This document shows positions 1 through 64,000 of a stretch of DNA of 64,000 nt, piece by piece. The position numbers and the translations under genes are program-made. Each line of letters begins with the position of its first letter. Position 1 is the stretch's first letter. The notes beneath the pieces were generated by a model, which saw only the letters and a list, made by a program, of their open reading frames with translations, was not told the DNA's origin and made no database searches. This DNA is from Planctomycetia bacterium (GTDB lineage: Bacteria > Planctomycetota > Phycisphaerae > UBA1845 > UTPLA1), in the NCBI GenBank assembly GCA_015075745.1, contig JABTTW010000001.1:1612001-1676000 (forward strand). The letters run 5' to 3'.

Positions 1-168
1 CGCCGCCTGAATCGTCTCTGACTCACCGAACAGCGCGGCCTCCGCGTCCCGCAGCGCATCGGCGTCCGTGGAGACGGGCGAGAGAATCTTGGCGAAATCC
101 AGGTGGATTTCCCGATTGTCATCGACGACCAGGATCCTTCGGTTCGGCGTCGTCAGGGGTAATGTCAT
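1..168 (-). CDS. Response regulator, receiver domain (partial)
   Basis: Only the first 56 codons lie in the window; the gene runs off the left edge. The visible residues contain RRILVVDDNREIH, the first beta strand and acidic pair of a CheY-like receiver domain. The phospho-accepting Asp and any output domain are outside the window. The ATG at 168 overlaps the TGA of the upstream histidine kinase in an ATGA arrangement, so the two are probably translationally coupled and form a two-component pair. The output cannot be inferred from what is visible. Confidence 0.8.
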   Translation of the reverse strand, partial: MTLPLTTPNRRILVVDDNREIHLDFAKILSPVSTDADALRDAEAALFGESETIQAA

Positions 169-1757
169 GCCACGACCTCCATCGGTCGAGCCAGCACTTC
201 GAGGATGAAGGCCGCTCCCGTTCCTGGTCCTTCGCTGTGAGCGGTCAGTGAGCCGCCCATTTCCTTTGCCGCCAGCGCGCTGGAGTGAAGTCCGAAGCCG
301 TGTCCGTCCTTCTTTGTGGTAAACCCGTGGGCGAAGATGCGCGTGATATTCTCTTTCGCGATTCCGATGCCCGAATCGATGACTTCGATGCGCACCCGTT
401 CATCCATGACGCGAATTCGAATGGTGACCTGCCTGACCCTGACCGAAGGATGGCCGGCGGCGTGTTTGGCGTTGTGGAGGAGATTGACCAGTATTTGCAT
501 GAGTTTGTGGCGATCAATGTCGACGAGCGGGAGCTTTTGGTAATCGCGGATGATCGCGATGCCGTGTCGCTCGAATGAGGCGGAGCTGAGGCGGAGCGCG
601 TCCTCGAGGATCTCGGAGAGGCAGACATGCTCCATGACGCAGGAGTTGCCCGCGTAGACCTGTTGCGTGGAGACCACGCTCTTGATGTGCTCGAGGTTTT
701 TGCCGAGCGACTCGAGTTCGTTGGCCATGAGTTCCTGCTCGTCTCGGAGGGTGTCGGCGAGCATGGTGAGGTACTCGGGAACGCGACGGCCTCGGTCATC
801 TTCGGAGAGGAACTTCGGCAGGTCTTTCGAGTGCTCATTGAGAAGCGCGGCAACGCGGCCGACCTTCGACAGGTTTGACGATCGAATGCTCTCGGAGATG
901 ATCGATGCAGACGTGTTGACGCTGTTGAGGACATTTCCGACGTTGTGCAGCACGCCGGTTGCGATTTCCGCCATACCCGCTCGCCGTGAGACATCCATGA
1001 TCTCCTGGACGAGTTTCTCTCGCTCCGCCTGAGCCTGTTTTCGCTCGGTGATTTCGCGCCGCAGCGACGTTGCCTGCTCGGCCAACTCGGCGGTGCGATG
1101 TCGAACCTCGTCCTCGACTCCCGCCTTGGTGAATTCCAACTGGGCCCGCTCGTTGGCGATCTGGCGCATCTCGTGCGTGCTCTGGAAGCACATCCAGATC
1201 AGGAAGATGTCTTCGAAGACGACCCAGGCGGCGTGCTCCAGCAGCCGGAAGGGACTGGCCATCGCGACGCCGTAGACCGACTCCGGCCACAACCATCCGC
1301 GAACGCCGTGGTCCACGGCCACGAGAAGGGTTGCCGGAATGAAGACGCGCCAATCGCGGTAAAACGCCAGAAAGGCCAGTGAGCCGAAAACGTGGAAGTG
1401 TGTTTCGATGCGGCCGCCGGTGAGGTGGATCAGGAGGGCGGACCACAAGACCTGGCTTGCGGCGATGACGCAACGCGTCAGCAATGTCGCGGGCCGCAAT
1501 AGTGCCATCGCAATCGGGGCGCTGGAGAGGAGGGCCCCGATGATCAGGGCCGCCCAGACATGGGTATGAAGCAGACTCTTTTCGCCGTACCAGGTTCTCG
1601 GTGAGATGACCATGGCGCAGATGATGCCGCTGACGAACTGTATCGCCATGAGCAGTGCAAACATGCGATCGGTTCGGGCGTAGGTGCGAATGCACTGCTG
1701 CTCGAAGAGCTGATTCGCGCGCCCGGCGACTGCCGGATTTATTTCTGCGTCGCGCAT
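165..1757 (-). CDS. Membrane-bound sensor histidine kinase
   Basis: A 530-residue histidine kinase. Residues about 30-195 hold several hydrophobic segments (an integral membrane sensory region without a large periplasmic loop), followed by a coiled-coil linker at about 200-255. The phosphorylation region reads GVLHNVGNVLNSV with His271. The ATPase domain shows an N box (NLLHNAKHA, about 422-430), a G1 box (IDSGIGI), an F-box-like FAHGFTTKK and a G2 box (GHGFGLHSSA). HNVGN replaces the common HE(L/I)xxP H box; I have seen this variant in planctomycete-type kinases. It overlaps the response regulator by 4 bases and the upstream thioredoxin-fold gene by 19 bases, so the three genes are probably one transcript. 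The signal sensed is unknown. Confidence 0.9.
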   Translation of the reverse strand: MRDAEINPAVAGRANQLFEQQCIRTYARTDRMFALLMAIQFVSGIICAMVISPRTWYGEKSLLHTHVWAALIIGALLSSAPIAMALLRPATLLTRCVIAASQVLWSALLIHLTGGRIETHFHVFGSLAFLAFYRDWRVFIPATLLVAVDHGVRGWLWPESVYGVAMASPFRLLEHAAWVVFEDIFLIWMCFQSTHEMRQIANERAQLEFTKAGVEDEVRHRTAELAEQATSLRREITERKQAQAEREKLVQEIMDVSRRAGMAEIATGVLHNVGNVLNSVNTSASIISESIRSSNLSKVGRVAALLNEHSKDLPKFLSEDDRGRRVPEYLTMLADTLRDEQELMANELESLGKNLEHIKSVVSTQQVYAGNSCVMEHVCLSEILEDALRLSSASFERHGIAIIRDYQKLPLVDIDRHKLMQILVNLLHNAKHAAGHPSVRVRQVTIRIRVMDERVRIEVIDSGIGIAKENITRIFAHGFTTKKDGHGFGLHSSALAAKEMGGSLTAHSEGPGTGAAFILEVLARPMEVVA

Positions 1758-2428
1758 GGTGACATGACCCCATTTGACTTAGCGATCTGAGACCTGCCGA
1801 AAAGCTCGCATCCGAAGACGGGCGACTCGGTGCAACTTGGCTTCTCGCGGCGTGCCAGGGCAATGACGCTGTCTCGCGCCAGATTGCTTCCGGAGTGGCC
1901 GCGCGAGGACGTGATGCCGCCGTGGAACAGCAGCCGACCGTCGGCGTCAAAGAGGACGGCTGCCCCGGATGTTGCAGCGCCGAAGCGCATCGCCTCCCGG
2001 CCATCGAGGTCGACGGCCACATTGACACGGGGGATATCGGACGCGCTTTGCCAGAGGTCCGTCCGGGCCCAGTCGTCGGGCTTTGAGGACGGTTGCATGA
2101 AGAGCACGTGGCAGTCGATCTGCTCCCGGCAGTGACGCATGACGATGGCCAACTCGCCAATGGTGGCTCGCGTGCAGGGACACTTCGGGTGTGCAAAGAG
2201 AAGGAGGCTCAGCTTGCCCGGCTGGCGGGTGATTGGACTGTCCGCCGGCCAGATTTGGCACACTTCGCCTGTTGGGCCCGGCGCACTGCTGTAGTTGGTC
2301 AGCACCGTCATGGCCGCGAGGACCGTTGTGAGCCAGGCGAGCAACAGCCACGCGGGGACCTTTTTGGCGCGGTTACCTCCGTCGCTTTTCAGTGGATCGC
2401 ATGTGTCCAATAAAGACATCGCGTTCAC
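1739..2428 (-). CDS. Membrane-anchored thioredoxin-fold protein (RedB-like)
   Basis: A 229-residue protein with one N-terminal hydrophobic segment (about residues 25-45), then a domain with SLLLFAHPKCPCTRATIGEL, a thioredoxin-fold beta strand leading into a C-P-C motif. This resembles RedB-type proteins rather than a classical CxxC oxidoreductase. The domain probably lies outside the cytoplasm. The later segment VAVDLDGREAMRFGAATSGAAVLF fits the cis-Pro side of a thioredoxin fold loosely, but a cis-Pro is not obvious. A good Shine-Dalgarno (AGAGGTGA) precedes the ATG at 2428. It is the first gene of the overlapping trio with the histidine kinase, so it could feed redox information to the kinase; that is inference from position only. 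Confidence 0.7.
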   Translation of the reverse strand: MNAMSLLDTCDPLKSDGGNRAKKVPAWLLLAWLTTVLAAMTVLTNYSSAPGPTGEVCQIWPADSPITRQPGKLSLLLFAHPKCPCTRATIGELAIVMRHCREQIDCHVLFMQPSSKPDDWARTDLWQSASDIPRVNVAVDLDGREAMRFGAATSGAAVLFDADGRLLFHGGITSSRGHSGSNLARDSVIALARREKPSCTESPVFGCELFGRSQIAKSNGVMSPCATQK

Positions 2429-2640
2429 CTCTTAACTGCTCCGGCCTAATGGATAAGGGAGTCCTGGGATTCTCCAATCCATTCGGCCCGAACGGGTAGA
2501 CGTCAAAGGTCAAAATCGGGTGATCGAGTTGATCGCGAGAAGAAGTCCGCGGTTGTCTCGATATTTACGGACCTGCCGGCGTAATTAGCGAGGTGAGCAA
2601 ACAATCGGGATGTGCCGACGCGAGTCAGTGAAGCAGTGAA

Positions 2641-5301
2641 TTATTCATAGCGGAGCGATTCGACGGGCCAGGTGCGTCCGGCGCGGATGGCCGGGAAGGT
2701 GGCGCCTGCGATCGATGCGAGCACTGCGAGGATGCTAATCCAGATGACCTCGGACCACTTCCAGACGTCGGGTATCTTGTCAAAGGAGTAGGTTTCGGGA
2801 CTCCAGACTCGCCAGTCGGGGTTCAGTCGGGCGAGCCAATCCTGGACGTCGTTGATGTGCTCGACGAAGGTGGTTCCGAGGAGGCCGCCGAGGACGCAGC
2901 CGACGAGGCCGATCGCCCCGCCGTAGGCGAGGAAGACGGCTGCCACGCCCGCGGCACTTCCGCCGACGCTCTTGATGATGCCGATGTCGCGGGTTTTTTC
3001 CTGGACGATCATGTAGAAGATGCAGAGGATGAGGAAGATGGCGACGATGCTAATGACGCCGAACATGATGAGGACGAGGAACTTCTCCTTCTCGATGGCG
3101 GCGATGAAGCTGGCCTGAAGCTCTTCCCAGGTGTGGGCCTCGACGTTGGCCATCAAACGGCGCTCGATCGCGTCGGCGGGCATCTCGTCGGCGAAGCGCA
3201 CCCATTCTTCGTTGATCAGATCGCGCATGCGCATCAGCTCGCGACGATCGCCGCCGTGTTCGGGGCGGAGCTTGATCTGAATCTGGCTGCACCTTGCGCC
3301 GGCCATCCCCGTGCCATCGGCGCGCTGCATGGGCTCCATGGAGAGGAGGGTTTGAAGGGTGTCGAAATCGACGTAGACATTGACCGAGTCGATCTCGTGG
3401 ATGCCGGTGCGCGAATCATCGACGTAGCGAAACGAGGGCTTGGGCGGCGGCTCGGTGCTGACGTCGCCGGTGCGGGTGAGCGGTAGGACGGTGAGGTAGC
3501 ACATCTCGCCGCGGGGATACTTGTAGGATCGATAGTAGTCGCCGGTCGCCTGACGTCGAAACACGATGCTGCGGCCGAGGATGACGCCGGGGAGCTCGCG
3601 ATCTTCGGCGCCTGAGGCGTCGGCGGAGGATTTGAAGACGCCGGGGCCGGGATAATCGTCACCGGGCTCGCGTTGATATTTTTTCTCTTCTTCGGCGCGC
3701 TCTTCGGGCGGGAGAGACGCGAGGTATCGCTCGTAGGCTGCTTCCTGCTCGGGGGTCAGTCGCGGAATACCCTTGTCATCGCGGAGGTAGGTCTGCTGGG
3801 GGCGGGGACCGAGGGTGGTGTCGCCGTATCGATTGTTATAGAAGAGGTCTTCGCCGAACTTGTTGACCTGGACGTACTCGTTGAGGCGAATGCCGACGAT
3901 CGTCACGGCCTTTGTCACCTGCGCCGCGGGGAACTGGAGGATGCCGTAGGTTCTAATGAGCGGCGTGGCCTGCACGACGATGGGCTGATCCTTGTCGTCG
4001 CGCAGCTTTTTGATTCGGTCGATGAACTCCGCGTAGTAGGGATAGCCGGAGAGATTGCCGTCCATGACGAGATCGCCCAGCAGGCCGTTTGCGCGGGTGC
4101 GGATGCTGTCGACGAACCCGCCCATGACGCTGATGACGATGATCATCATGGCGACGCAGAGGGTGACGGCGCCGACGGAGAAGAAGGCGATGCGCTTTCG
4201 CTGCAGGAGGCGCGACGCGAGGAAGGCCACATAGTAGCGCGGCCATCCGAGGAAGGGAGATGCTCGCCACGTGACCCACCACATCGCGGCGAGGACGCCC
4301 ACGAGCAGCATCCACAACCCGGCATTGAAGAGATACCACTCGGGCCGAACCCAGCGAATGTAGGGGAAGCCGAGCCAATGGGCGGGGCTCAGGACGGCGA
4401 ACAGCGTGGTCATCTCGTTGGGTTCGAACCAGAAGCCGTAATAGGACTCGATCGGCTCCCAGGTGATCAGGGCATAAATCGACCACACCACGAGACCGAC
4501 GCGCGCGGCAAACCATGCGGTGCATAGGGGCCGGAAGCGAAGGACGCGAAACGTCCCCGGCCAGCGGATGAGCAGCATCCAGATGAAAACGATCGGGCCG
4601 AGCATGAGCTCGCTGTGATCGAGCCCGTCCTCGGCGACTTCGGCCGGGTTGAAATACCAGGGGAGGCCGGTGAGGCGGCGAATCATCGTTTGGGAGCGGA
4701 TGCCCTGGAAGGAGCTTTCGTCGTCGCGCAGCATCTGCAAGATGATTTCCCAGCGGGGGTGTACGCGATCCTGATAGGTTTCGAGCTCGGTGATGAGTTG
4801 GCGGCGTCGGGCCTGCATCGGCTCGGGCATCTCGCCGAGGAACCGATGCTTCGTCACGTGTTCGACGAAGTAATCCCGCGCCTGCGGTGTGACACCCTGG
4901 CCGACCCACGAGGCGCCGACCGCGGCGTTGAGGCATGTCACCGTGGCCCACAGACCAACGGCGACCCAGATTGTGCCGAGGACGAATGAGACCGCCCGAG
5001 AGCGCGTGGCTGCCTGCCAGTGACCGGCGGCGATGAGCCAGGCGGCGAGGGTTCGCAGGAGCCAAAGGAGCATGTGCCCGGCGGCGACGAATGGGAGTAC
5101 GGCGAGGACGGGCAGGGCGAGGAGGGCCATCTGTCCGGCGGTGAGGGTGATGGGACGGCAGAGGAGCTTGGCGGCTGTTGCTTCAATGACGATGTAGAAG
5201 GCGCCGCCGAGGAGATTGCTCAGGCCGAGGAAGATCAGATACGCGGGTAGCGTGATCGGGGCGAAGAGGGTGAACAGAATCGTGGCAGCTCGGGATCGCA
5301 C
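2641..5301 (-). CDS. LolC/LolE-type (FtsX family) ABC permease with long membrane N-terminus
   Basis: An 886-residue membrane protein starting with GTG, two bases after the lysS stop, so the two are probably co-transcribed. Residues about 370-886 follow the LolC/E plan: a first TM near ASRLLQRKRIAFFSVGAVT, a long extracytoplasmic domain, and a C-terminal FtsX-like block of three TMs (KFLVLIMFGVISIVAIFLIL, a GGSAAGVAAVFLAYGGAIGL-like stretch, and a final helix before RAGRTWPVESLRYE). The first 365 or so residues are additional: about six hydrophobic helices and a soluble insert. Family members act in lipoprotein release or related export with a LolD-type ATPase, but no ATPase gene is nearby. 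Standard LolC/E proteins are near 400 residues, so this is about double. Confidence 0.8.
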   Translation of the reverse strand: MRSRAATILFTLFAPITLPAYLIFLGLSNLLGGAFYIVIEATAAKLLCRPITLTAGQMALLALPVLAVLPFVAAGHMLLWLLRTLAAWLIAAGHWQAATRSRAVSFVLGTIWVAVGLWATVTCLNAAVGASWVGQGVTPQARDYFVEHVTKHRFLGEMPEPMQARRRQLITELETYQDRVHPRWEIILQMLRDDESSFQGIRSQTMIRRLTGLPWYFNPAEVAEDGLDHSELMLGPIVFIWMLLIRWPGTFRVLRFRPLCTAWFAARVGLVVWSIYALITWEPIESYYGFWFEPNEMTTLFAVLSPAHWLGFPYIRWVRPEWYLFNAGLWMLLVGVLAAMWWVTWRASPFLGWPRYYVAFLASRLLQRKRIAFFSVGAVTLCVAMMIIVISVMGGFVDSIRTRANGLLGDLVMDGNLSGYPYYAEFIDRIKKLRDDKDQPIVVQATPLIRTYGILQFPAAQVTKAVTIVGIRLNEYVQVNKFGEDLFYNNRYGDTTLGPRPQQTYLRDDKGIPRLTPEQEAAYERYLASLPPEERAEEEKKYQREPGDDYPGPGVFKSSADASGAEDRELPGVILGRSIVFRRQATGDYYRSYKYPRGEMCYLTVLPLTRTGDVSTEPPPKPSFRYVDDSRTGIHEIDSVNVYVDFDTLQTLLSMEPMQRADGTGMAGARCSQIQIKLRPEHGGDRRELMRMRDLINEEWVRFADEMPADAIERRLMANVEAHTWEELQASFIAAIEKEKFLVLIMFGVISIVAIFLILCIFYMIVQEKTRDIGIIKSVGGSAAGVAAVFLAYGGAIGLVGCVLGGLLGTTFVEHINDVQDWLARLNPDWRVWSPETYSFDKIPDVWKWSEVIWISILAVLASIAGATFPAIRAGRTWPVESLRYE

Positions 5302-5303
5302 GC

Positions 5304-6845
5304 CTATTCCTTGCCGGAGGGGGTGGCCTCCGCGCTGTCGGATGACTTGCCCAGGGGTCGCTGGAGCGGGAACAGAATCACGTCTCGAATGCTTGGCGAG
5401 TTGGTGAGGAGCATGACCAGGCGGTCGATGCCGACGCCGAGGCCGCCGGCCGGGGGCATGCCGTATTCCAGGGCTTTGATGTAGTCGTCGTCCATGACTC
5501 GCATCGTTTCGTCGCCTTCGCCTGCGAGCTGGGAGCTGAACGTCTCTCGCTGCACGGCCGGGTCGTTCAATTCGGTGTAGGCGTTGCCGATCTCCATCTT
5601 CGCGACGTAGGCCTCGAAGCGCAGGGCGATTTCGGGATCGTCCTTCTTGCGGCGCGTGAGCGGGCAGAGGGCCGCCGGGTATTCGACCACGAAGGTCGGG
5701 GCGACGAGATGCTCCTCGACGGTCGCCTCGAAGACCTTGTTCGCCAGGACGGCAGGATCGACCTCGCCTGCGGGTCCGCCGTCTTTTGTTGTCTCACGCA
5801 ATAGCCCAAGTTCGCCGGCCTTGCGCTTGACGGCGGCGGCGTCTTTCAGATCGACACCGGCGTATTCGCGCAGGAGGTCGCTGTAGGTGCGCCTGGGCCA
5901 CGGCGGGGTGAAGTCGATTTCCTGGCCGCGAAACTGCCGGCGGAAACCACCGCCGAGGGCCTCGATCGACTCTACGACGATGCCCTCGACAATGTTCATC
6001 ATGTCTGACAAATCGCCGTAGGCCTGATAGCACTCCATCATGGTGAATTCGGGGTTGTGCTGGGTGCTGATGCCTTCGTTGCGGAAATTGCGGTTGATTT
6101 CGAAGACGCGTTCCATGCCGCCGACGAGCAGGCGCTTGAGGGACAACTCGGGGCTGATGCGCAGGAACAGGTCCATGTCGAGGGTGTTGTGGTGGGTCGT
6201 GAAGGGGCGCGCGGCGGCGCCGCCGTAGATCGACTGCAGCATCGGGGTCTCGACTTCGAGAAAGCCCTGCTTTGACAGGTGGCGGCGGACGGCCTCGACG
6301 ATGCGCGAGCGGGCCTTGAAGGTCTGCATGACCTCGGGGTTGCTGAAGAGATCGACGTATCGCTCGCGGTAACGGACGTCCACATCGGTAAGGCCGTGGA
6401 ACTTCTCCGGCGGCGGGCGGAGGCTTTTGGAGAGGACGCGCAGCGACACGGCCCAGACGGTGATCTCGTTGGTCTTGGTCCGGCCGAGCAGGCCCTCGAC
6501 GCCGATGATGTCGCCGAGGTCGAGGAGGCCGACGAGTTCCCAGCCGGCGTCGCCGACCTTTGCCTTGGAGATGCCAATCTGGATGTCGCCGGTCCAGTCG
6601 CGGATGGTTAGGAAGGCGAGCTTGCCCATGACGCGACGGAGCATAATCCGCCCGGCGGCGCGGACGGAGGCGGTTTCATCGGTCTGGCCGGGCTCGACGC
6701 CGAGGCGCTCCGCGAAGCTGCGGATGTCGCCGTTGCTGCGGACATCCTCAAAGCGAGCGCCGTAGGGCTCGTGGCCGGCCTCGATCAGCTGGAGGAGCTT
6801 CTTTTTGCGGTCTTCGTAGTACTGGTCGAATTCCTGTGTGCTCAT
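5304..6845 (-). CDS. lysS: Lysyl-tRNA synthetase, class II
   Basis: A 513-residue class II LysRS that charges tRNA-Lys in the cytoplasm. An N-terminal OB-fold anticodon-binding domain (about 60-160) includes GRIMLRRVMGKLAFLTIRDW. The catalytic core has RYRERYVDLFSNPEV, class II motif 2 (FEINRNFRNEGIST then HNPEFTMMECYQAY) and motif 3 (GGLGVGIDRLVMLLTNSPSI). The length matches the bacterial family. About 15 residues after motif 3 (ending SDSAEATPSGKE) are non-conserved. Start at the ATG at 6845. The downstream permease follows after two bases. Confidence 0.97.
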   Translation of the reverse strand: MSTQEFDQYYEDRKKKLLQLIEAGHEPYGARFEDVRSNGDIRSFAERLGVEPGQTDETASVRAAGRIMLRRVMGKLAFLTIRDWTGDIQIGISKAKVGDAGWELVGLLDLGDIIGVEGLLGRTKTNEITVWAVSLRVLSKSLRPPPEKFHGLTDVDVRYRERYVDLFSNPEVMQTFKARSRIVEAVRRHLSKQGFLEVETPMLQSIYGGAAARPFTTHHNTLDMDLFLRISPELSLKRLLVGGMERVFEINRNFRNEGISTQHNPEFTMMECYQAYGDLSDMMNIVEGIVVESIEALGGGFRRQFRGQEIDFTPPWPRRTYSDLLREYAGVDLKDAAAVKRKAGELGLLRETTKDGGPAGEVDPAVLANKVFEATVEEHLVAPTFVVEYPAALCPLTRRKKDDPEIALRFEAYVAKMEIGNAYTELNDPAVQRETFSSQLAGEGDETMRVMDDDYIKALEYGMPPAGGLGVGIDRLVMLLTNSPSIRDVILFPLQRPLGKSSDSAEATPSGKE

Positions 6846-6997
6846 AAGAGGCGACGATCATCGGCGATGGCGCGGCGGAGGTCAAAGAACGTGGGCGATG
6901 TCCGGTTCCCCCTAGGGCTCCAATCTCGAATCTGTCGCATGGCCTCTTGGACGGAGATCGCAACCAGTGGAGATGCCTGAAATGATCCGCCGTCAGA

Positions 6998-7027
6998 TTG
7001 ACACGAGTCATCCGCTCCAACTAAGCT
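6998..7027 (+). promoter_or_regulatory. Putative sigma-70 promoter for the propeller-repeat gene
   Basis: A perfect TTGACA (6998-7003) is followed, after 18 bases, by TAAGCT (7022-7027), a poor -10. The downstream gene has a strong AGGAGG Shine-Dalgarno at 7073-7078, seven bases before its ATG. The -35 is convincing and the -10 is not. Confidence 0.3.
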
Positions 7028-7085
7028 AATATCAACCACCAACACGCCAGTTTCTCAGCTGGTTCGGGCAATAGGAGGAATCTCA

Positions 7086-10000
7086 ATGAACAGTGGCCGG
7101 TCGGGGATCTTGCGTCTCACATTCTGTCTGGTCGTTGCCCATGGAGCTTCCAAGGCGGCTGCTCAATGCGCATACGATTGGAAGCCAGGAGATGCGTTGC
7201 CCGGCGTTCAAGGGTCAGTTTGTGCCATTACCAATTGGGACCCGGACGGACCCGGTTCAGAACCTCCACTACTCGTAGTTGGCGGACTGTTTTCAAACGC
7301 CGGGGGGCATCCGGCATCCAACATCGCGACGTGGGATGGAGTGGAATGGCAGGCTTTTGAGCCCGGCTTCGACGGCGTCGTTTACTCGCTCATCGTGCAT
7401 AACGGCGAGCTTTATGCAGGGGGCGATTTTACGTCGGCCGGCGGCCTCACAGTGATCGGAGTCGCGAGGTGGGACGGTTCGGCTTGGCGCGAAGTCGGTG
7501 TTGGCTTCCTGAACGGCAGGGTACGTGCCCTGGCAGTTTTCAACGGCGACCTGATTGCCGCCGGTTATTTCACGAATTTTCCTTTTGTGTCTCTAAATGG
7601 AATCGGGCGATGGGATGGAACCAATTGGCACGGACTTGGATTGGGGTTGCGTGGGCAGTCCGCAACCTACGCGCACGCACTTACGGTTCAAGACGACAAT
7701 CTCATCGTCGGGGGTAGTTTTTCGCAGGCAGGATCAGTCTCAGCGAACAACATCGCCCGTTGGGACGGGGCGACGTGGCATAATCTGGGAACCGGCGTTA
7801 ATTCGACGGTCAATGCGCTAACGATCCATAAGAACGAGATCATTGCGGCGGGGACGTTTACCCAGGCCGGTGGAATGGCAGCCAACCGGATCGCAAAATG
7901 GAGTGGAGTCGAGTGGCAGTCGCTGGGCAGCGGATTCGATCAATCTGCACTTGCTCTAAGTTCCCATGGAAATCGATTGTATGCCGGAGGCCCATTCACG
8001 ACTGCCGGCGGTGTGGCAGCTTCAGCGATTGCTGAGTGGGATGGATCATCATGGATTCCACTGGGTGAAGGACTAAGCGGTGACACGTCACAAGCCGTTT
8101 GCGCTTTGTATTCCAGGGATGACCAGCTTTGGGCCGGTGGATATTTCATCAATGCCGGCGGAATGGAGTCCAGAAGCATTGCACGATGGAGCGACGACCA
8201 ATGGCACGCTACATCGTCGAGCTTCAATGGAAGCGTACTCGACGTGCTCTATCATGAGAATTCAATCATTGTTGCCGGCACGTTCACTCGCATCGGAGGC
8301 ATCGAAGTCGGGGGCGTGGCAAGGTGGGATGGTGCAAATTGGCAGCCCATGGGATCACCTCAATACGACGCCGTCAACGATTTGAGGCTCTTTAATAATG
8401 AGTTTTATCTGGCAGGAGATCGACTCAATCAAAACGGTTATCCGCTGGGATCCGTCTCAGTCTGGGACGGAACCAACTGGCAGAGCGTCGGCGGCCAGTT
8501 TGACGGAACCGTGTCGGCTCTGGATGAATTCGGTGGAGCACTTGTCGCCGCGGGACGTTTTTTGTCAGTAGACGGGACGCCCGCATCAAGAGTTGCGTAC
8601 TGGACCGGATCGGCCTGGCAACAACTGGGCAATGGACTGGACGGCTGGATCAACTCGCTTGGGCACTATGGGGGTAAGCTCGTCGCAGGTGGAGGCATTC
8701 CGCATCCGACCGATCCATTTTGTTCCCTTCTTGCTGAGTGGAACGGACAAGTTTGGAGAAAGTTTTCCCAGCAGCAATGGCTGGGTGGTGAGGTCAATTC
8801 GATTCAGACCGTAGGCGATTCTCTTTTTGCGATCGGGCCATTCAAACTAGCGGCCCACGTTGAGGTAAATGGAATTGCTCGGTGGAATGGCTCAAGTTGG
8901 AGCGATTTGGATGGAGGCTGCCCATTCGGAGTGATTTCTGACTTGACGGCATACAACGAGCAATTGATTGTTTCGGGACAATTCGATTACATCGGGAACG
9001 AATTTGCCAACAATGTCGCGGGGTGGAACGGAACATCATGGTTTCCGTTAGGGGAAGGCGTCAACGGCCCCACGATATCGGTCAATCAGGCGGGCCATCA
9101 ATTAATTGCATCCGGCAACTTTTCAATGGCGGGGAGCCATCCCTCCTATCGGCTAGCCTCCTGGGGCCCGGTCAACTGCGATTGCAATAACAACGGGATC
9201 AACGATTTTGATGAGCCCGGATTCGGCGACTGCAATGTCAACGGGTCACCGGATGTCTGCGACCTGGATTGTGATCTGAACGGAGTCCCCGATGACTGCG
9301 AACTCGGCGACGATTGCAATGATTCGGGCGTTCCCGACAGTTGTGAACTTGAGGGAAATGACTGTAACTCCAACGCGATACCCGATGACTGCGAATTGGG
9401 GCCGAACGACTGCGATTCGAACGGCGTGCCTGATGAATGCGACATCGCAATGACTGATTGCAACCAGAATGGATTGGTCGATCGGTGCGAATTGGCGGGT
9501 AACGATTGCAATGCGAATCAAGTACCCGACGACTGTGAATCGGACGTCGATTTGGATGGTGTTATTGATGCTTGCGACAACTGTCCCATGAAGGCAAATC
9601 CTGATCAGGCCGATTTGGAGAGCGACGGATTCGGCGATGCGTGCGACAACTGCCGCCTATTCCCAAATCCAGGCCAGGAGAACAGGGACGGTGACTCCGC
9701 AGGTGATGTGTGCGATCCCTGTCCCGATGACCCATTGAAGGTGGATCCCGGTCTCTGCGGATGCGATGTCCGCGACGACGCGAATGCCGACGGGGATTTC
9801 TACGCAGATTGCATCGATAACTGCCCGTTCATACCCAATGACGATCAGGAGGATTGCGACTTTGACTTCGTCGGCGATATTTGCGAGCGGGATTGCAACT
9901 TCAACTCGATCCCCGACGACTGCGAATCCGTCACGATCGACTGCGACTGCAACTCGAACGGAGTCAACGACGACATCGAACTTGCGGGCCACGACTGCGA

Positions 10001-10430
10001 CGGCAACAGCATGCTGGACGAATGCCAGATTTGTGGCGACTTTGACGTCGACCAGGATGTCGATGGCGCCGACTTCTCGACGTTTCTGCTGGCATATGCC
10101 GCCCAATCGACGGACATTAACTATTTACCATGCGCCGACTACGACACCGACGGTGCGATCACGCTGGTCGATTATCAAAGCTGGCTTGCCTGCTACCGCG
10201 CGTGGGTCGGCAGCAGCATCGCCGCTCCGCCCATCCCGGCGGACATCGGCGACATGAACGCCGACGGATTTATCAATGGACTTGACGTTCAGCCCTTCGT
10301 TGACACCGTTCTGTGGCCGTCAGGCGCGGGCCTGCGAAACCGGATCATCGCCGACATGGATGGCAGCGGAACGGTCACACCGGGCGATATCCCGCTTTTC
10401 GTCGAAGTGATGCTGAGCCCAGCGGAGTGA
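7086..10430 (+). CDS. Exported 14-blade propeller-repeat protein with Ca-binding stalk and dockerin-like tail
   Basis: A 1114-residue protein with a signal peptide (cut near the AAAQCAYDW region, about residue 26). Residues about 60-695 are fourteen repeats of roughly 45 residues patterned L(Y/I)AGGxFTxAGGxxAxxIARWDGxxWxxLG; fourteen suggests two seven-bladed propellers. Residues about 698-820 are short Asp/Cys repeats such as DCNSNAIPDDCE, followed by thrombospondin type 3-like segments (DACDNCPMKANPDQAD) that should bind calcium. The C terminus (about 1055-1112) is a dockerin-like pair: GDMNADGFINGLDVQPFVD and ADMDGSGTVTPGDIPLFVE. It is followed 52 bases later by a PEP-CTERM, cohesin-like protein on the same strand. 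No enzyme motif was seen, so binding or display is more likely than catalysis. Confidence 0.85.
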   Translation: MNSGRSGILRLTFCLVVAHGASKAAAQCAYDWKPGDALPGVQGSVCAITNWDPDGPGSEPPLLVVGGLFSNAGGHPASNIATWDGVEWQAFEPGFDGVVYSLIVHNGELYAGGDFTSAGGLTVIGVARWDGSAWREVGVGFLNGRVRALAVFNGDLIAAGYFTNFPFVSLNGIGRWDGTNWHGLGLGLRGQSATYAHALTVQDDNLIVGGSFSQAGSVSANNIARWDGATWHNLGTGVNSTVNALTIHKNEIIAAGTFTQAGGMAANRIAKWSGVEWQSLGSGFDQSALALSSHGNRLYAGGPFTTAGGVAASAIAEWDGSSWIPLGEGLSGDTSQAVCALYSRDDQLWAGGYFINAGGMESRSIARWSDDQWHATSSSFNGSVLDVLYHENSIIVAGTFTRIGGIEVGGVARWDGANWQPMGSPQYDAVNDLRLFNNEFYLAGDRLNQNGYPLGSVSVWDGTNWQSVGGQFDGTVSALDEFGGALVAAGRFLSVDGTPASRVAYWTGSAWQQLGNGLDGWINSLGHYGGKLVAGGGIPHPTDPFCSLLAEWNGQVWRKFSQQQWLGGEVNSIQTVGDSLFAIGPFKLAAHVEVNGIARWNGSSWSDLDGGCPFGVISDLTAYNEQLIVSGQFDYIGNEFANNVAGWNGTSWFPLGEGVNGPTISVNQAGHQLIASGNFSMAGSHPSYRLASWGPVNCDCNNNGINDFDEPGFGDCNVNGSPDVCDLDCDLNGVPDDCELGDDCNDSGVPDSCELEGNDCNSNAIPDDCELGPNDCDSNGVPDECDIAMTDCNQNGLVDRCELAGNDCNANQVPDDCESDVDLDGVIDACDNCPMKANPDQADLESDGFGDACDNCRLFPNPGQENRDGDSAGDVCDPCPDDPLKVDPGLCGCDVRDDANADGDFYADCIDNCPFIPNDDQEDCDFDFVGDICERDCNFNSIPDDCESVTIDCDCNSNGVNDDIELAGHDCDGNSMLDECQICGDFDVDQDVDGADFSTFLLAYAAQSTDINYLPCADYDTDGAITLVDYQSWLACYRAWVGSSIAAPPIPADIGDMNADGFINGLDVQPFVDTVLWPSGAGLRNRIIADMDGSGTVTPGDIPLFVEVMLSPAE
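7263..9170 (+). repeat. Fourteen tandem propeller-blade coding repeats
   Basis: Fourteen degenerate units of about 135 bases encode the blade pattern ending WDGxxWxxLG. Examples are ARWDGSAWREVG, ARWDGATWHNLG, AEWDGSSWIPLG and ARWNGSSWSDLD. The repeats are recognisable in protein but have diverged at the DNA level, so this is old duplication, not a recent expansion. Confidence 0.8.
9178..9545 (+). repeat. Short Asp/Cys Ca-binding coding repeats
   Basis: About eight units of 12-16 codons with the core DCNxNxxPDDCE (for example DCDLNGVPDDCE, DCNDSGVPDSCE, DCDSNGVPDECD, DCNANQVPDDCE). Acidic oxygen ligands at alternating positions plus paired Cys suggest a rigid calcium-stiffened, disulfide-linked stalk between the propellers and the dockerin-like tail. 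Confidence 0.7.
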
Positions 10431-10482
10431 TTCTGAATCAAGGATGCGACGTGATCCGAGAGGCTAAGGTAAGGAGCACAAC

Positions 10483-11031
10483 ATGAGGGGAGGATTCATC
10501 ACGTTCACTGCGTTGGCGATGATCGGCGTCTGGGCAGGCGACTTGCGCGCCAGCATCTGCCCGACCGATGTCTGTGTCCGCATGGAGCTTGACGAACAGA
10601 TCATTGTCGAAGGCGGCTACTTCTCCGTGAACATCGTCGCCGACATCAACGTTCCCGTTGTCGGTTGGGGAATCGATCTTAGGCTTACTCCGGAATCGGC
10701 GATCGCACTGGCCGGCTTGCCGAGTATCGGTTCAGCGTGGGTACCATCCCCCTCGGCTGACGGCGACGGACTCGCTGCCCTGGCCTTTCCGAATGCCATC
10801 ACGGGCAATGATATTCTGTTGGCTACGGTAGACCTGCAGGCGATCTCCATCGGGGATGCTGAACTGAGCATCGAGACAACGATCGGAGACTTGACCGAAG
10901 GATTCGCACGCGATCCGATGGGTTTTGCATCGCTTAACGCCACGCCGGCGTACGTCACCGTCATTCCCGAGCCCGCCGCATTTGCCTTGCTTTGCTTCGC
11001 AGGGCTTTTGCTTCGCCCGCGCAAGATGTAA
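10483..11031 (+). CDS. PEP-CTERM protein with cohesin-like domain
   Basis: A 182-residue exported protein: signal peptide at 1-22, a beta-rich domain at about 28-155, and a C-terminal sorting signal VIPEPAAFALLCFAGLLLR with a basic end (PEP motif, TM helix, Arg). The domain follows the cohesin plan by eye: EGGYFSVNIVADI, then VVGWGIDLRLTPES, then a long loop, then NDILLATVDLQAISIGDAEL. PEP-CTERM proteins are processed by exosortases in other bacteria; no exosortase is in this window. A good AAGGAG Shine-Dalgarno precedes the ATG. It directly follows the dockerin-tailed propeller gene, which makes a receptor/ligand pair plausible. The cohesin assignment is inference from pattern; a generic carbohydrate-binding or immunoglobulin-like fold is the alternative. 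Confidence 0.7.
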   Translation: MRGGFITFTALAMIGVWAGDLRASICPTDVCVRMELDEQIIVEGGYFSVNIVADINVPVVGWGIDLRLTPESAIALAGLPSIGSAWVPSPSADGDGLAALAFPNAITGNDILLATVDLQAISIGDAELSIETTIGDLTEGFARDPMGFASLNATPAYVTVIPEPAAFALLCFAGLLLRPRKM

Positions 11032-11102
11032 TCGTTCGGCTCGCTGTGATGAGATTAGACCATTTACGGCACTAGCCCAGTTGGCGGGCGGGCGGTGGTT
11101 GG

Positions 11103-12278
11103 TTACTGGGTGTCGGGGGATTTTTCGCGCGTGCCGGCGTAGAGCTCGTACTTGAGCAATCGGCACTCGATCTTGGCATTCCAGAAGATCAGCTTGCGGC
11201 TGGTTCGCAGGCCGATGCGTTTGGCCAGTTCGCGATTTCCGGTGAAGATGCATCCGACGTAGCCCTGGCACTGCTTCTTGAGGAAATCGCCGATCCGCTT
11301 GTAGGTTCTTTCCAGCTCCGCCGAGTCGCCCATTCGCTGGCCGTATTCGGCGTTCATGATCACGACGCCGGGCGGCGGTGGGACGGGGGTATCGGCGAAA
11401 TCGCAGACGTGAAACTCGATCAGGTGATCGACGCCGGCGGTCTTTGCATTCTGTTTTGCGGCGCTCACGGCCTCGGGGCTGATGTCGGAGGCGACGATCG
11501 GCGCGGGCTTTGCCTTGCGTCTCTGCTTGCCTGATTCGACGCGCAGGTCCTTCCACACTTTCTCGTCGAAACCTCGGATGTGCATCAGTCCGAAGTTCGA
11601 TCGCAAGAGGCCCGGCGCGCGGTTGGCGGCGAGGAGGGCCGCTTCAATGGCGAGTGTTCCGCTGCCGCACATCGGATTCACGAAGGGGGTGCTGCCATCG
11701 TAGCCACTTGCGAGGACGACGCCGGCGGCGAGGGTCTCGGTCATCGGGGCTTTGAAGGGAATGCGCCGGTATCCGCGATCGGAAAGCTTGCCGCCGCTTG
11801 TGTTGAGGTAGATCCAGCAGTAGTCGTTTCGCCAATAGGTGTTGATGACGATGCCGTGGCGTTCGGGGCCACTGGACGGGCGCGCTCCGACCTGATCCTG
11901 CATGCGATCGACTACCGCGTCCTTGACGCGCTGATTGACATACATCCAGTTGTCGATGGAGGGGTGGTCGCCACGGGAATCGACGCAGATGTAGCCATCC
12001 GGCGGAATGATGTCTTCCCAGGCGATGGTCGAGGCGTGGGTGTAGAGGTCTTCGGGACCGGTGCAGGGGAACTCCTTGAGCAGGTAGAGCACCGAGATGG
12101 CGGTTCGCATGCGCAGGTTGAGGGCCATGCAGTCGCGCAAGGAACCGGTGAGCTCGACGCTGGTCTCGTGGACGGCGGTCGGGGCGTGGCCCAGGTCGTT
12201 TAGTTCCGCCTCGACGTAGGGGGCGAGGCCGGGGGCAGTGGTGATGCGCAGGTCGTTCTTTGTGTCCAGTTGAAGCAT
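11103..12278 (-). CDS. THUMP-domain SAM-dependent RNA methyltransferase
   Basis: A 391-residue protein when started at the ATG at 12278, which has a GGAAG Shine-Dalgarno 4 bases upstream. The reading frame is open further, to 12437, but those 53 residues look non-coding in character. The N-terminal THUMP region (ITTAPGLAPYVEAELNDLGH and following) binds RNA; the C-terminal Rossmann fold has PMCGSGTLAIEAALLA and a later VASDISPEAVSAAKQNA (SAM site). The family (YpsC/RlmL-like) makes N2-methylguanosine in rRNA. The usual catalytic NPPY motif is replaced here by NAEYG in VVIMNAEYGQRMG, which is unusual. It converges on the cohesin-like gene. Confidence 0.85.
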   Translation of the reverse strand: MLQLDTKNDLRITTAPGLAPYVEAELNDLGHAPTAVHETSVELTGSLRDCMALNLRMRTAISVLYLLKEFPCTGPEDLYTHASTIAWEDIIPPDGYICVDSRGDHPSIDNWMYVNQRVKDAVVDRMQDQVGARPSSGPERHGIVINTYWRNDYCWIYLNTSGGKLSDRGYRRIPFKAPMTETLAAGVVLASGYDGSTPFVNPMCGSGTLAIEAALLAANRAPGLLRSNFGLMHIRGFDEKVWKDLRVESGKQRRKAKPAPIVASDISPEAVSAAKQNAKTAGVDHLIEFHVCDFADTPVPPPPGVVIMNAEYGQRMGDSAELERTYKRIGDFLKKQCQGYVGCIFTGNRELAKRIGLRTSRKLIFWNAKIECRLLKYELYAGTREKSPDTQ

Positions 12279-12653
12279 GATTCTTCCGGGGTTGCCGGGG
12301 ATATTGCCGGCTACGCGGGTCAGAGTGTAAGCGATCGAGCGGCGCGGCAGGCGCGAGGGCAGAGCGAAGTCGGCTGAGAATGGGAAACCCGGAAAAGACG
12401 AACAGTCGCCCGGGACGCACCGCCAGGCGATCGGCACCGTCCATGGACTGGCTGGAGATGCCTTGATAACCCAACTTTGCGGAAGGAACTGTAGGGTGAA
12501 GGCCTGACAAAACGAACGTTTGGGGCGTCATGGCCCAGTCGTTCAAGGGCGTTAAAAGGTGGTAATTGAGCCCAGAATCGAGTATAAATGCAGTAGCGAG
12601 CCGGCCCCGGAGTGGGCAAAGTTCCCCGATTTTCTTGTCGGTATGGAGATTCA
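12279..12653. other. Intergenic region between divergent genes
   Basis: A 375-base gap between the methyltransferase (leftwards) and the choice-of-anchor B gene (rightwards). It holds a near-consensus -10, TATAAA, at 12583-12588 on the plus strand, without a good -35 at 17 bases, and a small AAACGAACGTTT inverted repeat near 12510-12521. The plus-strand gene has GGAG at 12645-12648. I see no gene here. Confidence 0.5.
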
Positions 12654-14999
12654 ATGACGAGTTCTCAACGTCTCACTTCGTCGTTATTGGTACTTGCAAT
12701 CTGCTCAATCTGCTTAGCCCATCCGGACGATCCCAAGCTTCTCGATCGACAGGCTCCCTTTGTCGGGGCGAGCTATCGCCTTGGCGTGGATGGGCCGGCG
12801 GACCCTCGCGGCAGCGGCTTTGCGTCCAGCAATGTGACGCTTCATAGCTGGATCACCCTGTCGGATATTGCTGCTTTCTCGGGGACGACTGTTTCTTCCG
12901 GCAACGACTGCTGGGGCTACACGTCGCCTTCCGGCCGGGAGTATGCCCTGGTCGGGGTCAACTCGGGGCTGTGTTTCGTGGAGATCACCAATCCGGATAA
13001 CGCCCAGATTATCTGGTTCATCCCCGGCCCAGATAGTTTGTGGCGCGACGTGAAGGTGTATCAGAACTACGCCTATGTGGTGTCCGAGGGCGGCAGCGGA
13101 ATCCAGGTCATCAGCATGGCGAATATCGACCAAGTGACCAATCGCATATCGCTCGTCGGCACGGTCACGACCGGCGGCGGCGTGGCGACACATAACGTCG
13201 CCCTCAACACGGACAGCGGCTATCTGTACCGGTGCGGCGGCGGATCGAACGGGATTCGCATTTACAGCCTGGCGAATCCGGCGAGCCCGACGTATGTGAC
13301 GTCCTGGTCGGACCGCTATGTGCACGATTGCCAGGTGGTGACGTACACGACGGGTCCGCTGGCGGGGCACGAGATTGCGTATCTCTGCTCGGGCAACAAT
13401 GGCGGCGGGACGAATACGGGCCTGGACATTCTCGACGTGACGGACAAGAACAACATCGTCAATCTTTATCCGACGCGGATTACGTGGCCGAGCGCGGCGT
13501 ATTCGCACCAGGTCTGGCTGTCACCCGATCTGAAGTACGCCTATATCAATGACGAACTGGACGAGACGGGCAGCACGCTGACGCGGACAATGGTGGTGGA
13601 CGTGCAGTTCATGATTGACGAGAACGTCGCGGCCCCGTTTCTCGCGTCGACGTTTAACGGGACCAGCGTCGCGATCAATCACAATCTCTACACCAAGGAC
13701 GACCTGATCTATGAAGCAAACTATCGCAGCGGACTTCGCGTCTTCTGCACGACGGCGGACCCGCTGAACCCTGAGGAGATCGCTTACTTCGACACCTATC
13801 CGGGCAGCGACTCGGCGAATTTCAACGGCGCGTGGAGCAATTATCCGTACTTCCCCAGCGGCAACGTCATCATCAGCGACCTGGAGCGTGGGCTCTTTGT
13901 CGTATCGGTACAGGTACCGGGCGAGAGTCTTTCGTTTGGATTTCCGCAGGGCAAGCCGTCGATCGTTTCGCCGGCGGAGGGCACGAGCTTTGCCGTTTCC
14001 GTCGGGGCGGGCGCCTGCACGGCGACGGATGTCCTGCCGGGCACGGAGATGCTGCACTACGACATCGGCAACGGACTGGTCACTGTGCCGTTGATTGAGA
14101 ACGGCGGCGACTTCATCGCAACGATTCCTGCGAGCCCGTGCGGTGAATTCATCAGCTATTACTTCTCCGCACAGTCGGAGTCGGCTACCACCTATCTGGA
14201 CCCGCCTGGCGCGCCGGGCGTGACCTATACGGCGCTCAGCGAACTTGGGGAGATCGCCGGTCCGGTGGACAATTTCCAGACGGATACGGGCTGGACGACG
14301 GCGGTCGTCGGGGCGACGTCGGGCGGCTGGCAGCGCGGCGTACCCATCGTGGACACCGGCTGGCCTTACTCACCGTTTTTTGACTCGGATGGCAGCGGTC
14401 AGTGCTATGTGACTCAAAACGGCTTCGGCAATACCGACGTGGACAACGGCGCGGTTCAGCTTATTTCTCCGCCGCTCGATATGTCGGGCGAGGATAATGC
14501 GATAACGTTTGACTATTACCTGTACCTGAGCGATTCGCAGACGACCGATCGATTGCTTGTTGAGGTCAACTCCAACAATGGCGTGGGTCCGTGGACGACG
14601 ATCTTCACTGATTACTCCAGCGGCGGCCGCAACTGGCGAAACAAGAAGATTTACGCGACGGAGCTTGCCGCGGCGGGCGTGACGCTGACCTCGACGATGA
14701 AGCTGCGATTCACGGTCAATGACAGCACGCCGCAGGGTGTTGTAGAGGGCGGCATCGACGCGGTCGGCCTGTTCCATCTTGACTGCTTTGTGCCTGTCAC
14801 GTGTACGAAGGGCGACGTGACCGACGATGGTTTTGTGAACGGCAACGACATTCAGCCGTTTGTCGACGTCCTCTTTGGAAGCGCGACGCTGGGGACGGTC
14901 GAGTTTTGTGCGGCGGACATGAATGACAGCGGCGACGTCGAGGCGACCAACGATCTGTCCATGATGGTGGACTGCCTCGTGAACGGCGTTTGCCCGTAA
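12654..14999 (+). CDS. Exported choice-of-anchor B family protein with dockerin-like C-terminus
   Basis: A 781-residue protein starting at the ATG at 12654 (GGAG five bases upstream, followed by a clean signal peptide ending near CLAHPDDP). An ATG 42 bases earlier is in frame but would bury the signal peptide. Residues about 30-425 match the choice-of-anchor B pattern: NVTLHSWITLSDI, a GNDCWGYTSPSGREYALVG segment, and repeated LVIVD-like units predicted to form a propeller. Residues about 430-510 and 530-715 are beta-sandwich-like. The C terminus carries GDVTDDGFVNGNDIQPFVD followed by a second half ADMNDSGDVEATNDL, a dockerin-like pair. The role is probably surface display or scaffold; no catalytic motif is visible. 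Confidence 0.85.
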   Translation: MTSSQRLTSSLLVLAICSICLAHPDDPKLLDRQAPFVGASYRLGVDGPADPRGSGFASSNVTLHSWITLSDIAAFSGTTVSSGNDCWGYTSPSGREYALVGVNSGLCFVEITNPDNAQIIWFIPGPDSLWRDVKVYQNYAYVVSEGGSGIQVISMANIDQVTNRISLVGTVTTGGGVATHNVALNTDSGYLYRCGGGSNGIRIYSLANPASPTYVTSWSDRYVHDCQVVTYTTGPLAGHEIAYLCSGNNGGGTNTGLDILDVTDKNNIVNLYPTRITWPSAAYSHQVWLSPDLKYAYINDELDETGSTLTRTMVVDVQFMIDENVAAPFLASTFNGTSVAINHNLYTKDDLIYEANYRSGLRVFCTTADPLNPEEIAYFDTYPGSDSANFNGAWSNYPYFPSGNVIISDLERGLFVVSVQVPGESLSFGFPQGKPSIVSPAEGTSFAVSVGAGACTATDVLPGTEMLHYDIGNGLVTVPLIENGGDFIATIPASPCGEFISYYFSAQSESATTYLDPPGAPGVTYTALSELGEIAGPVDNFQTDTGWTTAVVGATSGGWQRGVPIVDTGWPYSPFFDSDGSGQCYVTQNGFGNTDVDNGAVQLISPPLDMSGEDNAITFDYYLYLSDSQTTDRLLVEVNSNNGVGPWTTIFTDYSSGGRNWRNKKIYATELAAAGVTLTSTMKLRFTVNDSTPQGVVEGGIDAVGLFHLDCFVPVTCTKGDVTDDGFVNGNDIQPFVDVLFGSATLGTVEFCAADMNDSGDVEATNDLSMMVDCLVNGVCP

Positions 15000-15022
15000 G
15001 ACGCCCGTGGAATACTTTTAAG

Positions 15023-16546
15023 TCAGTGAGCCAATGCCTGAAGGTTCACCTTTTCTCGATCGGTGCGCGGCAGGGATGGGTAGAACTGCCAGACATCGGG
15101 GAGCATGTAGGACGGCAGCCGATCTCGGCAATGGGCGATGAGGTCTGACTCGGAGAGCGAGGCGCCTTCGCGCGGGGCGATGCAGGCCTTGATTCGATTG
15201 CCGAATACGGGGTCCGGCAGCGGAATGACCGCCGCCTCCTGCACCGACGAATGCGAAGCGAGGGCCGCTTCGATCTCGCCCGGCTCGATGCGATGCCCCC
15301 GGCACTTGATCATGCGATCCACCCGCCCGTCGAACATCAACTCGCCGTCCGGCCCGACGTGAACGCGATCGCCGGTGCGATAAGCCAGGCCGAGCCCGTC
15401 CGGGGCGGGAATGAGCCGCTGCGATGTCAGTTTCGCGTCACCATGATAGCCGGCGGTGACGGTCGGCCCGGCGACGAGCAACTCACCGCTTTGTGCCGCA
15501 TCGCTTCCGACCGGATGTGGGATTCCCGACTCATCAATGCACCAGAGGCGCGTATCGGCGATGGCCCGGCCGATCGGCAACGGGCCTTCGACCGTCAAGT
15601 CTTCCGAAGCAACGCGGCGGCAGGTACAGGCATTTGTTTCGGTCGGGCCGTAGAGGTTTGCATACGTGGCGTGCGGGATTTCTTTCGCGATCGCCTGAAG
15701 AGCGGGCTTGGGCATGACTTCGCCGGCGAAGAGGACGAGCCGCAGGGCTGAGAGATCGTGTTCGGCGAGCTTGCCGCGAAGCTGCATCATGATCAGCGAT
15801 GATGGAACGGAATACCACACGGTGATGCGCTCGGCGGCGATGAACTTCGCCATTTGATAGGGGAACATCTTGAGTCGCTCGGGAACGGGGATCATCAGCG
15901 CGCCTACGCGGACGGCGGCGAATATATCCAGGGTGGACAAGTCGAAGTTAAACGGGGCGTGGTTGGCGACGCGGTCTGTCTCGACCATGCCAAACTCGTC
16001 AACGACCCACTTTGAGAAGTGCAGGAGGCTTTCGGTGGTGATCTCGACGCCCTTGGGCCGGCCGGTTGAGCCGGATGTGAAGAGGATGTTGGCAATGTCG
16101 CGCTTCGGCGTCGCGGCACTGATCGTCGCCGGTTTGTGTTGAGTCGCTCTTGAGAGAGGGATGACTCCCTCGTCCGCACGCGAAGTGACCGCGGTCATGA
16201 TGCGGTCGATGCCCAAGGGAGCGCTGGTGCCGACCCAGAGGGAGATGTCGGCATCTTCGCAGATCATCGCGCAGCGCTCGGCGGGCCAAGTGGGGTCGAG
16301 CGGCACGTAGGTCGCTCCGGTACGGATCAGGGCGAAGAGGGCGACGATGGCGTCGATCGACTTGATAAACGAAAAGGCCACGCGGCGACCGGGCCCTGCT
16401 CCCAGCTCGGCAAGCATCGAGGCCGTGCGATCGCTTCGATCGAGTAGCTGGCGGTAGTTGATTACATCGTCGCCGAATTTGACGGCGGGCCGATCGCCGA
16501 AACGGGAGGCGGTTTCCTGGAGCAGGTGATAGAGCGTGATTGACAT
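15023..16546 (-). CDS. Stand-alone amino-acid adenylation enzyme (DltA/NRPS A-domain-like)
   Basis: A 507-residue ANL-family enzyme that should activate an acid as the acyl-AMP and load it on a carrier protein. Core motifs: A3 FTSGSTGRPKGV (156-167), A4 APFNFDLSTLDIF with Asp202 at the position that holds the amino group in amino-acid activators, A5 NLYGPTETN (298-305), A7 YRTGDRV, A8 GRVDRMIKCRGHRIEPGEIE, and the catalytic A10 Lys499 in PRTDREKVNLQ. The length equals a single A domain without condensation or thiolation modules. A carrier protein gene lies 31 bases upstream on the same strand. This resembles the DltA/DltC pair, but no DltB or DltD is present and planctomycetes have no teichoic acids, so the product is unknown. 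Confidence 0.88.
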   Translation of the reverse strand: MSITLYHLLQETASRFGDRPAVKFGDDVINYRQLLDRSDRTASMLAELGAGPGRRVAFSFIKSIDAIVALFALIRTGATYVPLDPTWPAERCAMICEDADISLWVGTSAPLGIDRIMTAVTSRADEGVIPLSRATQHKPATISAATPKRDIANILFTSGSTGRPKGVEITTESLLHFSKWVVDEFGMVETDRVANHAPFNFDLSTLDIFAAVRVGALMIPVPERLKMFPYQMAKFIAAERITVWYSVPSSLIMMQLRGKLAEHDLSALRLVLFAGEVMPKPALQAIAKEIPHATYANLYGPTETNACTCRRVASEDLTVEGPLPIGRAIADTRLWCIDESGIPHPVGSDAAQSGELLVAGPTVTAGYHGDAKLTSQRLIPAPDGLGLAYRTGDRVHVGPDGELMFDGRVDRMIKCRGHRIEPGEIEAALASHSSVQEAAVIPLPDPVFGNRIKACIAPREGASLSESDLIAHCRDRLPSYMLPDVWQFYPSLPRTDREKVNLQALAH

Positions 16547-16577
16547 GATTCGTCGCCGAGGGCGACCCCGCGGCTCA

Positions 16578-16835
16578 TCACCCGTTGCGGTTGGTGATCC
16601 ATTCGACGATCGACGCGACGGACCCGACTCGCTCGGGGGTGACTTCGTCGTCCGGAAGATTGATGCCGATGTCCTGTTCGATGAAGGTGAGGAGCTGCAT
16701 CAGCCGCAGCGAGTCGAGTCCATTGGCATAGAGGTCGGCATCGTCGGCCGGCCAAGCGTTGGGGGGCGTTGGGATCAGAGTCTCAAAAAGGTATCTGCGA
16801 AGCTGATCTCGCGTTTTTTCTGCCGCGACGGCCAT
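16578..16835 (-). CDS. Acyl/aminoacyl carrier protein
   Basis: An 85-residue carrier protein. The phosphopantetheine attachment site is Ser42 in ANGLDSLRLMQLL, the canonical G-x-D-S-L. Length and charge pattern match DltC/ACP proteins of 75-90 residues. It lies 31 bases upstream of the adenylation enzyme and is almost certainly its substrate. No phosphopantetheinyl transferase is in the window. Confidence 0.88.
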   Translation of the reverse strand: MAVAAEKTRDQLRRYLFETLIPTPPNAWPADDADLYANGLDSLRLMQLLTFIEQDIGINLPDDEVTPERVGSVASIVEWITNRNG

Positions 16836-16958
16836 TGATTCATCCTCCGAGAAAGAGACAAGTTTAGAAAGATCAGGGGGTCGGGGTCAAATTGCCCGGA
16901 GAATAACGCGATAGGAGGAAAAAACCCGGCAAAATCGCCAACATGATGGGCGACGGGT

Positions 16959-18947
16959 CTATGGGCAGGCCGGGTTGGGATCGCCGATGCCGAGGGTCTT
17001 GTCCACGAAGAGCTGGCCGTCGATCGCAAGGTCCAATATGCCGTCGCCGTCCATGTCGGCGCAGTGACAGCCGGGTGCGATGATCGGCGCGGGGCCGGCC
17101 ATCAGGCAGTTCACAAAGTTCTGGATGTCCAGCGCGTTGACGAAGTTATCGCCGTCCATGTCGCCGCGGCAGGTCGGGCACAGTGGAGGTAAACCCGGCG
17201 CCTCAATCGCGCCGACGTCGCATTCCGCGGTGCCGTTGCCATCGCCGTCGGTCGGCCGCGGGTTGGAACACTGATCATCCATGATGATGTTTCCCGCTAA
17301 GTCGAAACATGCTCCCCGATCGACGGCCGGGCTTGTCGGGGCAGGGAAGTGGGCTTGCAGATTGCCACAGGCGGTCAGTGTTGAGAGCTGTGTCGCGATG
17401 GGCGAGCCGATGGTGCCGAATTGATCGGACGCCGTCGGGATCATGCCTGTTCCGTCGACATTGATGTTGCGGCCGGCGGAATTGATCGGCGAGAGCGCCA
17501 CGACGTTATTGCCGGGCAGCGAGGGTGCGCTGTCGATGATCGACCCCAGGACGTCCATGACGCTGACCGACCCGGACGTGTTTCCATTGAACAAACTGTC
17601 ACCGGACGATGCCCGATTGGCGACGAATGTGCATGCGCTGAGCTCACATCGGGCGCTGAAATCGTTTTCGATGGCGCCGCCGAAACCCGACGGGGCGGAG
17701 TTTCCGCTGAAGGTGCAGTTCACCGCGCTGAACATGCCCAACGGGTTCTGGTTGTACAGGGCTCCGCCACCCGCGGCGTTGATGATCAGACCACCGGACC
17801 GGTTGCCGCTGAATTCGCAGTGAGAGGCCGTCGCGGTTCCGGCGTTGGCGATTGCCCCGCCCAGGTTGGTGGCTGTGTTGGCCCGCAGCGCCGTTGAATT
17901 GAGGACGAGGGTGCAGCCGAACTGGTTATTGATTGCCCCGCCGCCGTTGTCGGCCTGGTTGTCGGCAATATATGAGAATGACGTCGGCAGGAAGGACAGG
18001 GTGCCGCTGTTCTGATTGGCAAATGCCCCGCCGTTGCCGCCCCCGGTCGCCCGGTTGAGCGCGGCGATGAGGAAGTCGATGGTCGTGATGCCGGAATTGG
18101 CGATGCCGCCGCCCTGCGTCGCTTCGTTGAATTGAATGACCACGTCGGACATGATCGCCGTGGCGCCTCCGGCGATTCGCGCCGCGCCGCCGCGATTACC
18201 GGCGACGTTGTCTTCGCCGAAAATGCCGCCGTTGAACGTGGCCGGTCCGGAGAGGTACAAGCCGCCGCCGTCGTCACCGGCATCGTTGTTGCGCATTGTC
18301 AATGAGGACAAGAATTGAACTGTGACATCCCGGTCGGACCACAGTCCGCCGCCGTCCAGCGTGGCGGCGCAATCCTGAATCTCAAAATTCTGAAGTTCCA
18401 GTCGCATGCCCCCCTGCATCAAGACTCCGCCGCCGTTGCTGCCGGTCGCTCCGGAGGCATCGCCGTCGCGAATCGTCAAACCCGAGAGGCGTACGATCAA
18501 ACCGCTCGGGGCGGTGCTGGGGATGTGAAAGATGCGATCGCGATTGGGCGGCAGGGGAAGTCCGGCGCAGGAGATAATGGTATTCCCGCCGCCATTTCCA
18601 TTGATGTTGAGTTCGGTCAGCCCGGCGACGGGATTGATGTCAAGGTCGCCGACGAGGCATGCGTCATCGGCGCCGGCGCGGGTCAGGAAATGAAAACCGT
18701 TGACGGCAAAATGAATGTCAACAATACCCGAGACCTGATTCGCCTCCATGATGGCGGCCCGAAGCGAACACAATCCGTTCGCGTCGAGGCACAGGCCGTC
18801 GCCGGGATTCGTGTCGGTCGAATCGGCCAGGGTGTTGACGATGTAGGTGGATTGTGCAGCGGCGCGATCCGCCTGCCATGTCATTAACATCGCCGTCGAT
18901 ACGAGAAAGAGCCCGGAATAGCGGGAAACTGACGTAAAGAATTGCAT
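16959..18947 (-). CDS. Exported right-handed beta-helix protein with dockerin-like C-terminus
   Basis: A 662-residue protein with a signal peptide (about 1-31, ending near DRAAAQ) and the N-terminal block GDGLCLDANGLCSLRAAIMEAN, typical of CSLREAI-type beta-helix proteins. Residues about 110-480 are parallel beta-helix coils rich in Gly/Asn: GGGLYLSGPATFNGG, NQADNGGGAINNQ and similar. The end has GDMDGDNFVNALDIQNFVN and ADMDGDGILDLAIDGQLFVD, a dockerin-like pair. A strong GGGAGGA Shine-Dalgarno precedes the ATG at 18947, and a TACAAT -10-like sequence lies about 20-30 bases further upstream. The fold suggests adhesion or polysaccharide binding; no lyase catalytic residues can be assigned. Confidence 0.85.
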   Translation of the reverse strand: MQFFTSVSRYSGLFLVSTAMLMTWQADRAAAQSTYIVNTLADSTDTNPGDGLCLDANGLCSLRAAIMEANQVSGIVDIHFAVNGFHFLTRAGADDACLVGDLDINPVAGLTELNINGNGGGNTIISCAGLPLPPNRDRIFHIPSTAPSGLIVRLSGLTIRDGDASGATGSNGGGVLMQGGMRLELQNFEIQDCAATLDGGGLWSDRDVTVQFLSSLTMRNNDAGDDGGGLYLSGPATFNGGIFGEDNVAGNRGGAARIAGGATAIMSDVVIQFNEATQGGGIANSGITTIDFLIAALNRATGGGNGGAFANQNSGTLSFLPTSFSYIADNQADNGGGAINNQFGCTLVLNSTALRANTATNLGGAIANAGTATASHCEFSGNRSGGLIINAAGGGALYNQNPLGMFSAVNCTFSGNSAPSGFGGAIENDFSARCELSACTFVANRASSGDSLFNGNTSGSVSVMDVLGSIIDSAPSLPGNNVVALSPINSAGRNINVDGTGMIPTASDQFGTIGSPIATQLSTLTACGNLQAHFPAPTSPAVDRGACFDLAGNIIMDDQCSNPRPTDGDGNGTAECDVGAIEAPGLPPLCPTCRGDMDGDNFVNALDIQNFVNCLMAGPAPIIAPGCHCADMDGDGILDLAIDGQLFVDKTLGIGDPNPACP

Positions 18948-19080
18948 GAATTCCTCCCTACCGATCCTGAATGTTTATTGTACCACAGGCGCCCCCCCGT
19001 CCTTGCATCGAGGAGACGCTATTTGCTGCCAATGGCAACGATCTAGAGGGGCAAGCGACGGAATCCCCCCCGTCCGGCGC

Positions 19081-19114
19081 AAAAAAAAGCCCCGCCGGCC
19101 AGTGCCGACGGGGC
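19081..19114 (-). terminator. Rho-independent terminator of clpC
   Basis: Read on the minus strand, GCCCCGTCGGC / GCCGGCGGGGC form an 11-base stem with one mismatch and a short loop (19089-19114), followed by eight T residues (19081-19088). It lies about 60 bases beyond the clpC stop. Confidence 0.88.
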
Positions 19115-19172
19115 GTGAAATAGCGAATTCTTTCGCTTCAGTAACGATTGTCGCCGAAATCGGCGCCGGAGC

Positions 19173-21701
19173 TTACGTTCCCTCGCCAGCGCCGGCTCCC
19201 GCCAACTGCGGCTTGGCGTCGGCATCGGCAACGATTCCCTCGAAAGCGAGCTTCTTGTCGCCCTCGCCCTGGGCAAGGGTCACGATGATGCGGTTCTTGC
19301 CCTTGTAGGCGCCGCGAAGCAGGCTCTCGCTGAGCGGGTCTTCGAGATGCTGCTCGATCGCTCTGCGAAGGGGCCGGGCTCCGAACTTCTCATCGGTGCC
19401 CTTCTCCAGAAGGAATTCCTTCGCTTCGTCGTTGAGTTCCATCGACAGGCCGTGGTCGATCAGGCGCTTCTGCACTTTCTTGATTTCGAGTTCGACGATG
19501 TTGGTGAGGTCCTCGTGCTTGAGCTTATGGAAGACGACGACTTCATCGACTCGGTTGAGAAACTCGGGCCGGAAGTGGTTCTCAAGCTCGACCTTGAGCG
19601 TGTTCTTCATTTTCTCGTAGGTCATGTTCTCGTCACGCTTCTCGAAGCCGAACGAGGCCTGGTGGGTGATCTTGTCGGCGCCGATGTTGCTGGTCATGAT
19701 GAGGACGACGTTTCGGAAGTCCACGTGCCGACCGAAGGAGTCCGTCAGACGGCCTTCTTCCATGATCTGCAGGAGCATGTTGAAGCAGTCGGGGTGGGCC
19801 TTCTCGATTTCGTCGAGCAGGACGACGGCATAGGGGCGGCGGCGAATGCGCTCGGTGAGCTGTCCGCCCTCCTCGTAGCCGACGTAGCCCGGAGGGGCGC
19901 CGATCAGGCGGCTGACGTTGTGCTTCTCCATGTACTCGGACATGTCGATGGTGAGCAGGGCCTCTTCGGCGCCGAACATGAACTCGGCGAGGCTCTTGGC
20001 CAATAGGGTCTTACCGACACCGGAGGGGCCGATGAAGATGAAGCTGCCCATGGGCCGGTTCGGATCCTTCAGGCCGCTGCGGCTGCGTCGGACGCTTCGC
20101 GCGACGGCGCTGATGGCCTCTTCCTGGCTGATGACGCGCTTGTGAAGCTCGGCTTCCAATTCGAGGAGGCGCTGAGCCTCTTCCTTCTCGAGGCGCGTGA
20201 GGGGGACGCCGGTCATCTTGCTGACGACCTCGGCGATGACTTCCTCGTCGACGACGCCGTCAATTTCGTTGCGATGCTCGTGCCAGTTCTTTTCGAGTTT
20301 TTCCTTCTCCGCGGCGATCTGGAGGGCCTTGTCGCGAAGATCGGCGGCTCGCTCGTAGTCGGCGTTCTTGACCGACTCGTCCTTTTCCATGGTCAGCTTC
20401 TTGATGTTGTCCTCAAGGGCCGTGAGCTCCTGGGGCTTGGTCATGGCCCGCAGACGCACGCGGGCGCCGGCCTCGTCGATCACGTCGATGGCCTTGTCCG
20501 GCATGACGCGGGAGGGGATGTAACGCATGGAGAGCTCGACCGCGGCGAGCAAACCCTCGTCGGTGATCTGAACGCGATGGTGCGCCTCGTAGCGATCGCG
20601 GAGGCCCTTGAGGATCTCCAGCGTCTCCTCGCGGGACGGCGGCTCGACCATGATCTGCTGGAAGCGGCGCTCCAGGGCGCCGTCCTTCTCGATGTACTTG
20701 CGATATTCGTCGAGGGTGGTGGCGCCGATGCACTGCAATTCGCCGCGCGACAGGGCGGGCTTAAGCACGTTCGACGCGTCGATCGCGCCTTCGGCGCCGC
20801 CGGCGCCGACCAGGGTGTGAAGCTCGTCGATGAAGAGAATGACGTTTCGGGCCCTGCGGACCTCGTTCATGACGGCCTTGATCCGCTCTTCAAACTGACC
20901 GCGGTACTTGGTTCCGGCGACCATCATGGCGAGGTCGAGGACGACGATCCGTTTCTCGGCGAGAATTTCGGGGACGTCATTGCTGACGACGCGCTGGGCC
21001 AGACCTTCGACGATGGCGGTCTTGCCGACGCCGGCTTCGCCGAGGAGGACGGGGTTGTTCTTGTAGCGGCGGCAGAGGACGACGAGCAGGCGCTCGATTT
21101 CGTCTTCGCGACCAATGACCGGGTCGAGCTTTCCGCTGCGGGCCATTTCCGTCAGGTCGCGGCCGAATGAATCCAATGCCGGGGTGCGCGACTTGCCGCC
21201 CTTGCGGCCGGACTGGGCCGAGCTGGGCTGGCCGCCGCCTTCGGGCTCACCCTCGTTCTCGACGCCGGCGCCGAGCAGATTCAGCACCTCTTCGCGAACT
21301 TCTTCGAGCTTGATGCCGATGTTCATCAGAACCTGGGCCGCGACGCCGTCCTGCTCACGCAGAAGGCCCAGCAGCAGATGCTCGGTTCCGACGTAGTTGT
21401 GGTTCAGATTGCGGGCCTCTTCGATGGCGAACTCGATGACCTTCTTGGCCCGCGGGGTCTGAGGCAACTTGCCCATGGTGACCATGTCGGGCCCGCTCTT
21501 GACGAGCCGCTCGACTTCCATGCGGACCTTGCGGAGGTCTATTTCAAGGTTTTTCAGGACGTTCGCGCCAACGCCGGACCCTTCCTTGACGAGACCGAGC
21601 AGGATGTGCTCAGTGCCGATGTATTCGTGGTTGAACCTCTGGGCCTCTTGATTGGCCAGGGCCATCACCTTTCGCGCTCGATCCGTAAATCGTTCAAACA
21701 T
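19173..21701 (-). CDS. clpC: ClpC-type ATP-dependent protease ATPase subunit
   Basis: An 842-residue AAA+ unfoldase that feeds substrates to ClpP. Two Clp N repeats (residues about 1-145) start [23 protein letters not shown] module 1 has Walker A GEAGVGKT near 219 and Walker B in [19 protein letters not shown]-type segment ([15 protein letters not shown]) sits in the middle region, as in ClpC rather than ClpB. AAA module 2 has Walker A GPSGVGKT near 555 and [11 protein letters not shown], then the ClpB/C D2-small domain. The C-terminal tail is Ala/Gly-rich and degenerate. Shine-Dalgarno GAGAGGA precedes the ATG. A terminator follows. No McsA/McsB/CtsR partners are present in the window. Confidence 0.96.
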
Positions 21702-21727
21702 GGGGTTGAATCCTCTCGTTCCGGCTT

Positions 21728-21744
21728 CCCTGCTTCATGCAGGG
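21728..21744 (-). promoter_or_regulatory. Small hairpin in the clpC leader
   Basis: CCCTGC (21728-21733) and GCAGGG (21739-21744) form a perfect six-base stem with a five-base loop, 27 bases upstream of the clpC ATG and just beyond its Shine-Dalgarno. It has no T tail, so it is not a terminator. Function unknown; chance is possible. Confidence 0.25.
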
Positions 21745-21981
21745 GCGGCGATGTCTGACCAAGGACTCCGGAACCGTCTGACGTTGCGACGCTTCTAATT
21801 GCCCTTCGACCACCCAACCGATCCGTCCGACGCCTTGATGAGGCACCGATTCCCGCGGACCGTCTTCCGCGCCAGCTTACCCGATTCTAGTCCGCCCGGT
21901 ATGCCGCTGCAATGCGGGCTCTTACCGGACCGGGCCGGTCGGAGGCGGTTTCATCCAAGTGTATCGGTTGGAAAGCGGGGG

Positions 21982-22569
21982 CTATGCACTCGCAATCGTG
22001 CGCAAAGCGCGAGATCTGCGACCGAGAATAAGAAATAAGACAGGGGCAAGAAATGCGCCGGCCGGCTCCGGAATGACGGTGATTCGAAAATCGTGGGAGC
22101 CGGTGTTGTCGGCGAAGAACTGATCGAACATGCCTATATAGATGTAGCCGGCCGACCGTGCCGTGACCCACAGTGAGACGTCGTGATCGTCGGTCAGGCT
22201 GACGCGGTCCGAGGCGAAGAGCACGGTTTCGCCGATGAGGGGAATCGGCGCGGTCACGTAGTTTGAGACGACGCCTTGGTAGCTTCGCATGAGCTCGATG
22301 TTGTTGAGCGGCGAGATCAGTCCCATGTCGAAGTTGGACATCACGTAGTAGGGACCGCCCACGTGTATCTGACCGGTGCCCTGAATCTGAACCAGGTCGC
22401 CGATGCCCACCTGAATGCCGGTATTGAGCATGTGGGCTTTATTGTTGAAAGCGGCGTTGCGCGTACTGATATACGAGAAATCGAAAACGGTTCCTGCGTT
22501 CAATGCTTCATCACCGGCGAAGACGAAGCAGATTGCCGCGACGAGCATCCACGGCTTCAGAGCTTTCAT
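21982..22569 (-). CDS. PEP-CTERM sorting-domain protein
   Basis: A 195-residue exported protein: signal peptide (about 1-25), a beta-rich domain without recognisable catalytic residues (25-165), and a C-terminal VIPEPAGAFLAPVLFLILGRRSR sorting signal (PEP motif, TM helix, basic end). It lies upstream of clpC on the same strand with a 280-base gap. The body of the protein is not similar to anything I recognise. It would be exported and processed by an exosortase, none of which is visible here. Confidence 0.8.
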   Translation of the reverse strand: MKALKPWMLVAAICFVFAGDEALNAGTVFDFSYISTRNAAFNNKAHMLNTGIQVGIGDLVQIQGTGQIHVGGPYYVMSNFDMGLISPLNNIELMRSYQGVVSNYVTAPIPLIGETVLFASDRVSLTDDHDVSLWVTARSAGYIYIGMFDQFFADNTGSHDFRITVIPEPAGAFLAPVLFLILGRRSRALRTIASA

Positions 22570-22863
22570 GGCTGACCCCCATCCACGTTCGACTCACCGT
22601 CGGCGCAGCGCGATGGCGGGGCGCGTCGGCGAATTCTCAAAAAGCTGAGTGAACCCCCTCGAAAACTCGACCTGCGTCGGTCGGGCATCTTGCGCGGCAG
22701 GCGCCCGCGCGAGATGTCTGCACTGGATGGTATCTCACGTGGAGGCGGCGGGTAAAGGTCGACCCTGGGGATTTCGCGCGCACGGATTCGGACGCAGCGA
22801 ACAACGAAAAAAACGGACTCGATTAGGGGACTTGATAATGAATCGACGGCCGGCGGTGAATCG

Positions 22864-23412
22864 TCAATCAGCGTCCTTCAGGGCCGCCATGGCCTCGGAC
22901 TGAAATCTTCGTCCGTGATCCAATTTACAGACGCGCTGCCAGACGCGCCGCGCCTGGTCCCGATCGCCGATCTCGACGCAATACCGGGCCCAGAGGACGT
23001 TGGCCTCGACGTGTTCGTCATCGAGTTGAATCGCCTCGGTGAGGGTTTGGCCCGCGACCTCGATGTCGCCGCGTTCCATCGCCTCTCGCGAGCGGATCAG
23101 CATCAGGGCGAGGTCATCCTTGCGGCGTGAAAGCTGCCGCACCTGTCGATGGAGCATGGCCTGAGAGAGCAGCCAGGCGAAGGCGGCAATCCCGACTCCG
23201 GCTGCGCTGAGCCATGCCGGAATCGCCTCCGGGGCGATGAAGTAACCGGCGATCGCGGCATTCGCGCCCAATGCAAAAACAATTGAGAGAAGGAAGCCGA
23301 CCCATTCGCGGCGCTGCAAGATGAGCCCGGCGCCCGGGACGAATAGATTCAGCAGCGAAGATAACACGGGTGCAAACCTCTGCCCCTGCGGAGTTGAGGT
23401 CGCGCGATTCAA
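22864..23412 (-). CDS. Membrane protein with TPR-like C-terminus
   Basis: A 182-residue protein starting at TTG 23412, whose first bases overlap the TGA of the preceding gene (TTGA), so translation is probably coupled. Residues about 14-75 form two to three hydrophobic helices; residues about 105-180 are helical with a TPR-like repeat: AMERGDIEVAGQTLTEAIQLDD then ANVLWARYCVEIGDRDQARR. Function unknown. It follows the 136-residue membrane protein gene and both may act together in the envelope. Confidence 0.6.
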   Translation of the reverse strand: MNRATSTPQGQRFAPVLSSLLNLFVPGAGLILQRREWVGFLLSIVFALGANAAIAGYFIAPEAIPAWLSAAGVGIAAFAWLLSQAMLHRQVRQLSRRKDDLALMLIRSREAMERGDIEVAGQTLTEAIQLDDEHVEANVLWARYCVEIGDRDQARRVWQRVCKLDHGRRFQSEAMAALKDAD

Positions 23413-23819
23413 GGCGTGGCCACGGCGCTGGGACTATCTTTCGGCGCCATAATCATGGGCTCGCTCAACTGCTTCCAGGTACCGAAGAGGACGGGTGCGA
23501 CTGCGACGACGAACGCTCCGATGGTCATCCCTATCCAGGAGCGGCCCTGCCTGTTGTTCTTCGGCTGGCCCAGGCTGCGAAAGCCGAGGATGCCTCCGAT
23601 CAGGCCGAGGACCACGGCCAGGGGTACCGCCGCCATGACAATCGGCTGTCGATACTGCGACAACCCCAGTTCGGAATTGTAGGGAATGACCATTTGCTCG
23701 GTATCAATGCCCTTGAAGACGACGACGACCAAGCCAAGTACGACGACCATGCCCGCCATCGCCGCCAGCATCGAAGCAGTCGCCTGCGTGTCATAGAGTC
23801 GGAAATTCGGCTTTTTCAT
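23409..23819 (-). CDS. Three-TM membrane protein, unknown function
   Basis: A 136-residue protein with hydrophobic segments near residues 15-38, 58-80 and 95-112, a cytoplasmic start MKKPNFRLYDTQ, and no conserved motif that I recognise. It shares a TTGA overlap with the next gene. The TM spacing suggests a small integral membrane protein of the kind often left as hypothetical in planctomycetes. Confidence 0.55.
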   Translation of the reverse strand: MKKPNFRLYDTQATASMLAAMAGMVVVLGLVVVVFKGIDTEQMVIPYNSELGLSQYRQPIVMAAVPLAVVLGLIGGILGFRSLGQPKNNRQGRSWIGMTIGAFVVAVAPVLFGTWKQLSEPMIMAPKDSPSAVATP

Positions 23820-23937
23820 GGTTTGTCGATCCTCACGGGTCGCCCTTTGGGGGCGCTGGTACTACCATTCGCGGCTCGAGCCGCCTGAGTGTAGCCTATC
23901 ATAATCGGTCGTCGTCTCAACGCCACGGAGTTCCGAT

Positions 23938-24339
23938 ATGAGCCAGTCCACCCCCATGCCCCTCATTGAACCAGCGATTCGCGTCATGATGATGCCCCGG
24001 GATACCAACGCCCACGGGACGATCTTCGGCGGGGTGATCCTGAGCTATCTCGACCAGGCCGGGGCCAGCGAGGCCCGCAAGCTCGGCTGCACGCGTGTCG
24101 TTACCGTGGCCATGGACAAGATCGAGTTTCTTCATCCGGTCTTCGTGGGCGACGTGCTCAGCTTCCTTGCGGAAGTCGTGAAGGTCGGACGGACCAGTGT
24201 CCGAATCAGGGTGCGCGTCGAAGCGGAGCGATTCGATCCGCGGTGCGAGCGGGTTGAAGTGACTTCCGCGGAAATCGTCTATGTGGGCGTCGACGAGGAC
24301 CGCAAGCCGATCCCCATTCAATCCAAATCGCCTTGTTAG
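23938..24339 (+). CDS. Hotdog-fold acyl-CoA thioesterase (YciA-like)
   Basis: A 133-residue single hotdog domain. The pattern RDTNAHGTIFGGVILSYLDQAG is the characteristic N-A-H-G-x-I-F-G-G region of YciA/ACOT-type thioesterases, with the catalytic Asp in the D-Q-A-G helix start. KIEFLHPVFVGDVLSFLAEV completes the active-site sheet. Family members hydrolyse acyl-CoA in the cytoplasm as hexamers. It is convergent with the SurA/PpiD-like gene and stands alone on its strand. Confidence 0.88.
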   Translation: MSQSTPMPLIEPAIRVMMMPRDTNAHGTIFGGVILSYLDQAGASEARKLGCTRVVTVAMDKIEFLHPVFVGDVLSFLAEVVKVGRTSVRIRVRVEAERFDPRCERVEVTSAEIVYVGVDEDRKPIPIQSKSPC

Positions 24340-24358
24340 TACGGCGTCACCGGTCGTC

Positions 24359-26461
24359 CTAGAACATGGGCGGCTGAGGCGGTCGCGGTGCTTCGATGCC
24401 GCCGGTGCTGTCAGGCGCATCGGCGTCAGAGACGCGCTCGAAGCCTGCCCGCGCTTCGACGGCCTTGGGATCGAACCACTCCGTCATCAGGAGGGCTCGG
24501 CGCTCGCTCAGCAGGCGGAAGTACGCCGAATTGCGAAGCGTGGTTTCGAACTTCTCCTGGTCGACCGGTTCGGTGCCGGCCAATTCCACGACGAAGTGCT
24601 TGCGAAGTTTCGGGATGGAGACCAGGCGGACAAGGGGGGCCGGCTCAAGGGCGGGCTGCGTCGTCGCGGCGGCGGTCCGCTCGGTCTCCGGAACATCCAT
24701 CGCCGGTGGCGACCAGCTCGGCTCGGTCATTTCGTAACAGGCATCGACGAAAGCTTCCGAGAGTCCCACGCCGGTCACGCTGGGCGCCATAAGCGTGGGC
24801 TTTCCTTCCTTCATGGCTTCCATCATTTGTCCATCGGCGATTCTCGTTCGGCGGGCAAACGCGGGCGGCGTCGTCACGGCGATCAGCGGTGTACCCGACT
24901 TCAGATCGGGAAAGTAATCGAGGGTCTTCTCGACGCCCAATCGAGACGCGACGGCGTACAGCTCGCGGGCCACCGGTTCGGCCTTTGCAAAGCCACGCTG
25001 AATGCGGACATCGCGCTCCACCTGCTCCCGGACTTCGGAAACGTCGGCCGGGGCCTGCGAACTGTTCGTCGCCACGACACGGAAAACGATGTAACGGTCG
25101 GTCGCGTAACTCAGTTGTCCTCCGCTGAATTGCGGCGCCATGGCTGTGAACGGCGCTTCGCACGGCTGGAACAACTGAAGGCCGGTATCGGAACTGCGAT
25201 CTTCGTCATGCTGATAGAAGGGCGTAACGTTGAAGGCGTAGTCAGAAAGCGTGACCGTTAGCTGTCCGGAAAGGAAGGCCCCGCGAAGGTCCTTGTAGGA
25301 CATCAGGTCGTCCTTCGACAACCAATCGGTCTCCGCATAATCGACTGGAACGCCGAACTCGCCCATCATCCGATCGGCCACTTTCTTCATGGCATCGGGG
25401 GCGTCCGCACCGGCGGGAATCGGCTTAAGGCCGGTGGTCAAGTCTGTCTTTACGTCCTGCCAGGGTTTGGCCAGCAGGCTCTGTGCCTTTTTCATCGCCT
25501 GCTCGGCGAGCTGGGTGGCGTTGCGGCGGCGAAGTTCGCGCTCGACGTCGTCGCGGGCCTCGCTGAAGCTCTTCTCGACCTGCTTGGGCTGCGGGGCCGG
25601 CGGCTCGGCGGGCTGACTGGCGGCGTCGCCGGTCGGCTGGCTGGCCGGCGTTTCCGGCTCGACGTAGATCGTCTTGGTGAACTGAGCCTTGTTGGCTTTC
25701 CAGTAGGTCTTGATCGCGTCCATGCTGATCGTGACCTGAGGCGAGATTTTTGAGATGCTCGTCGAGATGTACTGCAGCTTCACGCGGTCGTCATACTTGT
25801 AACCGAATCCCGAATCGCTCTCCGACGCCTTTTGGTCCTTGTGGACGTCGAACATGGCCTGGACTTCGGCGTCGTTGATCGGCGCGTCGTTTTCCAGGTA
25901 TCGTTCGGCGGGAACGGAAATGAACTTCACGCGAATCTTGTCTTCGGTCTCGGAGACGAAGTGCTTCACCTGTCCTTCCGAAGGCATGGCAGCGCCGGTA
26001 ACGTGACTGGCATGCTTCTGAATCGCCATTTGTCGCCTAAGGGCCTGACGAATCGCCGGCGGTGTGATCCGCTGATTGACGCGAAGGTTTTCCAGGTACT
26101 CGGCCGGCAGAGACTTGAGGTCTCGTTCGATTTCCTGGTCCGACACTTCCACACCGGCGCGCTCGGCCTCGAGATAAAGCAGGTACCAATGTTCCAGCCG
26201 GGTCGCCTTGTTGCCGAATTGCCAGATTTGCGGATACGGCGACTGGACAGGGCTCAGGCGGTCGAGAACCTCAACATCCTGCCGGGCGAAACTCAATTCA
26301 CCCTGCGTAATGTCCTTTCCAAATGCCGTGCCGAAGACCGACTTGGCCGGATCGGGAGCGAGGATTTCGACCAGGGCGGACCCGCCCACGAACGAGAGCA
26401 TGGCCAGGAGCACGACGACGACCATGATCTGCTTAGTATGCGCTCGAAGCCACTTCATCAT
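24359..26461 (-). CDS. SurA/PpiD-like periplasmic folding factor, membrane anchored
   Basis: A 700-residue protein with an N-terminal anchor (residues about 11-33, MKWLRAHTKQIMVVVVLLA...) and a large extracytoplasmic helical region. Segments such as DITQGELSFARQD and GVEVSDQEIERDLKS match the SurA_N/PpiD chaperone pattern. A second portion (about 230-370, with a Pro/Ala/Gln-rich insert of ASQPAEPPAPQP type) may correspond to a parvulin-like domain, but I cannot place the catalytic residues. Family function is folding of exported proteins. Neighbours give no specific clue. Confidence 0.65.
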   Translation of the reverse strand: MMKWLRAHTKQIMVVVVLLAMLSFVGGSALVEILAPDPAKSVFGTAFGKDITQGELSFARQDVEVLDRLSPVQSPYPQIWQFGNKATRLEHWYLLYLEAERAGVEVSDQEIERDLKSLPAEYLENLRVNQRITPPAIRQALRRQMAIQKHASHVTGAAMPSEGQVKHFVSETEDKIRVKFISVPAERYLENDAPINDAEVQAMFDVHKDQKASESDSGFGYKYDDRVKLQYISTSISKISPQVTISMDAIKTYWKANKAQFTKTIYVEPETPASQPTGDAASQPAEPPAPQPKQVEKSFSEARDDVERELRRRNATQLAEQAMKKAQSLLAKPWQDVKTDLTTGLKPIPAGADAPDAMKKVADRMMGEFGVPVDYAETDWLSKDDLMSYKDLRGAFLSGQLTVTLSDYAFNVTPFYQHDEDRSSDTGLQLFQPCEAPFTAMAPQFSGGQLSYATDRYIVFRVVATNSSQAPADVSEVREQVERDVRIQRGFAKAEPVARELYAVASRLGVEKTLDYFPDLKSGTPLIAVTTPPAFARRTRIADGQMMEAMKEGKPTLMAPSVTGVGLSEAFVDACYEMTEPSWSPPAMDVPETERTAAATTQPALEPAPLVRLVSIPKLRKHFVVELAGTEPVDQEKFETTLRNSAYFRLLSERRALLMTEWFDPKAVEARAGFERVSDADAPDSTGGIEAPRPPQPPMF

Positions 26462-26665
26462 TGCGAGCTAACTCCTATGGGAGGAGATGAGTTATCGACA
26501 GAAACGCGAGCCCAATAGCTTAACGCACGCAGCGCAGGCGTGGCAAGCCGGGTGGGAATCGTGGAAATCATCGCAGTCGGGAGGCCAAGCGACGTGTCCG
26601 GCGGGCCTTTGGCCGCCGGGAGCGGACTTGGCTGCCATGGGACGGCGGTGGGCCTCGATGGCCGC

Positions 26666-29035
26666 TTATAGCCCCAAGGCCGTGACGAAGCTGGGGACGT
26701 CGGCGATGTCAACCATATTGAGGCCGTCGAAGTCGCCACAGGCGCAATTCCCGCCGGAGACGCCGGTCAGGAGGCAATCGACGAACGGCTGGACATCGAG
26801 GGCGTCGATGAAGGTGTCCTCGTTGAGGTCGCCGAGCAGATTACACGACGGCACGATGGAGATGATCCCGTTCGCACTGGTGATCGACTGACCGTCGGGA
26901 TTGGTCACGGTGATGGATCGGGGACCGACGGCCGCGGCGACAGAGACGGTCAGATTCAGGGTGATTGTGGTGGGGTCGGTGAAGGTGACGCTATTGACCG
27001 TGACATCGCCTCCGCTGACCGATGTGGAGATGTGGTTGGGATAGCTGACATCGGGATCGAAGAAGCCGGAGCCGCTGACGACAGTTCCGGTGACGACGAC
27101 ATTCTCGTTTGAAGCACCGACCGGAAGCGTCGGCGGGAAGGCGGAGGTCGGGTCGGCCGGCGGGGGAGCGATGAGCTGAATGATGCGTGTGGCCCAACTG
27201 TTGGTGGCGTTGCAGTATTCCTGGGCTGTCCACAAAGTCATTCCGTCAACGGGATCGAGGCTGGTGGAAGAATAGTCTCCCCAGCGCTGAACGCCGCCTT
27301 CGGCGTTGTAATTAAAAGTCGTGCCCTCGGCGATGATCGACGTCTGAAGCGTACCGAGCGGGTCATCGTTGTGGCGACCGGCGACGGCAATCTCGGCGCG
27401 TCGCGCATCGCCGCCCACGGAGCAGCCCAGCGCGGCATGGCCCTGTTCGTTCATCGCAATTGAGGGAACCCAGTAACGATCGAAATTCGAGGCCGCGTCG
27501 TCGAAAACGGTGCCGGCCTGACGAACGACCGGAGATGTCGTGAGGTCCTCAATCTCATACCAGCGTGAGCCGATGCGATTGCCCGAACTGGTCGCCACGC
27601 CCGTCGCGGACACGCGGAAGCTGTGTGCGGTCCACAGGGTTCGCAAGCCGGTAAGCTGGTTATGGAAGATCGTGGCCACAAAGAGCCGATCGTCCAACGC
27701 ATCGAGCGGTGCGGTGCTTCCAAGAACGGGCACCGCCGTCGGATTATTCGTGGTCGGCACGCCCCCCACGAAGATGTTTCCTGAGATCGACGGTTTTCCG
27801 CCCGGATCGGAAACGCGCCGCATGACGAGTTGGTTCAAGAAGCTATTGCTGGGACCGATGAAATACCCCTCGGTCGCCGAAGGGTCGTCATTCTGCACGC
27901 CGCGCGGGGCGAACGGGCCCTGGCCGAAGCCGTTGGCGATCCGGCGGAAGGCGCTTACGACGATGGGCCCGCCGCTGAGAACCGAACTCTTGCGAACGAC
28001 CCATGCGCTGGTGCCGGCGAAGCCCGGTGCGAACATGTTGGCCCCAATATAGAGGGCGTTATTGTCAACGCCGAGGCTGGGATAGTCGGCGAAGGCGCCG
28101 GTGTCAGCATTGGGGGTGGCGCCGACGAGATCCTGCTGGAAGAAATAGAAGGTGAAGCTGGATAGCGTGGTGATAATCGAGGTGTTGCTGACGGCGATCA
28201 CGATGCGATTCGGCGTGGAACCGGTAATGGCAATGACGAACCAGCGATTCGTCAGTCGATCGTAGCGAACCCACGGATCAGCGACGATGGAGCCGCCGCG
28301 AACACTGTTGAAGAAAGTGTTGAGACTGGTGCTGAGTCCATCGGCGACGCCTGTCTTCGTAAAGACCTTGATTCGGCCGTTGGCGATGGCGACGATCTGC
28401 GTCAGTCCCACGTCGGCATTGGTATCCGGCGGAACGTACCCCGACTGATTACTGGGCACGCCAATGAATTCGACGCCGGTGGTCTGCGGAATACGCGGGG
28501 TGACGCCCTGTCGATCGGGGGATTCGCCGGCTTCATTGCTGGTTTCCTCCAGTTGCCGGGGAGGCCACTGCGAAACGGCGGGGCTGTCGGAGGCGGGATC
28601 GAGGTGTCGTCTCCAGGGCGTTTCGTGCTCCTCAAGGGCGATGAAATCCTCCGAGGTGAAGCGCGGCTGGGGGGACGCGTTGTCGCGGATCATAATCTCT
28701 TCGACGGTCTCGGTGATGCCTGGCTCTCCGATCCAGAGTTCGCCGGGGCGATAGAAGTTCGGATCGGCATTGGCGGCCTCGAGGGCGGCGATCTCTTCGG
28801 GCGACTGAACATACTGAGGCACGGCGTCGGCCGGCTGCTTGCCGGTTTCATCGAGCAACTCGCCGCCGCGCGGGAAGGCGAGGCGGAGTTCGCCGGCATT
28901 CAGTTGACCGTCGCCGTTGGCATGGGTCGCGACTTGCGGCTGGACGGCAGGTCCGGTCGCGTCGGAATGAGAGCACGCGGGAACCAGTAGAAGTAATGCG
29001 AAAAAGACGCCCTTGGAAATGATTCGCCAAGCCAT
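26666..29035 (-). CDS. Large lipoprotein with TIG-like domain and dockerin-like tail
   Basis: A 789-residue lipoprotein: LLLVPACS lipobox with Cys21. The middle (about 190-590) is a beta-rich, propeller-like exported domain with segments such as DPWVRYDRLTNRWFVIA and TGAFADYPSLGVDNNALYIG. A TIG/IPT-like domain follows (about 630-730; GPRSITVTNPDGQSIT). The end has GDLNEDTFIDALDVQPFVD and GDFDGLNMVDIADVPSFV, a dockerin-like pair. A lipid anchor at the N terminus and a dockerin-like tag at the C terminus in one protein is unusual. The nearest gene downstream is the SurA-like gene on the same strand with a 204-base gap. Confidence 0.75.
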   Translation of the reverse strand: MAWRIISKGVFFALLLLVPACSHSDATGPAVQPQVATHANGDGQLNAGELRLAFPRGGELLDETGKQPADAVPQYVQSPEEIAALEAANADPNFYRPGELWIGEPGITETVEEIMIRDNASPQPRFTSEDFIALEEHETPWRRHLDPASDSPAVSQWPPRQLEETSNEAGESPDRQGVTPRIPQTTGVEFIGVPSNQSGYVPPDTNADVGLTQIVAIANGRIKVFTKTGVADGLSTSLNTFFNSVRGGSIVADPWVRYDRLTNRWFVIAITGSTPNRIVIAVSNTSIITTLSSFTFYFFQQDLVGATPNADTGAFADYPSLGVDNNALYIGANMFAPGFAGTSAWVVRKSSVLSGGPIVVSAFRRIANGFGQGPFAPRGVQNDDPSATEGYFIGPSNSFLNQLVMRRVSDPGGKPSISGNIFVGGVPTTNNPTAVPVLGSTAPLDALDDRLFVATIFHNQLTGLRTLWTAHSFRVSATGVATSSGNRIGSRWYEIEDLTTSPVVRQAGTVFDDAASNFDRYWVPSIAMNEQGHAALGCSVGGDARRAEIAVAGRHNDDPLGTLQTSIIAEGTTFNYNAEGGVQRWGDYSSTSLDPVDGMTLWTAQEYCNATNSWATRIIQLIAPPPADPTSAFPPTLPVGASNENVVVTGTVVSGSGFFDPDVSYPNHISTSVSGGDVTVNSVTFTDPTTITLNLTVSVAAAVGPRSITVTNPDGQSITSANGIISIVPSCNLLGDLNEDTFIDALDVQPFVDCLLTGVSGGNCACGDFDGLNMVDIADVPSFVTALGL

Positions 29036-29370
29036 GAATGCTCCCCGTGTGGGAGGGGTGTAATCCGAGGTCTGACTCGCAATTAATGGGAACCCACGAT
29101 CAGAAGCTCGGAAATTCAGAAGTGACGGCGGGAGAGATCCCCGGTGGAGGTTGCGCTAGAACCTCGATATCGCCCACCCCTGTCTTCCAGTCCTCCATGG
29201 TACCCATATTCGTGGCTCAGACCAAGATTTCGAGCGTGCCATCGCGCGCGAAACGGGGCATTTTGAGCCGCAAAACGCTGCTCTTGCGGGCTTGGTGGGC
29301 CTGTGCAATAATGTCGGGCTTTCCAGAATTGGGTCACGGCACAAGCCGAACGACAGCGGAGCCTTTTGTC
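29036..29370. other. Intergenic region and rplU leader
   Basis: A 335-base gap between divergent genes. A promoter-like TTGCGG (29284-29289), a 17-base spacer and AATAAT (29307-29312) point to rplU; the -10 matches consensus at five of six positions. The rplU Shine-Dalgarno CGGAG is at 29357-29361. I saw no gene, and no evident autogenous L21 leader structure, though structure cannot be excluded by eye. Confidence 0.45.
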
Positions 29371-29685
29371 ATGTATGCCATTATCGAAGACGGCGGCAAG
29401 CAGTATCGCGTCCAGAAGGGCGATACCCTCCATATTGAAACTCGAGAGCTGCCGGAGTCGGCCAAGACCATTGAATTCGCCAACGTGCTGATGCTCGGCG
29501 ACGGCGAGAAGAGCAAGATCGGCGCTCCGCTGATCTCCGGGGCGAAAGTGGTTGCCTCGATTGTGAATGAAATGCGCGGCCCGAAGGTGGACATCATCAA
29601 GTTCCGCCGACGCAAGGGCTACCGCCGCAAGCAGGGCCACCGCCAGGACTACATCAAGGTGACGGTCGATTCGATCAGCGGCTGA
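29371..29685 (+). CDS. rplU: 50S ribosomal protein L21
   Basis: A 104-residue L21 starting MYAIIEDGGKQYRVQKGD and ending with the typical basic RRRKGYRRKQGHRQDYIKV signature that contacts 23S rRNA. The frame is open upstream to 29038 but the ATG at 29371 is set by family length and a Shine-Dalgarno nine bases upstream. The usual rplU-rpmA (L27) order is broken: the next gene is an unrelated exported protein. Confidence 0.97.
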   Translation: MYAIIEDGGKQYRVQKGDTLHIETRELPESAKTIEFANVLMLGDGEKSKIGAPLISGAKVVASIVNEMRGPKVDIIKFRRRKGYRRKQGHRQDYIKVTVDSISG

Positions 29686-29763
29686 TCGAATCCCAGGCGG
29701 CCCATGCCGCTCTCGGCAATAGACGTCGCAGCTTCGTTTTTACCTGCTTTGTTTTTGGGGCAG

Positions 29764-31101
29764 ATGATCAACAAGGCCAAAAGTCTTCTGCCCATCGCGC
29801 TGGTCGGCCTCATCGTCATCACGGCAGCCGGGTGGGGTCCCGCGTCTGATTCATCTTCATCGAAGCCCGAGATGGGTGACTCCGACCAGGTGTCGCTGGA
29901 GTTCTCCTGCAAGGCCAACGAAAAGCTGTACTACGTTATCGAGCAGGAGTTCCGCGAGTATGGCGGCGTGCCTCCGCTACTGTCTTATTCCACAACCATC
30001 AAGGACCGGCGGACGATTGAGCAGCGGGTCATGGCGCGCTCGACGCAGTCGACCGATGTGCCGAACAGTACCGACCGCCGGATTACCGTTGTCTGGCAGT
30101 GCGATCGGTACGAGGCGACCGAGCAGGGGATGCGCGACACGCTGTCGTATGACTCGGTGCGGCACACCTATCCGCCGAGCACGCTGTGGGAACTCGGCGG
30201 CATCGACGGCTCCAAGTCGAGCTTCTTTTTTAATCCCGCGACCGGCAAGGCAGATATCCTCAACATCACGCCGGGCAAGACCGCCGGCGAGGCTAATCGC
30301 CGGCCGCTGACGAAGATCGGCTCGAAGTGCCAACTGACGAAGGAGAACTTCGCCGAGATGATCGACATCATGGGGGCCTACTGGATGCCGATGAAGCCGG
30401 TGAAGGTGGGCGAGACCTGGTCGCGGACGATCACGGAGAATATGAAAACCTTCGGCACGGTGGAGACGGTCCTTCGCTGCACGCTGGGCGATGTGACGAA
30501 GCGCAATGGCCGACGAATCGCGGTGGTGGAGATTGATGCCGACGCGAAATTGATCCCGCAATCGCAGCCGGCGTCGAATCGCACGGCGCCCGGGCGAGCC
30601 ACGACGTCGCCTGCCGCCCCCCTTTCATCAAACGGTGCAAATGCGACGACACAAGCCAACGATCCGACGACCTCACAGCCGGCGAATCGGCCGGGACAGA
30701 CTCCGGCGAAACCGCAGCGCGAGTTTCACATCGACAAGTTCACGCACAAGGGCAGGGTGGAGTTCGACCTGGACCGCGGCGAACTGGCGACGATGACCTT
30801 GCAGCGCGAGCTGGCCTTTGTGGCCAAGGTGGAATCGGAGAAGTCCGGCCCGATGGAGCTGCACTCCGGCTCGGCGCACATCATCAAGATCAAGAGCGGC
30901 CGCACGCCGCCGCCCAAGCCGATCATCGTCGGCGGTCCCAAGCCGCCGGACGAACCGGAAGAGCCGGAGCCCAAGCAGACGCCTTCAGCGCGGCGCAGAA
31001 CGGCGCCGATCCCGACGTCACGGCCGACACACGTCCGCCCACCGCAGATCAACCCGCCCGCGACGCAGCCGAGCGCGCCGACGACGCAGGCGGTGAAGTA
31101 A
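29764..31101 (+). CDS. Exported protein of unknown function with Pro/Thr-rich tail
   Basis: A 445-residue protein when started at ATG 29764, preferred because it places the signal segment (MINKAKSLLPIALVGLIVIT) at the N terminus with GGGG a few bases upstream. A longer frame begins at 29704. Residues about 45-300 are a soluble domain (LEFSCKANEKLYYVIEQEFREY; MPMKPVKVGETWSRTITENM); a Pro/Ala/Thr/Gln linker splits it at about 265-310. The last 60 residues are Pro/Arg/Thr-rich low complexity. I do not recognise the family. It takes the place where rpmA usually sits behind rplU. Confidence 0.6.
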   Translation: MINKAKSLLPIALVGLIVITAAGWGPASDSSSSKPEMGDSDQVSLEFSCKANEKLYYVIEQEFREYGGVPPLLSYSTTIKDRRTIEQRVMARSTQSTDVPNSTDRRITVVWQCDRYEATEQGMRDTLSYDSVRHTYPPSTLWELGGIDGSKSSFFFNPATGKADILNITPGKTAGEANRRPLTKIGSKCQLTKENFAEMIDIMGAYWMPMKPVKVGETWSRTITENMKTFGTVETVLRCTLGDVTKRNGRRIAVVEIDADAKLIPQSQPASNRTAPGRATTSPAAPLSSNGANATTQANDPTTSQPANRPGQTPAKPQREFHIDKFTHKGRVEFDLDRGELATMTLQRELAFVAKVESEKSGPMELHSGSAHIIKIKSGRTPPPKPIIVGGPKPPDEPEEPEPKQTPSARRRTAPIPTSRPTHVRPPQINPPATQPSAPTTQAVK

Positions 31102-31146
31102 GCAGCGGTCATCTCGACTCGCACTGTACGAGGAATCGTCTAGTCC

Positions 31147-31608
31147 ATGGACGTGATTCTGATTCTGTACCTTGTCCTTCTTGTTGCCATCTCAAGTAAC
31201 GCAGGTGTGCGATCCGGGAAGGAACCTGAGTCGCTGCGATCAACCGCGGCACAGCTGGCCTTGAAGACTGCCGCCGCTGTTGGAATGGTTTCAGCCTGCC
31301 TCACGATCATTGTGTACCTCTATGCGTACTATGTAATCTCGTCTGGGAGCGTAACCATTGAGCCACCGGCGCCTCTGATACCGGTTCTCGGTTGGGCAGT
31401 GCTACTGGGATTAGAAACCGGCGCTTCGGGAGGAGTCTTAGCCGGGCTGACTGCGATGACGGCGCAGCGAATCACGATCTGGCGAATGGGCGATCGGGTA
31501 AGAAGCGGTCATTGCTCCGGCTGCGGGTATGATGTGACGGGGAACGAAAGCGGCATCTGCCCGGAGTGCGGATCTCGGTTAGGAGTTCGTCCACTCGATG
31601 CTACATGA
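31147..31608 (+). CDS. Membrane protein with C-terminal zinc ribbon
   Basis: A 153-residue protein with about three hydrophobic segments (residues 3-16, 38-62 and 77-105) and a C-terminal zinc ribbon CSGCGYDVTGNESGICPECG (four Cys). The same ribbon pattern occurs at the N terminus of the protein at 57040-58032. Its role is unknown. It lies 45 bases after the preceding exported-protein gene and may share its transcript. Confidence 0.6.
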   Translation: MDVILILYLVLLVAISSNAGVRSGKEPESLRSTAAQLALKTAAAVGMVSACLTIIVYLYAYYVISSGSVTIEPPAPLIPVLGWAVLLGLETGASGGVLAGLTAMTAQRITIWRMGDRVRSGHCSGCGYDVTGNESGICPECGSRLGVRPLDAT

Positions 31609-31974
31609 TGCTCCGCGGTCTGCGTTGCCATCGGTACTGACAGGTAACTTCTTGTTGACAATCTGGAACCGGGGACCCGACCAGGGCAGGCGCAAGTTGT
31701 TTACTTCGAATTGTGCCGGTGATACACTTTAGGTCGGCGCCGGAGGAGGAAAGTCGTTGGACGTGGGTCCAGGGAGGCTAGCTTGCGTCACACCCTGATA
31801 CGTATTCTGGTTCGGTAGGTCGGGCAGATTTTGAAGGGCAGGGGGTACTCGCCTCTGGAGCGTTCGCGCTCCTCATCCGCCTTGGTCGTCTATTTTTCTG
31901 ACGAATCCGCTTCATGCATGTGTCCACTTCGGAACTTGATGTTGTGAAACCAATCTACAAAGGAGATTAGAGTC
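31609..31974 (+). other. Intergenic region, candidate structured leader
   Basis: A 366-base gap holding no gene. A weak promoter (TTTACT 31700-31705, 17-base spacer, TACACT 31723-31728) would place a start near 31735 and a leader of about 240 bases. In it I see a hairpin TGGAC/GTCCA (31758-31771), a CAGGG/CCCTG pairing (31770-31774 with 31793-31797), which shares two bases with the first so the two may alternate, and a perfect GGAGCG-TTCG-CGCTCC hairpin (31857-31872). A T-rich run follows near 31891. AAGGAG precedes the ATG at 31975. Confidence 0.35.
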
Positions 31975-33027
31975 ATGAGTAAGTTCAATTCCGCCATCCT
32001 CATCGCCGCATGGCTGGTCTTTCCTGGTCTTGTGCAAGCATCCATTGTCCCTTCGGTCGTTATCCAAGAGTCGATTCTCTCGCCGGGCAACGCGGTGCAG
32101 ATGCGCTATTCGCATCAATACGGGCTACTGTTTCTTCGGAATTCCGCGAGCGCGATCCACGTGCTTGATGTCAATACCGGCGTGCCGATAGACCTTCATC
32201 TTGCCAATGAGAGGTTTACCGACATTGATATCAGCCCGGATGGTCGCTACCTGTTCGCGGCAGATTTCGGCGGCGAGCAGACGGGATATGGAAATCCCCT
32301 TCGGCCAAGTTACGTTCAGCGGTATGACATGGTGACAAGGACGTGGGAGTCGCGTACAGCTCCGCGAATCGCCTATCGGATAGAGGCCGTCAGTTCTGAT
32401 CGTGTACTGCTGCTGGAGTCGGACCAATGGGTGGATGTAACACTGAACCAGTGGAACAGCAGTTCCATGACAGAACTAAGCCGAAGGGCGGCCGATTACT
32501 ATGGAGACATGGAATACCATCCAGCTACCGGACGAATGCTCCATGGCAATTCCGGCAGCTCATCCCGGGAGATCAACGCGTTTCGTATTGTCAGCAACAG
32601 CATCATCAGTGCGGAATCGAGCGGGACCTATGGCAGTGCGCAAAACGGCGGCGGCACGTCGGTTCTCTCTACCGACGGCCAGCGATTTTATTACGGTCGG
32701 CTTCAGGTAGAGGCGCTGGACGTAACGAACAACATCCGGATGTTTCCCGAGGCCATTTACAGCGCGACCGGAGAAGTCGCATTCGGGCAGAATAACTACT
32801 TTTCCGCAGTGACCGGCATGAATCTCGGAACGCTCGGGTATTCAGCGACTGCTCTTGCGCCGAGTGATGATGGTCGGCATCTTTGGGTATTCCGACAGTC
32901 CGACAACACGCTGAATCGCTACCTCATTGTCCCAGAGCCGTCTTCGCTGTTGATCTTATGTTTTGGTGCATTGGCTGTGACGAATCGTCGGAGAGGGCGA
33001 ATGATCGTACACAAGGCCGGGCAATAA
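31975..33027 (+). CDS. PEP-CTERM propeller-like protein
   Basis: A 350-residue exported protein: signal peptide (about 1-22, ending at VQAS), a propeller-like body with FTDIDISPDGRYLFAAD and ALAPSDDGRHLWVF repeats of the YVTN/cytochrome-D1 type, and a C-terminal VPEPSSLLILCFGALAVTNRRRG sorting signal. Shine-Dalgarno AAAGGAG lies upstream. The gene is convergent with the zinc-ribbon gene at 33033, five bases beyond its stop. It would be attached to or released from the envelope by an exosortase in other species. No enzyme residues were seen. Confidence 0.75.
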   Translation: MSKFNSAILIAAWLVFPGLVQASIVPSVVIQESILSPGNAVQMRYSHQYGLLFLRNSASAIHVLDVNTGVPIDLHLANERFTDIDISPDGRYLFAADFGGEQTGYGNPLRPSYVQRYDMVTRTWESRTAPRIAYRIEAVSSDRVLLLESDQWVDVTLNQWNSSSMTELSRRAADYYGDMEYHPATGRMLHGNSGSSSREINAFRIVSNSIISAESSGTYGSAQNGGGTSVLSTDGQRFYYGRLQVEALDVTNNIRMFPEAIYSATGEVAFGQNNYFSAVTGMNLGTLGYSATALAPSDDGRHLWVFRQSDNTLNRYLIVPEPSSLLILCFGALAVTNRRRGRMIVHKAGQ

Positions 33028-33032
33028 GAGGA

Positions 33033-33635
33033 CTAATCAAGCAGCTTCCAAAGCCCATAGAGAGCCAATGCCCAGAACCACCACTTGAAGCCGGCACCTT
33101 TCTTCTCCAGGGAAGGCGCGGGCGGCGGGTGGGCGGGGGTCGGCGTTGCCGGCGGAATGGCCCAGTCGGGCACTTTGCGTGAGAACGACGTGAAGCCGTC
33201 GAACGGGTAGGGACGGCGGAAGCGATCGATCAGCGACTCCATCACGTCGAAGCGGGCCGAATCCCATCGCTTGTCGTCGGCGACGGTGAGGGCAGGCCCG
33301 ATTTTCTTCCGCAGGTCCTCGGGGATTTCTTCGAGCGTGGCGTACTCCTTCGGTTCGCCGTCGCCTTCGATGACGACGAAGCGCTTTTTCTCGCCCGCGC
33401 CGGTGCGGAGAATGCGGATGCCCTTCGTCTCGGTAGCGGAGGCCTCCACTTCGATGATCGAGTCGGCGATCGTCTTGTCGAGGATCTTTCGTGCGGAGTC
33501 GAGGGCGGACTTTTTCGCCGAGGCGGAGTCCGCCGTGTCGGAGGCCGCGGCCGGTCGCTGTGCCGGCGCGCCGCACTGACCGCAGAAGCGGTAGTGATCG
33601 GGATTGGGGTCGCTGCATTTCCAGCAATAGACCAT
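33033..33635 (-). CDS. Double zinc-ribbon protein with C-terminal membrane anchor
   Basis: A 200-residue protein. The N terminus YCWKCSDPNPDHYRFCGQCG holds four Cys in a zinc ribbon. The middle (about 40-140) is charged, with VEASATETKGIRILRTGAGEKKRFVVIEG, and the C terminus ends GFKWWFWALALYGLWKLLD, a single tail-type TM helix. That layout (cytoplasmic ribbon, membrane tail anchor) suggests a membrane-tethered regulator or adaptor; the function is unknown. The stop is five bases from that of the convergent PEP-CTERM gene. Confidence 0.6.
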   Translation of the reverse strand: MVYCWKCSDPNPDHYRFCGQCGAPAQRPAAASDTADSASAKKSALDSARKILDKTIADSIIEVEASATETKGIRILRTGAGEKKRFVVIEGDGEPKEYATLEEIPEDLRKKIGPALTVADDKRWDSARFDVMESLIDRFRRPYPFDGFTSFSRKVPDWAIPPATPTPAHPPPAPSLEKKGAGFKWWFWALALYGLWKLLD

Positions 33636-33863
33636 CCGGGCGAATCCTCTGGCGGCGGCAGCGTTTCATGCCGCTTACTAACGTGCGCGGCTCGGATTGA
33701 TGCGCGGAGCGCGGCGCAGTCCTCGGCGATCGGAGGATTCATCGACCGGCGAATCGTGCACGTTGAAAGCAAAGCGCCAATGCGGATCGATGGATGATCG
33801 GACGTTCTGGGGGTCCGAGAGCACGCCGGACGGTGGAAGCGCAGGCGACGTATTCTCGCCCCC

Positions 33864-34193
33864 CTACCACTTCTTGAAGACGAAGAACCCGGCGGCGGCA
33901 ATGAAGGCGAAGCCGACGAGGTAGTTCCACTTGAGCGGCTCCTTGAGCCATAGGACGGAGAAGCCGCAGAAGATGATCAGCGTGATGATTTCCTGAATGG
34001 TCTTGAGCTGTGCGGCGGAGAATTGCTTATGTCCCCAGCGGTTGGCGGGCACCTGCAGGCAATACTCGAAGAAGGCGATGCCCCAACTGATGGCGATGAC
34101 GCGCCACATGTCGACGTGCTTATATCGAAGGTGGCCGTACCAGGCGATGGTCATGAAGAGATTGGAGAGGGTCAGGAGCAGAATGGTTTGCAT
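33864..34193 (-). CDS. DMT-superfamily small membrane protein (DUF486)
   Basis: A 109-residue four-TM protein beginning MQTILLLTLSNLFMTIAWYGHLRY, with AISWGIAFFEYCLQVPANRWGH and a C-terminal WLKEPLKWNYLVGFAFIAAAGFFVF. This matches the DUF486 small multidrug/DMT-type family; substrate unknown. The frame is open upstream to 34628 on the minus strand, but the ATG at 34193 is the start that gives the family length, and the upstream extension overlaps the asparagine synthetase gene. Confidence 0.8.
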   Translation of the reverse strand: MQTILLLTLSNLFMTIAWYGHLRYKHVDMWRVIAISWGIAFFEYCLQVPANRWGHKQFSAAQLKTIQEIITLIIFCGFSVLWLKEPLKWNYLVGFAFIAAAGFFVFKKW

Positions 34194-34264
34194 ACAGGTT
34201 TCCCGTGTTGAAACGATAACCCCTTGCTGACGCGCGGGGCTCTGATCACTGAGTGAGGCTCCGA

Positions 34265-36145
34265 TCAGAGCGACATTCGGGCCCATTGTTCGAGGAAGAG
34301 GACGGCCCAAAGCTGACTGCCAAAGTCGATCCAGGGGCGTCGCTGGGCGCGGAGCATCCACTGCACGCCGCGCGGGTCGAAGATGCCGTTTGATACCAGG
34401 GCTCCTCCGTTTAGCAGCTCCGCCGTCTGATCGAGCAGGCCGCGCTTGAGCCAGCGGCGGATGGGGATGCGAAAGCCCATCTTGGGGCGATAGAGCAGTT
34501 GGTGCGGGACGTAGCGCTCGGCGACTTTCTTGAGCAGGTACTTGCGCGTGTCGCCGCGAATCTTGAGATTCGTCGAAAGCGATGCGGCGAATTCGGTGAT
34601 GGTGTGATCCAGCAGCGGCACGCGGCACTCCAGGCTGCAGGCCATGCTGGTGCGATCGACCTTGGTGAGGATGTCATCCGGCAGGTACATCCGCAGGTCG
34701 ACGTATTGCGCCGTCTCAACGGCAGGCCAGCCGCGCTCGATGCCGATTCGGCGATGGGCGTCAAAGATGTCTTCATCCGTGGGCGCAGGCTGATAGGCAT
34801 CCGTCAGCAGGCGATTCATCAGCCACGGGCTGCAAAGCACCTGATGCTCCTCGTGCTGGCGAAGCGGGGTGTGCGAGGCGTTTCGAAAGCGCTTGAGGAA
34901 CTTGGCCTCAGGGCTAAAGAGCGCGCCGGAAGAAGCAACGACGGCGCGATTGCGCAGGCGTCGGAGTCGCCCGCCCTCCTGCACCGCGTCGAGGACTTCC
35001 TGATAGCGGCCATAACCCGCGAAGGTCTCGTCGCCGCCGTCGCCGGTGAGGGCGACCTTGACATGCTTCGACGCGACCTGACAGACACGATAGCAGGCGA
35101 GGGCGGATGAATCGGCGAAGGGCTCGTCAAACTGGCGAACGAGCAGCTCCACGGCGTGCATCGGATCGAGACTGACGTGCTCTTCGTAATGCTCGGTGTT
35201 GTACTTCTGGGCGAGGGTCCGGGCATAGGGAAGCTGGTCGAAGCCGGCCTCCTCGAAGCCGACGCTGAAGGTCTTGATGCGCTTGCCGGAGACGATGGAG
35301 GCGAGGGCGACGACGAGCGACGAATCGACACCGCCGGATAGCAGCGCGCCGACTTCGACGTCGGACTCCATGTGGCTCTCGACGGCGGCGCGGAGTTTGG
35401 CGTCGAGCAGGTCTATCGCCTCGCGCTCGTCGGTGAGCTTGTGGCCGGAGTAGTCGAGCTGCCAGTAGGGTTCGATCTTGACGTCGAGCTTGCCTGCGGA
35501 GGGGTTTCGATCTGCGACGAGGAGGTGTCCCGGCGGGAGCTTGTAGATGTTCTCGAAGATCGTCAGCGGCGCAGGGACGTATTTCCAGCGGAGGTATTCG
35601 CGCAGGGCGCGGCGGCAGATCGCTGACTTGTCCGGCAGCATTGCGCGAATGGCCTTGAGCTCGGAGGCGAAGATGAGGCGGCGGCCGTCGAGGTAGTAAT
35701 AGAGCGGCTTGATGCCGTTGCGATCGCGTGCGAGAGTCAATTTGTCGCCGTCGAGAATGGCGATGGCGAACATGCCGGAAAGCTGCTCGACGAAGCGGCG
35801 CGGGTCTTCCTCGTAGAGATGCAGCGCGGTCTCGCCATCGCAATGCGTACGGAACTGGTGGCTGCGGTCGAGCAGTTCCTTACGCAGTGCACGGAAGTTG
35901 TAGATTTCTCCGTTGTAGACGAGGTGGATGCGGTCGGACTCGTTGGAAATGGGCTGGTGACCGCCGGCGAGGTCGATGATGCTCAGGCGACGGTGGCCGA
36001 AGAAGGCGCGGCGGTCGGGGGCGATCATGCTGCCGCGGTCGTCGGGCCCACGATGGGCGATGGTGTCGATGGCGCGGTCGAGAATGGCGGGATCATTGAG
36101 TTCCGCGAAGGGTTCGATTGAGATGCCGCCGAGGATGCCGCACAT
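34265..36145 (-). CDS. asnB: Asparagine synthetase-like glutamine amidotransferase
   Basis: A 626-residue class II amidotransferase starting MCGILGG, with the nucleophilic Cys2 set by the ATG at 36145. A reading frame 60 bases longer exists but would hide the catalytic N-terminal Cys. The glutaminase domain (1-200) includes AHRGPDDRGS, RLSIIDLAGGHQPI and YNGEIYNF. The synthetase domain has the ATP PP-loop SGGVDS (270-275) and DGGDETFAGYGRY. The full length suits AsnB or an exopolysaccharide-associated amidotransferase (XrtA-type). The latter is attractive because PEP-CTERM proteins are present, but no exosortase gene lies beside it. Confidence 0.9.
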   Translation of the reverse strand: MCGILGGISIEPFAELNDPAILDRAIDTIAHRGPDDRGSMIAPDRRAFFGHRRLSIIDLAGGHQPISNESDRIHLVYNGEIYNFRALRKELLDRSHQFRTHCDGETALHLYEEDPRRFVEQLSGMFAIAILDGDKLTLARDRNGIKPLYYYLDGRRLIFASELKAIRAMLPDKSAICRRALREYLRWKYVPAPLTIFENIYKLPPGHLLVADRNPSAGKLDVKIEPYWQLDYSGHKLTDEREAIDLLDAKLRAAVESHMESDVEVGALLSGGVDSSLVVALASIVSGKRIKTFSVGFEEAGFDQLPYARTLAQKYNTEHYEEHVSLDPMHAVELLVRQFDEPFADSSALACYRVCQVASKHVKVALTGDGGDETFAGYGRYQEVLDAVQEGGRLRRLRNRAVVASSGALFSPEAKFLKRFRNASHTPLRQHEEHQVLCSPWLMNRLLTDAYQPAPTDEDIFDAHRRIGIERGWPAVETAQYVDLRMYLPDDILTKVDRTSMACSLECRVPLLDHTITEFAASLSTNLKIRGDTRKYLLKKVAERYVPHQLLYRPKMGFRIPIRRWLKRGLLDQTAELLNGGALVSNGIFDPRGVQWMLRAQRRPWIDFGSQLWAVLFLEQWARMSL

Positions 36146-36300
36146 GGTGGAGACTGATCCTTTGTCACCGGTTGACGACGGTGGCGAGGCATCGTAATTC
36201 GGCACGGCGGTGTTGAGTAGGTCAGTGGTCGCGAGAGCGCCGGCGGCAAACTGCCGGTGGCATCCGGCTAGAGTCGGCGATTGAGACGGAGTAACAAGCT

Positions 36301-37776
36301 TTGGGCGACAGGCCGCGTCTGATCATACCTGCACCGCGTCATCAGTTCATGAAGCAGTTGGACAGGCCCTGGCCGTCCAGGTTTCAGGTGGAAGTGCAGG
36401 CCAATGTTTCCGATTCACTGGTGAAGCGGTTTGCGGAGGCACCGAGCGGATCCGGGCCAGAATTTCCCCTGCTGCTCACGAACGATTGCGAGCCAATTGC
36501 CCTGAATGGCTACATGCTCTGCCTGGAACCTGGGCGTGTAATCTGTGCCGCCGCTTCGGAGGCTGGGCTGCGCTACGGACTTCAATCCCTAAGACAACTG
36601 GCGACAGAGCCCAATATGCCAATGGGCGCTGTCGATGATGCCCCCGCCATGCGTGTTCGCGGGTTTCATTTAAACTTCGAGAGCTATCGACGGATGGATA
36701 TGGACGCGGCGCTGCGGCTGGTCGATGCGGCGGCGCGGTTTAAGTTGAACTCGCTGCTCGTCGAGTATGGCCCTCGATTTCCATTCTCCGATCAGCCGCA
36801 GATGCGCGACGGATTGACGCTCTCGCCGGAAGAGATCGCCCGACTAACCAGTGCGGCGGCCGGGGAGGGCATTGAGGTCATCCCGCTCCAGCAGTCGCTC
36901 GCACACCTCGAGTATCTGCTCAAGCACGATTGCTTTGCACACCTGCGCGAGCGCGACGGGCGGGTGAACATGCTGTGCCCGACGCATGAGGAGAGCCTGC
37001 CGCTGATTAAGTCGCTGATGTCGGAAGTCATGGCGCTGCATCCAGCGTCAAGGTGGTTTCACCTCGGCGGGGACGAGGCGCGGAAGATCGGCGAATGTCC
37101 GCGATGTCGGCCGCTGGTGAAGAAGGAAGGCGTCGGCCCGGTGTACGGACGGTTCATGGGCGAATTGGCGCGGTGGGTTCTTGCGCAAGGCAAACGCCCG
37201 ATCGTCTGGGACGACACCTTCTCCGCACACCCGGACGCGCTGAACCATCTTCCGAAGGAAACGATCATTCAGTATTGGGATTACATCGTGGTGGATGACC
37301 CGACACCGGTTCTGATTCCGCGGATGTCGCACGCCCAATACGGCGGGCCGCGCGTTTGTCACGACTGGTCGTGGATCGTGCCGGGCAGAACGAAAAAACT
37401 GTCCGACGTACAACGCGGTGTGATGCGGAATTACTCGAAGGCGGCGCGTTTGAAGTCGGCGCTGGGCAGGGCCTACATGGCGGAGTTCGGGAAATATCTC
37501 GGGGACGATTTCCCCGGGCTCATTCGGGCATTGCCGTATGTCGAGTATTACCAGGATCGCGGGTTTGACGTCATCACGAGCCCGACGGGGATGGGCAATG
37601 GGGATATGAAAGACGGCACGCCGAATTTCGCCCGATTCGAGCGGAACATTTCGACGCACGGGCGCCGCGCGAAGGAAAACGGCAAGACTCTCGGGGTGAT
37701 TACGACCGCCTGGTACGACATGCCGCCCGAGATTCTACACCAGCCGCTGGTTCAAACGGCGATGAGCACCTGGTGA
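36301..37776 (+). CDS. GH20-like glycoside hydrolase (beta-N-acetylhexosaminidase type)
   Basis: A 491-residue protein with a TTG start supported by GGAG about nine bases upstream and by RLIIPAPRHQF at its start, which matches the opening of the GH20b domain. Residues about 110-460 form the TIM barrel: MRVRGFHLNFESYRRM, then the catalytic Asp-Glu pair in WFHLGGDEARKIGE (about 258-259) and VWDDTF. GH20 enzymes cleave terminal N-acetylglucosamine or -galactosamine by substrate-assisted catalysis. No signal peptide is visible, so it appears cytoplasmic. It lies upstream of an amine-oxidase-like gene with a 40-base gap. Confidence 0.78.
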   Translation: MGDRPRLIIPAPRHQFMKQLDRPWPSRFQVEVQANVSDSLVKRFAEAPSGSGPEFPLLLTNDCEPIALNGYMLCLEPGRVICAAASEAGLRYGLQSLRQLATEPNMPMGAVDDAPAMRVRGFHLNFESYRRMDMDAALRLVDAAARFKLNSLLVEYGPRFPFSDQPQMRDGLTLSPEEIARLTSAAAGEGIEVIPLQQSLAHLEYLLKHDCFAHLRERDGRVNMLCPTHEESLPLIKSLMSEVMALHPASRWFHLGGDEARKIGECPRCRPLVKKEGVGPVYGRFMGELARWVLAQGKRPIVWDDTFSAHPDALNHLPKETIIQYWDYIVVDDPTPVLIPRMSHAQYGGPRVCHDWSWIVPGRTKKLSDVQRGVMRNYSKAARLKSALGRAYMAEFGKYLGDDFPGLIRALPYVEYYQDRGFDVITSPTGMGNGDMKDGTPNFARFERNISTHGRRAKENGKTLGVITTAWYDMPPEILHQPLVQTAMSTW

Positions 37777-37816
37777 GGGGCTTGCCTGCGGGCGCGCGGG
37801 CGGTTGCAATTCAGTC

Positions 37817-38947
37817 GTGACGGAAAACTACGATGTCATCGTTCTCGGCGTCGGCGCGATGGGCAGCGCGGCGTGTTATCAACTGGCCCGGCGCGGCATT
37901 CGTGCGATCGGCATCGAGCAATTCCACCTCGCCCACGACATGGGCAGCTCCCACGGGCGGACGCGCGTTATTCGTAAAGCGTACTTCGAGGACGAGCGGT
38001 ATGTCCCGCTGCTACAGGCGACCTACGACGAGTGGCGGGAGATTGAGGCTGCGTCCGAAGAGAAGCTCATGCACCTGGTCGGCTGTTTGAACGTCGGGCC
38101 GGCCGATCACGAGAGCATTCGCGGGGCGCGGCACAGCGCGGAGAAACACAAGCTGTCGTTTGAGGTGCTCGACAAATCGGAGATGGCCGGGCGATGGCCG
38201 GGGCTCGATCCGTCCGAGCGCGACGTGGGGATATTTGAGCAGGAGGCGGGTTACCTGCTGCCGGAGCAATCGACTCTCGCGATGGCCCGGCTGGCCGAAT
38301 CGAAAGGCTGCCGGATCGTCGCGGATCAGCACGTGCTGGAGTGGTCGGCGAACGACTCGGGTGTCACCGTTAAGACACAGCGAGGCGCCTATTCGGCCGC
38401 AAAGCTCATCATCACCGCCGGACCCTGGCTGCCGGGTATCGTCGCCGATCTGGGAATCCCGCTGCGCGTGGAGCGGCAGGTGCAGTTGTGGTTCAGCCCG
38501 ATAAAGCCCGAGCTGTTCACGCCCGATCGGTTTCCGGCATTCATCCACTTCGTCGCCAATCGGGGATACTACGGAATTCCCAGCGCCAGTCCGCCATGGA
38601 TCAAGGTGGCGCGGCATCACGGCGGCGTCATCACAACGGCGAACGACGTAGATCGGCGCATATTGCCCTCCGATGAGGCGGATGCGCGATGGTATATGCA
38701 GCGGCATCTTCGCGGCGCAGACGGCCCGCGCATGGATGGAAAGGTCTGCCTGTACACGAACACGGCGGACGACCATTTCATCATTGATCGCCACCCTCGG
38801 CACGCGAATGTGCTGATCGCGGGCGGATTCTCGGGACACGGCTTCAAATTCGCCCCGGTTGTAGGGCGGGTCTTAAGTGACATGGCGACGGATCAGAAGC
38901 CGGCGCTGCCGATCGAGATGTTCGCACTCGCCCGGCTGCGGCCGTGA
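37817..38947 (+). CDS. Sarcosine oxidase/N-methyltryptophan oxidase-like flavoenzyme
   Basis: A 376-residue FAD enzyme beginning with GTG. The dinucleotide site is VLGVGAMGSAACYQLARRG (9-27). SSHGRTRVIRKAYFEDERYV follows as in MSOX/SolA. Near the end, KVCLYTNTADDHFIIDRHP holds a Cys at about 311 that in MSOX covalently binds FAD. AGGFSGHGFKFAPVVG closes the FAD site. The family oxidises N-methyl amino acids such as sarcosine, giving formaldehyde and H2O2; the substrate here is not known. It sits between a GH20-like hydrolase and a PaaK-like ligase. Confidence 0.88.
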   Translation: MTENYDVIVLGVGAMGSAACYQLARRGIRAIGIEQFHLAHDMGSSHGRTRVIRKAYFEDERYVPLLQATYDEWREIEAASEEKLMHLVGCLNVGPADHESIRGARHSAEKHKLSFEVLDKSEMAGRWPGLDPSERDVGIFEQEAGYLLPEQSTLAMARLAESKGCRIVADQHVLEWSANDSGVTVKTQRGAYSAAKLIITAGPWLPGIVADLGIPLRVERQVQLWFSPIKPELFTPDRFPAFIHFVANRGYYGIPSASPPWIKVARHHGGVITTANDVDRRILPSDEADARWYMQRHLRGADGPRMDGKVCLYTNTADDHFIIDRHPRHANVLIAGGFSGHGFKFAPVVGRVLSDMATDQKPALPIEMFALARLRP

Positions 38948-39028
38948 AACTATAATGCGGGTCTCGTTTGAAAAGAGGAGTGTGGAACGTCGACCCGGCC
39001 CCGCGCGCCGCGACGGATTCGTCAACCC

Positions 39029-40309
39029 ATGACCTATTTCATCAGCGACGAGGAGACACTGGACCGCGATGGAATTGCGGCGCTACAGCGTCGCAAGCTG
39101 ACGGCGATGCTGCGCGAGGTGCTGACCCGAAACGCCTTCTATCGCGCCAAGCTGGGAAATCGCCCCGCCGAGGAAGTGGCCGAGGGCTTTTCGGCGCTGC
39201 CGCTGACAACGCGATCTGAAATTCAGCAGGATCAAAGAGATCATCCGCCCTTCGGTACAAATCTGACCTTTCCTATCGAGTGCTATACTCGATTACATCA
39301 AACGTCCGCCACCAGCGGAGAGCCGCTGCGCATGGTCGACCGGCCCGAAGACTGGACCTGGTGGAAGAAGTGCTGGGGCACCATCTATCGCGCGGCAAGC
39401 GTGACGAAGGCGGACCGGTTCGTTTTTCCATTTTCGTTTGGGCCGTTCATTGGTTTTTGGGCGGCGTTTGAGAGCGCGGTCGAACATGGAAACCTGTGTC
39501 TGCCCGCCGGAGGGATGACGACCACCGCGCGTTTGAGGTTTCTGATTGAGAACGAAGTGACGATGATCTGCTGCACGCCGACCTACGCGTTGCGAATGGC
39601 GGAAGTGGCGAAAGACGAGGGAATCGACATCGCGGCATCGGCGGTTCGCGGACTCATCGTGGCCGGTGAGCCGGGCGGAAGCGTTCCCGCGACACGCAGG
39701 GCCATTGAGACAGCATGGGGCGCGAGGGTATACGACCACACCGGATTGACGGAGGTCGGGCCGTTCGGTTTTGAATGTGAAGAGAAGCCGGGCGGAATGC
39801 ACTTGATGGAAAGCGAGTTCATCATCGAGGTGATTGATCCGAAATCGCAGCAATCGACGCCGGACGGCGAGCCGGGTGAACTCGTCGTGACTCACCTCGG
39901 TCGATGGGGCATGCCGCTGATCCGCTACCGAACCGGCGATCTGGTTCGATTAAGCCGCGGTAAGTGCGCGTGCGGGCGGCATTTCGCGAGGGTTGATGAA
40001 GGCATCCTTGGGCGCATCGACGAGATGTTTTTCATTCGCGGCAATAACGTGTATCCTTCGCAGATCGACGACATCGTGCGGGGCATCGGCGGCGTCGCCG
40101 AGTATCGTTTGGAAGTGGATGCTCGCGGGGCCATGACGCAATTGAACATCGAGATCGAGCCGACCCTTGAAGGTGACGGCAGCCTTGCGCGGCGGCTGGA
40201 ATCGGCGGTGCAGAACCGGTTGCACTTCAAGCCTGTCGTCAGTCTGGCCCGGCCTGGCTCATTGCCGCGGTTTGAGATGAAGGCCAGGCGACTGACGAAA
40301 CTGACCTAG
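39029..40309 (+). CDS. Phenylacetate-CoA ligase (PaaK)-like acyl-CoA ligase
   Basis: A 426-residue ANL enzyme. Residues include TSATSGEPLRMVDR (P-loop), VYDHTGLTEVGPFG, GELVVTHLGRWGMPLIRYRTGD and GRIDEMFFIRGNNVYPSQID, which are the PaaK C-terminal signature. It would activate an aryl or acyl acid as CoA thioester using ATP. A TATAAT lies at 38951-38956 about 75 bases before the start, without a clear -35. No paa ring-oxygenase genes are nearby, so the substrate is open. Confidence 0.85.
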   Translation: MTYFISDEETLDRDGIAALQRRKLTAMLREVLTRNAFYRAKLGNRPAEEVAEGFSALPLTTRSEIQQDQRDHPPFGTNLTFPIECYTRLHQTSATSGEPLRMVDRPEDWTWWKKCWGTIYRAASVTKADRFVFPFSFGPFIGFWAAFESAVEHGNLCLPAGGMTTTARLRFLIENEVTMICCTPTYALRMAEVAKDEGIDIAASAVRGLIVAGEPGGSVPATRRAIETAWGARVYDHTGLTEVGPFGFECEEKPGGMHLMESEFIIEVIDPKSQQSTPDGEPGELVVTHLGRWGMPLIRYRTGDLVRLSRGKCACGRHFARVDEGILGRIDEMFFIRGNNVYPSQIDDIVRGIGGVAEYRLEVDARGAMTQLNIEIEPTLEGDGSLARRLESAVQNRLHFKPVVSLARPGSLPRFEMKARRLTKLT

Positions 40310-40353
40310 CGGCCGGCGCCGGAAGCCGAGCGATTTCGCGGGAGAGAGATAAC

Positions 40354-42642
40354 ATGCGACAGATAGCGACACGCGCGTCGATTTTGCGAGAGCGAACCAC
40401 CATCGCCGTCGTCCTGGCGATGGCCACGACCCTGGGCGGCGCCGCGACGGCGTCGGCATCGGACTGGTTTGGCTGGCGGGGCCCGGAGCAGGCCGGGTTT
40501 GCCCGGGAGAAGGCCGTCGTCACCCAATGGGAGATTGACGGTGAAAATCAGCTATGGAAGTCGGACATCGGCGGCCGCAGCACGCCGATCCTGATGAATG
40601 GTCGCCTCTACGCCATCGCCCCTGCGGGCGAGGACAAGTGCGTCGGCGAGCAGGTCGTGTGCCTCGACGCCGACACCGGCAAGACCATCTGGGCCCACCG
40701 CTTCAACGTCTATCTTTCCGACATCGTCGAGAATCGCATCGCCTGGTCGTCGGTCGTCGCCGATCCTGAGACGGGCAATATCTACGCCTACGGCACCGGC
40801 GGAGAGTTCATGTGCCTGAGCGGCAAGGACGGCACACTCATCTGGAAGGAAGCGCTGGGCGAGAACTTCGGGCGCTTCAGCGGCTACGGCGGCCGTGTTC
40901 ATACGCCGATCATCGACGAAGACAAGGCGATCATCAGCATTGAGTACCTCCTCGCGGGATGGGACACCGGTCCGAACAAGGCCGGCCACCGCTTCCTCGC
41001 CTTCGACAAGAAGACCGGCGAACTGATCTGGTCATCCCTGCCGGGTGAAAAGCCCCTCGACACTACTTATGCGACGCCGGTGGTCACGGTCATCAACGGC
41101 GTTCGGCTTCTCATCACGCCCTGCGCAGACGGCAACGTGTACGGCATCAAGGTCCGCACCGGTGAGCGCATCTGGCAATATCGCCTGGCAAAGCGAGGAC
41201 TCAATACTTCGCCCGTTGTCGATGGCAAGTTCGTCTATGTCACGCAGAGCGAGGAGAACCTGAACATTACGGACATGGGGGCGATCGTCTGCCTCGACGG
41301 CTCGTTGACCGGCGATATCACCGACAAGGGTGAAATCTGGCGCATCAACGGCATCACGGCAGGGTACGCGTCGCCCGCCCTGGCCAATGGACGGCTCTAC
41401 GTCGTCGATAACTCCGCCGAGATGCACTGCTTCGACGCGAAGACCGGCAAGAAGTTCTGGGAATATCGCGTCGGCCGGGCCATGAAGGGTTCGCCGGTGG
41501 TCACCACTGACGGCGTTATCTACATCGGCGAGGTGAACGGCATCTTCAAGATACTCAAAGACGCCGGCGACAAGTGCGTCGAGCTTGACACCAAGCACTT
41601 TGAACGCGAGGACAGGGCCGTCGTCGAGATCAACGGCGCCCCGATCGTCTCTGACGGCCGGGTCTATTTCATGACGCGTTACGGCACCTACTGTCTCGGC
41701 AAGAAGGGCGACACAACGAAGGCCGAACCGGCGCCGTCCATGGCAGCCGAGGCGCCTGCTCAGAAGGACAAGCCTGCGTCGTTGCTGGTCGTCCCTGCTG
41801 AAGTAACTGTCGCACCGGGCGAGCGCGTGGCATTTCAAACCCGCGTCTTCGACTCGAACGGCGTGCAGATCGATGGCAAGCCGGTGACCTGGGCCGTCGA
41901 GCGCGTCAGCGGTAATGTGGACAAGAGCGGCAACTTTACGGCGGCGACTGACAACGTGTTCTCCTCCGGCGTCGTCACGGCGCAGCTCGGCGGCATCAAG
42001 GCGAGCGGCCGCATTCGTATCTCGCCGCGCCTGCCGATCCACGAGAGCTTCGACAAGATGAAGGCCGGGGGCCTGCCGGCCGGCTGGATCGGGCTCGATG
42101 TGAAGAGCGCGCTGGCGGACGTGGATGGCAACATTGTTCTGCAAAAGCTGGCCAAGAGTCCGTCGGCGCCGTACATGCGGCTGGAGGCCTTCAGCGGCCC
42201 GCCGATTCCCGCCGGCTACACCGTTCAGGCAGATATGCTGGCCAAGGCAAAGCGCGGCCGGCGCGTCACGCTGCCGGACATGGGACTGATCAACGCGAGA
42301 TATCAACTCGTCTTCCAGGGACAGCTCCACGAACTGGAGATCGGTCGATGGAAGGACGAGCCGATCCACAGCCTGAAGAAACAGGTCCACTATGAAATGA
42401 CGCCGGGCATCTGGTACACCATGAAGATGCGCAGCGACTTGTCGGGCGGCAAGGCGACCATCCGCGGCAAGGTCTGGCCGCGAGACGAGAAGGAGCCTGA
42501 CGCGTGGACGATTGAGCTGGAAGACGACTGCCCCAACACCGAAGGGGCGCCCGGCATCAATGGATTCTCCAACGGAACAACGGTGAAAAAGGAGGGGGCG
42601 GGGATCCTCTTTGACAATTATCAGGTATTCATCAATGAATAA
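40354..42642 (+). CDS. Exported PQQ-like propeller with Big2-like and sandwich domains
   Basis: A 762-residue protein with a signal peptide (about 1-37, ending near TASASDWFG). Residues about 40-450 show PQQ-type WRGPE.../[17 protein letters not shown] blades ([27 protein letters not shown]). Residues about 475-560 ([20 protein letters not shown]) form a Big2-like Ig domain. Residues about 570-762 ([20 protein letters not shown]) resemble a LamG/DUF1080-type sandwich. No PQQ or heme ligands can be assigned, so it may be a structural or sugar-binding relative of BamB/PQQ proteins. The next gene is a related propeller. Confidence 0.8.
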
Positions 42643-42670
42643 TCGCGATTATTCGGGAAGGCGACGGAAG

Positions 42671-44173
42671 ATGAACAAGATCGTGAACTTCGGGTCCATA
42701 TCCGTATTGGCAGTCGCGCTGGTTCTTTCTGTCTGCTCAGTCGGCCGGGCAGAGTCGCCCAAACCGAAAAAGGGCGACTGGCTGATGTGGGGCGGCACGC
42801 CGGATCGGAACATGGTCTCCGACGAGACAGGGATTCCGGCGAAATGGGATGTGAAGAAGGGCGACAACATTCTGTGGGTCGCAGGGCTGGGTTCGCAGAC
42901 TTATGGGAACCCGGTGATCGCCGACGGGCGCATCTTCGTCGGCACCAACAACGGCGGCACGCTGCGGCCGAACATCACGGGCGACAAGGGCGTCGTCGTC
43001 TGCGTGGACCAGAAGACCGGCAAGATGCTCTGGCAGGCCACGCATAACAAGCTGCCCACCGGGCGCGTCAACGACTGGCCGGAGCAGGGCATTTGCTCTT
43101 CGCCCGCCGTTGAGGGCAATCGCCTTTACTACGTCAGCAATCAGTGTCAGCTTGTTTGCGCCGACGTCGAGGGCTTTCTGGATGGCGAGAACGACGGCCC
43201 CTACAAGGACGAGCAGTACAAGGACAAGCAGGACGCCGATTTCATCTGGGTTCTGGACATGTTCGAAGACCTGGAAGTTTTTCCGCATAACCTGGCCACG
43301 TGTTCGCCGGTGATCGGTGGCGATCTGGTCTTCGTGTCCACTTCCAACGGCGTCGATGAAGGCCATCTGAACATCCCGGCGCCCGATGCCCCTTCGTTCA
43401 TCGCCGTCAACAAGAACACCGGCGAACTTGTCTGGGAGCGCAAGGACCCCGGCACTCATATTCTGCACGGTCAGTGGTCGAACCCGGCCTACGCGGTCAT
43501 CAAGGGCGCGCCCCAGGTGATCTTCGCGGGCGGTGACGGCTGGTGCTATTCATTTGAACCGAAAACGGGCGAGCTCATCTGGAAGTTCGACCTGAACCCG
43601 AAGGACTCGGTCTGGCAGCTCGGCGGCCGGGGAACGCGCAACAACATCATCGCCACGCCGGTGATTCATGACGACAGCGTCTTTCTCTGCGTCGGTCAGG
43701 ATCCGGAACACGGCGAGGGCGTCGGCCACCTTTATCGCATCGACGCGACCAAGAAGGGCGATGTCACCGAATCAGGCAGAATGTGGCACTTCGGCGGCGA
43801 GGACTTCAAGCGATCGATGTCTACCTGCGCGGTGAAAGACGGTCTCGTTTATGCCGCCGACCTGTCGGGCTTCCTGCATTGCCTCGACGCGAAGACCGGC
43901 AAGCCGTATTGGGTGCATGACACCTTCGCGGCCATCTGGGGTTCTCCGTTTGTCGTCGATGGCAAGGTCATGCTCGGCACCGAGGACGGCGAAGTGCTGG
44001 TCTTCGAGCATGGCAAGAAGAAAAAGCTGATCGCCACGAACAATCTGGAGAACTCGGTCTATACCAGCCCCGTCGCGTCGCACGGCGTCTTGTACGTGAC
44101 TAATCGCAAGGCACTGTTCGCGATCAAGGAAGGCGCCAAGTCGTCGCCGGAGAAGGCGACGGCAGCCAAGTAG
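42671..44173 (+). CDS. Exported PQQ-like beta-propeller protein
   Basis: A 500-residue protein started at ATG 42671, chosen because [20 protein letters not shown] is a signal peptide and GGAAG precedes it. A longer frame opens at 42611 inside the previous gene. Blades include [54 protein letters not shown] and [17 protein letters not shown], which make a propeller of about seven or eight blades. The gap from the preceding propeller stop is 28 bases, so they are probably co-expressed. Ligands are not identifiable. Confidence 0.8.
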
Positions 44174-44255
44174 GCGGCGAAACACGATCGCATGAATCTG
44201 CCATCACGGCGATGCGCCATTCCCCGGCCGTCGGCACCTGCTATGCTACGCCCCC

Positions 44256-46226
44256 ATGTCGAGGCAGGACCCAAAGGGGACGATGACTGACGCCGCGCGG
44301 CAGGCGGCGGGCTCTCTCCTTTCCAATCGCAACTTCATCCTCCTCTGGATTGCCTACGGTATTTCAGCCTTCGGAGACCACCTCTCCGAAATGGCCCTGC
44401 TCAGCCTGCAACACGCCCTGGACCCCGGTGTCACCGATGTGACGCGCCGGCAGGCGATCATGCTTTTCGTCTTCATGTTTCCCTTCTTCGCCTTCGGGCC
44501 GGTCTTCGGCATGGTGGCCGATCGCTTGCCGCGGAAGTGGATCATGGTTGCCGCAGATGTCATTCGAGCGGCGATCATCTTCGAGATGCTGGTCATTCTG
44601 ACACGGCTGCATCACTGGATTGAGCCGGGAACGGCCGACGATGCGCCGCTGACCTTGTGGGTGGCCATGCTGCCGCTGCTGCTGCTCGGCATGTTTGCGG
44701 CCATGTTTTCCCCTGCGAGACTTTCACTCCTGCCAACACTGATTCGTCAGGACCAGCTCGTTCGGGCCAACGCGTCGACGGCGGGATTGGGCATGATCGC
44801 GTCGATCGCCTCGGCGCTGGTCGGTGGATGGCTGGTCGAAAACGTCAGCGCCACGGCGAACTTCCGCCTCGACGCGGTCACCTTCATCGCCAGCGGCATG
44901 TGCATTCTGCTGATTCGACCACCGGCCATGCCGCCGACGTCCGACAGCGGTCATGGGCTGGCCTCGCTTTTGAATGGTTTTCGATATGTGGCGCGTCATC
45001 GTCGCGTCGCGGAGATTATCGCGATCTCCGCCATCCTCTGGGCCGGCGCCTCGATCATGCGCAGCGTCATCCCCGCAATGGTGAAGGATGTCTTCGGCGG
45101 CAGCTATGCGGACATCGGAAAGTATCAGGGACTGCTCGGCGGCGGATTGCTTCTCGGCTCGATCATCCTGACGCTGCTCGGCGGCTCGCTGCGCAGTGAC
45201 CTGGCCATCTCCTGGTCGCTCAAGCTTGCCGGCATCAGCGGACTGCTCGTCGCGGCTTCGGTGCAGTTTCGCTGGCATCAGGGATTCTGCGCCGCGGGCA
45301 TCCTGCTCATCGGCGTCTTCGGGGCGGGGATTCAAGTCAGCGTCAACGCCCTGCTGCAGCGCATCACGCCGGACTTCGTGCGCGGCCGTGTCTTCGGCGT
45401 GCACGATCTATGCACCATGAGCGGCCTGCTCCTGGCCACGGGCATTCTTGGCATCCCGGATTGGCCGAACATTGACCGGCACATCGCCTGGATCGCCGGG
45501 CTCACGTCGCTGGGCCTCTTCGCGGCGGGCATGTGGACGACGATGGTGCGACTTCGCCGCGGTCGCTTCGGCCGGGCGATTACATTTGTCACGAATTTCA
45601 ATCAGTTCTATTGTCGATTCTGGGCCCGCGTACAGCGCGACGGCATCTGCACCGTGCCGGCGCAGGGGCCGGTCATCGTCGCCGCGAATCATTGCAGCAG
45701 CCTGGACCCGTTCCTGCTGAGCGCGACGAGCCCCAACAGGTTTGTAGGCTTCATGATTGCCAAGGAGTTCGCGGGATTTCCGTTGTTTCGGAGAATCGTG
45801 GAGCTCATCGAGTGCGTGCCGGTGAATCGCTCGGCCGTGGATGTTTCGTCGATCAAGGCGGCATTGCGGCACCTGGAGTCGGGCCGCTGCCTGGGCATTT
45901 TCCCGCAGGGGCGTATCGTCTTTCCCGGTGAAGCGGTCGACGGGCGAGATGGCGTCGGGATGCTGGCACTTCGGTCCGGCGCGACGGTCGTTCCGGCCTA
46001 CATCTCGGGCGTGCATCAGCGTCCGTTTCCCGGCGGCGAGTACGGCGACTTCTTCAGCCTTGTCGCCCCGCTATTGATCCGACAGCATGCCCGGGTGCGC
46101 TATGGCAAGCCGATCGACCTGTCGCCCTGGAAGGGTCGGGAAAAGGACAAATCCGCTTATGCGGAGGTGTCGCGGGTCATCATGGAACGCATCATCGCAC
46201 TTGCTTCTGATGACCAAGTGGGATGA
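44256..46226 (+). CDS. MFS-type transporter fused to PlsC-like acyltransferase
   Basis: A 656-residue two-part protein. Residues about 20-440 are a 12-TM major facilitator (LLWIAYGISAFGDHLSEMALLS, RLPRKWIMVAADVIRAAIIF), similar to LplT. Residues about 460-656 form a lysophospholipid acyltransferase: VAANHCSSLDPF (H-x4-D motif, about 478-483), FVGFMIAKEFAGFP, and FPQGRI (about 547-552). In bacteria, Aas-type fusions flip and reacylate lysophospholipids in the inner membrane; here the transporter comes first and no acyl-ACP synthetase domain is attached. An alternative in-frame ATG lies at 44283. The gene ends the plus-strand run that began with the GH20-like gene. Confidence 0.85.
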   Translation: MSRQDPKGTMTDAARQAAGSLLSNRNFILLWIAYGISAFGDHLSEMALLSLQHALDPGVTDVTRRQAIMLFVFMFPFFAFGPVFGMVADRLPRKWIMVAADVIRAAIIFEMLVILTRLHHWIEPGTADDAPLTLWVAMLPLLLLGMFAAMFSPARLSLLPTLIRQDQLVRANASTAGLGMIASIASALVGGWLVENVSATANFRLDAVTFIASGMCILLIRPPAMPPTSDSGHGLASLLNGFRYVARHRRVAEIIAISAILWAGASIMRSVIPAMVKDVFGGSYADIGKYQGLLGGGLLLGSIILTLLGGSLRSDLAISWSLKLAGISGLLVAASVQFRWHQGFCAAGILLIGVFGAGIQVSVNALLQRITPDFVRGRVFGVHDLCTMSGLLLATGILGIPDWPNIDRHIAWIAGLTSLGLFAAGMWTTMVRLRRGRFGRAITFVTNFNQFYCRFWARVQRDGICTVPAQGPVIVAANHCSSLDPFLLSATSPNRFVGFMIAKEFAGFPLFRRIVELIECVPVNRSAVDVSSIKAALRHLESGRCLGIFPQGRIVFPGEAVDGRDGVGMLALRSGATVVPAYISGVHQRPFPGGEYGDFFSLVAPLLIRQHARVRYGKPIDLSPWKGREKDKSAYAEVSRVIMERIIALASDDQVG

Positions 46227-46362
46227 CACACGCAAGGAGCGTGCAGCGACACACATTCCCGGGGGAAGCGCCCTTTGAGCGCACCGACGAGCCCACCGGC
46301 CTTGTCAGAAGACGCCGCCCCATAGCCCGCCGACATTCGCCTGCATCCGCGCGCTTGCGATG

Positions 46363-49143
46363 CTACTTACCGCCTGAATCGGCGATAGCTTCTCCGCGGG
46401 CTGTCAATTGCTCCGGCGCAGGCAGGCCCATGTCCTTGATCTGCGACTCGATGAGTTCCTTCTTGCCCACCAGCACGAGCAGAGCCTGATCGAGCGGGAT
46501 AGCCGATGACGCGATGCTGTTGAGGTCGTCAGAATTGATCTTGGTCATCTGGCCGAGGTCATCGCCGATGGTGTCGAAAGGCAGACCGTTCTGCTCGAGC
46601 AGTTCCGCCGTGGCGACAAGGCCGGAGAGGCCCTGGAAAGACTGAACGAGGTCCATGCGGTTCGTCTCTCGTGCCTTTCCGGCCTCCTCGCTGGAGATGT
46701 CTCCGCCGCGAAGCTTCTTGAACTCCGCGAAGAACTCCTTGAGTGCCGCGCCGGTGTGTTCGGCCTGCACGTCGGCGCCCGCGGAGAAGTAACCGGTGGA
46801 CGGGGCCATGTTAAAGCTCGATCGCGCCCCGTAGGTGTAGCCCTTGTCCTCGCGAAGATTCTGATTCAATCGGCTGGTGAAACTGCCGCCGAGAATGGTG
46901 TTGAGCATCTCGAGGCGAACGCGATCCGGCGTGGTGTACTTGGGGCCGGGCATGAAGAAGCGAATCACCGTCTGAACCGCGTCCGGCTTGTCGACGATGA
47001 CCACGCGCATCCTGCGGTCGGTCGGCTCAGGCAGTCCGAGCGTCATGGAAGGCTTGAACGCTCCCTTCGGCATGGTGAGCTTCTTCTCATCCCATTCGCC
47101 GGCGTTGGCGCTCAACTGAGTCCCCGGCTGCCAGGCGGCAAAGTGATTCTCCAGTGACTTGACGACCTCTTCGCGCGTCATGTCACCGGCGACGAAGAAC
47201 CTTGCCCGGGAGGGAACGAACAGCTCCAGACACCGCGAGCGTACGTCATTCACATTAAGCTTGCTAACAGTCTCCACCGTGCCGTCCTGCGGCCGTCCGT
47301 AGGGGTGATCGTCGCCGAAGAAGGCTCGAAGGCCGACCCGCGTCGCCACGACCGCCGCGCGGTCCTCTGTCTGCTTGAGCCCTTCGACGTGCAGGCGCTT
47401 GACGCGATCCCATTCCTTCTCGTTGATCTTCGGCCGCCAGATCGCGTCGGCGAAGAGCGAAAGCGCGTCGTCGATGTTCTCCTTGAGCCCGGTGAGATTG
47501 AGGATCACGAATTCCTGTCCCGCGGAGACGGTCATGCGCGCACCGAGCCGGTCCATGGCATCTGCGAATTGCAGCGCATCCAGATTGCCGGTCCCCTCGT
47601 CGAGCATGCTCGCGGTGAGATAGGTGAGTCCCGCTTGTTGGGGCTTGTCCTCCGCCGCGCCGCCTCGCATCATCACGGAGACATGCACGAGCGGCAGCTC
47701 GGGCCGGTGCCAGAAATTGACGGCGATACCGCCCGCCCGAAAGTGCTCGGGCGGCTGCGGTGTAAACGGCTTGTCCACGGAATCAGTGGGCTGCGTGTCA
47801 CGCGCCGTAATCAGATCGGTCGCCGATTTCTCCGGGAGCACCCACATGATGAGCCGACCCGTGGGCGTCAGCACCTTCTTCGCCCAATCCCGGACGATCC
47901 CGGGCGACGGCATGCGATATCGGGCGAGATCGATTTTTAACCCGTCCGGCGTGCCGAGGTGGAATTGATACTCATTCAGCTGATCGGCGCGGGCCAACAG
48001 CGATTCGAGCCGCGAGATGGTGGAGAATTCGTGCGAAGTCTTCTGTCGCTCGAGTTCGTCCTTCGTCGGGCCTTCCTTGACGAACGTCGCGAGGACCTCA
48101 TCCGTCAATTCTTCGATGCGTTCTCGCGAGGCATCCGGCTGCGCCGTCACTTCCACCTGAAAAAGCGAGCCGAGGTGACTCGAATACTGGTTCGCCGACA
48201 CGTCGGTCGCGAGCTTCTCTTCATAGACAAGCTTCTTGTACAGCCGGCTGTTCTTGCCGTCGCCGAGCACGCCCGCCGCAAGGTCCATCTCGGCGTCACC
48301 CTCGGCGAAGTTCGCCGGGCTGTGATAGGCGAAGGTGAGCCGGGGAAATTGCACGTTGTCGGTATAGGTCACGCGGCGAACTTCGTTGAGGCTGACCGGT
48401 TCGGCCCGCTTGTGCGGCGGCTCGCCCCCGCGCGGCAGCGTGCCGAAGAGCTTCTCGACCAGCGGCTTAATCTGGGCCGGATCGAAATCGCCCGCGACGA
48501 CGAGGCAGGCGTTGTTCGGCACGTAGTACCTGGCGAAGAAGTCTTTGACGTCCTGGAGCGTGGCGGCCTCCAGGTCTTCGTGTGAACCGATGACGGTGTG
48601 GTGATAGGGATGGTCCGGCGGATACATCAATTCGCCGATCTTCAGGTCTGCCCGGCCGTAGGGCTGCATCTCGCTGGTCTGCCGGCGTTCGTTGCGGACG
48701 ACTTCGCGCTGTTTGTCGACCTTCTCCTGCGTCATCTCCTTGCCGAGGTCTTCGAGCCGATCGGCGTCGAGCCACAGCAGCGTTGGAAGCAGGTTCGATG
48801 GACCGAATGAGAAATAATTCGTCCGATCCTCCGAGGTCGATGCATTATTGAAACCGCCGCCGCGCTCCATGATCACGTCGAACGAGTTGCCCGCCACGCG
48901 CCGCGTGCCCATGAACATGAGATGCTCGAAGAGATGAGCGAACCCGCTGTGGCCCGGCTCCTCGTCCTTGGAACCGACGTAAAACCAGGTGTTGATGCAG
49001 GCGACCGGCAGGCTGTGATCCTCGTGGAGGATGACGGTCATGCCGTTGGAAAGCTGGTATCGTTCGAACGTCACATTCTGGGCCCTCGCCTCGGAGGCTG
49101 CGACCAGGATCAAGGCTGTGGCTGCGTGGGCGATCAATTTCAT
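46363..49143 (-). CDS. M16 family zinc metallopeptidase, exported
   Basis: A 926-residue pitrilysin-like enzyme with a signal peptide (about 1-21). The inverted zinc motif HLFEH lies at 70-74 with the third ligand Glu at about 150 in VVRNERRQT. The C-terminal half repeats the M16 fold without HxxEH, as expected for the two-half M16 architecture (LPLVHVSVMMRGGAAEDKPQQ, TSRLNQNLREDKGYTYGARS). It is likely to act on peptides in the periplasm or outside. Upstream only about 90 bases separate its ATG from an inserted IS element. Confidence 0.9.
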   Translation of the reverse strand: MKLIAHAATALILVAASEARAQNVTFERYQLSNGMTVILHEDHSLPVACINTWFYVGSKDEEPGHSGFAHLFEHLMFMGTRRVAGNSFDVIMERGGGFNNASTSEDRTNYFSFGPSNLLPTLLWLDADRLEDLGKEMTQEKVDKQREVVRNERRQTSEMQPYGRADLKIGELMYPPDHPYHHTVIGSHEDLEAATLQDVKDFFARYYVPNNACLVVAGDFDPAQIKPLVEKLFGTLPRGGEPPHKRAEPVSLNEVRRVTYTDNVQFPRLTFAYHSPANFAEGDAEMDLAAGVLGDGKNSRLYKKLVYEEKLATDVSANQYSSHLGSLFQVEVTAQPDASRERIEELTDEVLATFVKEGPTKDELERQKTSHEFSTISRLESLLARADQLNEYQFHLGTPDGLKIDLARYRMPSPGIVRDWAKKVLTPTGRLIMWVLPEKSATDLITARDTQPTDSVDKPFTPQPPEHFRAGGIAVNFWHRPELPLVHVSVMMRGGAAEDKPQQAGLTYLTASMLDEGTGNLDALQFADAMDRLGARMTVSAGQEFVILNLTGLKENIDDALSLFADAIWRPKINEKEWDRVKRLHVEGLKQTEDRAAVVATRVGLRAFFGDDHPYGRPQDGTVETVSKLNVNDVRSRCLELFVPSRARFFVAGDMTREEVVKSLENHFAAWQPGTQLSANAGEWDEKKLTMPKGAFKPSMTLGLPEPTDRRMRVVIVDKPDAVQTVIRFFMPGPKYTTPDRVRLEMLNTILGGSFTSRLNQNLREDKGYTYGARSSFNMAPSTGYFSAGADVQAEHTGAALKEFFAEFKKLRGGDISSEEAGKARETNRMDLVQSFQGLSGLVATAELLEQNGLPFDTIGDDLGQMTKINSDDLNSIASSAIPLDQALLVLVGKKELIESQIKDMGLPAPEQLTARGEAIADSGGK

Positions 49144-49232
49144 GTTAGTGCCTCGGAAGCGATGGGGTCTTTTGTGCGTCTGGCATGGTTACTTTCACTG
49201 CGGAAATGATAATCCAGGCGGCCTCAGTGGTC

Positions 49233-50829
49233 TAACCCGCATATTTCATCAGTGATCTTCGAATGGTGATGGACGGAGTTTTTCGGCTTTGTGCGTGAGC
49301 GGAGGGACGAAGGTGGAGGTTGGAGCGCGCAGGGCCCCCTTACCCCCAAGCGGTGATCAGGTTGTTTTTCGGGTCATGATGGGGCGGGCGGGATCAGGCG
49401 GAGTCGTGGAACCAGGGATCGCCACAGGTCCTGCAGGGGGCAGCTGCTCGACAGTCGCAGTACGACGCGGCGCACGGAGACGACCACCCGCGCGGCGACC
49501 TTGAGGAGTTTCAGGCGAATGGTGTTCACCTGGGCCTCGGCCAGTTCGGTGCCGGCCAGGGCCGTGCGGCGCAGCGTTTCCACCAGGACGTAGGCCGCCG
49601 AGGACAACAGCAGCCGGAACTGATTGGCCAGGAAGGCGTGGCAACTGGTGCGATCGGCGAAGAGCCCGAGCTGCTGCTCCTTGATGCGGTTCTCCATGTC
49701 GCCGCGGGCCGTGTACAGACCGTCGTAGATATCGTTCGGCGTGCGGTCGGTCAGGTTGGTCACCACGAATCGAACGTTGGGCCCCTGAACCAGCCGCTCG
49801 GCCTTGACGATCACGCGGCGCGGGCGATCCCAGGTCTGCGCCGCGTACTCGATCTCGTGGAAGTTCCGCACCTTCTGCTGCGTGGTGGCGAACTGGGCCT
49901 CGGCCGCCTGCATGAAGGACTCGGCCGCTTTCTCCAGGACGGTGTTGCGGGCCAGGCCCAGCACGTACTTGACGCCGTGCCGGTCGCACCATTTCATCAT
50001 TCGCCGGCGGCAGAAGCCGGAATCCCCGCGGACGATGATCCGCACCCCGGGCCACGCCTGTCGCAAGCGCTGCACCAGCAGCTTCAGGATGGGCCAGGCG
50101 TGATGGGCCCCGTCGATGTTGCTGGGCCGCAGGTAGGAGACCAGCAGCCGCGAGCCGCAGAACACATACAGCGGTAGGAAGCAGTGGTGGTCGTAATAGC
50201 CGTGGAAGAAGCGGCCTTCCTGGTTGCCGTGGATCGGATCGTCGGTCGCGTCGAAGTCGAGGATCAATTCCTCCGGCGGCGATTCATAGGACGCGATGAA
50301 CTGCTCCACCAGCACACGCGACATTCGTGCCAGGTCGCCGCGCGTGACGCGGTTCTCCAGCCGGCACAAGGTCGGACTGCTGGCCAGCGGCTCATCCGCG
50401 CTCGGCGGCCGCCCGGTCAGGACCGCCAGCACGGGATCGCTCCGCAGGGCTTGATGGTCGTTGAGATCTTCGTAGCCCATCGCAATGGCAAAGATGCGCT
50501 GGGCCAGCATGACCCGCTGGTCATGTTGAATTCGGGCCGGATCACGCGGGTCGTTGATGACCCCGGCCAGTTGATCGACCAGGCCCAGACGCCGCTCGAC
50601 CTCCCGAAGCAGCAGACCCCCGGCGTCTGAGGTGAGCGTTCCGCCTGTGAAATCGGCCACGATTTTCTTGCGGCCGAGACTGGAAAAGAACATCGGTTTG
50701 CTGTTACAGTCTGTCACGAAAAAGCCTCCCTGCCTATGGACCGGAATGTTCTTACGAAACCCCAGTCTACAAGGCTTCGAGGCTTTTTCTATTCCTATTC
50801 AACGCCGACCTGATGAAATATTCGGGCTA
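49233..50829 (-). mobile_element. IS1380-family insertion sequence
   Basis: About 1.6 kb containing one transposase. Imperfect terminal inverted repeats: left 49233-49252 and the reverse complement of right 50810-50829 agree at 18 of 20 positions (core ATATTTCATCAG). The ends fit the usual IS1380 size. I could not find a clear target-site duplication in the flanks, so the insertion may be old or the edges slightly off. Inside, near the transposase start, there is a perfect 11-base inverted repeat GAAAAAGCCTC (50718-50728) / GAGGCTTTTTC (50779-50789). Confidence 0.78.
49374..50717 (-). CDS. IS1380-family DDE transposase
   Basis: A 447-residue transposase that appears complete. Signatures: FTGGTLTSDAGGLLLREVER near the start, LDFDATDDPIHG (first catalytic Asp region), YVFCGSRLLVSYLRPSN, IIVRGDSGFCRR (second Asp), and YTARGDMENRIKEQQLGLF with the final Glu region. 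It cuts and pastes its own element. Nothing suggests truncation or frameshift. Transcription runs toward the M16 peptidase gene and could read through into it. Confidence 0.93.
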   Translation of the reverse strand: MTDCNSKPMFFSSLGRKKIVADFTGGTLTSDAGGLLLREVERRLGLVDQLAGVINDPRDPARIQHDQRVMLAQRIFAIAMGYEDLNDHQALRSDPVLAVLTGRPPSADEPLASSPTLCRLENRVTRGDLARMSRVLVEQFIASYESPPEELILDFDATDDPIHGNQEGRFFHGYYDHHCFLPLYVFCGSRLLVSYLRPSNIDGAHHAWPILKLLVQRLRQAWPGVRIIVRGDSGFCRRRMMKWCDRHGVKYVLGLARNTVLEKAAESFMQAAEAQFATTQQKVRNFHEIEYAAQTWDRPRRVIVKAERLVQGPNVRFVVTNLTDRTPNDIYDGLYTARGDMENRIKEQQLGLFADRTSCHAFLANQFRLLLSSAAYVLVETLRRTALAGTELAEAQVNTIRLKLLKVAARVVVSVRRVVLRLSSSCPLQDLWRSLVPRLRLIPPAPS

Positions 50830-51004
50830 AGAACGCCACGGGTCGGACTTATCCAATCCTGCACGATTCGGTGGAAATCTGCGGCCCACGCCGCGATGGC
50901 CCGGCCGTACCGCGCCAGTGATGCGACCGCCCCGATCCGCCCTGCCGCAGAACCGGCGGAATGCGAAACTGACGAAGAGAGTTTAGGTAGATCGCCGGGG
51001 AGTC

Positions 51005-51589
51005 TTAGCTCTTGCGCTGGCGGTAGAGATTCTTGTCCACGACGGCTGACATCGCGGCGGTGTCGAGCTTGCCGCCGAGAAAGGCGTTGATCGCGGCGAC
51101 GTGCGGGATGGAATTCTTCAGCATGGCGTTGTAGTCCACCTCCAGCAGTTGGAAGCACGGCTGCTGGTCCACCCACTTGAGCACCTGATCGACGTGCTTG
51201 TTCAGCAGGTTCGCCATGTCCTCATCGCTGGGACCGCCGTCCTTCACGGTCCCGCGGCGCTTCATCATCTCTTTCTGCGAGGCGAGGATTTCCGGCATCG
51301 CCCTGCGCATGAACAGGACGTTGTAGCGGTAGCCCTCGGTCGGCAGGTCGAGCAGGAGCTGCGAGATCATCTTTACGACCTTGCCGCAGGCCTCCGGCAG
51401 CCAGGACTTGTCTTCCTTGATCTTCTTGACCCGCTCGAACTCGTAGTAGCCCTTGGGGTTGTCCTCGTCAGCGCTGCGGATGCCGTCCTGGACGGGCGGA
51501 ATGCCGCCGGCGTCCAGCATGCTCATCATCATGGAGGTGCCGGACCTGGGTAGTCCGGAGACGATCGTGATCGCGTCGGTCGTGCTCAT
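51005..51589 (-). CDS. Sulfotransferase-like P-loop protein
   Basis: A 194-residue protein with VSGLPRSGTSMMMSML (12-19 holds the 5'-phosphosulfate-binding G-x-P-R-S-G-T-S loop of PAPS sulfotransferases). NPKGYYEFERVKKI and LEVDYNAMLKN match the same family of small sulfotransferase-like proteins. The 3'-phosphate-binding region is not evident and the protein is shorter than typical sulfotransferases (about 250-300). The substrate is unknown. The right edge of the IS element lies 175 bases beyond its stop. Confidence 0.78.
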   Translation of the reverse strand: MSTTDAITIVSGLPRSGTSMMMSMLDAGGIPPVQDGIRSADEDNPKGYYEFERVKKIKEDKSWLPEACGKVVKMISQLLLDLPTEGYRYNVLFMRRAMPEILASQKEMMKRRGTVKDGGPSDEDMANLLNKHVDQVLKWVDQQPCFQLLEVDYNAMLKNSIPHVAAINAFLGGKLDTAAMSAVVDKNLYRQRKS

Positions 51590-51834
51590 ATCGAGTCATG
51601 CTCCCAATCGGGCGGGTGTCGCGGAGCCGTTCCGCTTGTTGTCTGACACCATGATATCAGCCAATGCGGCATGCGGCAAAAGCCCCAGCGCCGCGGACAT
51701 GGGTAAAAAAGAAACCGACGCCCTCGGGATCATCCCAGACAAGGCGTCGGCTGATTGGCCCGTTGTCCATCGGCCGGCGTCGGCGTGTTTGGAGCGCCGC
51801 GCCCGCTCGACGGACGAATACGGTTCGTCGCGAT

Positions 51835-52266
51835 TTACCAGGCGACGTAGCTGCTGCGGCGAGCGTTGGTCCGGCTCTTCGTTGAGCGGCGGGCGCTCGA
51901 GCGGCTCTTGCTGTTGCGGCGAGCGTAGCTGCGCTTGGCATAGCTCTTCTTGGCGTAGCTCTTCTTGCCGTACTTGCGGGTGTTCTTCCGGCGGCTGGTC
52001 ATGCTGGTCTTGGTCGCGCTCTTGAAGCCGGCCGTGGTGAAGTTCCGCGTGATCCAGGTGCAGGCGCCGAAGCCAAAGCTCTTCCACATCTTGCTGCAAG
52101 CCTTCAGATCGTTGACGATCTGGGCGGCTTCGCTCTTCAGGAAGCTCTTCTCGACCGGATTCTTCGAAGCGGCAAAGCGTCGCTTGAAGCGGTTGAACTG
52201 GCTCTGCTTCCGGGTGATCTGAGCTTTGAACCCGGCCTTGCTGAAGTTTTTCGTCTTAAAAGTCAT
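51835..52266 (-). CDS. Small, extremely basic low-complexity protein
   Basis: A 143-residue protein started at ATG 52266 (GAGG nine bases upstream), rather than an in-frame ATG 39 bases earlier. The N-terminal 90 residues are basic and likely helical (MTFKTKNFSKAGFKAQI; NRFKRRFAASKNPVEKSF). The C-terminal 55 or so residues are tandem KKSYAKRSYARR-type and SKSRSSARRSTKS repeats ending YVAW. Composition resembles histone H1-like or nucleoid/RNA-binding proteins, which is inference from charge only. The gene has a hairpin in its leader and stands alone on its strand between the amidase and sulfotransferase-like genes. Confidence 0.65.
   Translation of the reverse strand: MTFKTKNFSKAGFKAQITRKQSQFNRFKRRFAASKNPVEKSFLKSEAAQIVNDLKACSKMWKSFGFGACTWITRNFTTAGFKSATKTSMTSRRKNTRKYGKKSYAKKSYAKRSYARRNSKSRSSARRSTKSRTNARRSSYVAW
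51850..51990 (-). repeat. Lys/Arg-Ser-Tyr coding tandem repeat
   Basis: Repeated near-15-base units coding (K/R)(K/R)SYA(K/R) and then SKSRSSAR-type units. The DNA repeats are visible as recurring CTTCTTGGCGTAGCT-like blocks on the plus strand. Such tracts can expand or contract by slippage. Confidence 0.55.
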
Positions 52267-52295
52267 ACCAATGTCCCTCGAGAGGCACTTTTTTT

Positions 52296-52312
52296 CCCGG
52301 TCCATTACCGGG
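52296..52312 (-). promoter_or_regulatory. Leader hairpin upstream of the basic-protein gene
   Basis: CCCGGT and ACCGGG form a perfect six-base stem with a five-base loop, about 30 bases upstream of the ATG at 52266, followed (minus strand) by a run of seven A residues. With no T tail it is not a terminator in either direction. It could shape the leader near the ribosome-binding site; role unknown. Confidence 0.3.
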
Positions 52313-52496
52313 GCTTGGCCTTCTCGTCGGCAGCTTCGGCGGGGCAGTTAAGCTATGTCGCCGGTCGGTCCAATTTTTTCTCAAGCATGCCGCCCGATTA
52401 AACGCCCTCCGCCAATTCCAACGACGGATGTAACTAGTGCATTTCAATCGACTTACGAGATGTATATTGGAAGAAACAGGCCGCCGCCGCACGGTC

Positions 52497-53468
52497 TCAC
52501 TTCGCTCGCATTTGACGGAATAATCGCGCCCAATTCATGGCCGGACCGGGGTCTATTTTGTCCTCAGTGACGTGATAGTGACCCAGTATGCCCCTGAACT
52601 TCGCAAGTTCATCGGGCGACAAGACGCCCTTCCGCACTTCGCCGTTCGCCGCGCGCGGCGCATCGGGCAAGATGCGCGGTAGCGCGCGACAAAGTGCTGC
52701 GCTCAATTTCGCAAGCGAGTCGTATTGGGCGTCGGTCAGGTCGTACTGATAAAGATCGCGATCGTGAATGCGCCCGGCGACGAGCTCGCGCCGTGATGGA
52801 CGGGCCACAAACCCACGCGTGCGAATGCCGGTCGAACCGTTCACCTCGTTCGGCTGAAAGACCGGCCAGCCTCCCGCGTCGGGCTTATACCACTTGTCGA
52901 ATTCGGCCTCGTCCTCATAGGCCCCCATGTTGGCGATCTCGACGCCGACACTGCGATCGTTCGCCGGTCCGCTGTGTCGGGCGCGCTCCTTCACGTCCAG
53001 CGTCTGGTAGATGGTTCCGTCCACGTCGAGCAGAAAGTGCGAGCTGAGCCCGCGCATGTCGTGCAGGACCTTGAAACAGACCCGGGACGTGCCGCACACG
53101 TCGTAGTGCAGGACGAACAGATCGATCTGCTGCTGCAACAGCGGCAGCGTCCATCCCTCGCTCCACACGCGCTGAGCCACCGAGGCGGGCAGGTTCCCCC
53201 GGAAAGTGTCGTACCGCGCGGGGGACGACCGGCGGCGGGACTCGGTCGGCATCATGCGGTCGGGCGTAAAGCGACACTCGACGCGATAGGCGTCGTAGCC
53301 CCCGGGGTCAGTCCACAGGACGACGGGTGCGCCGGTGTGGAAGAATTGGCCGCACACCACGATTTCATCACCGGTTCGCGCGACCGGCTCTTCGGCCGCA
53401 CGCCTGGCGCATGCCCCGATGGCGATCGAGATCGAAAGAGTCGAGAGGGTAACGACCGAGGCGCGCAA
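52497..53468 (-). CDS. N-acetylmuramoyl-L-alanine amidase (Amidase_2), lipoprotein
   Basis: A 323-residue protein with a lipobox ending IGAC (Cys20), so it is probably a membrane-anchored lipoprotein. The amidase fold has a zinc-ligand pattern: LHYDVCGTS (His), ERARHSGPANDRSVGVEIAN (second His, Glu-containing strand) and a C-terminal GHYHVTEDKIDPGPAMNW in which the third His and Asp lie. The family cleaves the amide between MurNAc and L-Ala in peptidoglycan. It is the last gene after the TDO gene on the same strand, 64 bases beyond it. Confidence 0.85.
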   Translation of the reverse strand: MRASVVTLSTLSISIAIGACARRAAEEPVARTGDEIVVCGQFFHTGAPVVLWTDPGGYDAYRVECRFTPDRMMPTESRRRSSPARYDTFRGNLPASVAQRVWSEGWTLPLLQQQIDLFVLHYDVCGTSRVCFKVLHDMRGLSSHFLLDVDGTIYQTLDVKERARHSGPANDRSVGVEIANMGAYEDEAEFDKWYKPDAGGWPVFQPNEVNGSTGIRTRGFVARPSRRELVAGRIHDRDLYQYDLTDAQYDSLAKLSAALCRALPRILPDAPRAANGEVRKGVLSPDELAKFRGILGHYHVTEDKIDPGPAMNWARLFRQMRAK

Positions 53469-53532
53469 TTTTCATTCCTCGTGGATGCCCTCTTGCATGG
53501 GGGCACCGGGGCAACAGTCCCGAGTCCATGCA

Positions 53533-54315
53533 TCACATACGGTGGCGGATCGCCCAAAGGTCGTGGAACACGGGCTTGAAGAGCGACTCTTTCAAGAACG
53601 GCACGCCGGGCGAGCCGCCGGTCCCCTGCTTCGAGCCGATGGTGCGCTCCACCATCTTCACATGGCGATAGCGCCACTCCTGCAAACCCTCGTCAAAGTC
53701 GGTCATCAACTCGAAGAGGATCGCCACGTTCGGCTGGCTCATGTACAGCGCGAGGATGCCTTCCTGAATCTCTTCATTAGATTCGTTGGCTTTCGTGATT
53801 TCGCGCGAGCGAACCGCCTCGGGGATATTCACGCCGCGCTGCTGAAGAAAATCGTAAAAGTGATCGACGACGCTGCGCTCCTTGAGGCGGCGCTCGATGG
53901 CGGCGAGGCCCGGCGCGTCGTCCGGCAGATACTTGAGCGTCGCCGCGCGCTTGTAGCCGAGACAGAACTCAACCTCACGGAACTGCGTGGATTGAAAACC
54001 AGAGGCAGTCTCCAGCCGGTCGCGAAAGCTGTTGAAGCTCGTCGGCGTCATGGTCTCGAGGATGTCGATCTGGGCCACCAGCGTCTTCATCACCGTACGG
54101 CATCGCTTGAGCGTGTGAATCGCGGCGTACAATTCGTTGTTTGAGAAATCGCGCTTAATCTTGTCCAGTTCGTGCAGAATCTGCTTGAACCACAGCTCGT
54201 ACGTCTGGTGAATGACGATGAAGAGCATCTCGTCGTGCTCCGGCGGCGTCGAGCGGGGCTGCTGCAAGCCGAGCAGGCTCTCCAGTTTCAGATATTCGCT
54301 ATAAGTCAGCGGCAT
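53533..54315 (-). CDS. kynA: Tryptophan 2,3-dioxygenase
   Basis: A 260-residue heme enzyme that opens the indole ring of L-tryptophan to N-formylkynurenine. The start is the ATG at 54315; a longer frame exists but overlaps the kmo gene. Motifs: YSEYLKLESLLGLQQPRS, IHQTYELWFKQILHELD, WRYRHVKMVERTIG (heme axial His region), and GTGGSPGVPFL. The length and layout match short bacterial TDOs. It follows kmo with a 14-base gap and so is in one operon with kmo and marR. No formamidase (kynB) is encoded in the window. Confidence 0.95.
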   Translation of the reverse strand: MPLTYSEYLKLESLLGLQQPRSTPPEHDEMLFIVIHQTYELWFKQILHELDKIKRDFSNNELYAAIHTLKRCRTVMKTLVAQIDILETMTPTSFNSFRDRLETASGFQSTQFREVEFCLGYKRAATLKYLPDDAPGLAAIERRLKERSVVDHFYDFLQQRGVNIPEAVRSREITKANESNEEIQEGILALYMSQPNVAILFELMTDFDEGLQEWRYRHVKMVERTIGSKQGTGGSPGVPFLKESLFKPVFHDLWAIRHRM

Positions 54316-54329
54316 GATCGGCGGGTCCC

Positions 54330-55769
54330 CTACTTCTCTCGTAACCGTCGGCGCACAACGACACGCGCGTACATTACCATAACCACCGTATAGACGATCG
54401 TCGCCATCAGCGTCAGGGCCTGCGGCGCTTTCATCGTCCCCTGAATCGCCAGGACGGCGGCGGGCACGACGATCATCCACAGGGCCGCGACAACAGCCAC
54501 GACCATATCCTGCCGCCGCGCCTTACGCACGGCCTGTGCATACGGCGTTCGGGTAAACGATACCATCGTATAAAGCGGCGTGAAGCTGCCGGGCAGCAGC
54601 GTGTGCAGGCTGCGCTCAAACTTCTTGCGCCATCGAAACGCGCGCGAGGCGGTCTTGTCGCGCATCTCGTAAAAGTTCTCCACCGCCAGCGTCGCGAGGG
54701 CGTCGCAGTCCGGCTTGCGGATGCGATCGTACTCCTCGAAGACGCGCTCCCAGTGTGGAGCGTGCGCTTCGATGCACTCATCCAGAATGATGCAATCCTC
54801 AAAAGAGGCGTTGGCCCCCTGCCCGTAGAACGGGACGACGGCATGGGCCGCATCGCCCAATAGCGCCACCTTCCCGCCATAATGCCACGGTCCGCAGCGC
54901 ACGGTGACCATGGATCCGGTCGGGTTGCCGTTGAAGTCGTCGAGCAACGTCGGCATCAGCGGCAGGGCGTCGGCGAACTCTCGCTCGAAAAGCCGCCGCA
55001 CGTCGTCATCCGTCTTCAATGCCGCGAAACTCGCCGGGCCTTCGAACGGATAAAACAGCGTGCAGGTAAAAGACGCATCCGGGTTCGGCAGGGCGATCAT
55101 CATGAAGCTGTGCCGCGGCCAGATGTGCAGCGCGTTCTTCTCCAACGCGAATCCGCCCGACGCCGTCGGGGGAATCGTCAGTTCCTTGTAGCCGTGGCGA
55201 AGGTGATCCTGCCAGTAGTCGAAGCGATCCAATCGCTGCATCGAACGTCGCACAGCGGAAAACGCCCCGTCGACACCGATCACAATGTCACCCGTCGCCT
55301 CGATGGGCTGATTGGTTGTCGTATTGATCAGTTTCGCCGCCGGGCGATCGAGATCCACCTCGGTGCAGCGATGATTGAAATGCACGCGCACATTGGCATG
55401 CTTCTGTGCTGCCGCGATGGTGGCGCTGTTCAGCGCTGCGCGGCCGATGGAGTTGATGTGTAGCGCCGGGTCCTTGTCGTACGGCTGATAGTGCAGGTCG
55501 CCATGGGGGCCGTGAATCATCCGGCCGCGCATGGGAATGGCGCTGGCCAGGACGTCGCCGGCGATGCCCACGCGCTCCAGCGCCGCGATGCCCCGCGTGG
55601 ATAGCGCCAGATTGATCGACCGACCGCCGACGAAGTTGCCCGCGTTCGGGTCTTCGCGTCGTTCGTAGAGATCGACCTCGTAACCCCTGCGGCCAAGATA
55701 CGCGGCAAGCAGCGCCCCGGAGAGGCCCGAGCCGATGAGCGTAAATCGCGGATGGGCGTTGTCAGCCAT
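54330..55769 (-). CDS. kmo: Kynurenine 3-monooxygenase
   Basis: A 479-residue FAD monooxygenase that hydroxylates L-kynurenine. FAD sites: LIGSGLSGALLAAYL (GxGxxG) near the start, GRSINLALSTRGIAAL, and VALLGDAAHAVVPFYGQGAN (GD motif). Two hydrophobic segments near residues 425-445 and 452-472 could anchor it to the membrane, as the C-terminal helices do in known KMOs. It follows marR by 9 bases and precedes TDO by 14 bases. Confidence 0.93.
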   Translation of the reverse strand: MADNAHPRFTLIGSGLSGALLAAYLGRRGYEVDLYERREDPNAGNFVGGRSINLALSTRGIAALERVGIAGDVLASAIPMRGRMIHGPHGDLHYQPYDKDPALHINSIGRAALNSATIAAAQKHANVRVHFNHRCTEVDLDRPAAKLINTTTNQPIEATGDIVIGVDGAFSAVRRSMQRLDRFDYWQDHLRHGYKELTIPPTASGGFALEKNALHIWPRHSFMMIALPNPDASFTCTLFYPFEGPASFAALKTDDDVRRLFEREFADALPLMPTLLDDFNGNPTGSMVTVRCGPWHYGGKVALLGDAAHAVVPFYGQGANASFEDCIILDECIEAHAPHWERVFEEYDRIRKPDCDALATLAVENFYEMRDKTASRAFRWRKKFERSLHTLLPGSFTPLYTMVSFTRTPYAQAVRKARRQDMVVAVVAALWMIVVPAAVLAIQGTMKAPQALTLMATIVYTVVMVMYARVVVRRRLREK

Positions 55770-55778
55770 CGGGCCTAT

Positions 55779-56294
55779 TTAACGCGAGGGCTTCGATGTC
55801 GCCAAGTTGTCGTGAATCGTGCGCTCGAGAAGGGCGACCGCCTCGGCGAGCGTGCGCTTTTCGGCCGCTCGCAAGGGCTTCAACGCGTCGGCGAGCATCT
55901 GCACCCGGCGGCCGCGGCCTTCGGACATGATGCGACGCCCCTTGGCGGTGGCGGTCAGGTGAATGACGCGGCCGTCCTTGCTGTCAGCGTCCCTGCGGAC
56001 GAGGCCGCCGGCGACGAGGTCGTCGACAATCCGCGTCATGCTCGGCGGGCGCACCTGCTCTGCCCGGGCAAGGTCGCCCAGCCGCAATGGACCGCCGAAC
56101 ACGATGACGGACAGGGCGGATAGCTGCGGTGCGGAGAGCCCGGCGGCCTCATCGACCCGGCGCAGACGGCGCAGGAGGTGGATGGCGGCGGAGTGGAGGC
56201 GGTCGGCGATCTCGGCCGCGTCGGCGGGCGGTTTCGCGCCGATGCGGCGGCGGGGGTTTTTTCTGGATGGCGTCCTTGCCGGTCGGGTCATCAT
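55779..56294 (-). CDS. MarR family transcriptional regulator
   Basis: A 171-residue winged-helix regulator. Features: basic N-terminal tail, LSAPQLSALSVIVFGG, the recognition helix LARAEQVRPPSMTRIVDDL, and the wing DSKDGRVIHLTATAKG. It is the first gene of the marR-kmo-TDO operon, and its promoter contains a MarR-like palindrome, so autoregulation of kynurenine-pathway expression is likely. The effector is probably a pathway metabolite, but this is inference. Confidence 0.92.
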   Translation of the reverse strand: MMTRPARTPSRKNPRRRIGAKPPADAAEIADRLHSAAIHLLRRLRRVDEAAGLSAPQLSALSVIVFGGPLRLGDLARAEQVRPPSMTRIVDDLVAGGLVRRDADSKDGRVIHLTATAKGRRIMSEGRGRRVQMLADALKPLRAAEKRTLAEAVALLERTIHDNLATSKPSR

Positions 56295-56299
56295 GGGCT

Positions 56300-56329
56300 A
56301 TATTAGTTAGCGCAACTAACGATTGTCAA
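56300..56329 (-). promoter_or_regulatory. MarR-type operator inside a consensus promoter
   Basis: On the minus strand TTGACA (56324-56329) and TAATAT (56300-56305) are separated by 18 bases. Between and overlapping them lies the palindrome TTAGTT-AGCGC-AACTAA (56303-56319). The ATG of marR starts at 56294, so transcription initiating about seven bases after the -10 would give a leaderless or nearly leaderless mRNA. The arrangement implies that bound MarR blocks RNA polymerase. Confidence 0.75.
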
Positions 56330-56351
56330 GTCTGAACGGGAGGATTCGGCA

Positions 56352-57008
56352 ATGGCGGCTTCTGCAACCGCGGCATTCGATTTGGTCAAGACGGGCGATA
56401 TCGACGGCCTTAGGTCGCTGCTGGCATCCGATGCCTCGCAGGCCTCGGCGCGAAACGCGCAAGGGCTCTCGCTGCTGATGTTTGCACGATACCAATTCAA
56501 GCTCGACGCGGTCGAGGCGATCCTCGCCGCGGGGGCATCGCTCGATCTCTTCGAGGCGGCGGCGCTGGGGATAGTCGATCGGCTGCGATCTCTTCTCGAT
56601 GCCGACGCGGCGGCGGCCAATTCATTTTCACCTGACGGAATGACCCCGCTGGGGCTGGCGTGCTTCTTTGGTCAGCCGGAGGCGGCGCGGCTGCTCCTGT
56701 CGCGCGGGGCCGATGTCAACACGGCGTCACGCAACCCGATGAAGGTCGCCCCGATCCACGCCGCCGTCGCGGGCAAGAACGCCGAAGTGATCGACCTGAT
56801 TCTCTCCAGCGGTGCCGACGTGAACGCAAAACAACAGCAAGGCTGGACGGCCATCCACTCCGCCGCCATGCACGGCGACCTCGCGCTACTGGAAAAGCTC
56901 CTCGCCCGCGGCGCGGACCCGATGGTGATGAACGACGACGGCAAGTCCCCGCTCGATCTTGCTATAGAGAAGGGGCAAACCGGGATTGTAGAGCTGTTGA
57001 GAACTTGA
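56352..57008 (+). CDS. Ankyrin-repeat protein
   Basis: A 218-residue protein made of about six ankyrin repeats from residue 10 to the end; clear copies are GMTPLGLACFFGQPEAARLL, APIHAAVAGKNAEVIDLIL, GWTAIHSAAMHGDLALLEKL and GKSPLDLAIEKGQTGIVELL. No signal peptide or other domain, so it is probably a cytoplasmic protein-binding scaffold. GGGAGG lies just upstream of the ATG. It is divergent from marR and shares the operator/promoter region, so it may also respond to MarR. Confidence 0.88.
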   Translation: MAASATAAFDLVKTGDIDGLRSLLASDASQASARNAQGLSLLMFARYQFKLDAVEAILAAGASLDLFEAAALGIVDRLRSLLDADAAAANSFSPDGMTPLGLACFFGQPEAARLLLSRGADVNTASRNPMKVAPIHAAVAGKNAEVIDLILSSGADVNAKQQQGWTAIHSAAMHGDLALLEKLLARGADPMVMNDDGKSPLDLAIEKGQTGIVELLRT

Positions 57009-57039
57009 ACATGCAGAGACACGAGCCTTCCAACTTCGA

Positions 57040-58032
57040 TCACCACAACACAGTGACAAGAAAGATATTCAAGGCTGTCAGAATGAGGATGAGCTGCGAG
57101 ATCAGCACAATCGAGACCGGCCGCTCAAACCGCAAGTAGTACTTGAACGCTGCGATCAATCGGTACGCCCAAACGATAGCAGCCATTCCAAACAAGACCA
57201 ACCACCCGTACAGGTAAGACATCAATGGCATGGCGAGCCCTCCAGGAGTCCATGTAATTCCCACTATGGCTAGAACGATGAACACGCCCACGCACGGCCA
57301 CGTAATGACGTCGCACGAATACACAACTATTCGCATGAGATGAGGAAGTCGAATGCTTGTACGATTGAGCGTTCGACGAAAGATAATGAAGATTGCCTGA
57401 GTTAACCAAGGCCACATAAGCAGGAGAGCCACCATCGCTCCTGTCGGATTGTCCTGGCCAAAAAGGATTCTCCTTACAATTCCGGTCGTCGTGACGGGCC
57501 ATTCGGCGGCAAGATAGGCTTCTATTGATCCGAATTCTTGGGTAAGTTGATCGAGATACTCCTTCGACACGTATTTCGGGTTACCTCCGTTACTCAGCAT
57601 GAAATTCCATTGCATCGTGTTATTCGCTCGAACAAGTGGAATCAGACACGCTAAGAGTGTCCCAACGGAAAGAAAAAATACCGCCGCAATGTACAGCCAA
57701 TACACCACGATTCGCCCGGGGTGTGACGGTTGCCCCGGGTGAAGCCGCCTCCAAAACCGAATCGGTCGCAGATGCCCAGCAAACGTCTTGAAGAACGACC
57801 AGACATTCCGCTCTGGGTGATGCTCAAACAAATACGGATGCAGCCGCTGCGTCGGGTCCAACATCTCCCGCCAGCCGAACCGATACCCGCACTCCGGGCA
57901 CCGCGGCTCGGCCAGCCCGCGAAGGTTGTACTCGCAGAGCGGGCAAGCGATCTCCTCGGTGATCGCATCCCAGCCGGGCGGCCCTGTCGTCGGCGCGGCT
58001 TCATCAATTTGACCTTCCGCGATGTGCGTCAT
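57040..58032 (-). CDS. Zinc-ribbon multi-TM membrane protein
   Basis: A 330-residue protein started at ATG 58032 (the frame is open to 58134, but the added residues look non-native). The N-terminal ribbon is ACPLCEYNLRGLAEPRCPECGYRFGW (four Cys). Residues about 105-330 contain about six hydrophobic helices (VYWLYIAAVFFLSVGTLLACL; FIVLAIVGITWTPGGLAM; ILILTALNIFLVTVL). The ribbon has the same C-x2-C-x-Y-x2-x-G...CPECG pattern as the C-terminal ribbon of the protein at 31147. Function unknown. Base composition looks less GC-rich than neighbours. Confidence 0.62.
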   Translation of the reverse strand: MTHIAEGQIDEAAPTTGPPGWDAITEEIACPLCEYNLRGLAEPRCPECGYRFGWREMLDPTQRLHPYLFEHHPERNVWSFFKTFAGHLRPIRFWRRLHPGQPSHPGRIVVYWLYIAAVFFLSVGTLLACLIPLVRANNTMQWNFMLSNGGNPKYVSKEYLDQLTQEFGSIEAYLAAEWPVTTTGIVRRILFGQDNPTGAMVALLLMWPWLTQAIFIIFRRTLNRTSIRLPHLMRIVVYSCDVITWPCVGVFIVLAIVGITWTPGGLAMPLMSYLYGWLVLFGMAAIVWAYRLIAAFKYYLRFERPVSIVLISQLILILTALNIFLVTVLW

Positions 58033-58209
58033 CCCGATTGCCTCCAGCCCGCTGCGGCACAGTCCCTGAGCACCATTGTGCCCGCAGCCAGTGATATTGC
58101 CCATGTACAGATACGAAATGCGGCAACGCATCACGGCTTGAGGAGTATGCTAAAGAAGTGCTTTGGTCTCGGGCATGAACCGGTTTGGCGTGCGGTCCGC
58201 CAATCGGCC

Positions 58210-59331
58210 TTAGATGCAGAGGACAAGGTTTACGAACGCGGAGATGTCGAGGCCGTTGGTGTCGCCGTCATCGTTGACGTCCGCATTCATCGTGTCGCAG
58301 TTGGGGTGACTGGCGGCGTAGCCCGCCGGGTCGATCAGCAGTTGAACAAACCCGTCCAGGTCCTCCAGGCTGACGTGTCCGTCGCAGTTGGCGTCGCCGG
58401 AGAGCGGCAGGAACATGAGAAACACGACCCCGTTGAGCCCCCCGCTGCCTGAAGGAATGAACGTCCCCAGGTTTGAGCCGTCCTGTCCGCTGAATTTGAC
58501 CACTGAGTTGTTGGCGATGCTGGCGACGTAGATGTTATTGTCGGCCCCGATGGCCATGCCGGTCGGCGCCGTGATCGAGGGAATGAAGCGATCGATGAAG
58601 GCGCCCGTCGTCGCGTTGTAGCGATGCACGCGATTAGCCTGCTCAGCGTTGACGAGCACCTCGTTGCAACCGTAACGAAACAGAATCGTGCGCGGGCGAC
58701 TGAGGAGAGTCAGACCCACCCCGCTTGCGATATAGGTGTTAATGAAAGCGCCGGTCCCACCGTTGTATCTGAGCACGCGATTGCTGAAGTACGAGGGCAC
58801 ATACAGATTGCCGTCAATGCCGAAGATCATCCCCGCATCCGGCCCGTTCAGGGTGTTGGCGCCGGTGGGCACAAACACATTGAGAAACGCGCCGGTCGTG
58901 CCGTCATAGCGAAGGACGGAATCATTATCGAAACTCGCCACGTAGAGGTTGCCGTCGGGTCCAAACACCGCCGTGGTCGGACCGTTGAGCCCGCCGGTCT
59001 CGTCCACCATCGGCGTACCGGGATCGTCGAAGATAAACTCGTCGATATAGGCGAAAGTCTGCCGGTCGTAGCGCAGGACTTTGTTCGATTCCTCGCAGCT
59101 GACGTAGAGCCGTCCATCCGGTCCGACCGTCACGCCGAGCGGGCCGTCCATATCGCCGCCCGGTCCGAGGTCGCCGATGTATGCGCCGGTCGTCGCGTCG
59201 TAGCGGTGCACCTGGTCGGAGTTAAACCCGCTGGCCAGCAGCACGCCACCGGCGATGGCCGGGGTGGCGCATAGTCCAATAGTCACGATGACGGCGATGC
59301 AGAATGCGAGGCGGTTGCCAATAGACGCCAT
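58210..59331 (-). CDS. Exported NHL-like propeller with dockerin-like C-terminus
   Basis: A 373-residue protein started at ATG 59331 (GGAGG eight bases upstream; signal peptide MASIGNRLAFCIAVIVTIGL). Blades repeat LRYDGTTGAFLNVF / NGPTTAVFGPDGNLYVASFDND-type units (NHL/SMP-30-like), about six. The C terminus has GDANCDGHVSLEDLDGFVQ and ADVNDDGDTNGLDISAFVN, a dockerin-like pair. Sensing or scaffolding on the surface is more likely than catalysis. A frame open further upstream (to 59511) is rejected as it lacks a signal sequence. Confidence 0.82.
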   Translation of the reverse strand: MASIGNRLAFCIAVIVTIGLCATPAIAGGVLLASGFNSDQVHRYDATTGAYIGDLGPGGDMDGPLGVTVGPDGRLYVSCEESNKVLRYDRQTFAYIDEFIFDDPGTPMVDETGGLNGPTTAVFGPDGNLYVASFDNDSVLRYDGTTGAFLNVFVPTGANTLNGPDAGMIFGIDGNLYVPSYFSNRVLRYNGGTGAFINTYIASGVGLTLLSRPRTILFRYGCNEVLVNAEQANRVHRYNATTGAFIDRFIPSITAPTGMAIGADNNIYVASIANNSVVKFSGQDGSNLGTFIPSGSGGLNGVVFLMFLPLSGDANCDGHVSLEDLDGFVQLLIDPAGYAASHPNCDTMNADVNDDGDTNGLDISAFVNLVLCI

Positions 59332-59582
59332 GGCCTGGTCCTCCAAGATGAGAGTCGGCGCGCACCTTCCCCTTAAGTAGCGCCGTCCGGCGTGTTGCGA
59401 TTCGTTCCGGCATGTCCGACCGACTCGGAATCCGTGAATTCCTGAGTCGTTCTGGGTATACTCAACGAGGATCAGTGCCTCGCCGGTCCCGCCGAATACA
59501 GAAGCGCACACCGTCGGCCCGCGCGGCCAAAATTTTTTCCGCCCGGCCGGCGATTAACTGACAAACGCTCCTGAGAACCACC

Positions 59583-60110
59583 ATGTCGAGAATCCCGCAT
59601 ACCCTGCACAACGCTCAGCCGCTCTCGACGGTGGTCTATCGCTCGCTTCGCGCCATGGCGCATCGCCACCTTGCGGGCGAACGCCACGACCACACCCTCC
59701 AGCCGACGGCCCTGGCTCACGAGGCGTACATTCGCGTCTCCCATCGCGCCGACGGGTTTCCCGCCGATCCTGCCCAGTTCCTGTTGGCGGCCGCCGGCGC
59801 GATGCGATGCATCCTCGTGGATCACGCGCGCCGCCGAGCCGCGCAAAAGCGCGGGGGCGATGTTCATCGAGCAAGAGCGCCGGTCGATTTGATCCAGGCC
59901 GACAGCGCGCGAGTCGACCTGCTGGCCCTCGACGAATCACTGAATCGCCTGCGCGAACTGGACGCTCAACTCGCCCAGGTCGTGGAGATGCGGTATTTCG
60001 GCGGTCTGGGCGATGCCGACATCGCGGATGTTCTCAAATGCTCGACCCGCAGCGTGCGCCGCGCGTGGAGCGTCGCCCGTGCGTGGCTCGCGCGGGAACT
60101 ACGGCCCTAG
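59583..60110 (+). CDS. ECF-type RNA polymerase sigma factor
   Basis: A 175-residue sigma-70 family protein of the compact ECF type found often in planctomycetes. Region 2 includes TVVYRSLRAMAHRHL, TLQPTALAHEAYIRV; region 4 is LDAQLAQVVEMRYFGGLGDADIADVLKCSTRSVRR, a helix-turn-helix for the -35 element. No anti-sigma gene follows; instead a Ser/Thr kinase gene starts 12 bases later. A TATACT lies at 59457-59462 with no good -35. Confidence 0.88.
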   Translation: MSRIPHTLHNAQPLSTVVYRSLRAMAHRHLAGERHDHTLQPTALAHEAYIRVSHRADGFPADPAQFLLAAAGAMRCILVDHARRRAAQKRGGDVHRARAPVDLIQADSARVDLLALDESLNRLRELDAQLAQVVEMRYFGGLGDADIADVLKCSTRSVRRAWSVARAWLARELRP

Positions 60111-60122
60111 AGGGAAAGTGAA

Positions 60123-62735
<2,613 letters not shown>

Positions 62736-62798
62736 CGCGCGAGACCATGTCCAAATCGGACACGCTTACAAATCATTGACGCAGGTTGTGAAGTAGTG

Positions 62799-63935
62799 CT
62801 ATTCGCCGCGCTCGTGGCGGCGGGTGGCGCGCTGTCCCCAGCGCTGCTCGACCGCGTAGCCCAGGAGCGTCGACAGGCGCTGCAATGTCAGGGCGGGGTA
62901 GTCGATGCCCAGGGCCTGGCGAACCTCGCGCGTGTTCGACTCGTCGAAGACGGGCTGGTGCTTCAGCCGCGGCATCAGCAGGTCGTACTTCTCGAACATC
63001 AGCGATTCGACCACGGTCTTGTCGGCGGGCAGGTCGTGGCTCTCGGCGAAGGTGCCGCCGGTGATGCCGAAGAAGTCCTCCAGGCCCTTCTTGAGCAGGT
63101 CCCACGTCGGCGGATTCGGGTCGGTCAGATGGTAAATCCGGCCGTGCAGCTTCGGGTTCAACACGATCTCCGCGACCATTCGGGCCGCATAGTCTACCGG
63201 CACGAGGTTTTGAATCCGATCGTCGGCGCGGCCGGGAATGCGATGCGGGATGTGCGACACGTGTCCGTTGCCGCCGCCGAACTCCGCCTTCAGCAGACTG
63301 ATAAAACGAACAAACTGATAAAAGCCGCCGAACTGGGTGGTATAGCCGTTGGTGGAGTCGCCGATGATGAAACTCGGCCGCATCACCGTGAGCTTGTTGC
63401 CGTTGCCGTTTGACCAGTTGGCCAGCATTTCCTCGGCGACCCACTTCGTCTCTTCATATTCTGTCTGAAACGATGCCGGACGAGGATGAAAGACCTCGCG
63501 AATCGTCTCGGTATGCGAACCGCAAACATACGCCGTGCTGATGCTGTGAAACTTCTCGACATGGTGCCGGTCGGCCCATTCCAGAAGCGTGGCCGTGCCG
63601 TTGATGTTCGTCCGGTGCGGTTCGCCGTTGCCCTTCGAGAAGAGTTGCAGGCTGGCGGCACAGGCGAGGATGTTGTCCGTTGGGCCCCACTCGCCGTCGG
63701 GCAGGTCCTCCGGCAATGCGCCTTCACGAAGAATCAACTGGCCCGACGAAATGTAATCGTCGATTTCCGCACCCAGCGGCCTTAGCATGCCGGCGAGGCG
63801 GCGACGCGAATCCTGTAACGGCGCCCGCAGAATCGCCACGACGCGGCGACCGCGGAGCAGAAGCTCTTTGAGGACATATTGCCCGAGGAAACCGGTCGCC
63901 CCGGTCATCAAAGTGGTCGGCTGGTGGTCCGTCAT
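62799..63935 (-). CDS. SDR thioester reductase/fatty acyl-CoA reductase-like protein
   Basis: A 378-residue NAD(P)-dependent extended SDR. The nucleotide site TGATGFLGQYVLKELL lies at 11-26, the Ser-Tyr-Lys active site in SISTAYVCGS and YEETKW (Y-x3-K). The C-terminal part (DPNPPTWDLLKKGLEDFFGITGG) matches the extended SDR family of NAD-binding 4 / male sterility type. Such enzymes reduce acyl thioesters or epimerise nucleotide sugars; no ACP or PKS gene is adjacent. It is convergent with the kinase gene. Confidence 0.8.
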   Translation of the reverse strand: MTDHQPTTLMTGATGFLGQYVLKELLLRGRRVVAILRAPLQDSRRRLAGMLRPLGAEIDDYISSGQLILREGALPEDLPDGEWGPTDNILACAASLQLFSKGNGEPHRTNINGTATLLEWADRHHVEKFHSISTAYVCGSHTETIREVFHPRPASFQTEYEETKWVAEEMLANWSNGNGNKLTVMRPSFIIGDSTNGYTTQFGGFYQFVRFISLLKAEFGGGNGHVSHIPHRIPGRADDRIQNLVPVDYAARMVAEIVLNPKLHGRIYHLTDPNPPTWDLLKKGLEDFFGITGGTFAESHDLPADKTVVESLMFEKYDLLMPRLKHQPVFDESNTREVRQALGIDYPALTLQRLSTLLGYAVEQRWGQRATRRHERGE

Positions 63936-64000
63936 GCGTGGTAATACCCGTTCGTCTGGGACGCCGAAGGTGTCAGAAGCTCCTGATCGGCACTGATACT

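Follow-up and report, generated by a model that had tools for sequence, protein, structure and literature searches.

ScaE of Ruminococcus flavefaciens is an exported protein with one cohesin, and its C-terminal sorting signal fixes dockerin-bearing partners to the cell. In Clostridium thermocellum, the surface cohesin proteins OlpA, OlpC and SdbA bind dockerin proteins, are anchored through SLH modules and take part in a scaffoldin network; to our knowledge, none of them has a one-to-one operon partner. The cohesins of Clostridium perfringens glycoside hydrolases are non-cellulosomal; in these proteins the cohesin is a module within the enzyme, and a sorting signal is absent. Sortase anchoring has been described for Ruminococcus scaffoldins (PMC11557425). 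For freshwater Planctomycetes a hypothetical 'planctosome' has been put forward which has a 2,210-residue lamin-tail protein as the proposed anchor and peptidases as cargo (PMC6461901). Finally, ANME archaea combine archaeosortase signals with numerous dockerins and cohesins that are non-cellulosomal and have no assigned role; their proteins are multi-cohesin and scaffoldin-like, and the available parts of these reports describe no dedicated sorted single cohesin beside its dockerin protein (PMC9012536, PMC5244752).

Here we analyze a gene pair in a 64,000-nucleotide stretch of a Planctomycetia bacterium genome (the whole of which is referred to as the window). Like ScaE and related single-cohesin anchoring scaffoldins, the downstream product combines one cohesin with export and a C-terminal sorting signal. 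In contrast to the Gram-positive LPXTG sortase, cell wall and cellulosome cargo of the ScaE system, however, the pair carries an exosortase signal and belongs to diderm bacteria, one dedicated partner is encoded directly upstream, and the cargo is mostly not cellulolytic. With the 'planctosome' it shares planctomycete cohesin-dockerin modules, non-cellulosomal cargo, TSP3 repeats and P-domains, whereas a PEP-CTERM cohesin and an adjacent gene pair are absent from the available part of that description (PMC6461901). Single cohesins anchored by sortase or through SLH modules, and the 'planctosome', foreshadow in part the 'new use' of cohesin and dockerin suggested in the first-pass annotation; the new element would be the exosortase-based variant. 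Our best reading is that the locus represents such a variant of the single-cohesin anchor, with a predicted dedicated dockerin partner.

Results

The window contains two forward-strand genes of 1114 and 182 codons separated by 52 bases (Table 1), exactly as the first-pass annotation had taken from the list of open reading frames. A lysS-like gene (5304-6845) and an RlmL-like gene (11103-12437) flank them, both on the opposite strand, so that the two genes form an isolated co-directional pair. Promoter and terminator scans yielded scores scarcely above those of shuffled sequence.

Table 1. Features of the gene pair (positions in the window).
Feature	Position	Strand	Basis
Secreted 1114-aa cargo protein with signal peptide, beta-propeller, Asp/Asn/Cys-rich stalk and two dockerins in tandem	7086..10430	+	ORF, Pfam, dockerin searches
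Mature N-terminus and beta-propeller, ~aa 27-695	7164..9170	+	Rax2/DUF5122 stretches; propeller limits inferred from sequence
Stalk with DCNxNGxPDxC / TSP3-like calcium-type repeats	9171..10028	+	Pfam TSP_3 6.8e-5 (below cut-off), sequence
Inner dockerin, pair-specific subtype (CGDFDVDQDVDGADFSTFLLAYAAQSTDINYLPCADYDTDGAITLVDYQSWLACYRAWV); proposed cohesin partner	~10029..10208	+	Pair-dockerin profile, 83.9 bits
C-terminal dockerin, the genome's common NGLDIQPFVD type	10245..10412	+	Generic profile 77.6 bits, pair-subtype profile 7.2 bits
RBS-like AAGGAG, just 5' of the ATG of the 182-aa cohesin gene	10470..10476	+
Single-cohesin PEP-CTERM protein, 182 aa	10483..11031	+	ORF, family searches
Cohesin core, aa 27-163	10561..10971	+	AlphaFold2 model, fold matches, hhalign to PF00963-type cohesins
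PEP-CTERM sorting signal VIPEP-AAFALLCFAGLLL-RPRKM	10960..11028	+	Pfam 12.4 bits (sub-threshold), family matches, exosortases in genome

The propeller of the 1114-residue protein, already noticed at first reading, is borne out by Pfam matches to Rax2 (E 8.6e-21) and DUF5122. A dockerin does end this protein, but the first-pass annotation named only the second of two tandem copies. Sequence and Dockerin_1 comparisons reveal the features of type I-like dockerins, namely two F-hand calcium loops (DxNxDGxxxxxD) and the helices that follow them. In the Pfam scan of the whole protein the C-terminal repeat scores only 12.6 bits with Dockerin_1; both repeats were found in the search of the genome, and one passes the cut-off once its neighbours are counted. 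The inner dockerin is the sole match in the window's genome (E 5.8e-26) of a profile built for the pair-specific subtype, reaching 83.9 bits versus less than 24 for the other dockerins of this genome that were examined; the profile itself matches solved dockerins (2y3n_B, E 3.9e-11). As the C-terminal copy is of the common type and the dockerin kept across pairs is the inner one, the earlier choice of the C-terminal dockerin as the cohesin's partner is not supported.

The cohesin-like core ascribed to the 182-residue protein was confirmed by profile comparison and by the structure prediction and fold search that the first-pass annotation had proposed. The AlphaFold2 model of the core (pLDDT 94.2, pTM 0.88) displays the nine-strand jelly-roll of cohesins, which fill the first 49 of the best 50 PDB entries ranked by Z score. 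The best solved match is 2vo8 (Z 15.1, 2.2 Å over 126 residues), one of the C. perfringens glycoside hydrolase cohesins (2vo8, 2jh2, 2w1n) that are structurally closest; the window cohesin is a separate protein with a sorting signal. The ScaE cohesin (2zf9) is likewise among the fold matches, OlpA, OlpC and SdbA have the same fold (3ul4, 4dh2, 2bm3), and the top Foldseek match is a cohesin-like module (E 2.3e-7). At the sequence level, the core found no match in Pfam or NCBIfam; it did not reach the PF00963 cut-off, and one of 24 family members matched at E 0.052. Because the family nevertheless aligns by hhalign with PF00963-type cohesins of relatives (94%, E 1e-7), which in turn match solved cohesins down to E 3e-15, we consider it a distant, separate cohesin family missed by both databases. 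Searching the PDB directly with the family profile gave only E 0.31, though the best match is a cellulosomal cohesin, and a scan of genome contigs with a single sequence found nothing. For pattern scans, a 27-row family alignment was too diverse, while a 6-row alignment worked. A weak Pfam link of single members to the chagasin-like Inhibitor_I42 was taken as chance. The 182-residue protein is thus an unannotated single-cohesin protein, and typical members of its family hold a single cohesin as well. Residues G63 and D65 of the cohesin are invariant.

An N-terminal signal peptide precedes the core and a tripartite tail (PEP, hydrophobic stretch, basic RPRKM end) that is plain in the sequence follows it. 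PF07589 is matched by 13 of 27 family members, the window protein on its own remaining below the cut-off, and the genome encodes two EpsH-type exosortases (210 and 178 bits) and has 44 PEP-CTERM matches, which upholds the PEP-CTERM end noted at first reading. Across the family the tail varies while the core stays constant: PEP-CTERM is replaced by VPLPA-CTERM at locus L086 and by IPTL-CTERM at L084.

Of 150 relatives, 39 possess the cohesin family, which is sporadic outside them. With the pair-dockerin profile, the subtype dockerin was found in the immediately preceding, co-directional gene at 44 of 54 family loci; at three more (L096, L098 and L108) it is internal to the adjacent upstream gene, and five of six held-out loci also have it upstream, giving 52 of 60 independent cohesin loci in all. 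When a generic dockerin profile was derived from the window's genome alone, it detected an upstream dockerin at 45 of 57 loci. Other PEP-CTERM loci served as a control and had a dockerin neighbour in 6 of 30 cases, four of which come from a single additional PEP-CTERM family whose own genes pair with dockerin genes. This control, together with the window's genome, where the single subtype dockerin and the single family cohesin are adjacent, led us to reject chance adjacency. The two domains also co-occur among the 150 relatives (Fisher p 1.6e-19, a statistic that ignores phylogeny). An adjacent subtype dockerin is missing at seven to eight loci (e.g. L075, L076, L087, L101, L118 and L136). Pairing is not strictly one-to-one, since subtype dockerins far outnumber family cohesins in some genomes (29 versus 2 in G062, 28 versus 1 in G070) and ten genomes contain the subtype dockerin without a recognized cohesin. 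Outside the planctomycetes, several loci encode a dockerin protein that has a hydrophobic CGLLGIEP...RRRR tail of its own or is fused with the cohesin in one reading frame (L077, L080, L089, L093, L095), so that anchoring cannot be the sole role of the cohesin there.

The upstream cargo differs among pairs and includes propellers, subtilases, PKD/PASTA/CARDB domains, c-type cytochromes and beta-helices; with such partners and a single cohesin per typical protein, the family does not consist of cellulosome anchoring scaffoldins. The earlier remark that the dockerin partner is not a hydrolase holds for the window's cargo, but not for the partners elsewhere that have subtilase domains.

For the L085 pair, a read-through model of dockerin and cohesin was predicted with pLDDT of about 97 for both domains, below 50 for the disordered linker (residues 74-92), and a pTM of 0.83, where we estimate about 0.6 for an undetermined orientation. 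The predicted docking is confident, bearing in mind that AlphaFold2 may dock a cohesin to a dockerin irrespective of whether the two match. The matches listed in a fold search with this model cover the cohesin half only and hence say nothing about the interface.

Discussion

The cohesin fold, the dockerin gene directly upstream and an arrangement conserved far beyond chance make a display pair the best explanation of the locus; the proposal of the first-pass annotation is partly supported on these grounds, with the partner dockerin corrected. Most likely, the two genes encode a dockerin and a cohesin dedicated to each other, by which an extracellular protein is mounted. Secretion of the propeller protein, with its specific dockerin near the C-terminus, would proceed via its signal peptide. 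The 182-residue single cohesin would be exported and recognized through its PEP-CTERM tail by an exosortase, which would deliver it to the outer surface or the exopolysaccharide matrix. There it would bind the inner, pair-specific dockerin, presumably in a calcium-dependent manner, and propeller and stalk would thereby be tethered.

Alternatively, the cohesin might be a general surface receptor that serves mainly the many dockerin proteins encoded elsewhere, the common NGLDIQPFVD type included. The roughly 107 Dockerin_1 matches in the window's genome at a loose threshold and the excess of subtype dockerins in relatives such as G062 and G070 point in this direction. The conserved subtype, however, is represented by only one dockerin in the window's genome; in four non-planctomycete genomes (MAGs labelled Desulfurivibrio, Deltaproteobacteria, Nitrospira and Proteobacteria) all subtype dockerins reside in the gene or genes directly before the cohesin; and G038 has seven family cohesins rather than a single receptor. 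We therefore regard a general receptor as unlikely. Self-capping, in which the dockerin merely stabilizes its own protein as an intramolecular calcium fold and adjacency reflects shared regulation, would suit the many dockerin proteins of the window's genome that have no adjacent cohesin, but is scarcely credible given the subtype-specific pairing and co-occurrence.

Cohesins are members of a broader superfamily of carbohydrate-binding-like domains, and the family motifs DGDGLAGLAFP and DLTEGF differ from those of classical cohesins. The domain could accordingly bind an exopolysaccharide glycan instead of dockerins, the genes adjoining because both products reach the same matrix; PEP-CTERM proteins have indeed been linked to exopolysaccharide (PMC1569441). 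Glycan binding appears very unlikely to us, as it explains neither the one dockerin subtype in the neighbour, whatever its other domains, nor the docked L085 model.

A dedicated display pair would have wider implications. Planctomycetes and other non-cellulolytic bacteria possess many dockerins and PEP-CTERM proteins of unknown purpose; the pair links both kinds, supplies specific partners and named domains, and predicts cohesin-based surface mounting in diderm bacteria. Since many bacteria share this gene pair while its cargo differs among them, bacteria beyond the cellulose-degraders probably mount surface proteins by dockerin-cohesin pairs. We consider it likely that diderm bacteria of several phyla employ a single cohesin, delivered by an exosortase, as a socket dedicated to the one dockerin-tagged surface protein encoded with it. 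In this modular display the cohesin-dockerin pair would persist while cargo and sorting signal change, and in some versions extracellular c-type cytochromes would be the proteins held. The family is also a source of naturally matched pairs that could serve display and assembly work.

Another PEP-CTERM family located behind dockerin genes (L150, L175-L187) was compared by hhalign as a candidate second cohesin and reached only 6.8%.

Architecture of the gene pair

The two open reading frames described in the first-pass annotation were borne out: both lie on the plus strand with 52 bases between them, and the pair is flanked on each side by opposite-strand genes (lysS-like and RlmL-like). An AAGGAG motif sits ahead of the start codon of the cohesin gene. 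In the upstream product a signal peptide is followed by a beta-propeller (Rax2 match, E 8.6e-21), a stalk built from DCNxNGxPDxC-type repeats and two dockerins in tandem, where a single one had been noted. The motif originally singled out, GDMNADGFINGLDVQPFVD, is a real C-terminal repeat, but it belongs to the common own-genome type and is not the pair dockerin: it yielded 7.2 bits with the pair profile, versus 83.9 bits for the inner dockerin. The tandem arrangement recurs in ~14 partners; other partners carry a lone subtype dockerin near the C-terminus.

In the downstream product, a core of ~137 residues lies between a signal peptide and a PEP-hydrophobic-basic tail. Pfam and NCBIfam gave no family name for the core. 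An alignment of the core family, built from homologues in relatives, matched PF00963-type cohesins of relatives in hhalign (94%, E 1e-7), and the latter reach solved cohesins (best 3e-15). Structure prediction and fold search, as proposed in the first-pass annotation, ranked cohesins first: with the AlphaFold2 model of the core (pLDDT 94.2, pTM 0.88), they top the Foldseek list (2jh2, E 2.3e-7) and occupy the first 49 of 50 VIA-align entries, the best being 2vo8 (Z 15.1, 2.2 Å over 126 residues). By profile and fold, the core suspected to be cohesin-like is a cohesin.

Coordinates of the gene pair and related features
Location	Strand	Feature
Window 7086-10430	+	1114-residue propeller-dockerin protein
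Window 10029-10208	+	inner (pair) dockerin
Window 10245-10412	+	C-terminal dockerin, NGLDIQPFVD type
Window 10483-11031	+	182-residue PEP-CTERM cohesin protein
Window 12612-14999		choice-of-anchor B family protein (TIGR04312, 300 bits); C-terminal dockerin of common NGNDIQPFVD type
Window 16962-18974	-	dockerin ORF
Window 26669-29155	-	dockerin ORF
Window 58213-59553	-	dockerin ORF
Window's genome, contig C1:621806-622537		second PEP-CTERM family (L150, L175); also L151, L153, L157, L176-L178, L181, L182, L184, L185, L187
Window's genome, contig C2:490000-500500		cluster of large cohesin- and dockerin-bearing proteins (L139)
Locus L081 7647-9881		partner with four CxxCH haem motifs plus dockerin
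Locus L086 7463-9715		partner with four CxxCH haem motifs plus dockerin
Locus L085 3536-8445		two consecutive subtype dockerin genes, then a single cohesin gene (three-gene form of the pair)

Conservation and exclusivity of the pairing

Homologous loci, from named collections, are labelled mostly Phycisphaerae or Planctomycetota. Of 57 loci searched with a dockerin profile derived solely from the window's own genome, 45 have a dockerin gene immediately before the cohesin gene in the same orientation, or a dockerin within the cohesin's own ORF. These dockerins share the subtype GDLDGDGDVDxDDYxxFLAAFG...YNxxADYDGDGxITFVDYQxWLxCYR, whose profile gave 45-100 bits on partners (25 on one frameshift-truncated partner) and <24 bits on the remaining own-genome dockerins examined. 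With this profile, the subtype was found upstream within 1.5 kb in 44/54 loci, internal to the adjacent upstream gene in three additional loci (L096, L098, L108), and upstream in 5/6 later-fetched loci kept out of profile building; overall, it stands beside the cohesin gene in 52 of 60 loci. As a control, a dockerin gene precedes 6 of 30 other PEP-CTERM loci, four of the six being one further PEP-CTERM family.

Across the whole of the window's genome the subtype profile has exactly one match (window 10032-10208, E 5.8e-26), adjoining the only member of the cohesin family; the two are one-to-one. The cohesin family occurs in 39 of 150 relatives, and the subtype dockerin (E <= 1e-14) in 34 of these 39 versus 10 of the 111 without it (Fisher 1.6e-19, uncorrected for phylogeny). 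Outside planctomycetes the family is rare (4/193 genomes of one class, 1/246 of one phylum). In genomes that carry the labels Desulfurivibrio, Deltaproteobacteria, Nitrospira and Proteobacteria, all subtype dockerins found sit in the gene(s) immediately preceding the cohesin; since these are metagenome bins, some of the labels may be wrong.

A second PEP-CTERM family (WFEA...DCD...W.I...GWS.DL...EFGGND) also directly follows dockerin genes. Compared by profile with the cohesin family, it gives a score that is suggestive at most (6.8%); this second family may represent another, more distant socket.

Predicted docking in the L085 pair

In L085 the dockerin and cohesin genes are in-frame, separated by one stop. 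The read-through sequence (TAA=G) was modelled by AlphaFold2 with a 34-row alignment, yielding pLDDT ~97 for dockerin and cohesin, <50 for linker residues 74-92, and a pTM of 0.83. Since we estimate a pTM of ~0.6 for an undetermined dockerin position (d0 ~5.7 Å, 235 residues), the relative position is confidently predicted despite the disordered linker. This model of the matched pair alone predicts compatibility of dockerin and cohesin, not specificity.

Cargo, sorting tails and known systems

Upstream partners contain RCC1 and Rax2 propellers, PKD, PASTA, CARDB, DUF11, GEVED, MAM, P-domain, TSP1, beta-helix and subtilase domains. The two haem-motif partners, from Desulfurivibrio and Deltaproteobacteria bins, are possibly surface-mounted cytochromes. 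Cohesin tails are mostly PEP-CTERM, with VPLPA-CTERM in L086 and IPTL-CTERM in L084, both above curated cut-offs. Dockerin subtype and cohesin are constant, whereas mounted cargo and exosortase signal vary, as would be expected of a mounting module.

At several non-planctomycete loci the dockerin protein bears its own hydrophobic tail or forms a single ORF with the cohesin; in L089, L093, L095 (and L077, L080) this tail is CGLLGIEP...RRRR, and the reading frames overlap or are continuous. In L022/L108 and L032/L118 the family cohesin is the N-terminal domain of large GACC-repeat proteins, with no PEP-CTERM directly after it; L032 also contains a Dockerin_1 domain.

None of the open-licence papers searched mentions both PEP-CTERM and dockerin; an earlier description may exist elsewhere. 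One study proposes a planctomycete cohesin-dockerin "planctosome" with a lamin-tail anchor (PMC6461901), and another reports many cohesin/dockerin domains of unknown role in ANME archaea (PMC9012536). Sortase-anchored scaffoldins are known from Ruminococcus (PMC11557425). Among single-cohesin anchors, the pair is probably a new form. We infer dockerin-cohesin binding, its calcium dependence and the location of the pair. PEP-CTERM proteins are believed to be cleaved off the membrane and carried outward with exopolysaccharide (PMC1569441), so surface tethering may amount to attachment to the matrix.

Other dockerins and cohesins in the window's genome

The 5.0 Mb genome encodes two exosortases, 44 PEP-CTERM matches and, at a loose threshold, about 107 dockerin matches; most dockerins examined share a recognition helix like NGLDIQPFVD. 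The L139 cluster, in which one cohesin exceeds the PF00963 cut-off and some ORFs combine cohesin and dockerin, is a separate cohesin system.
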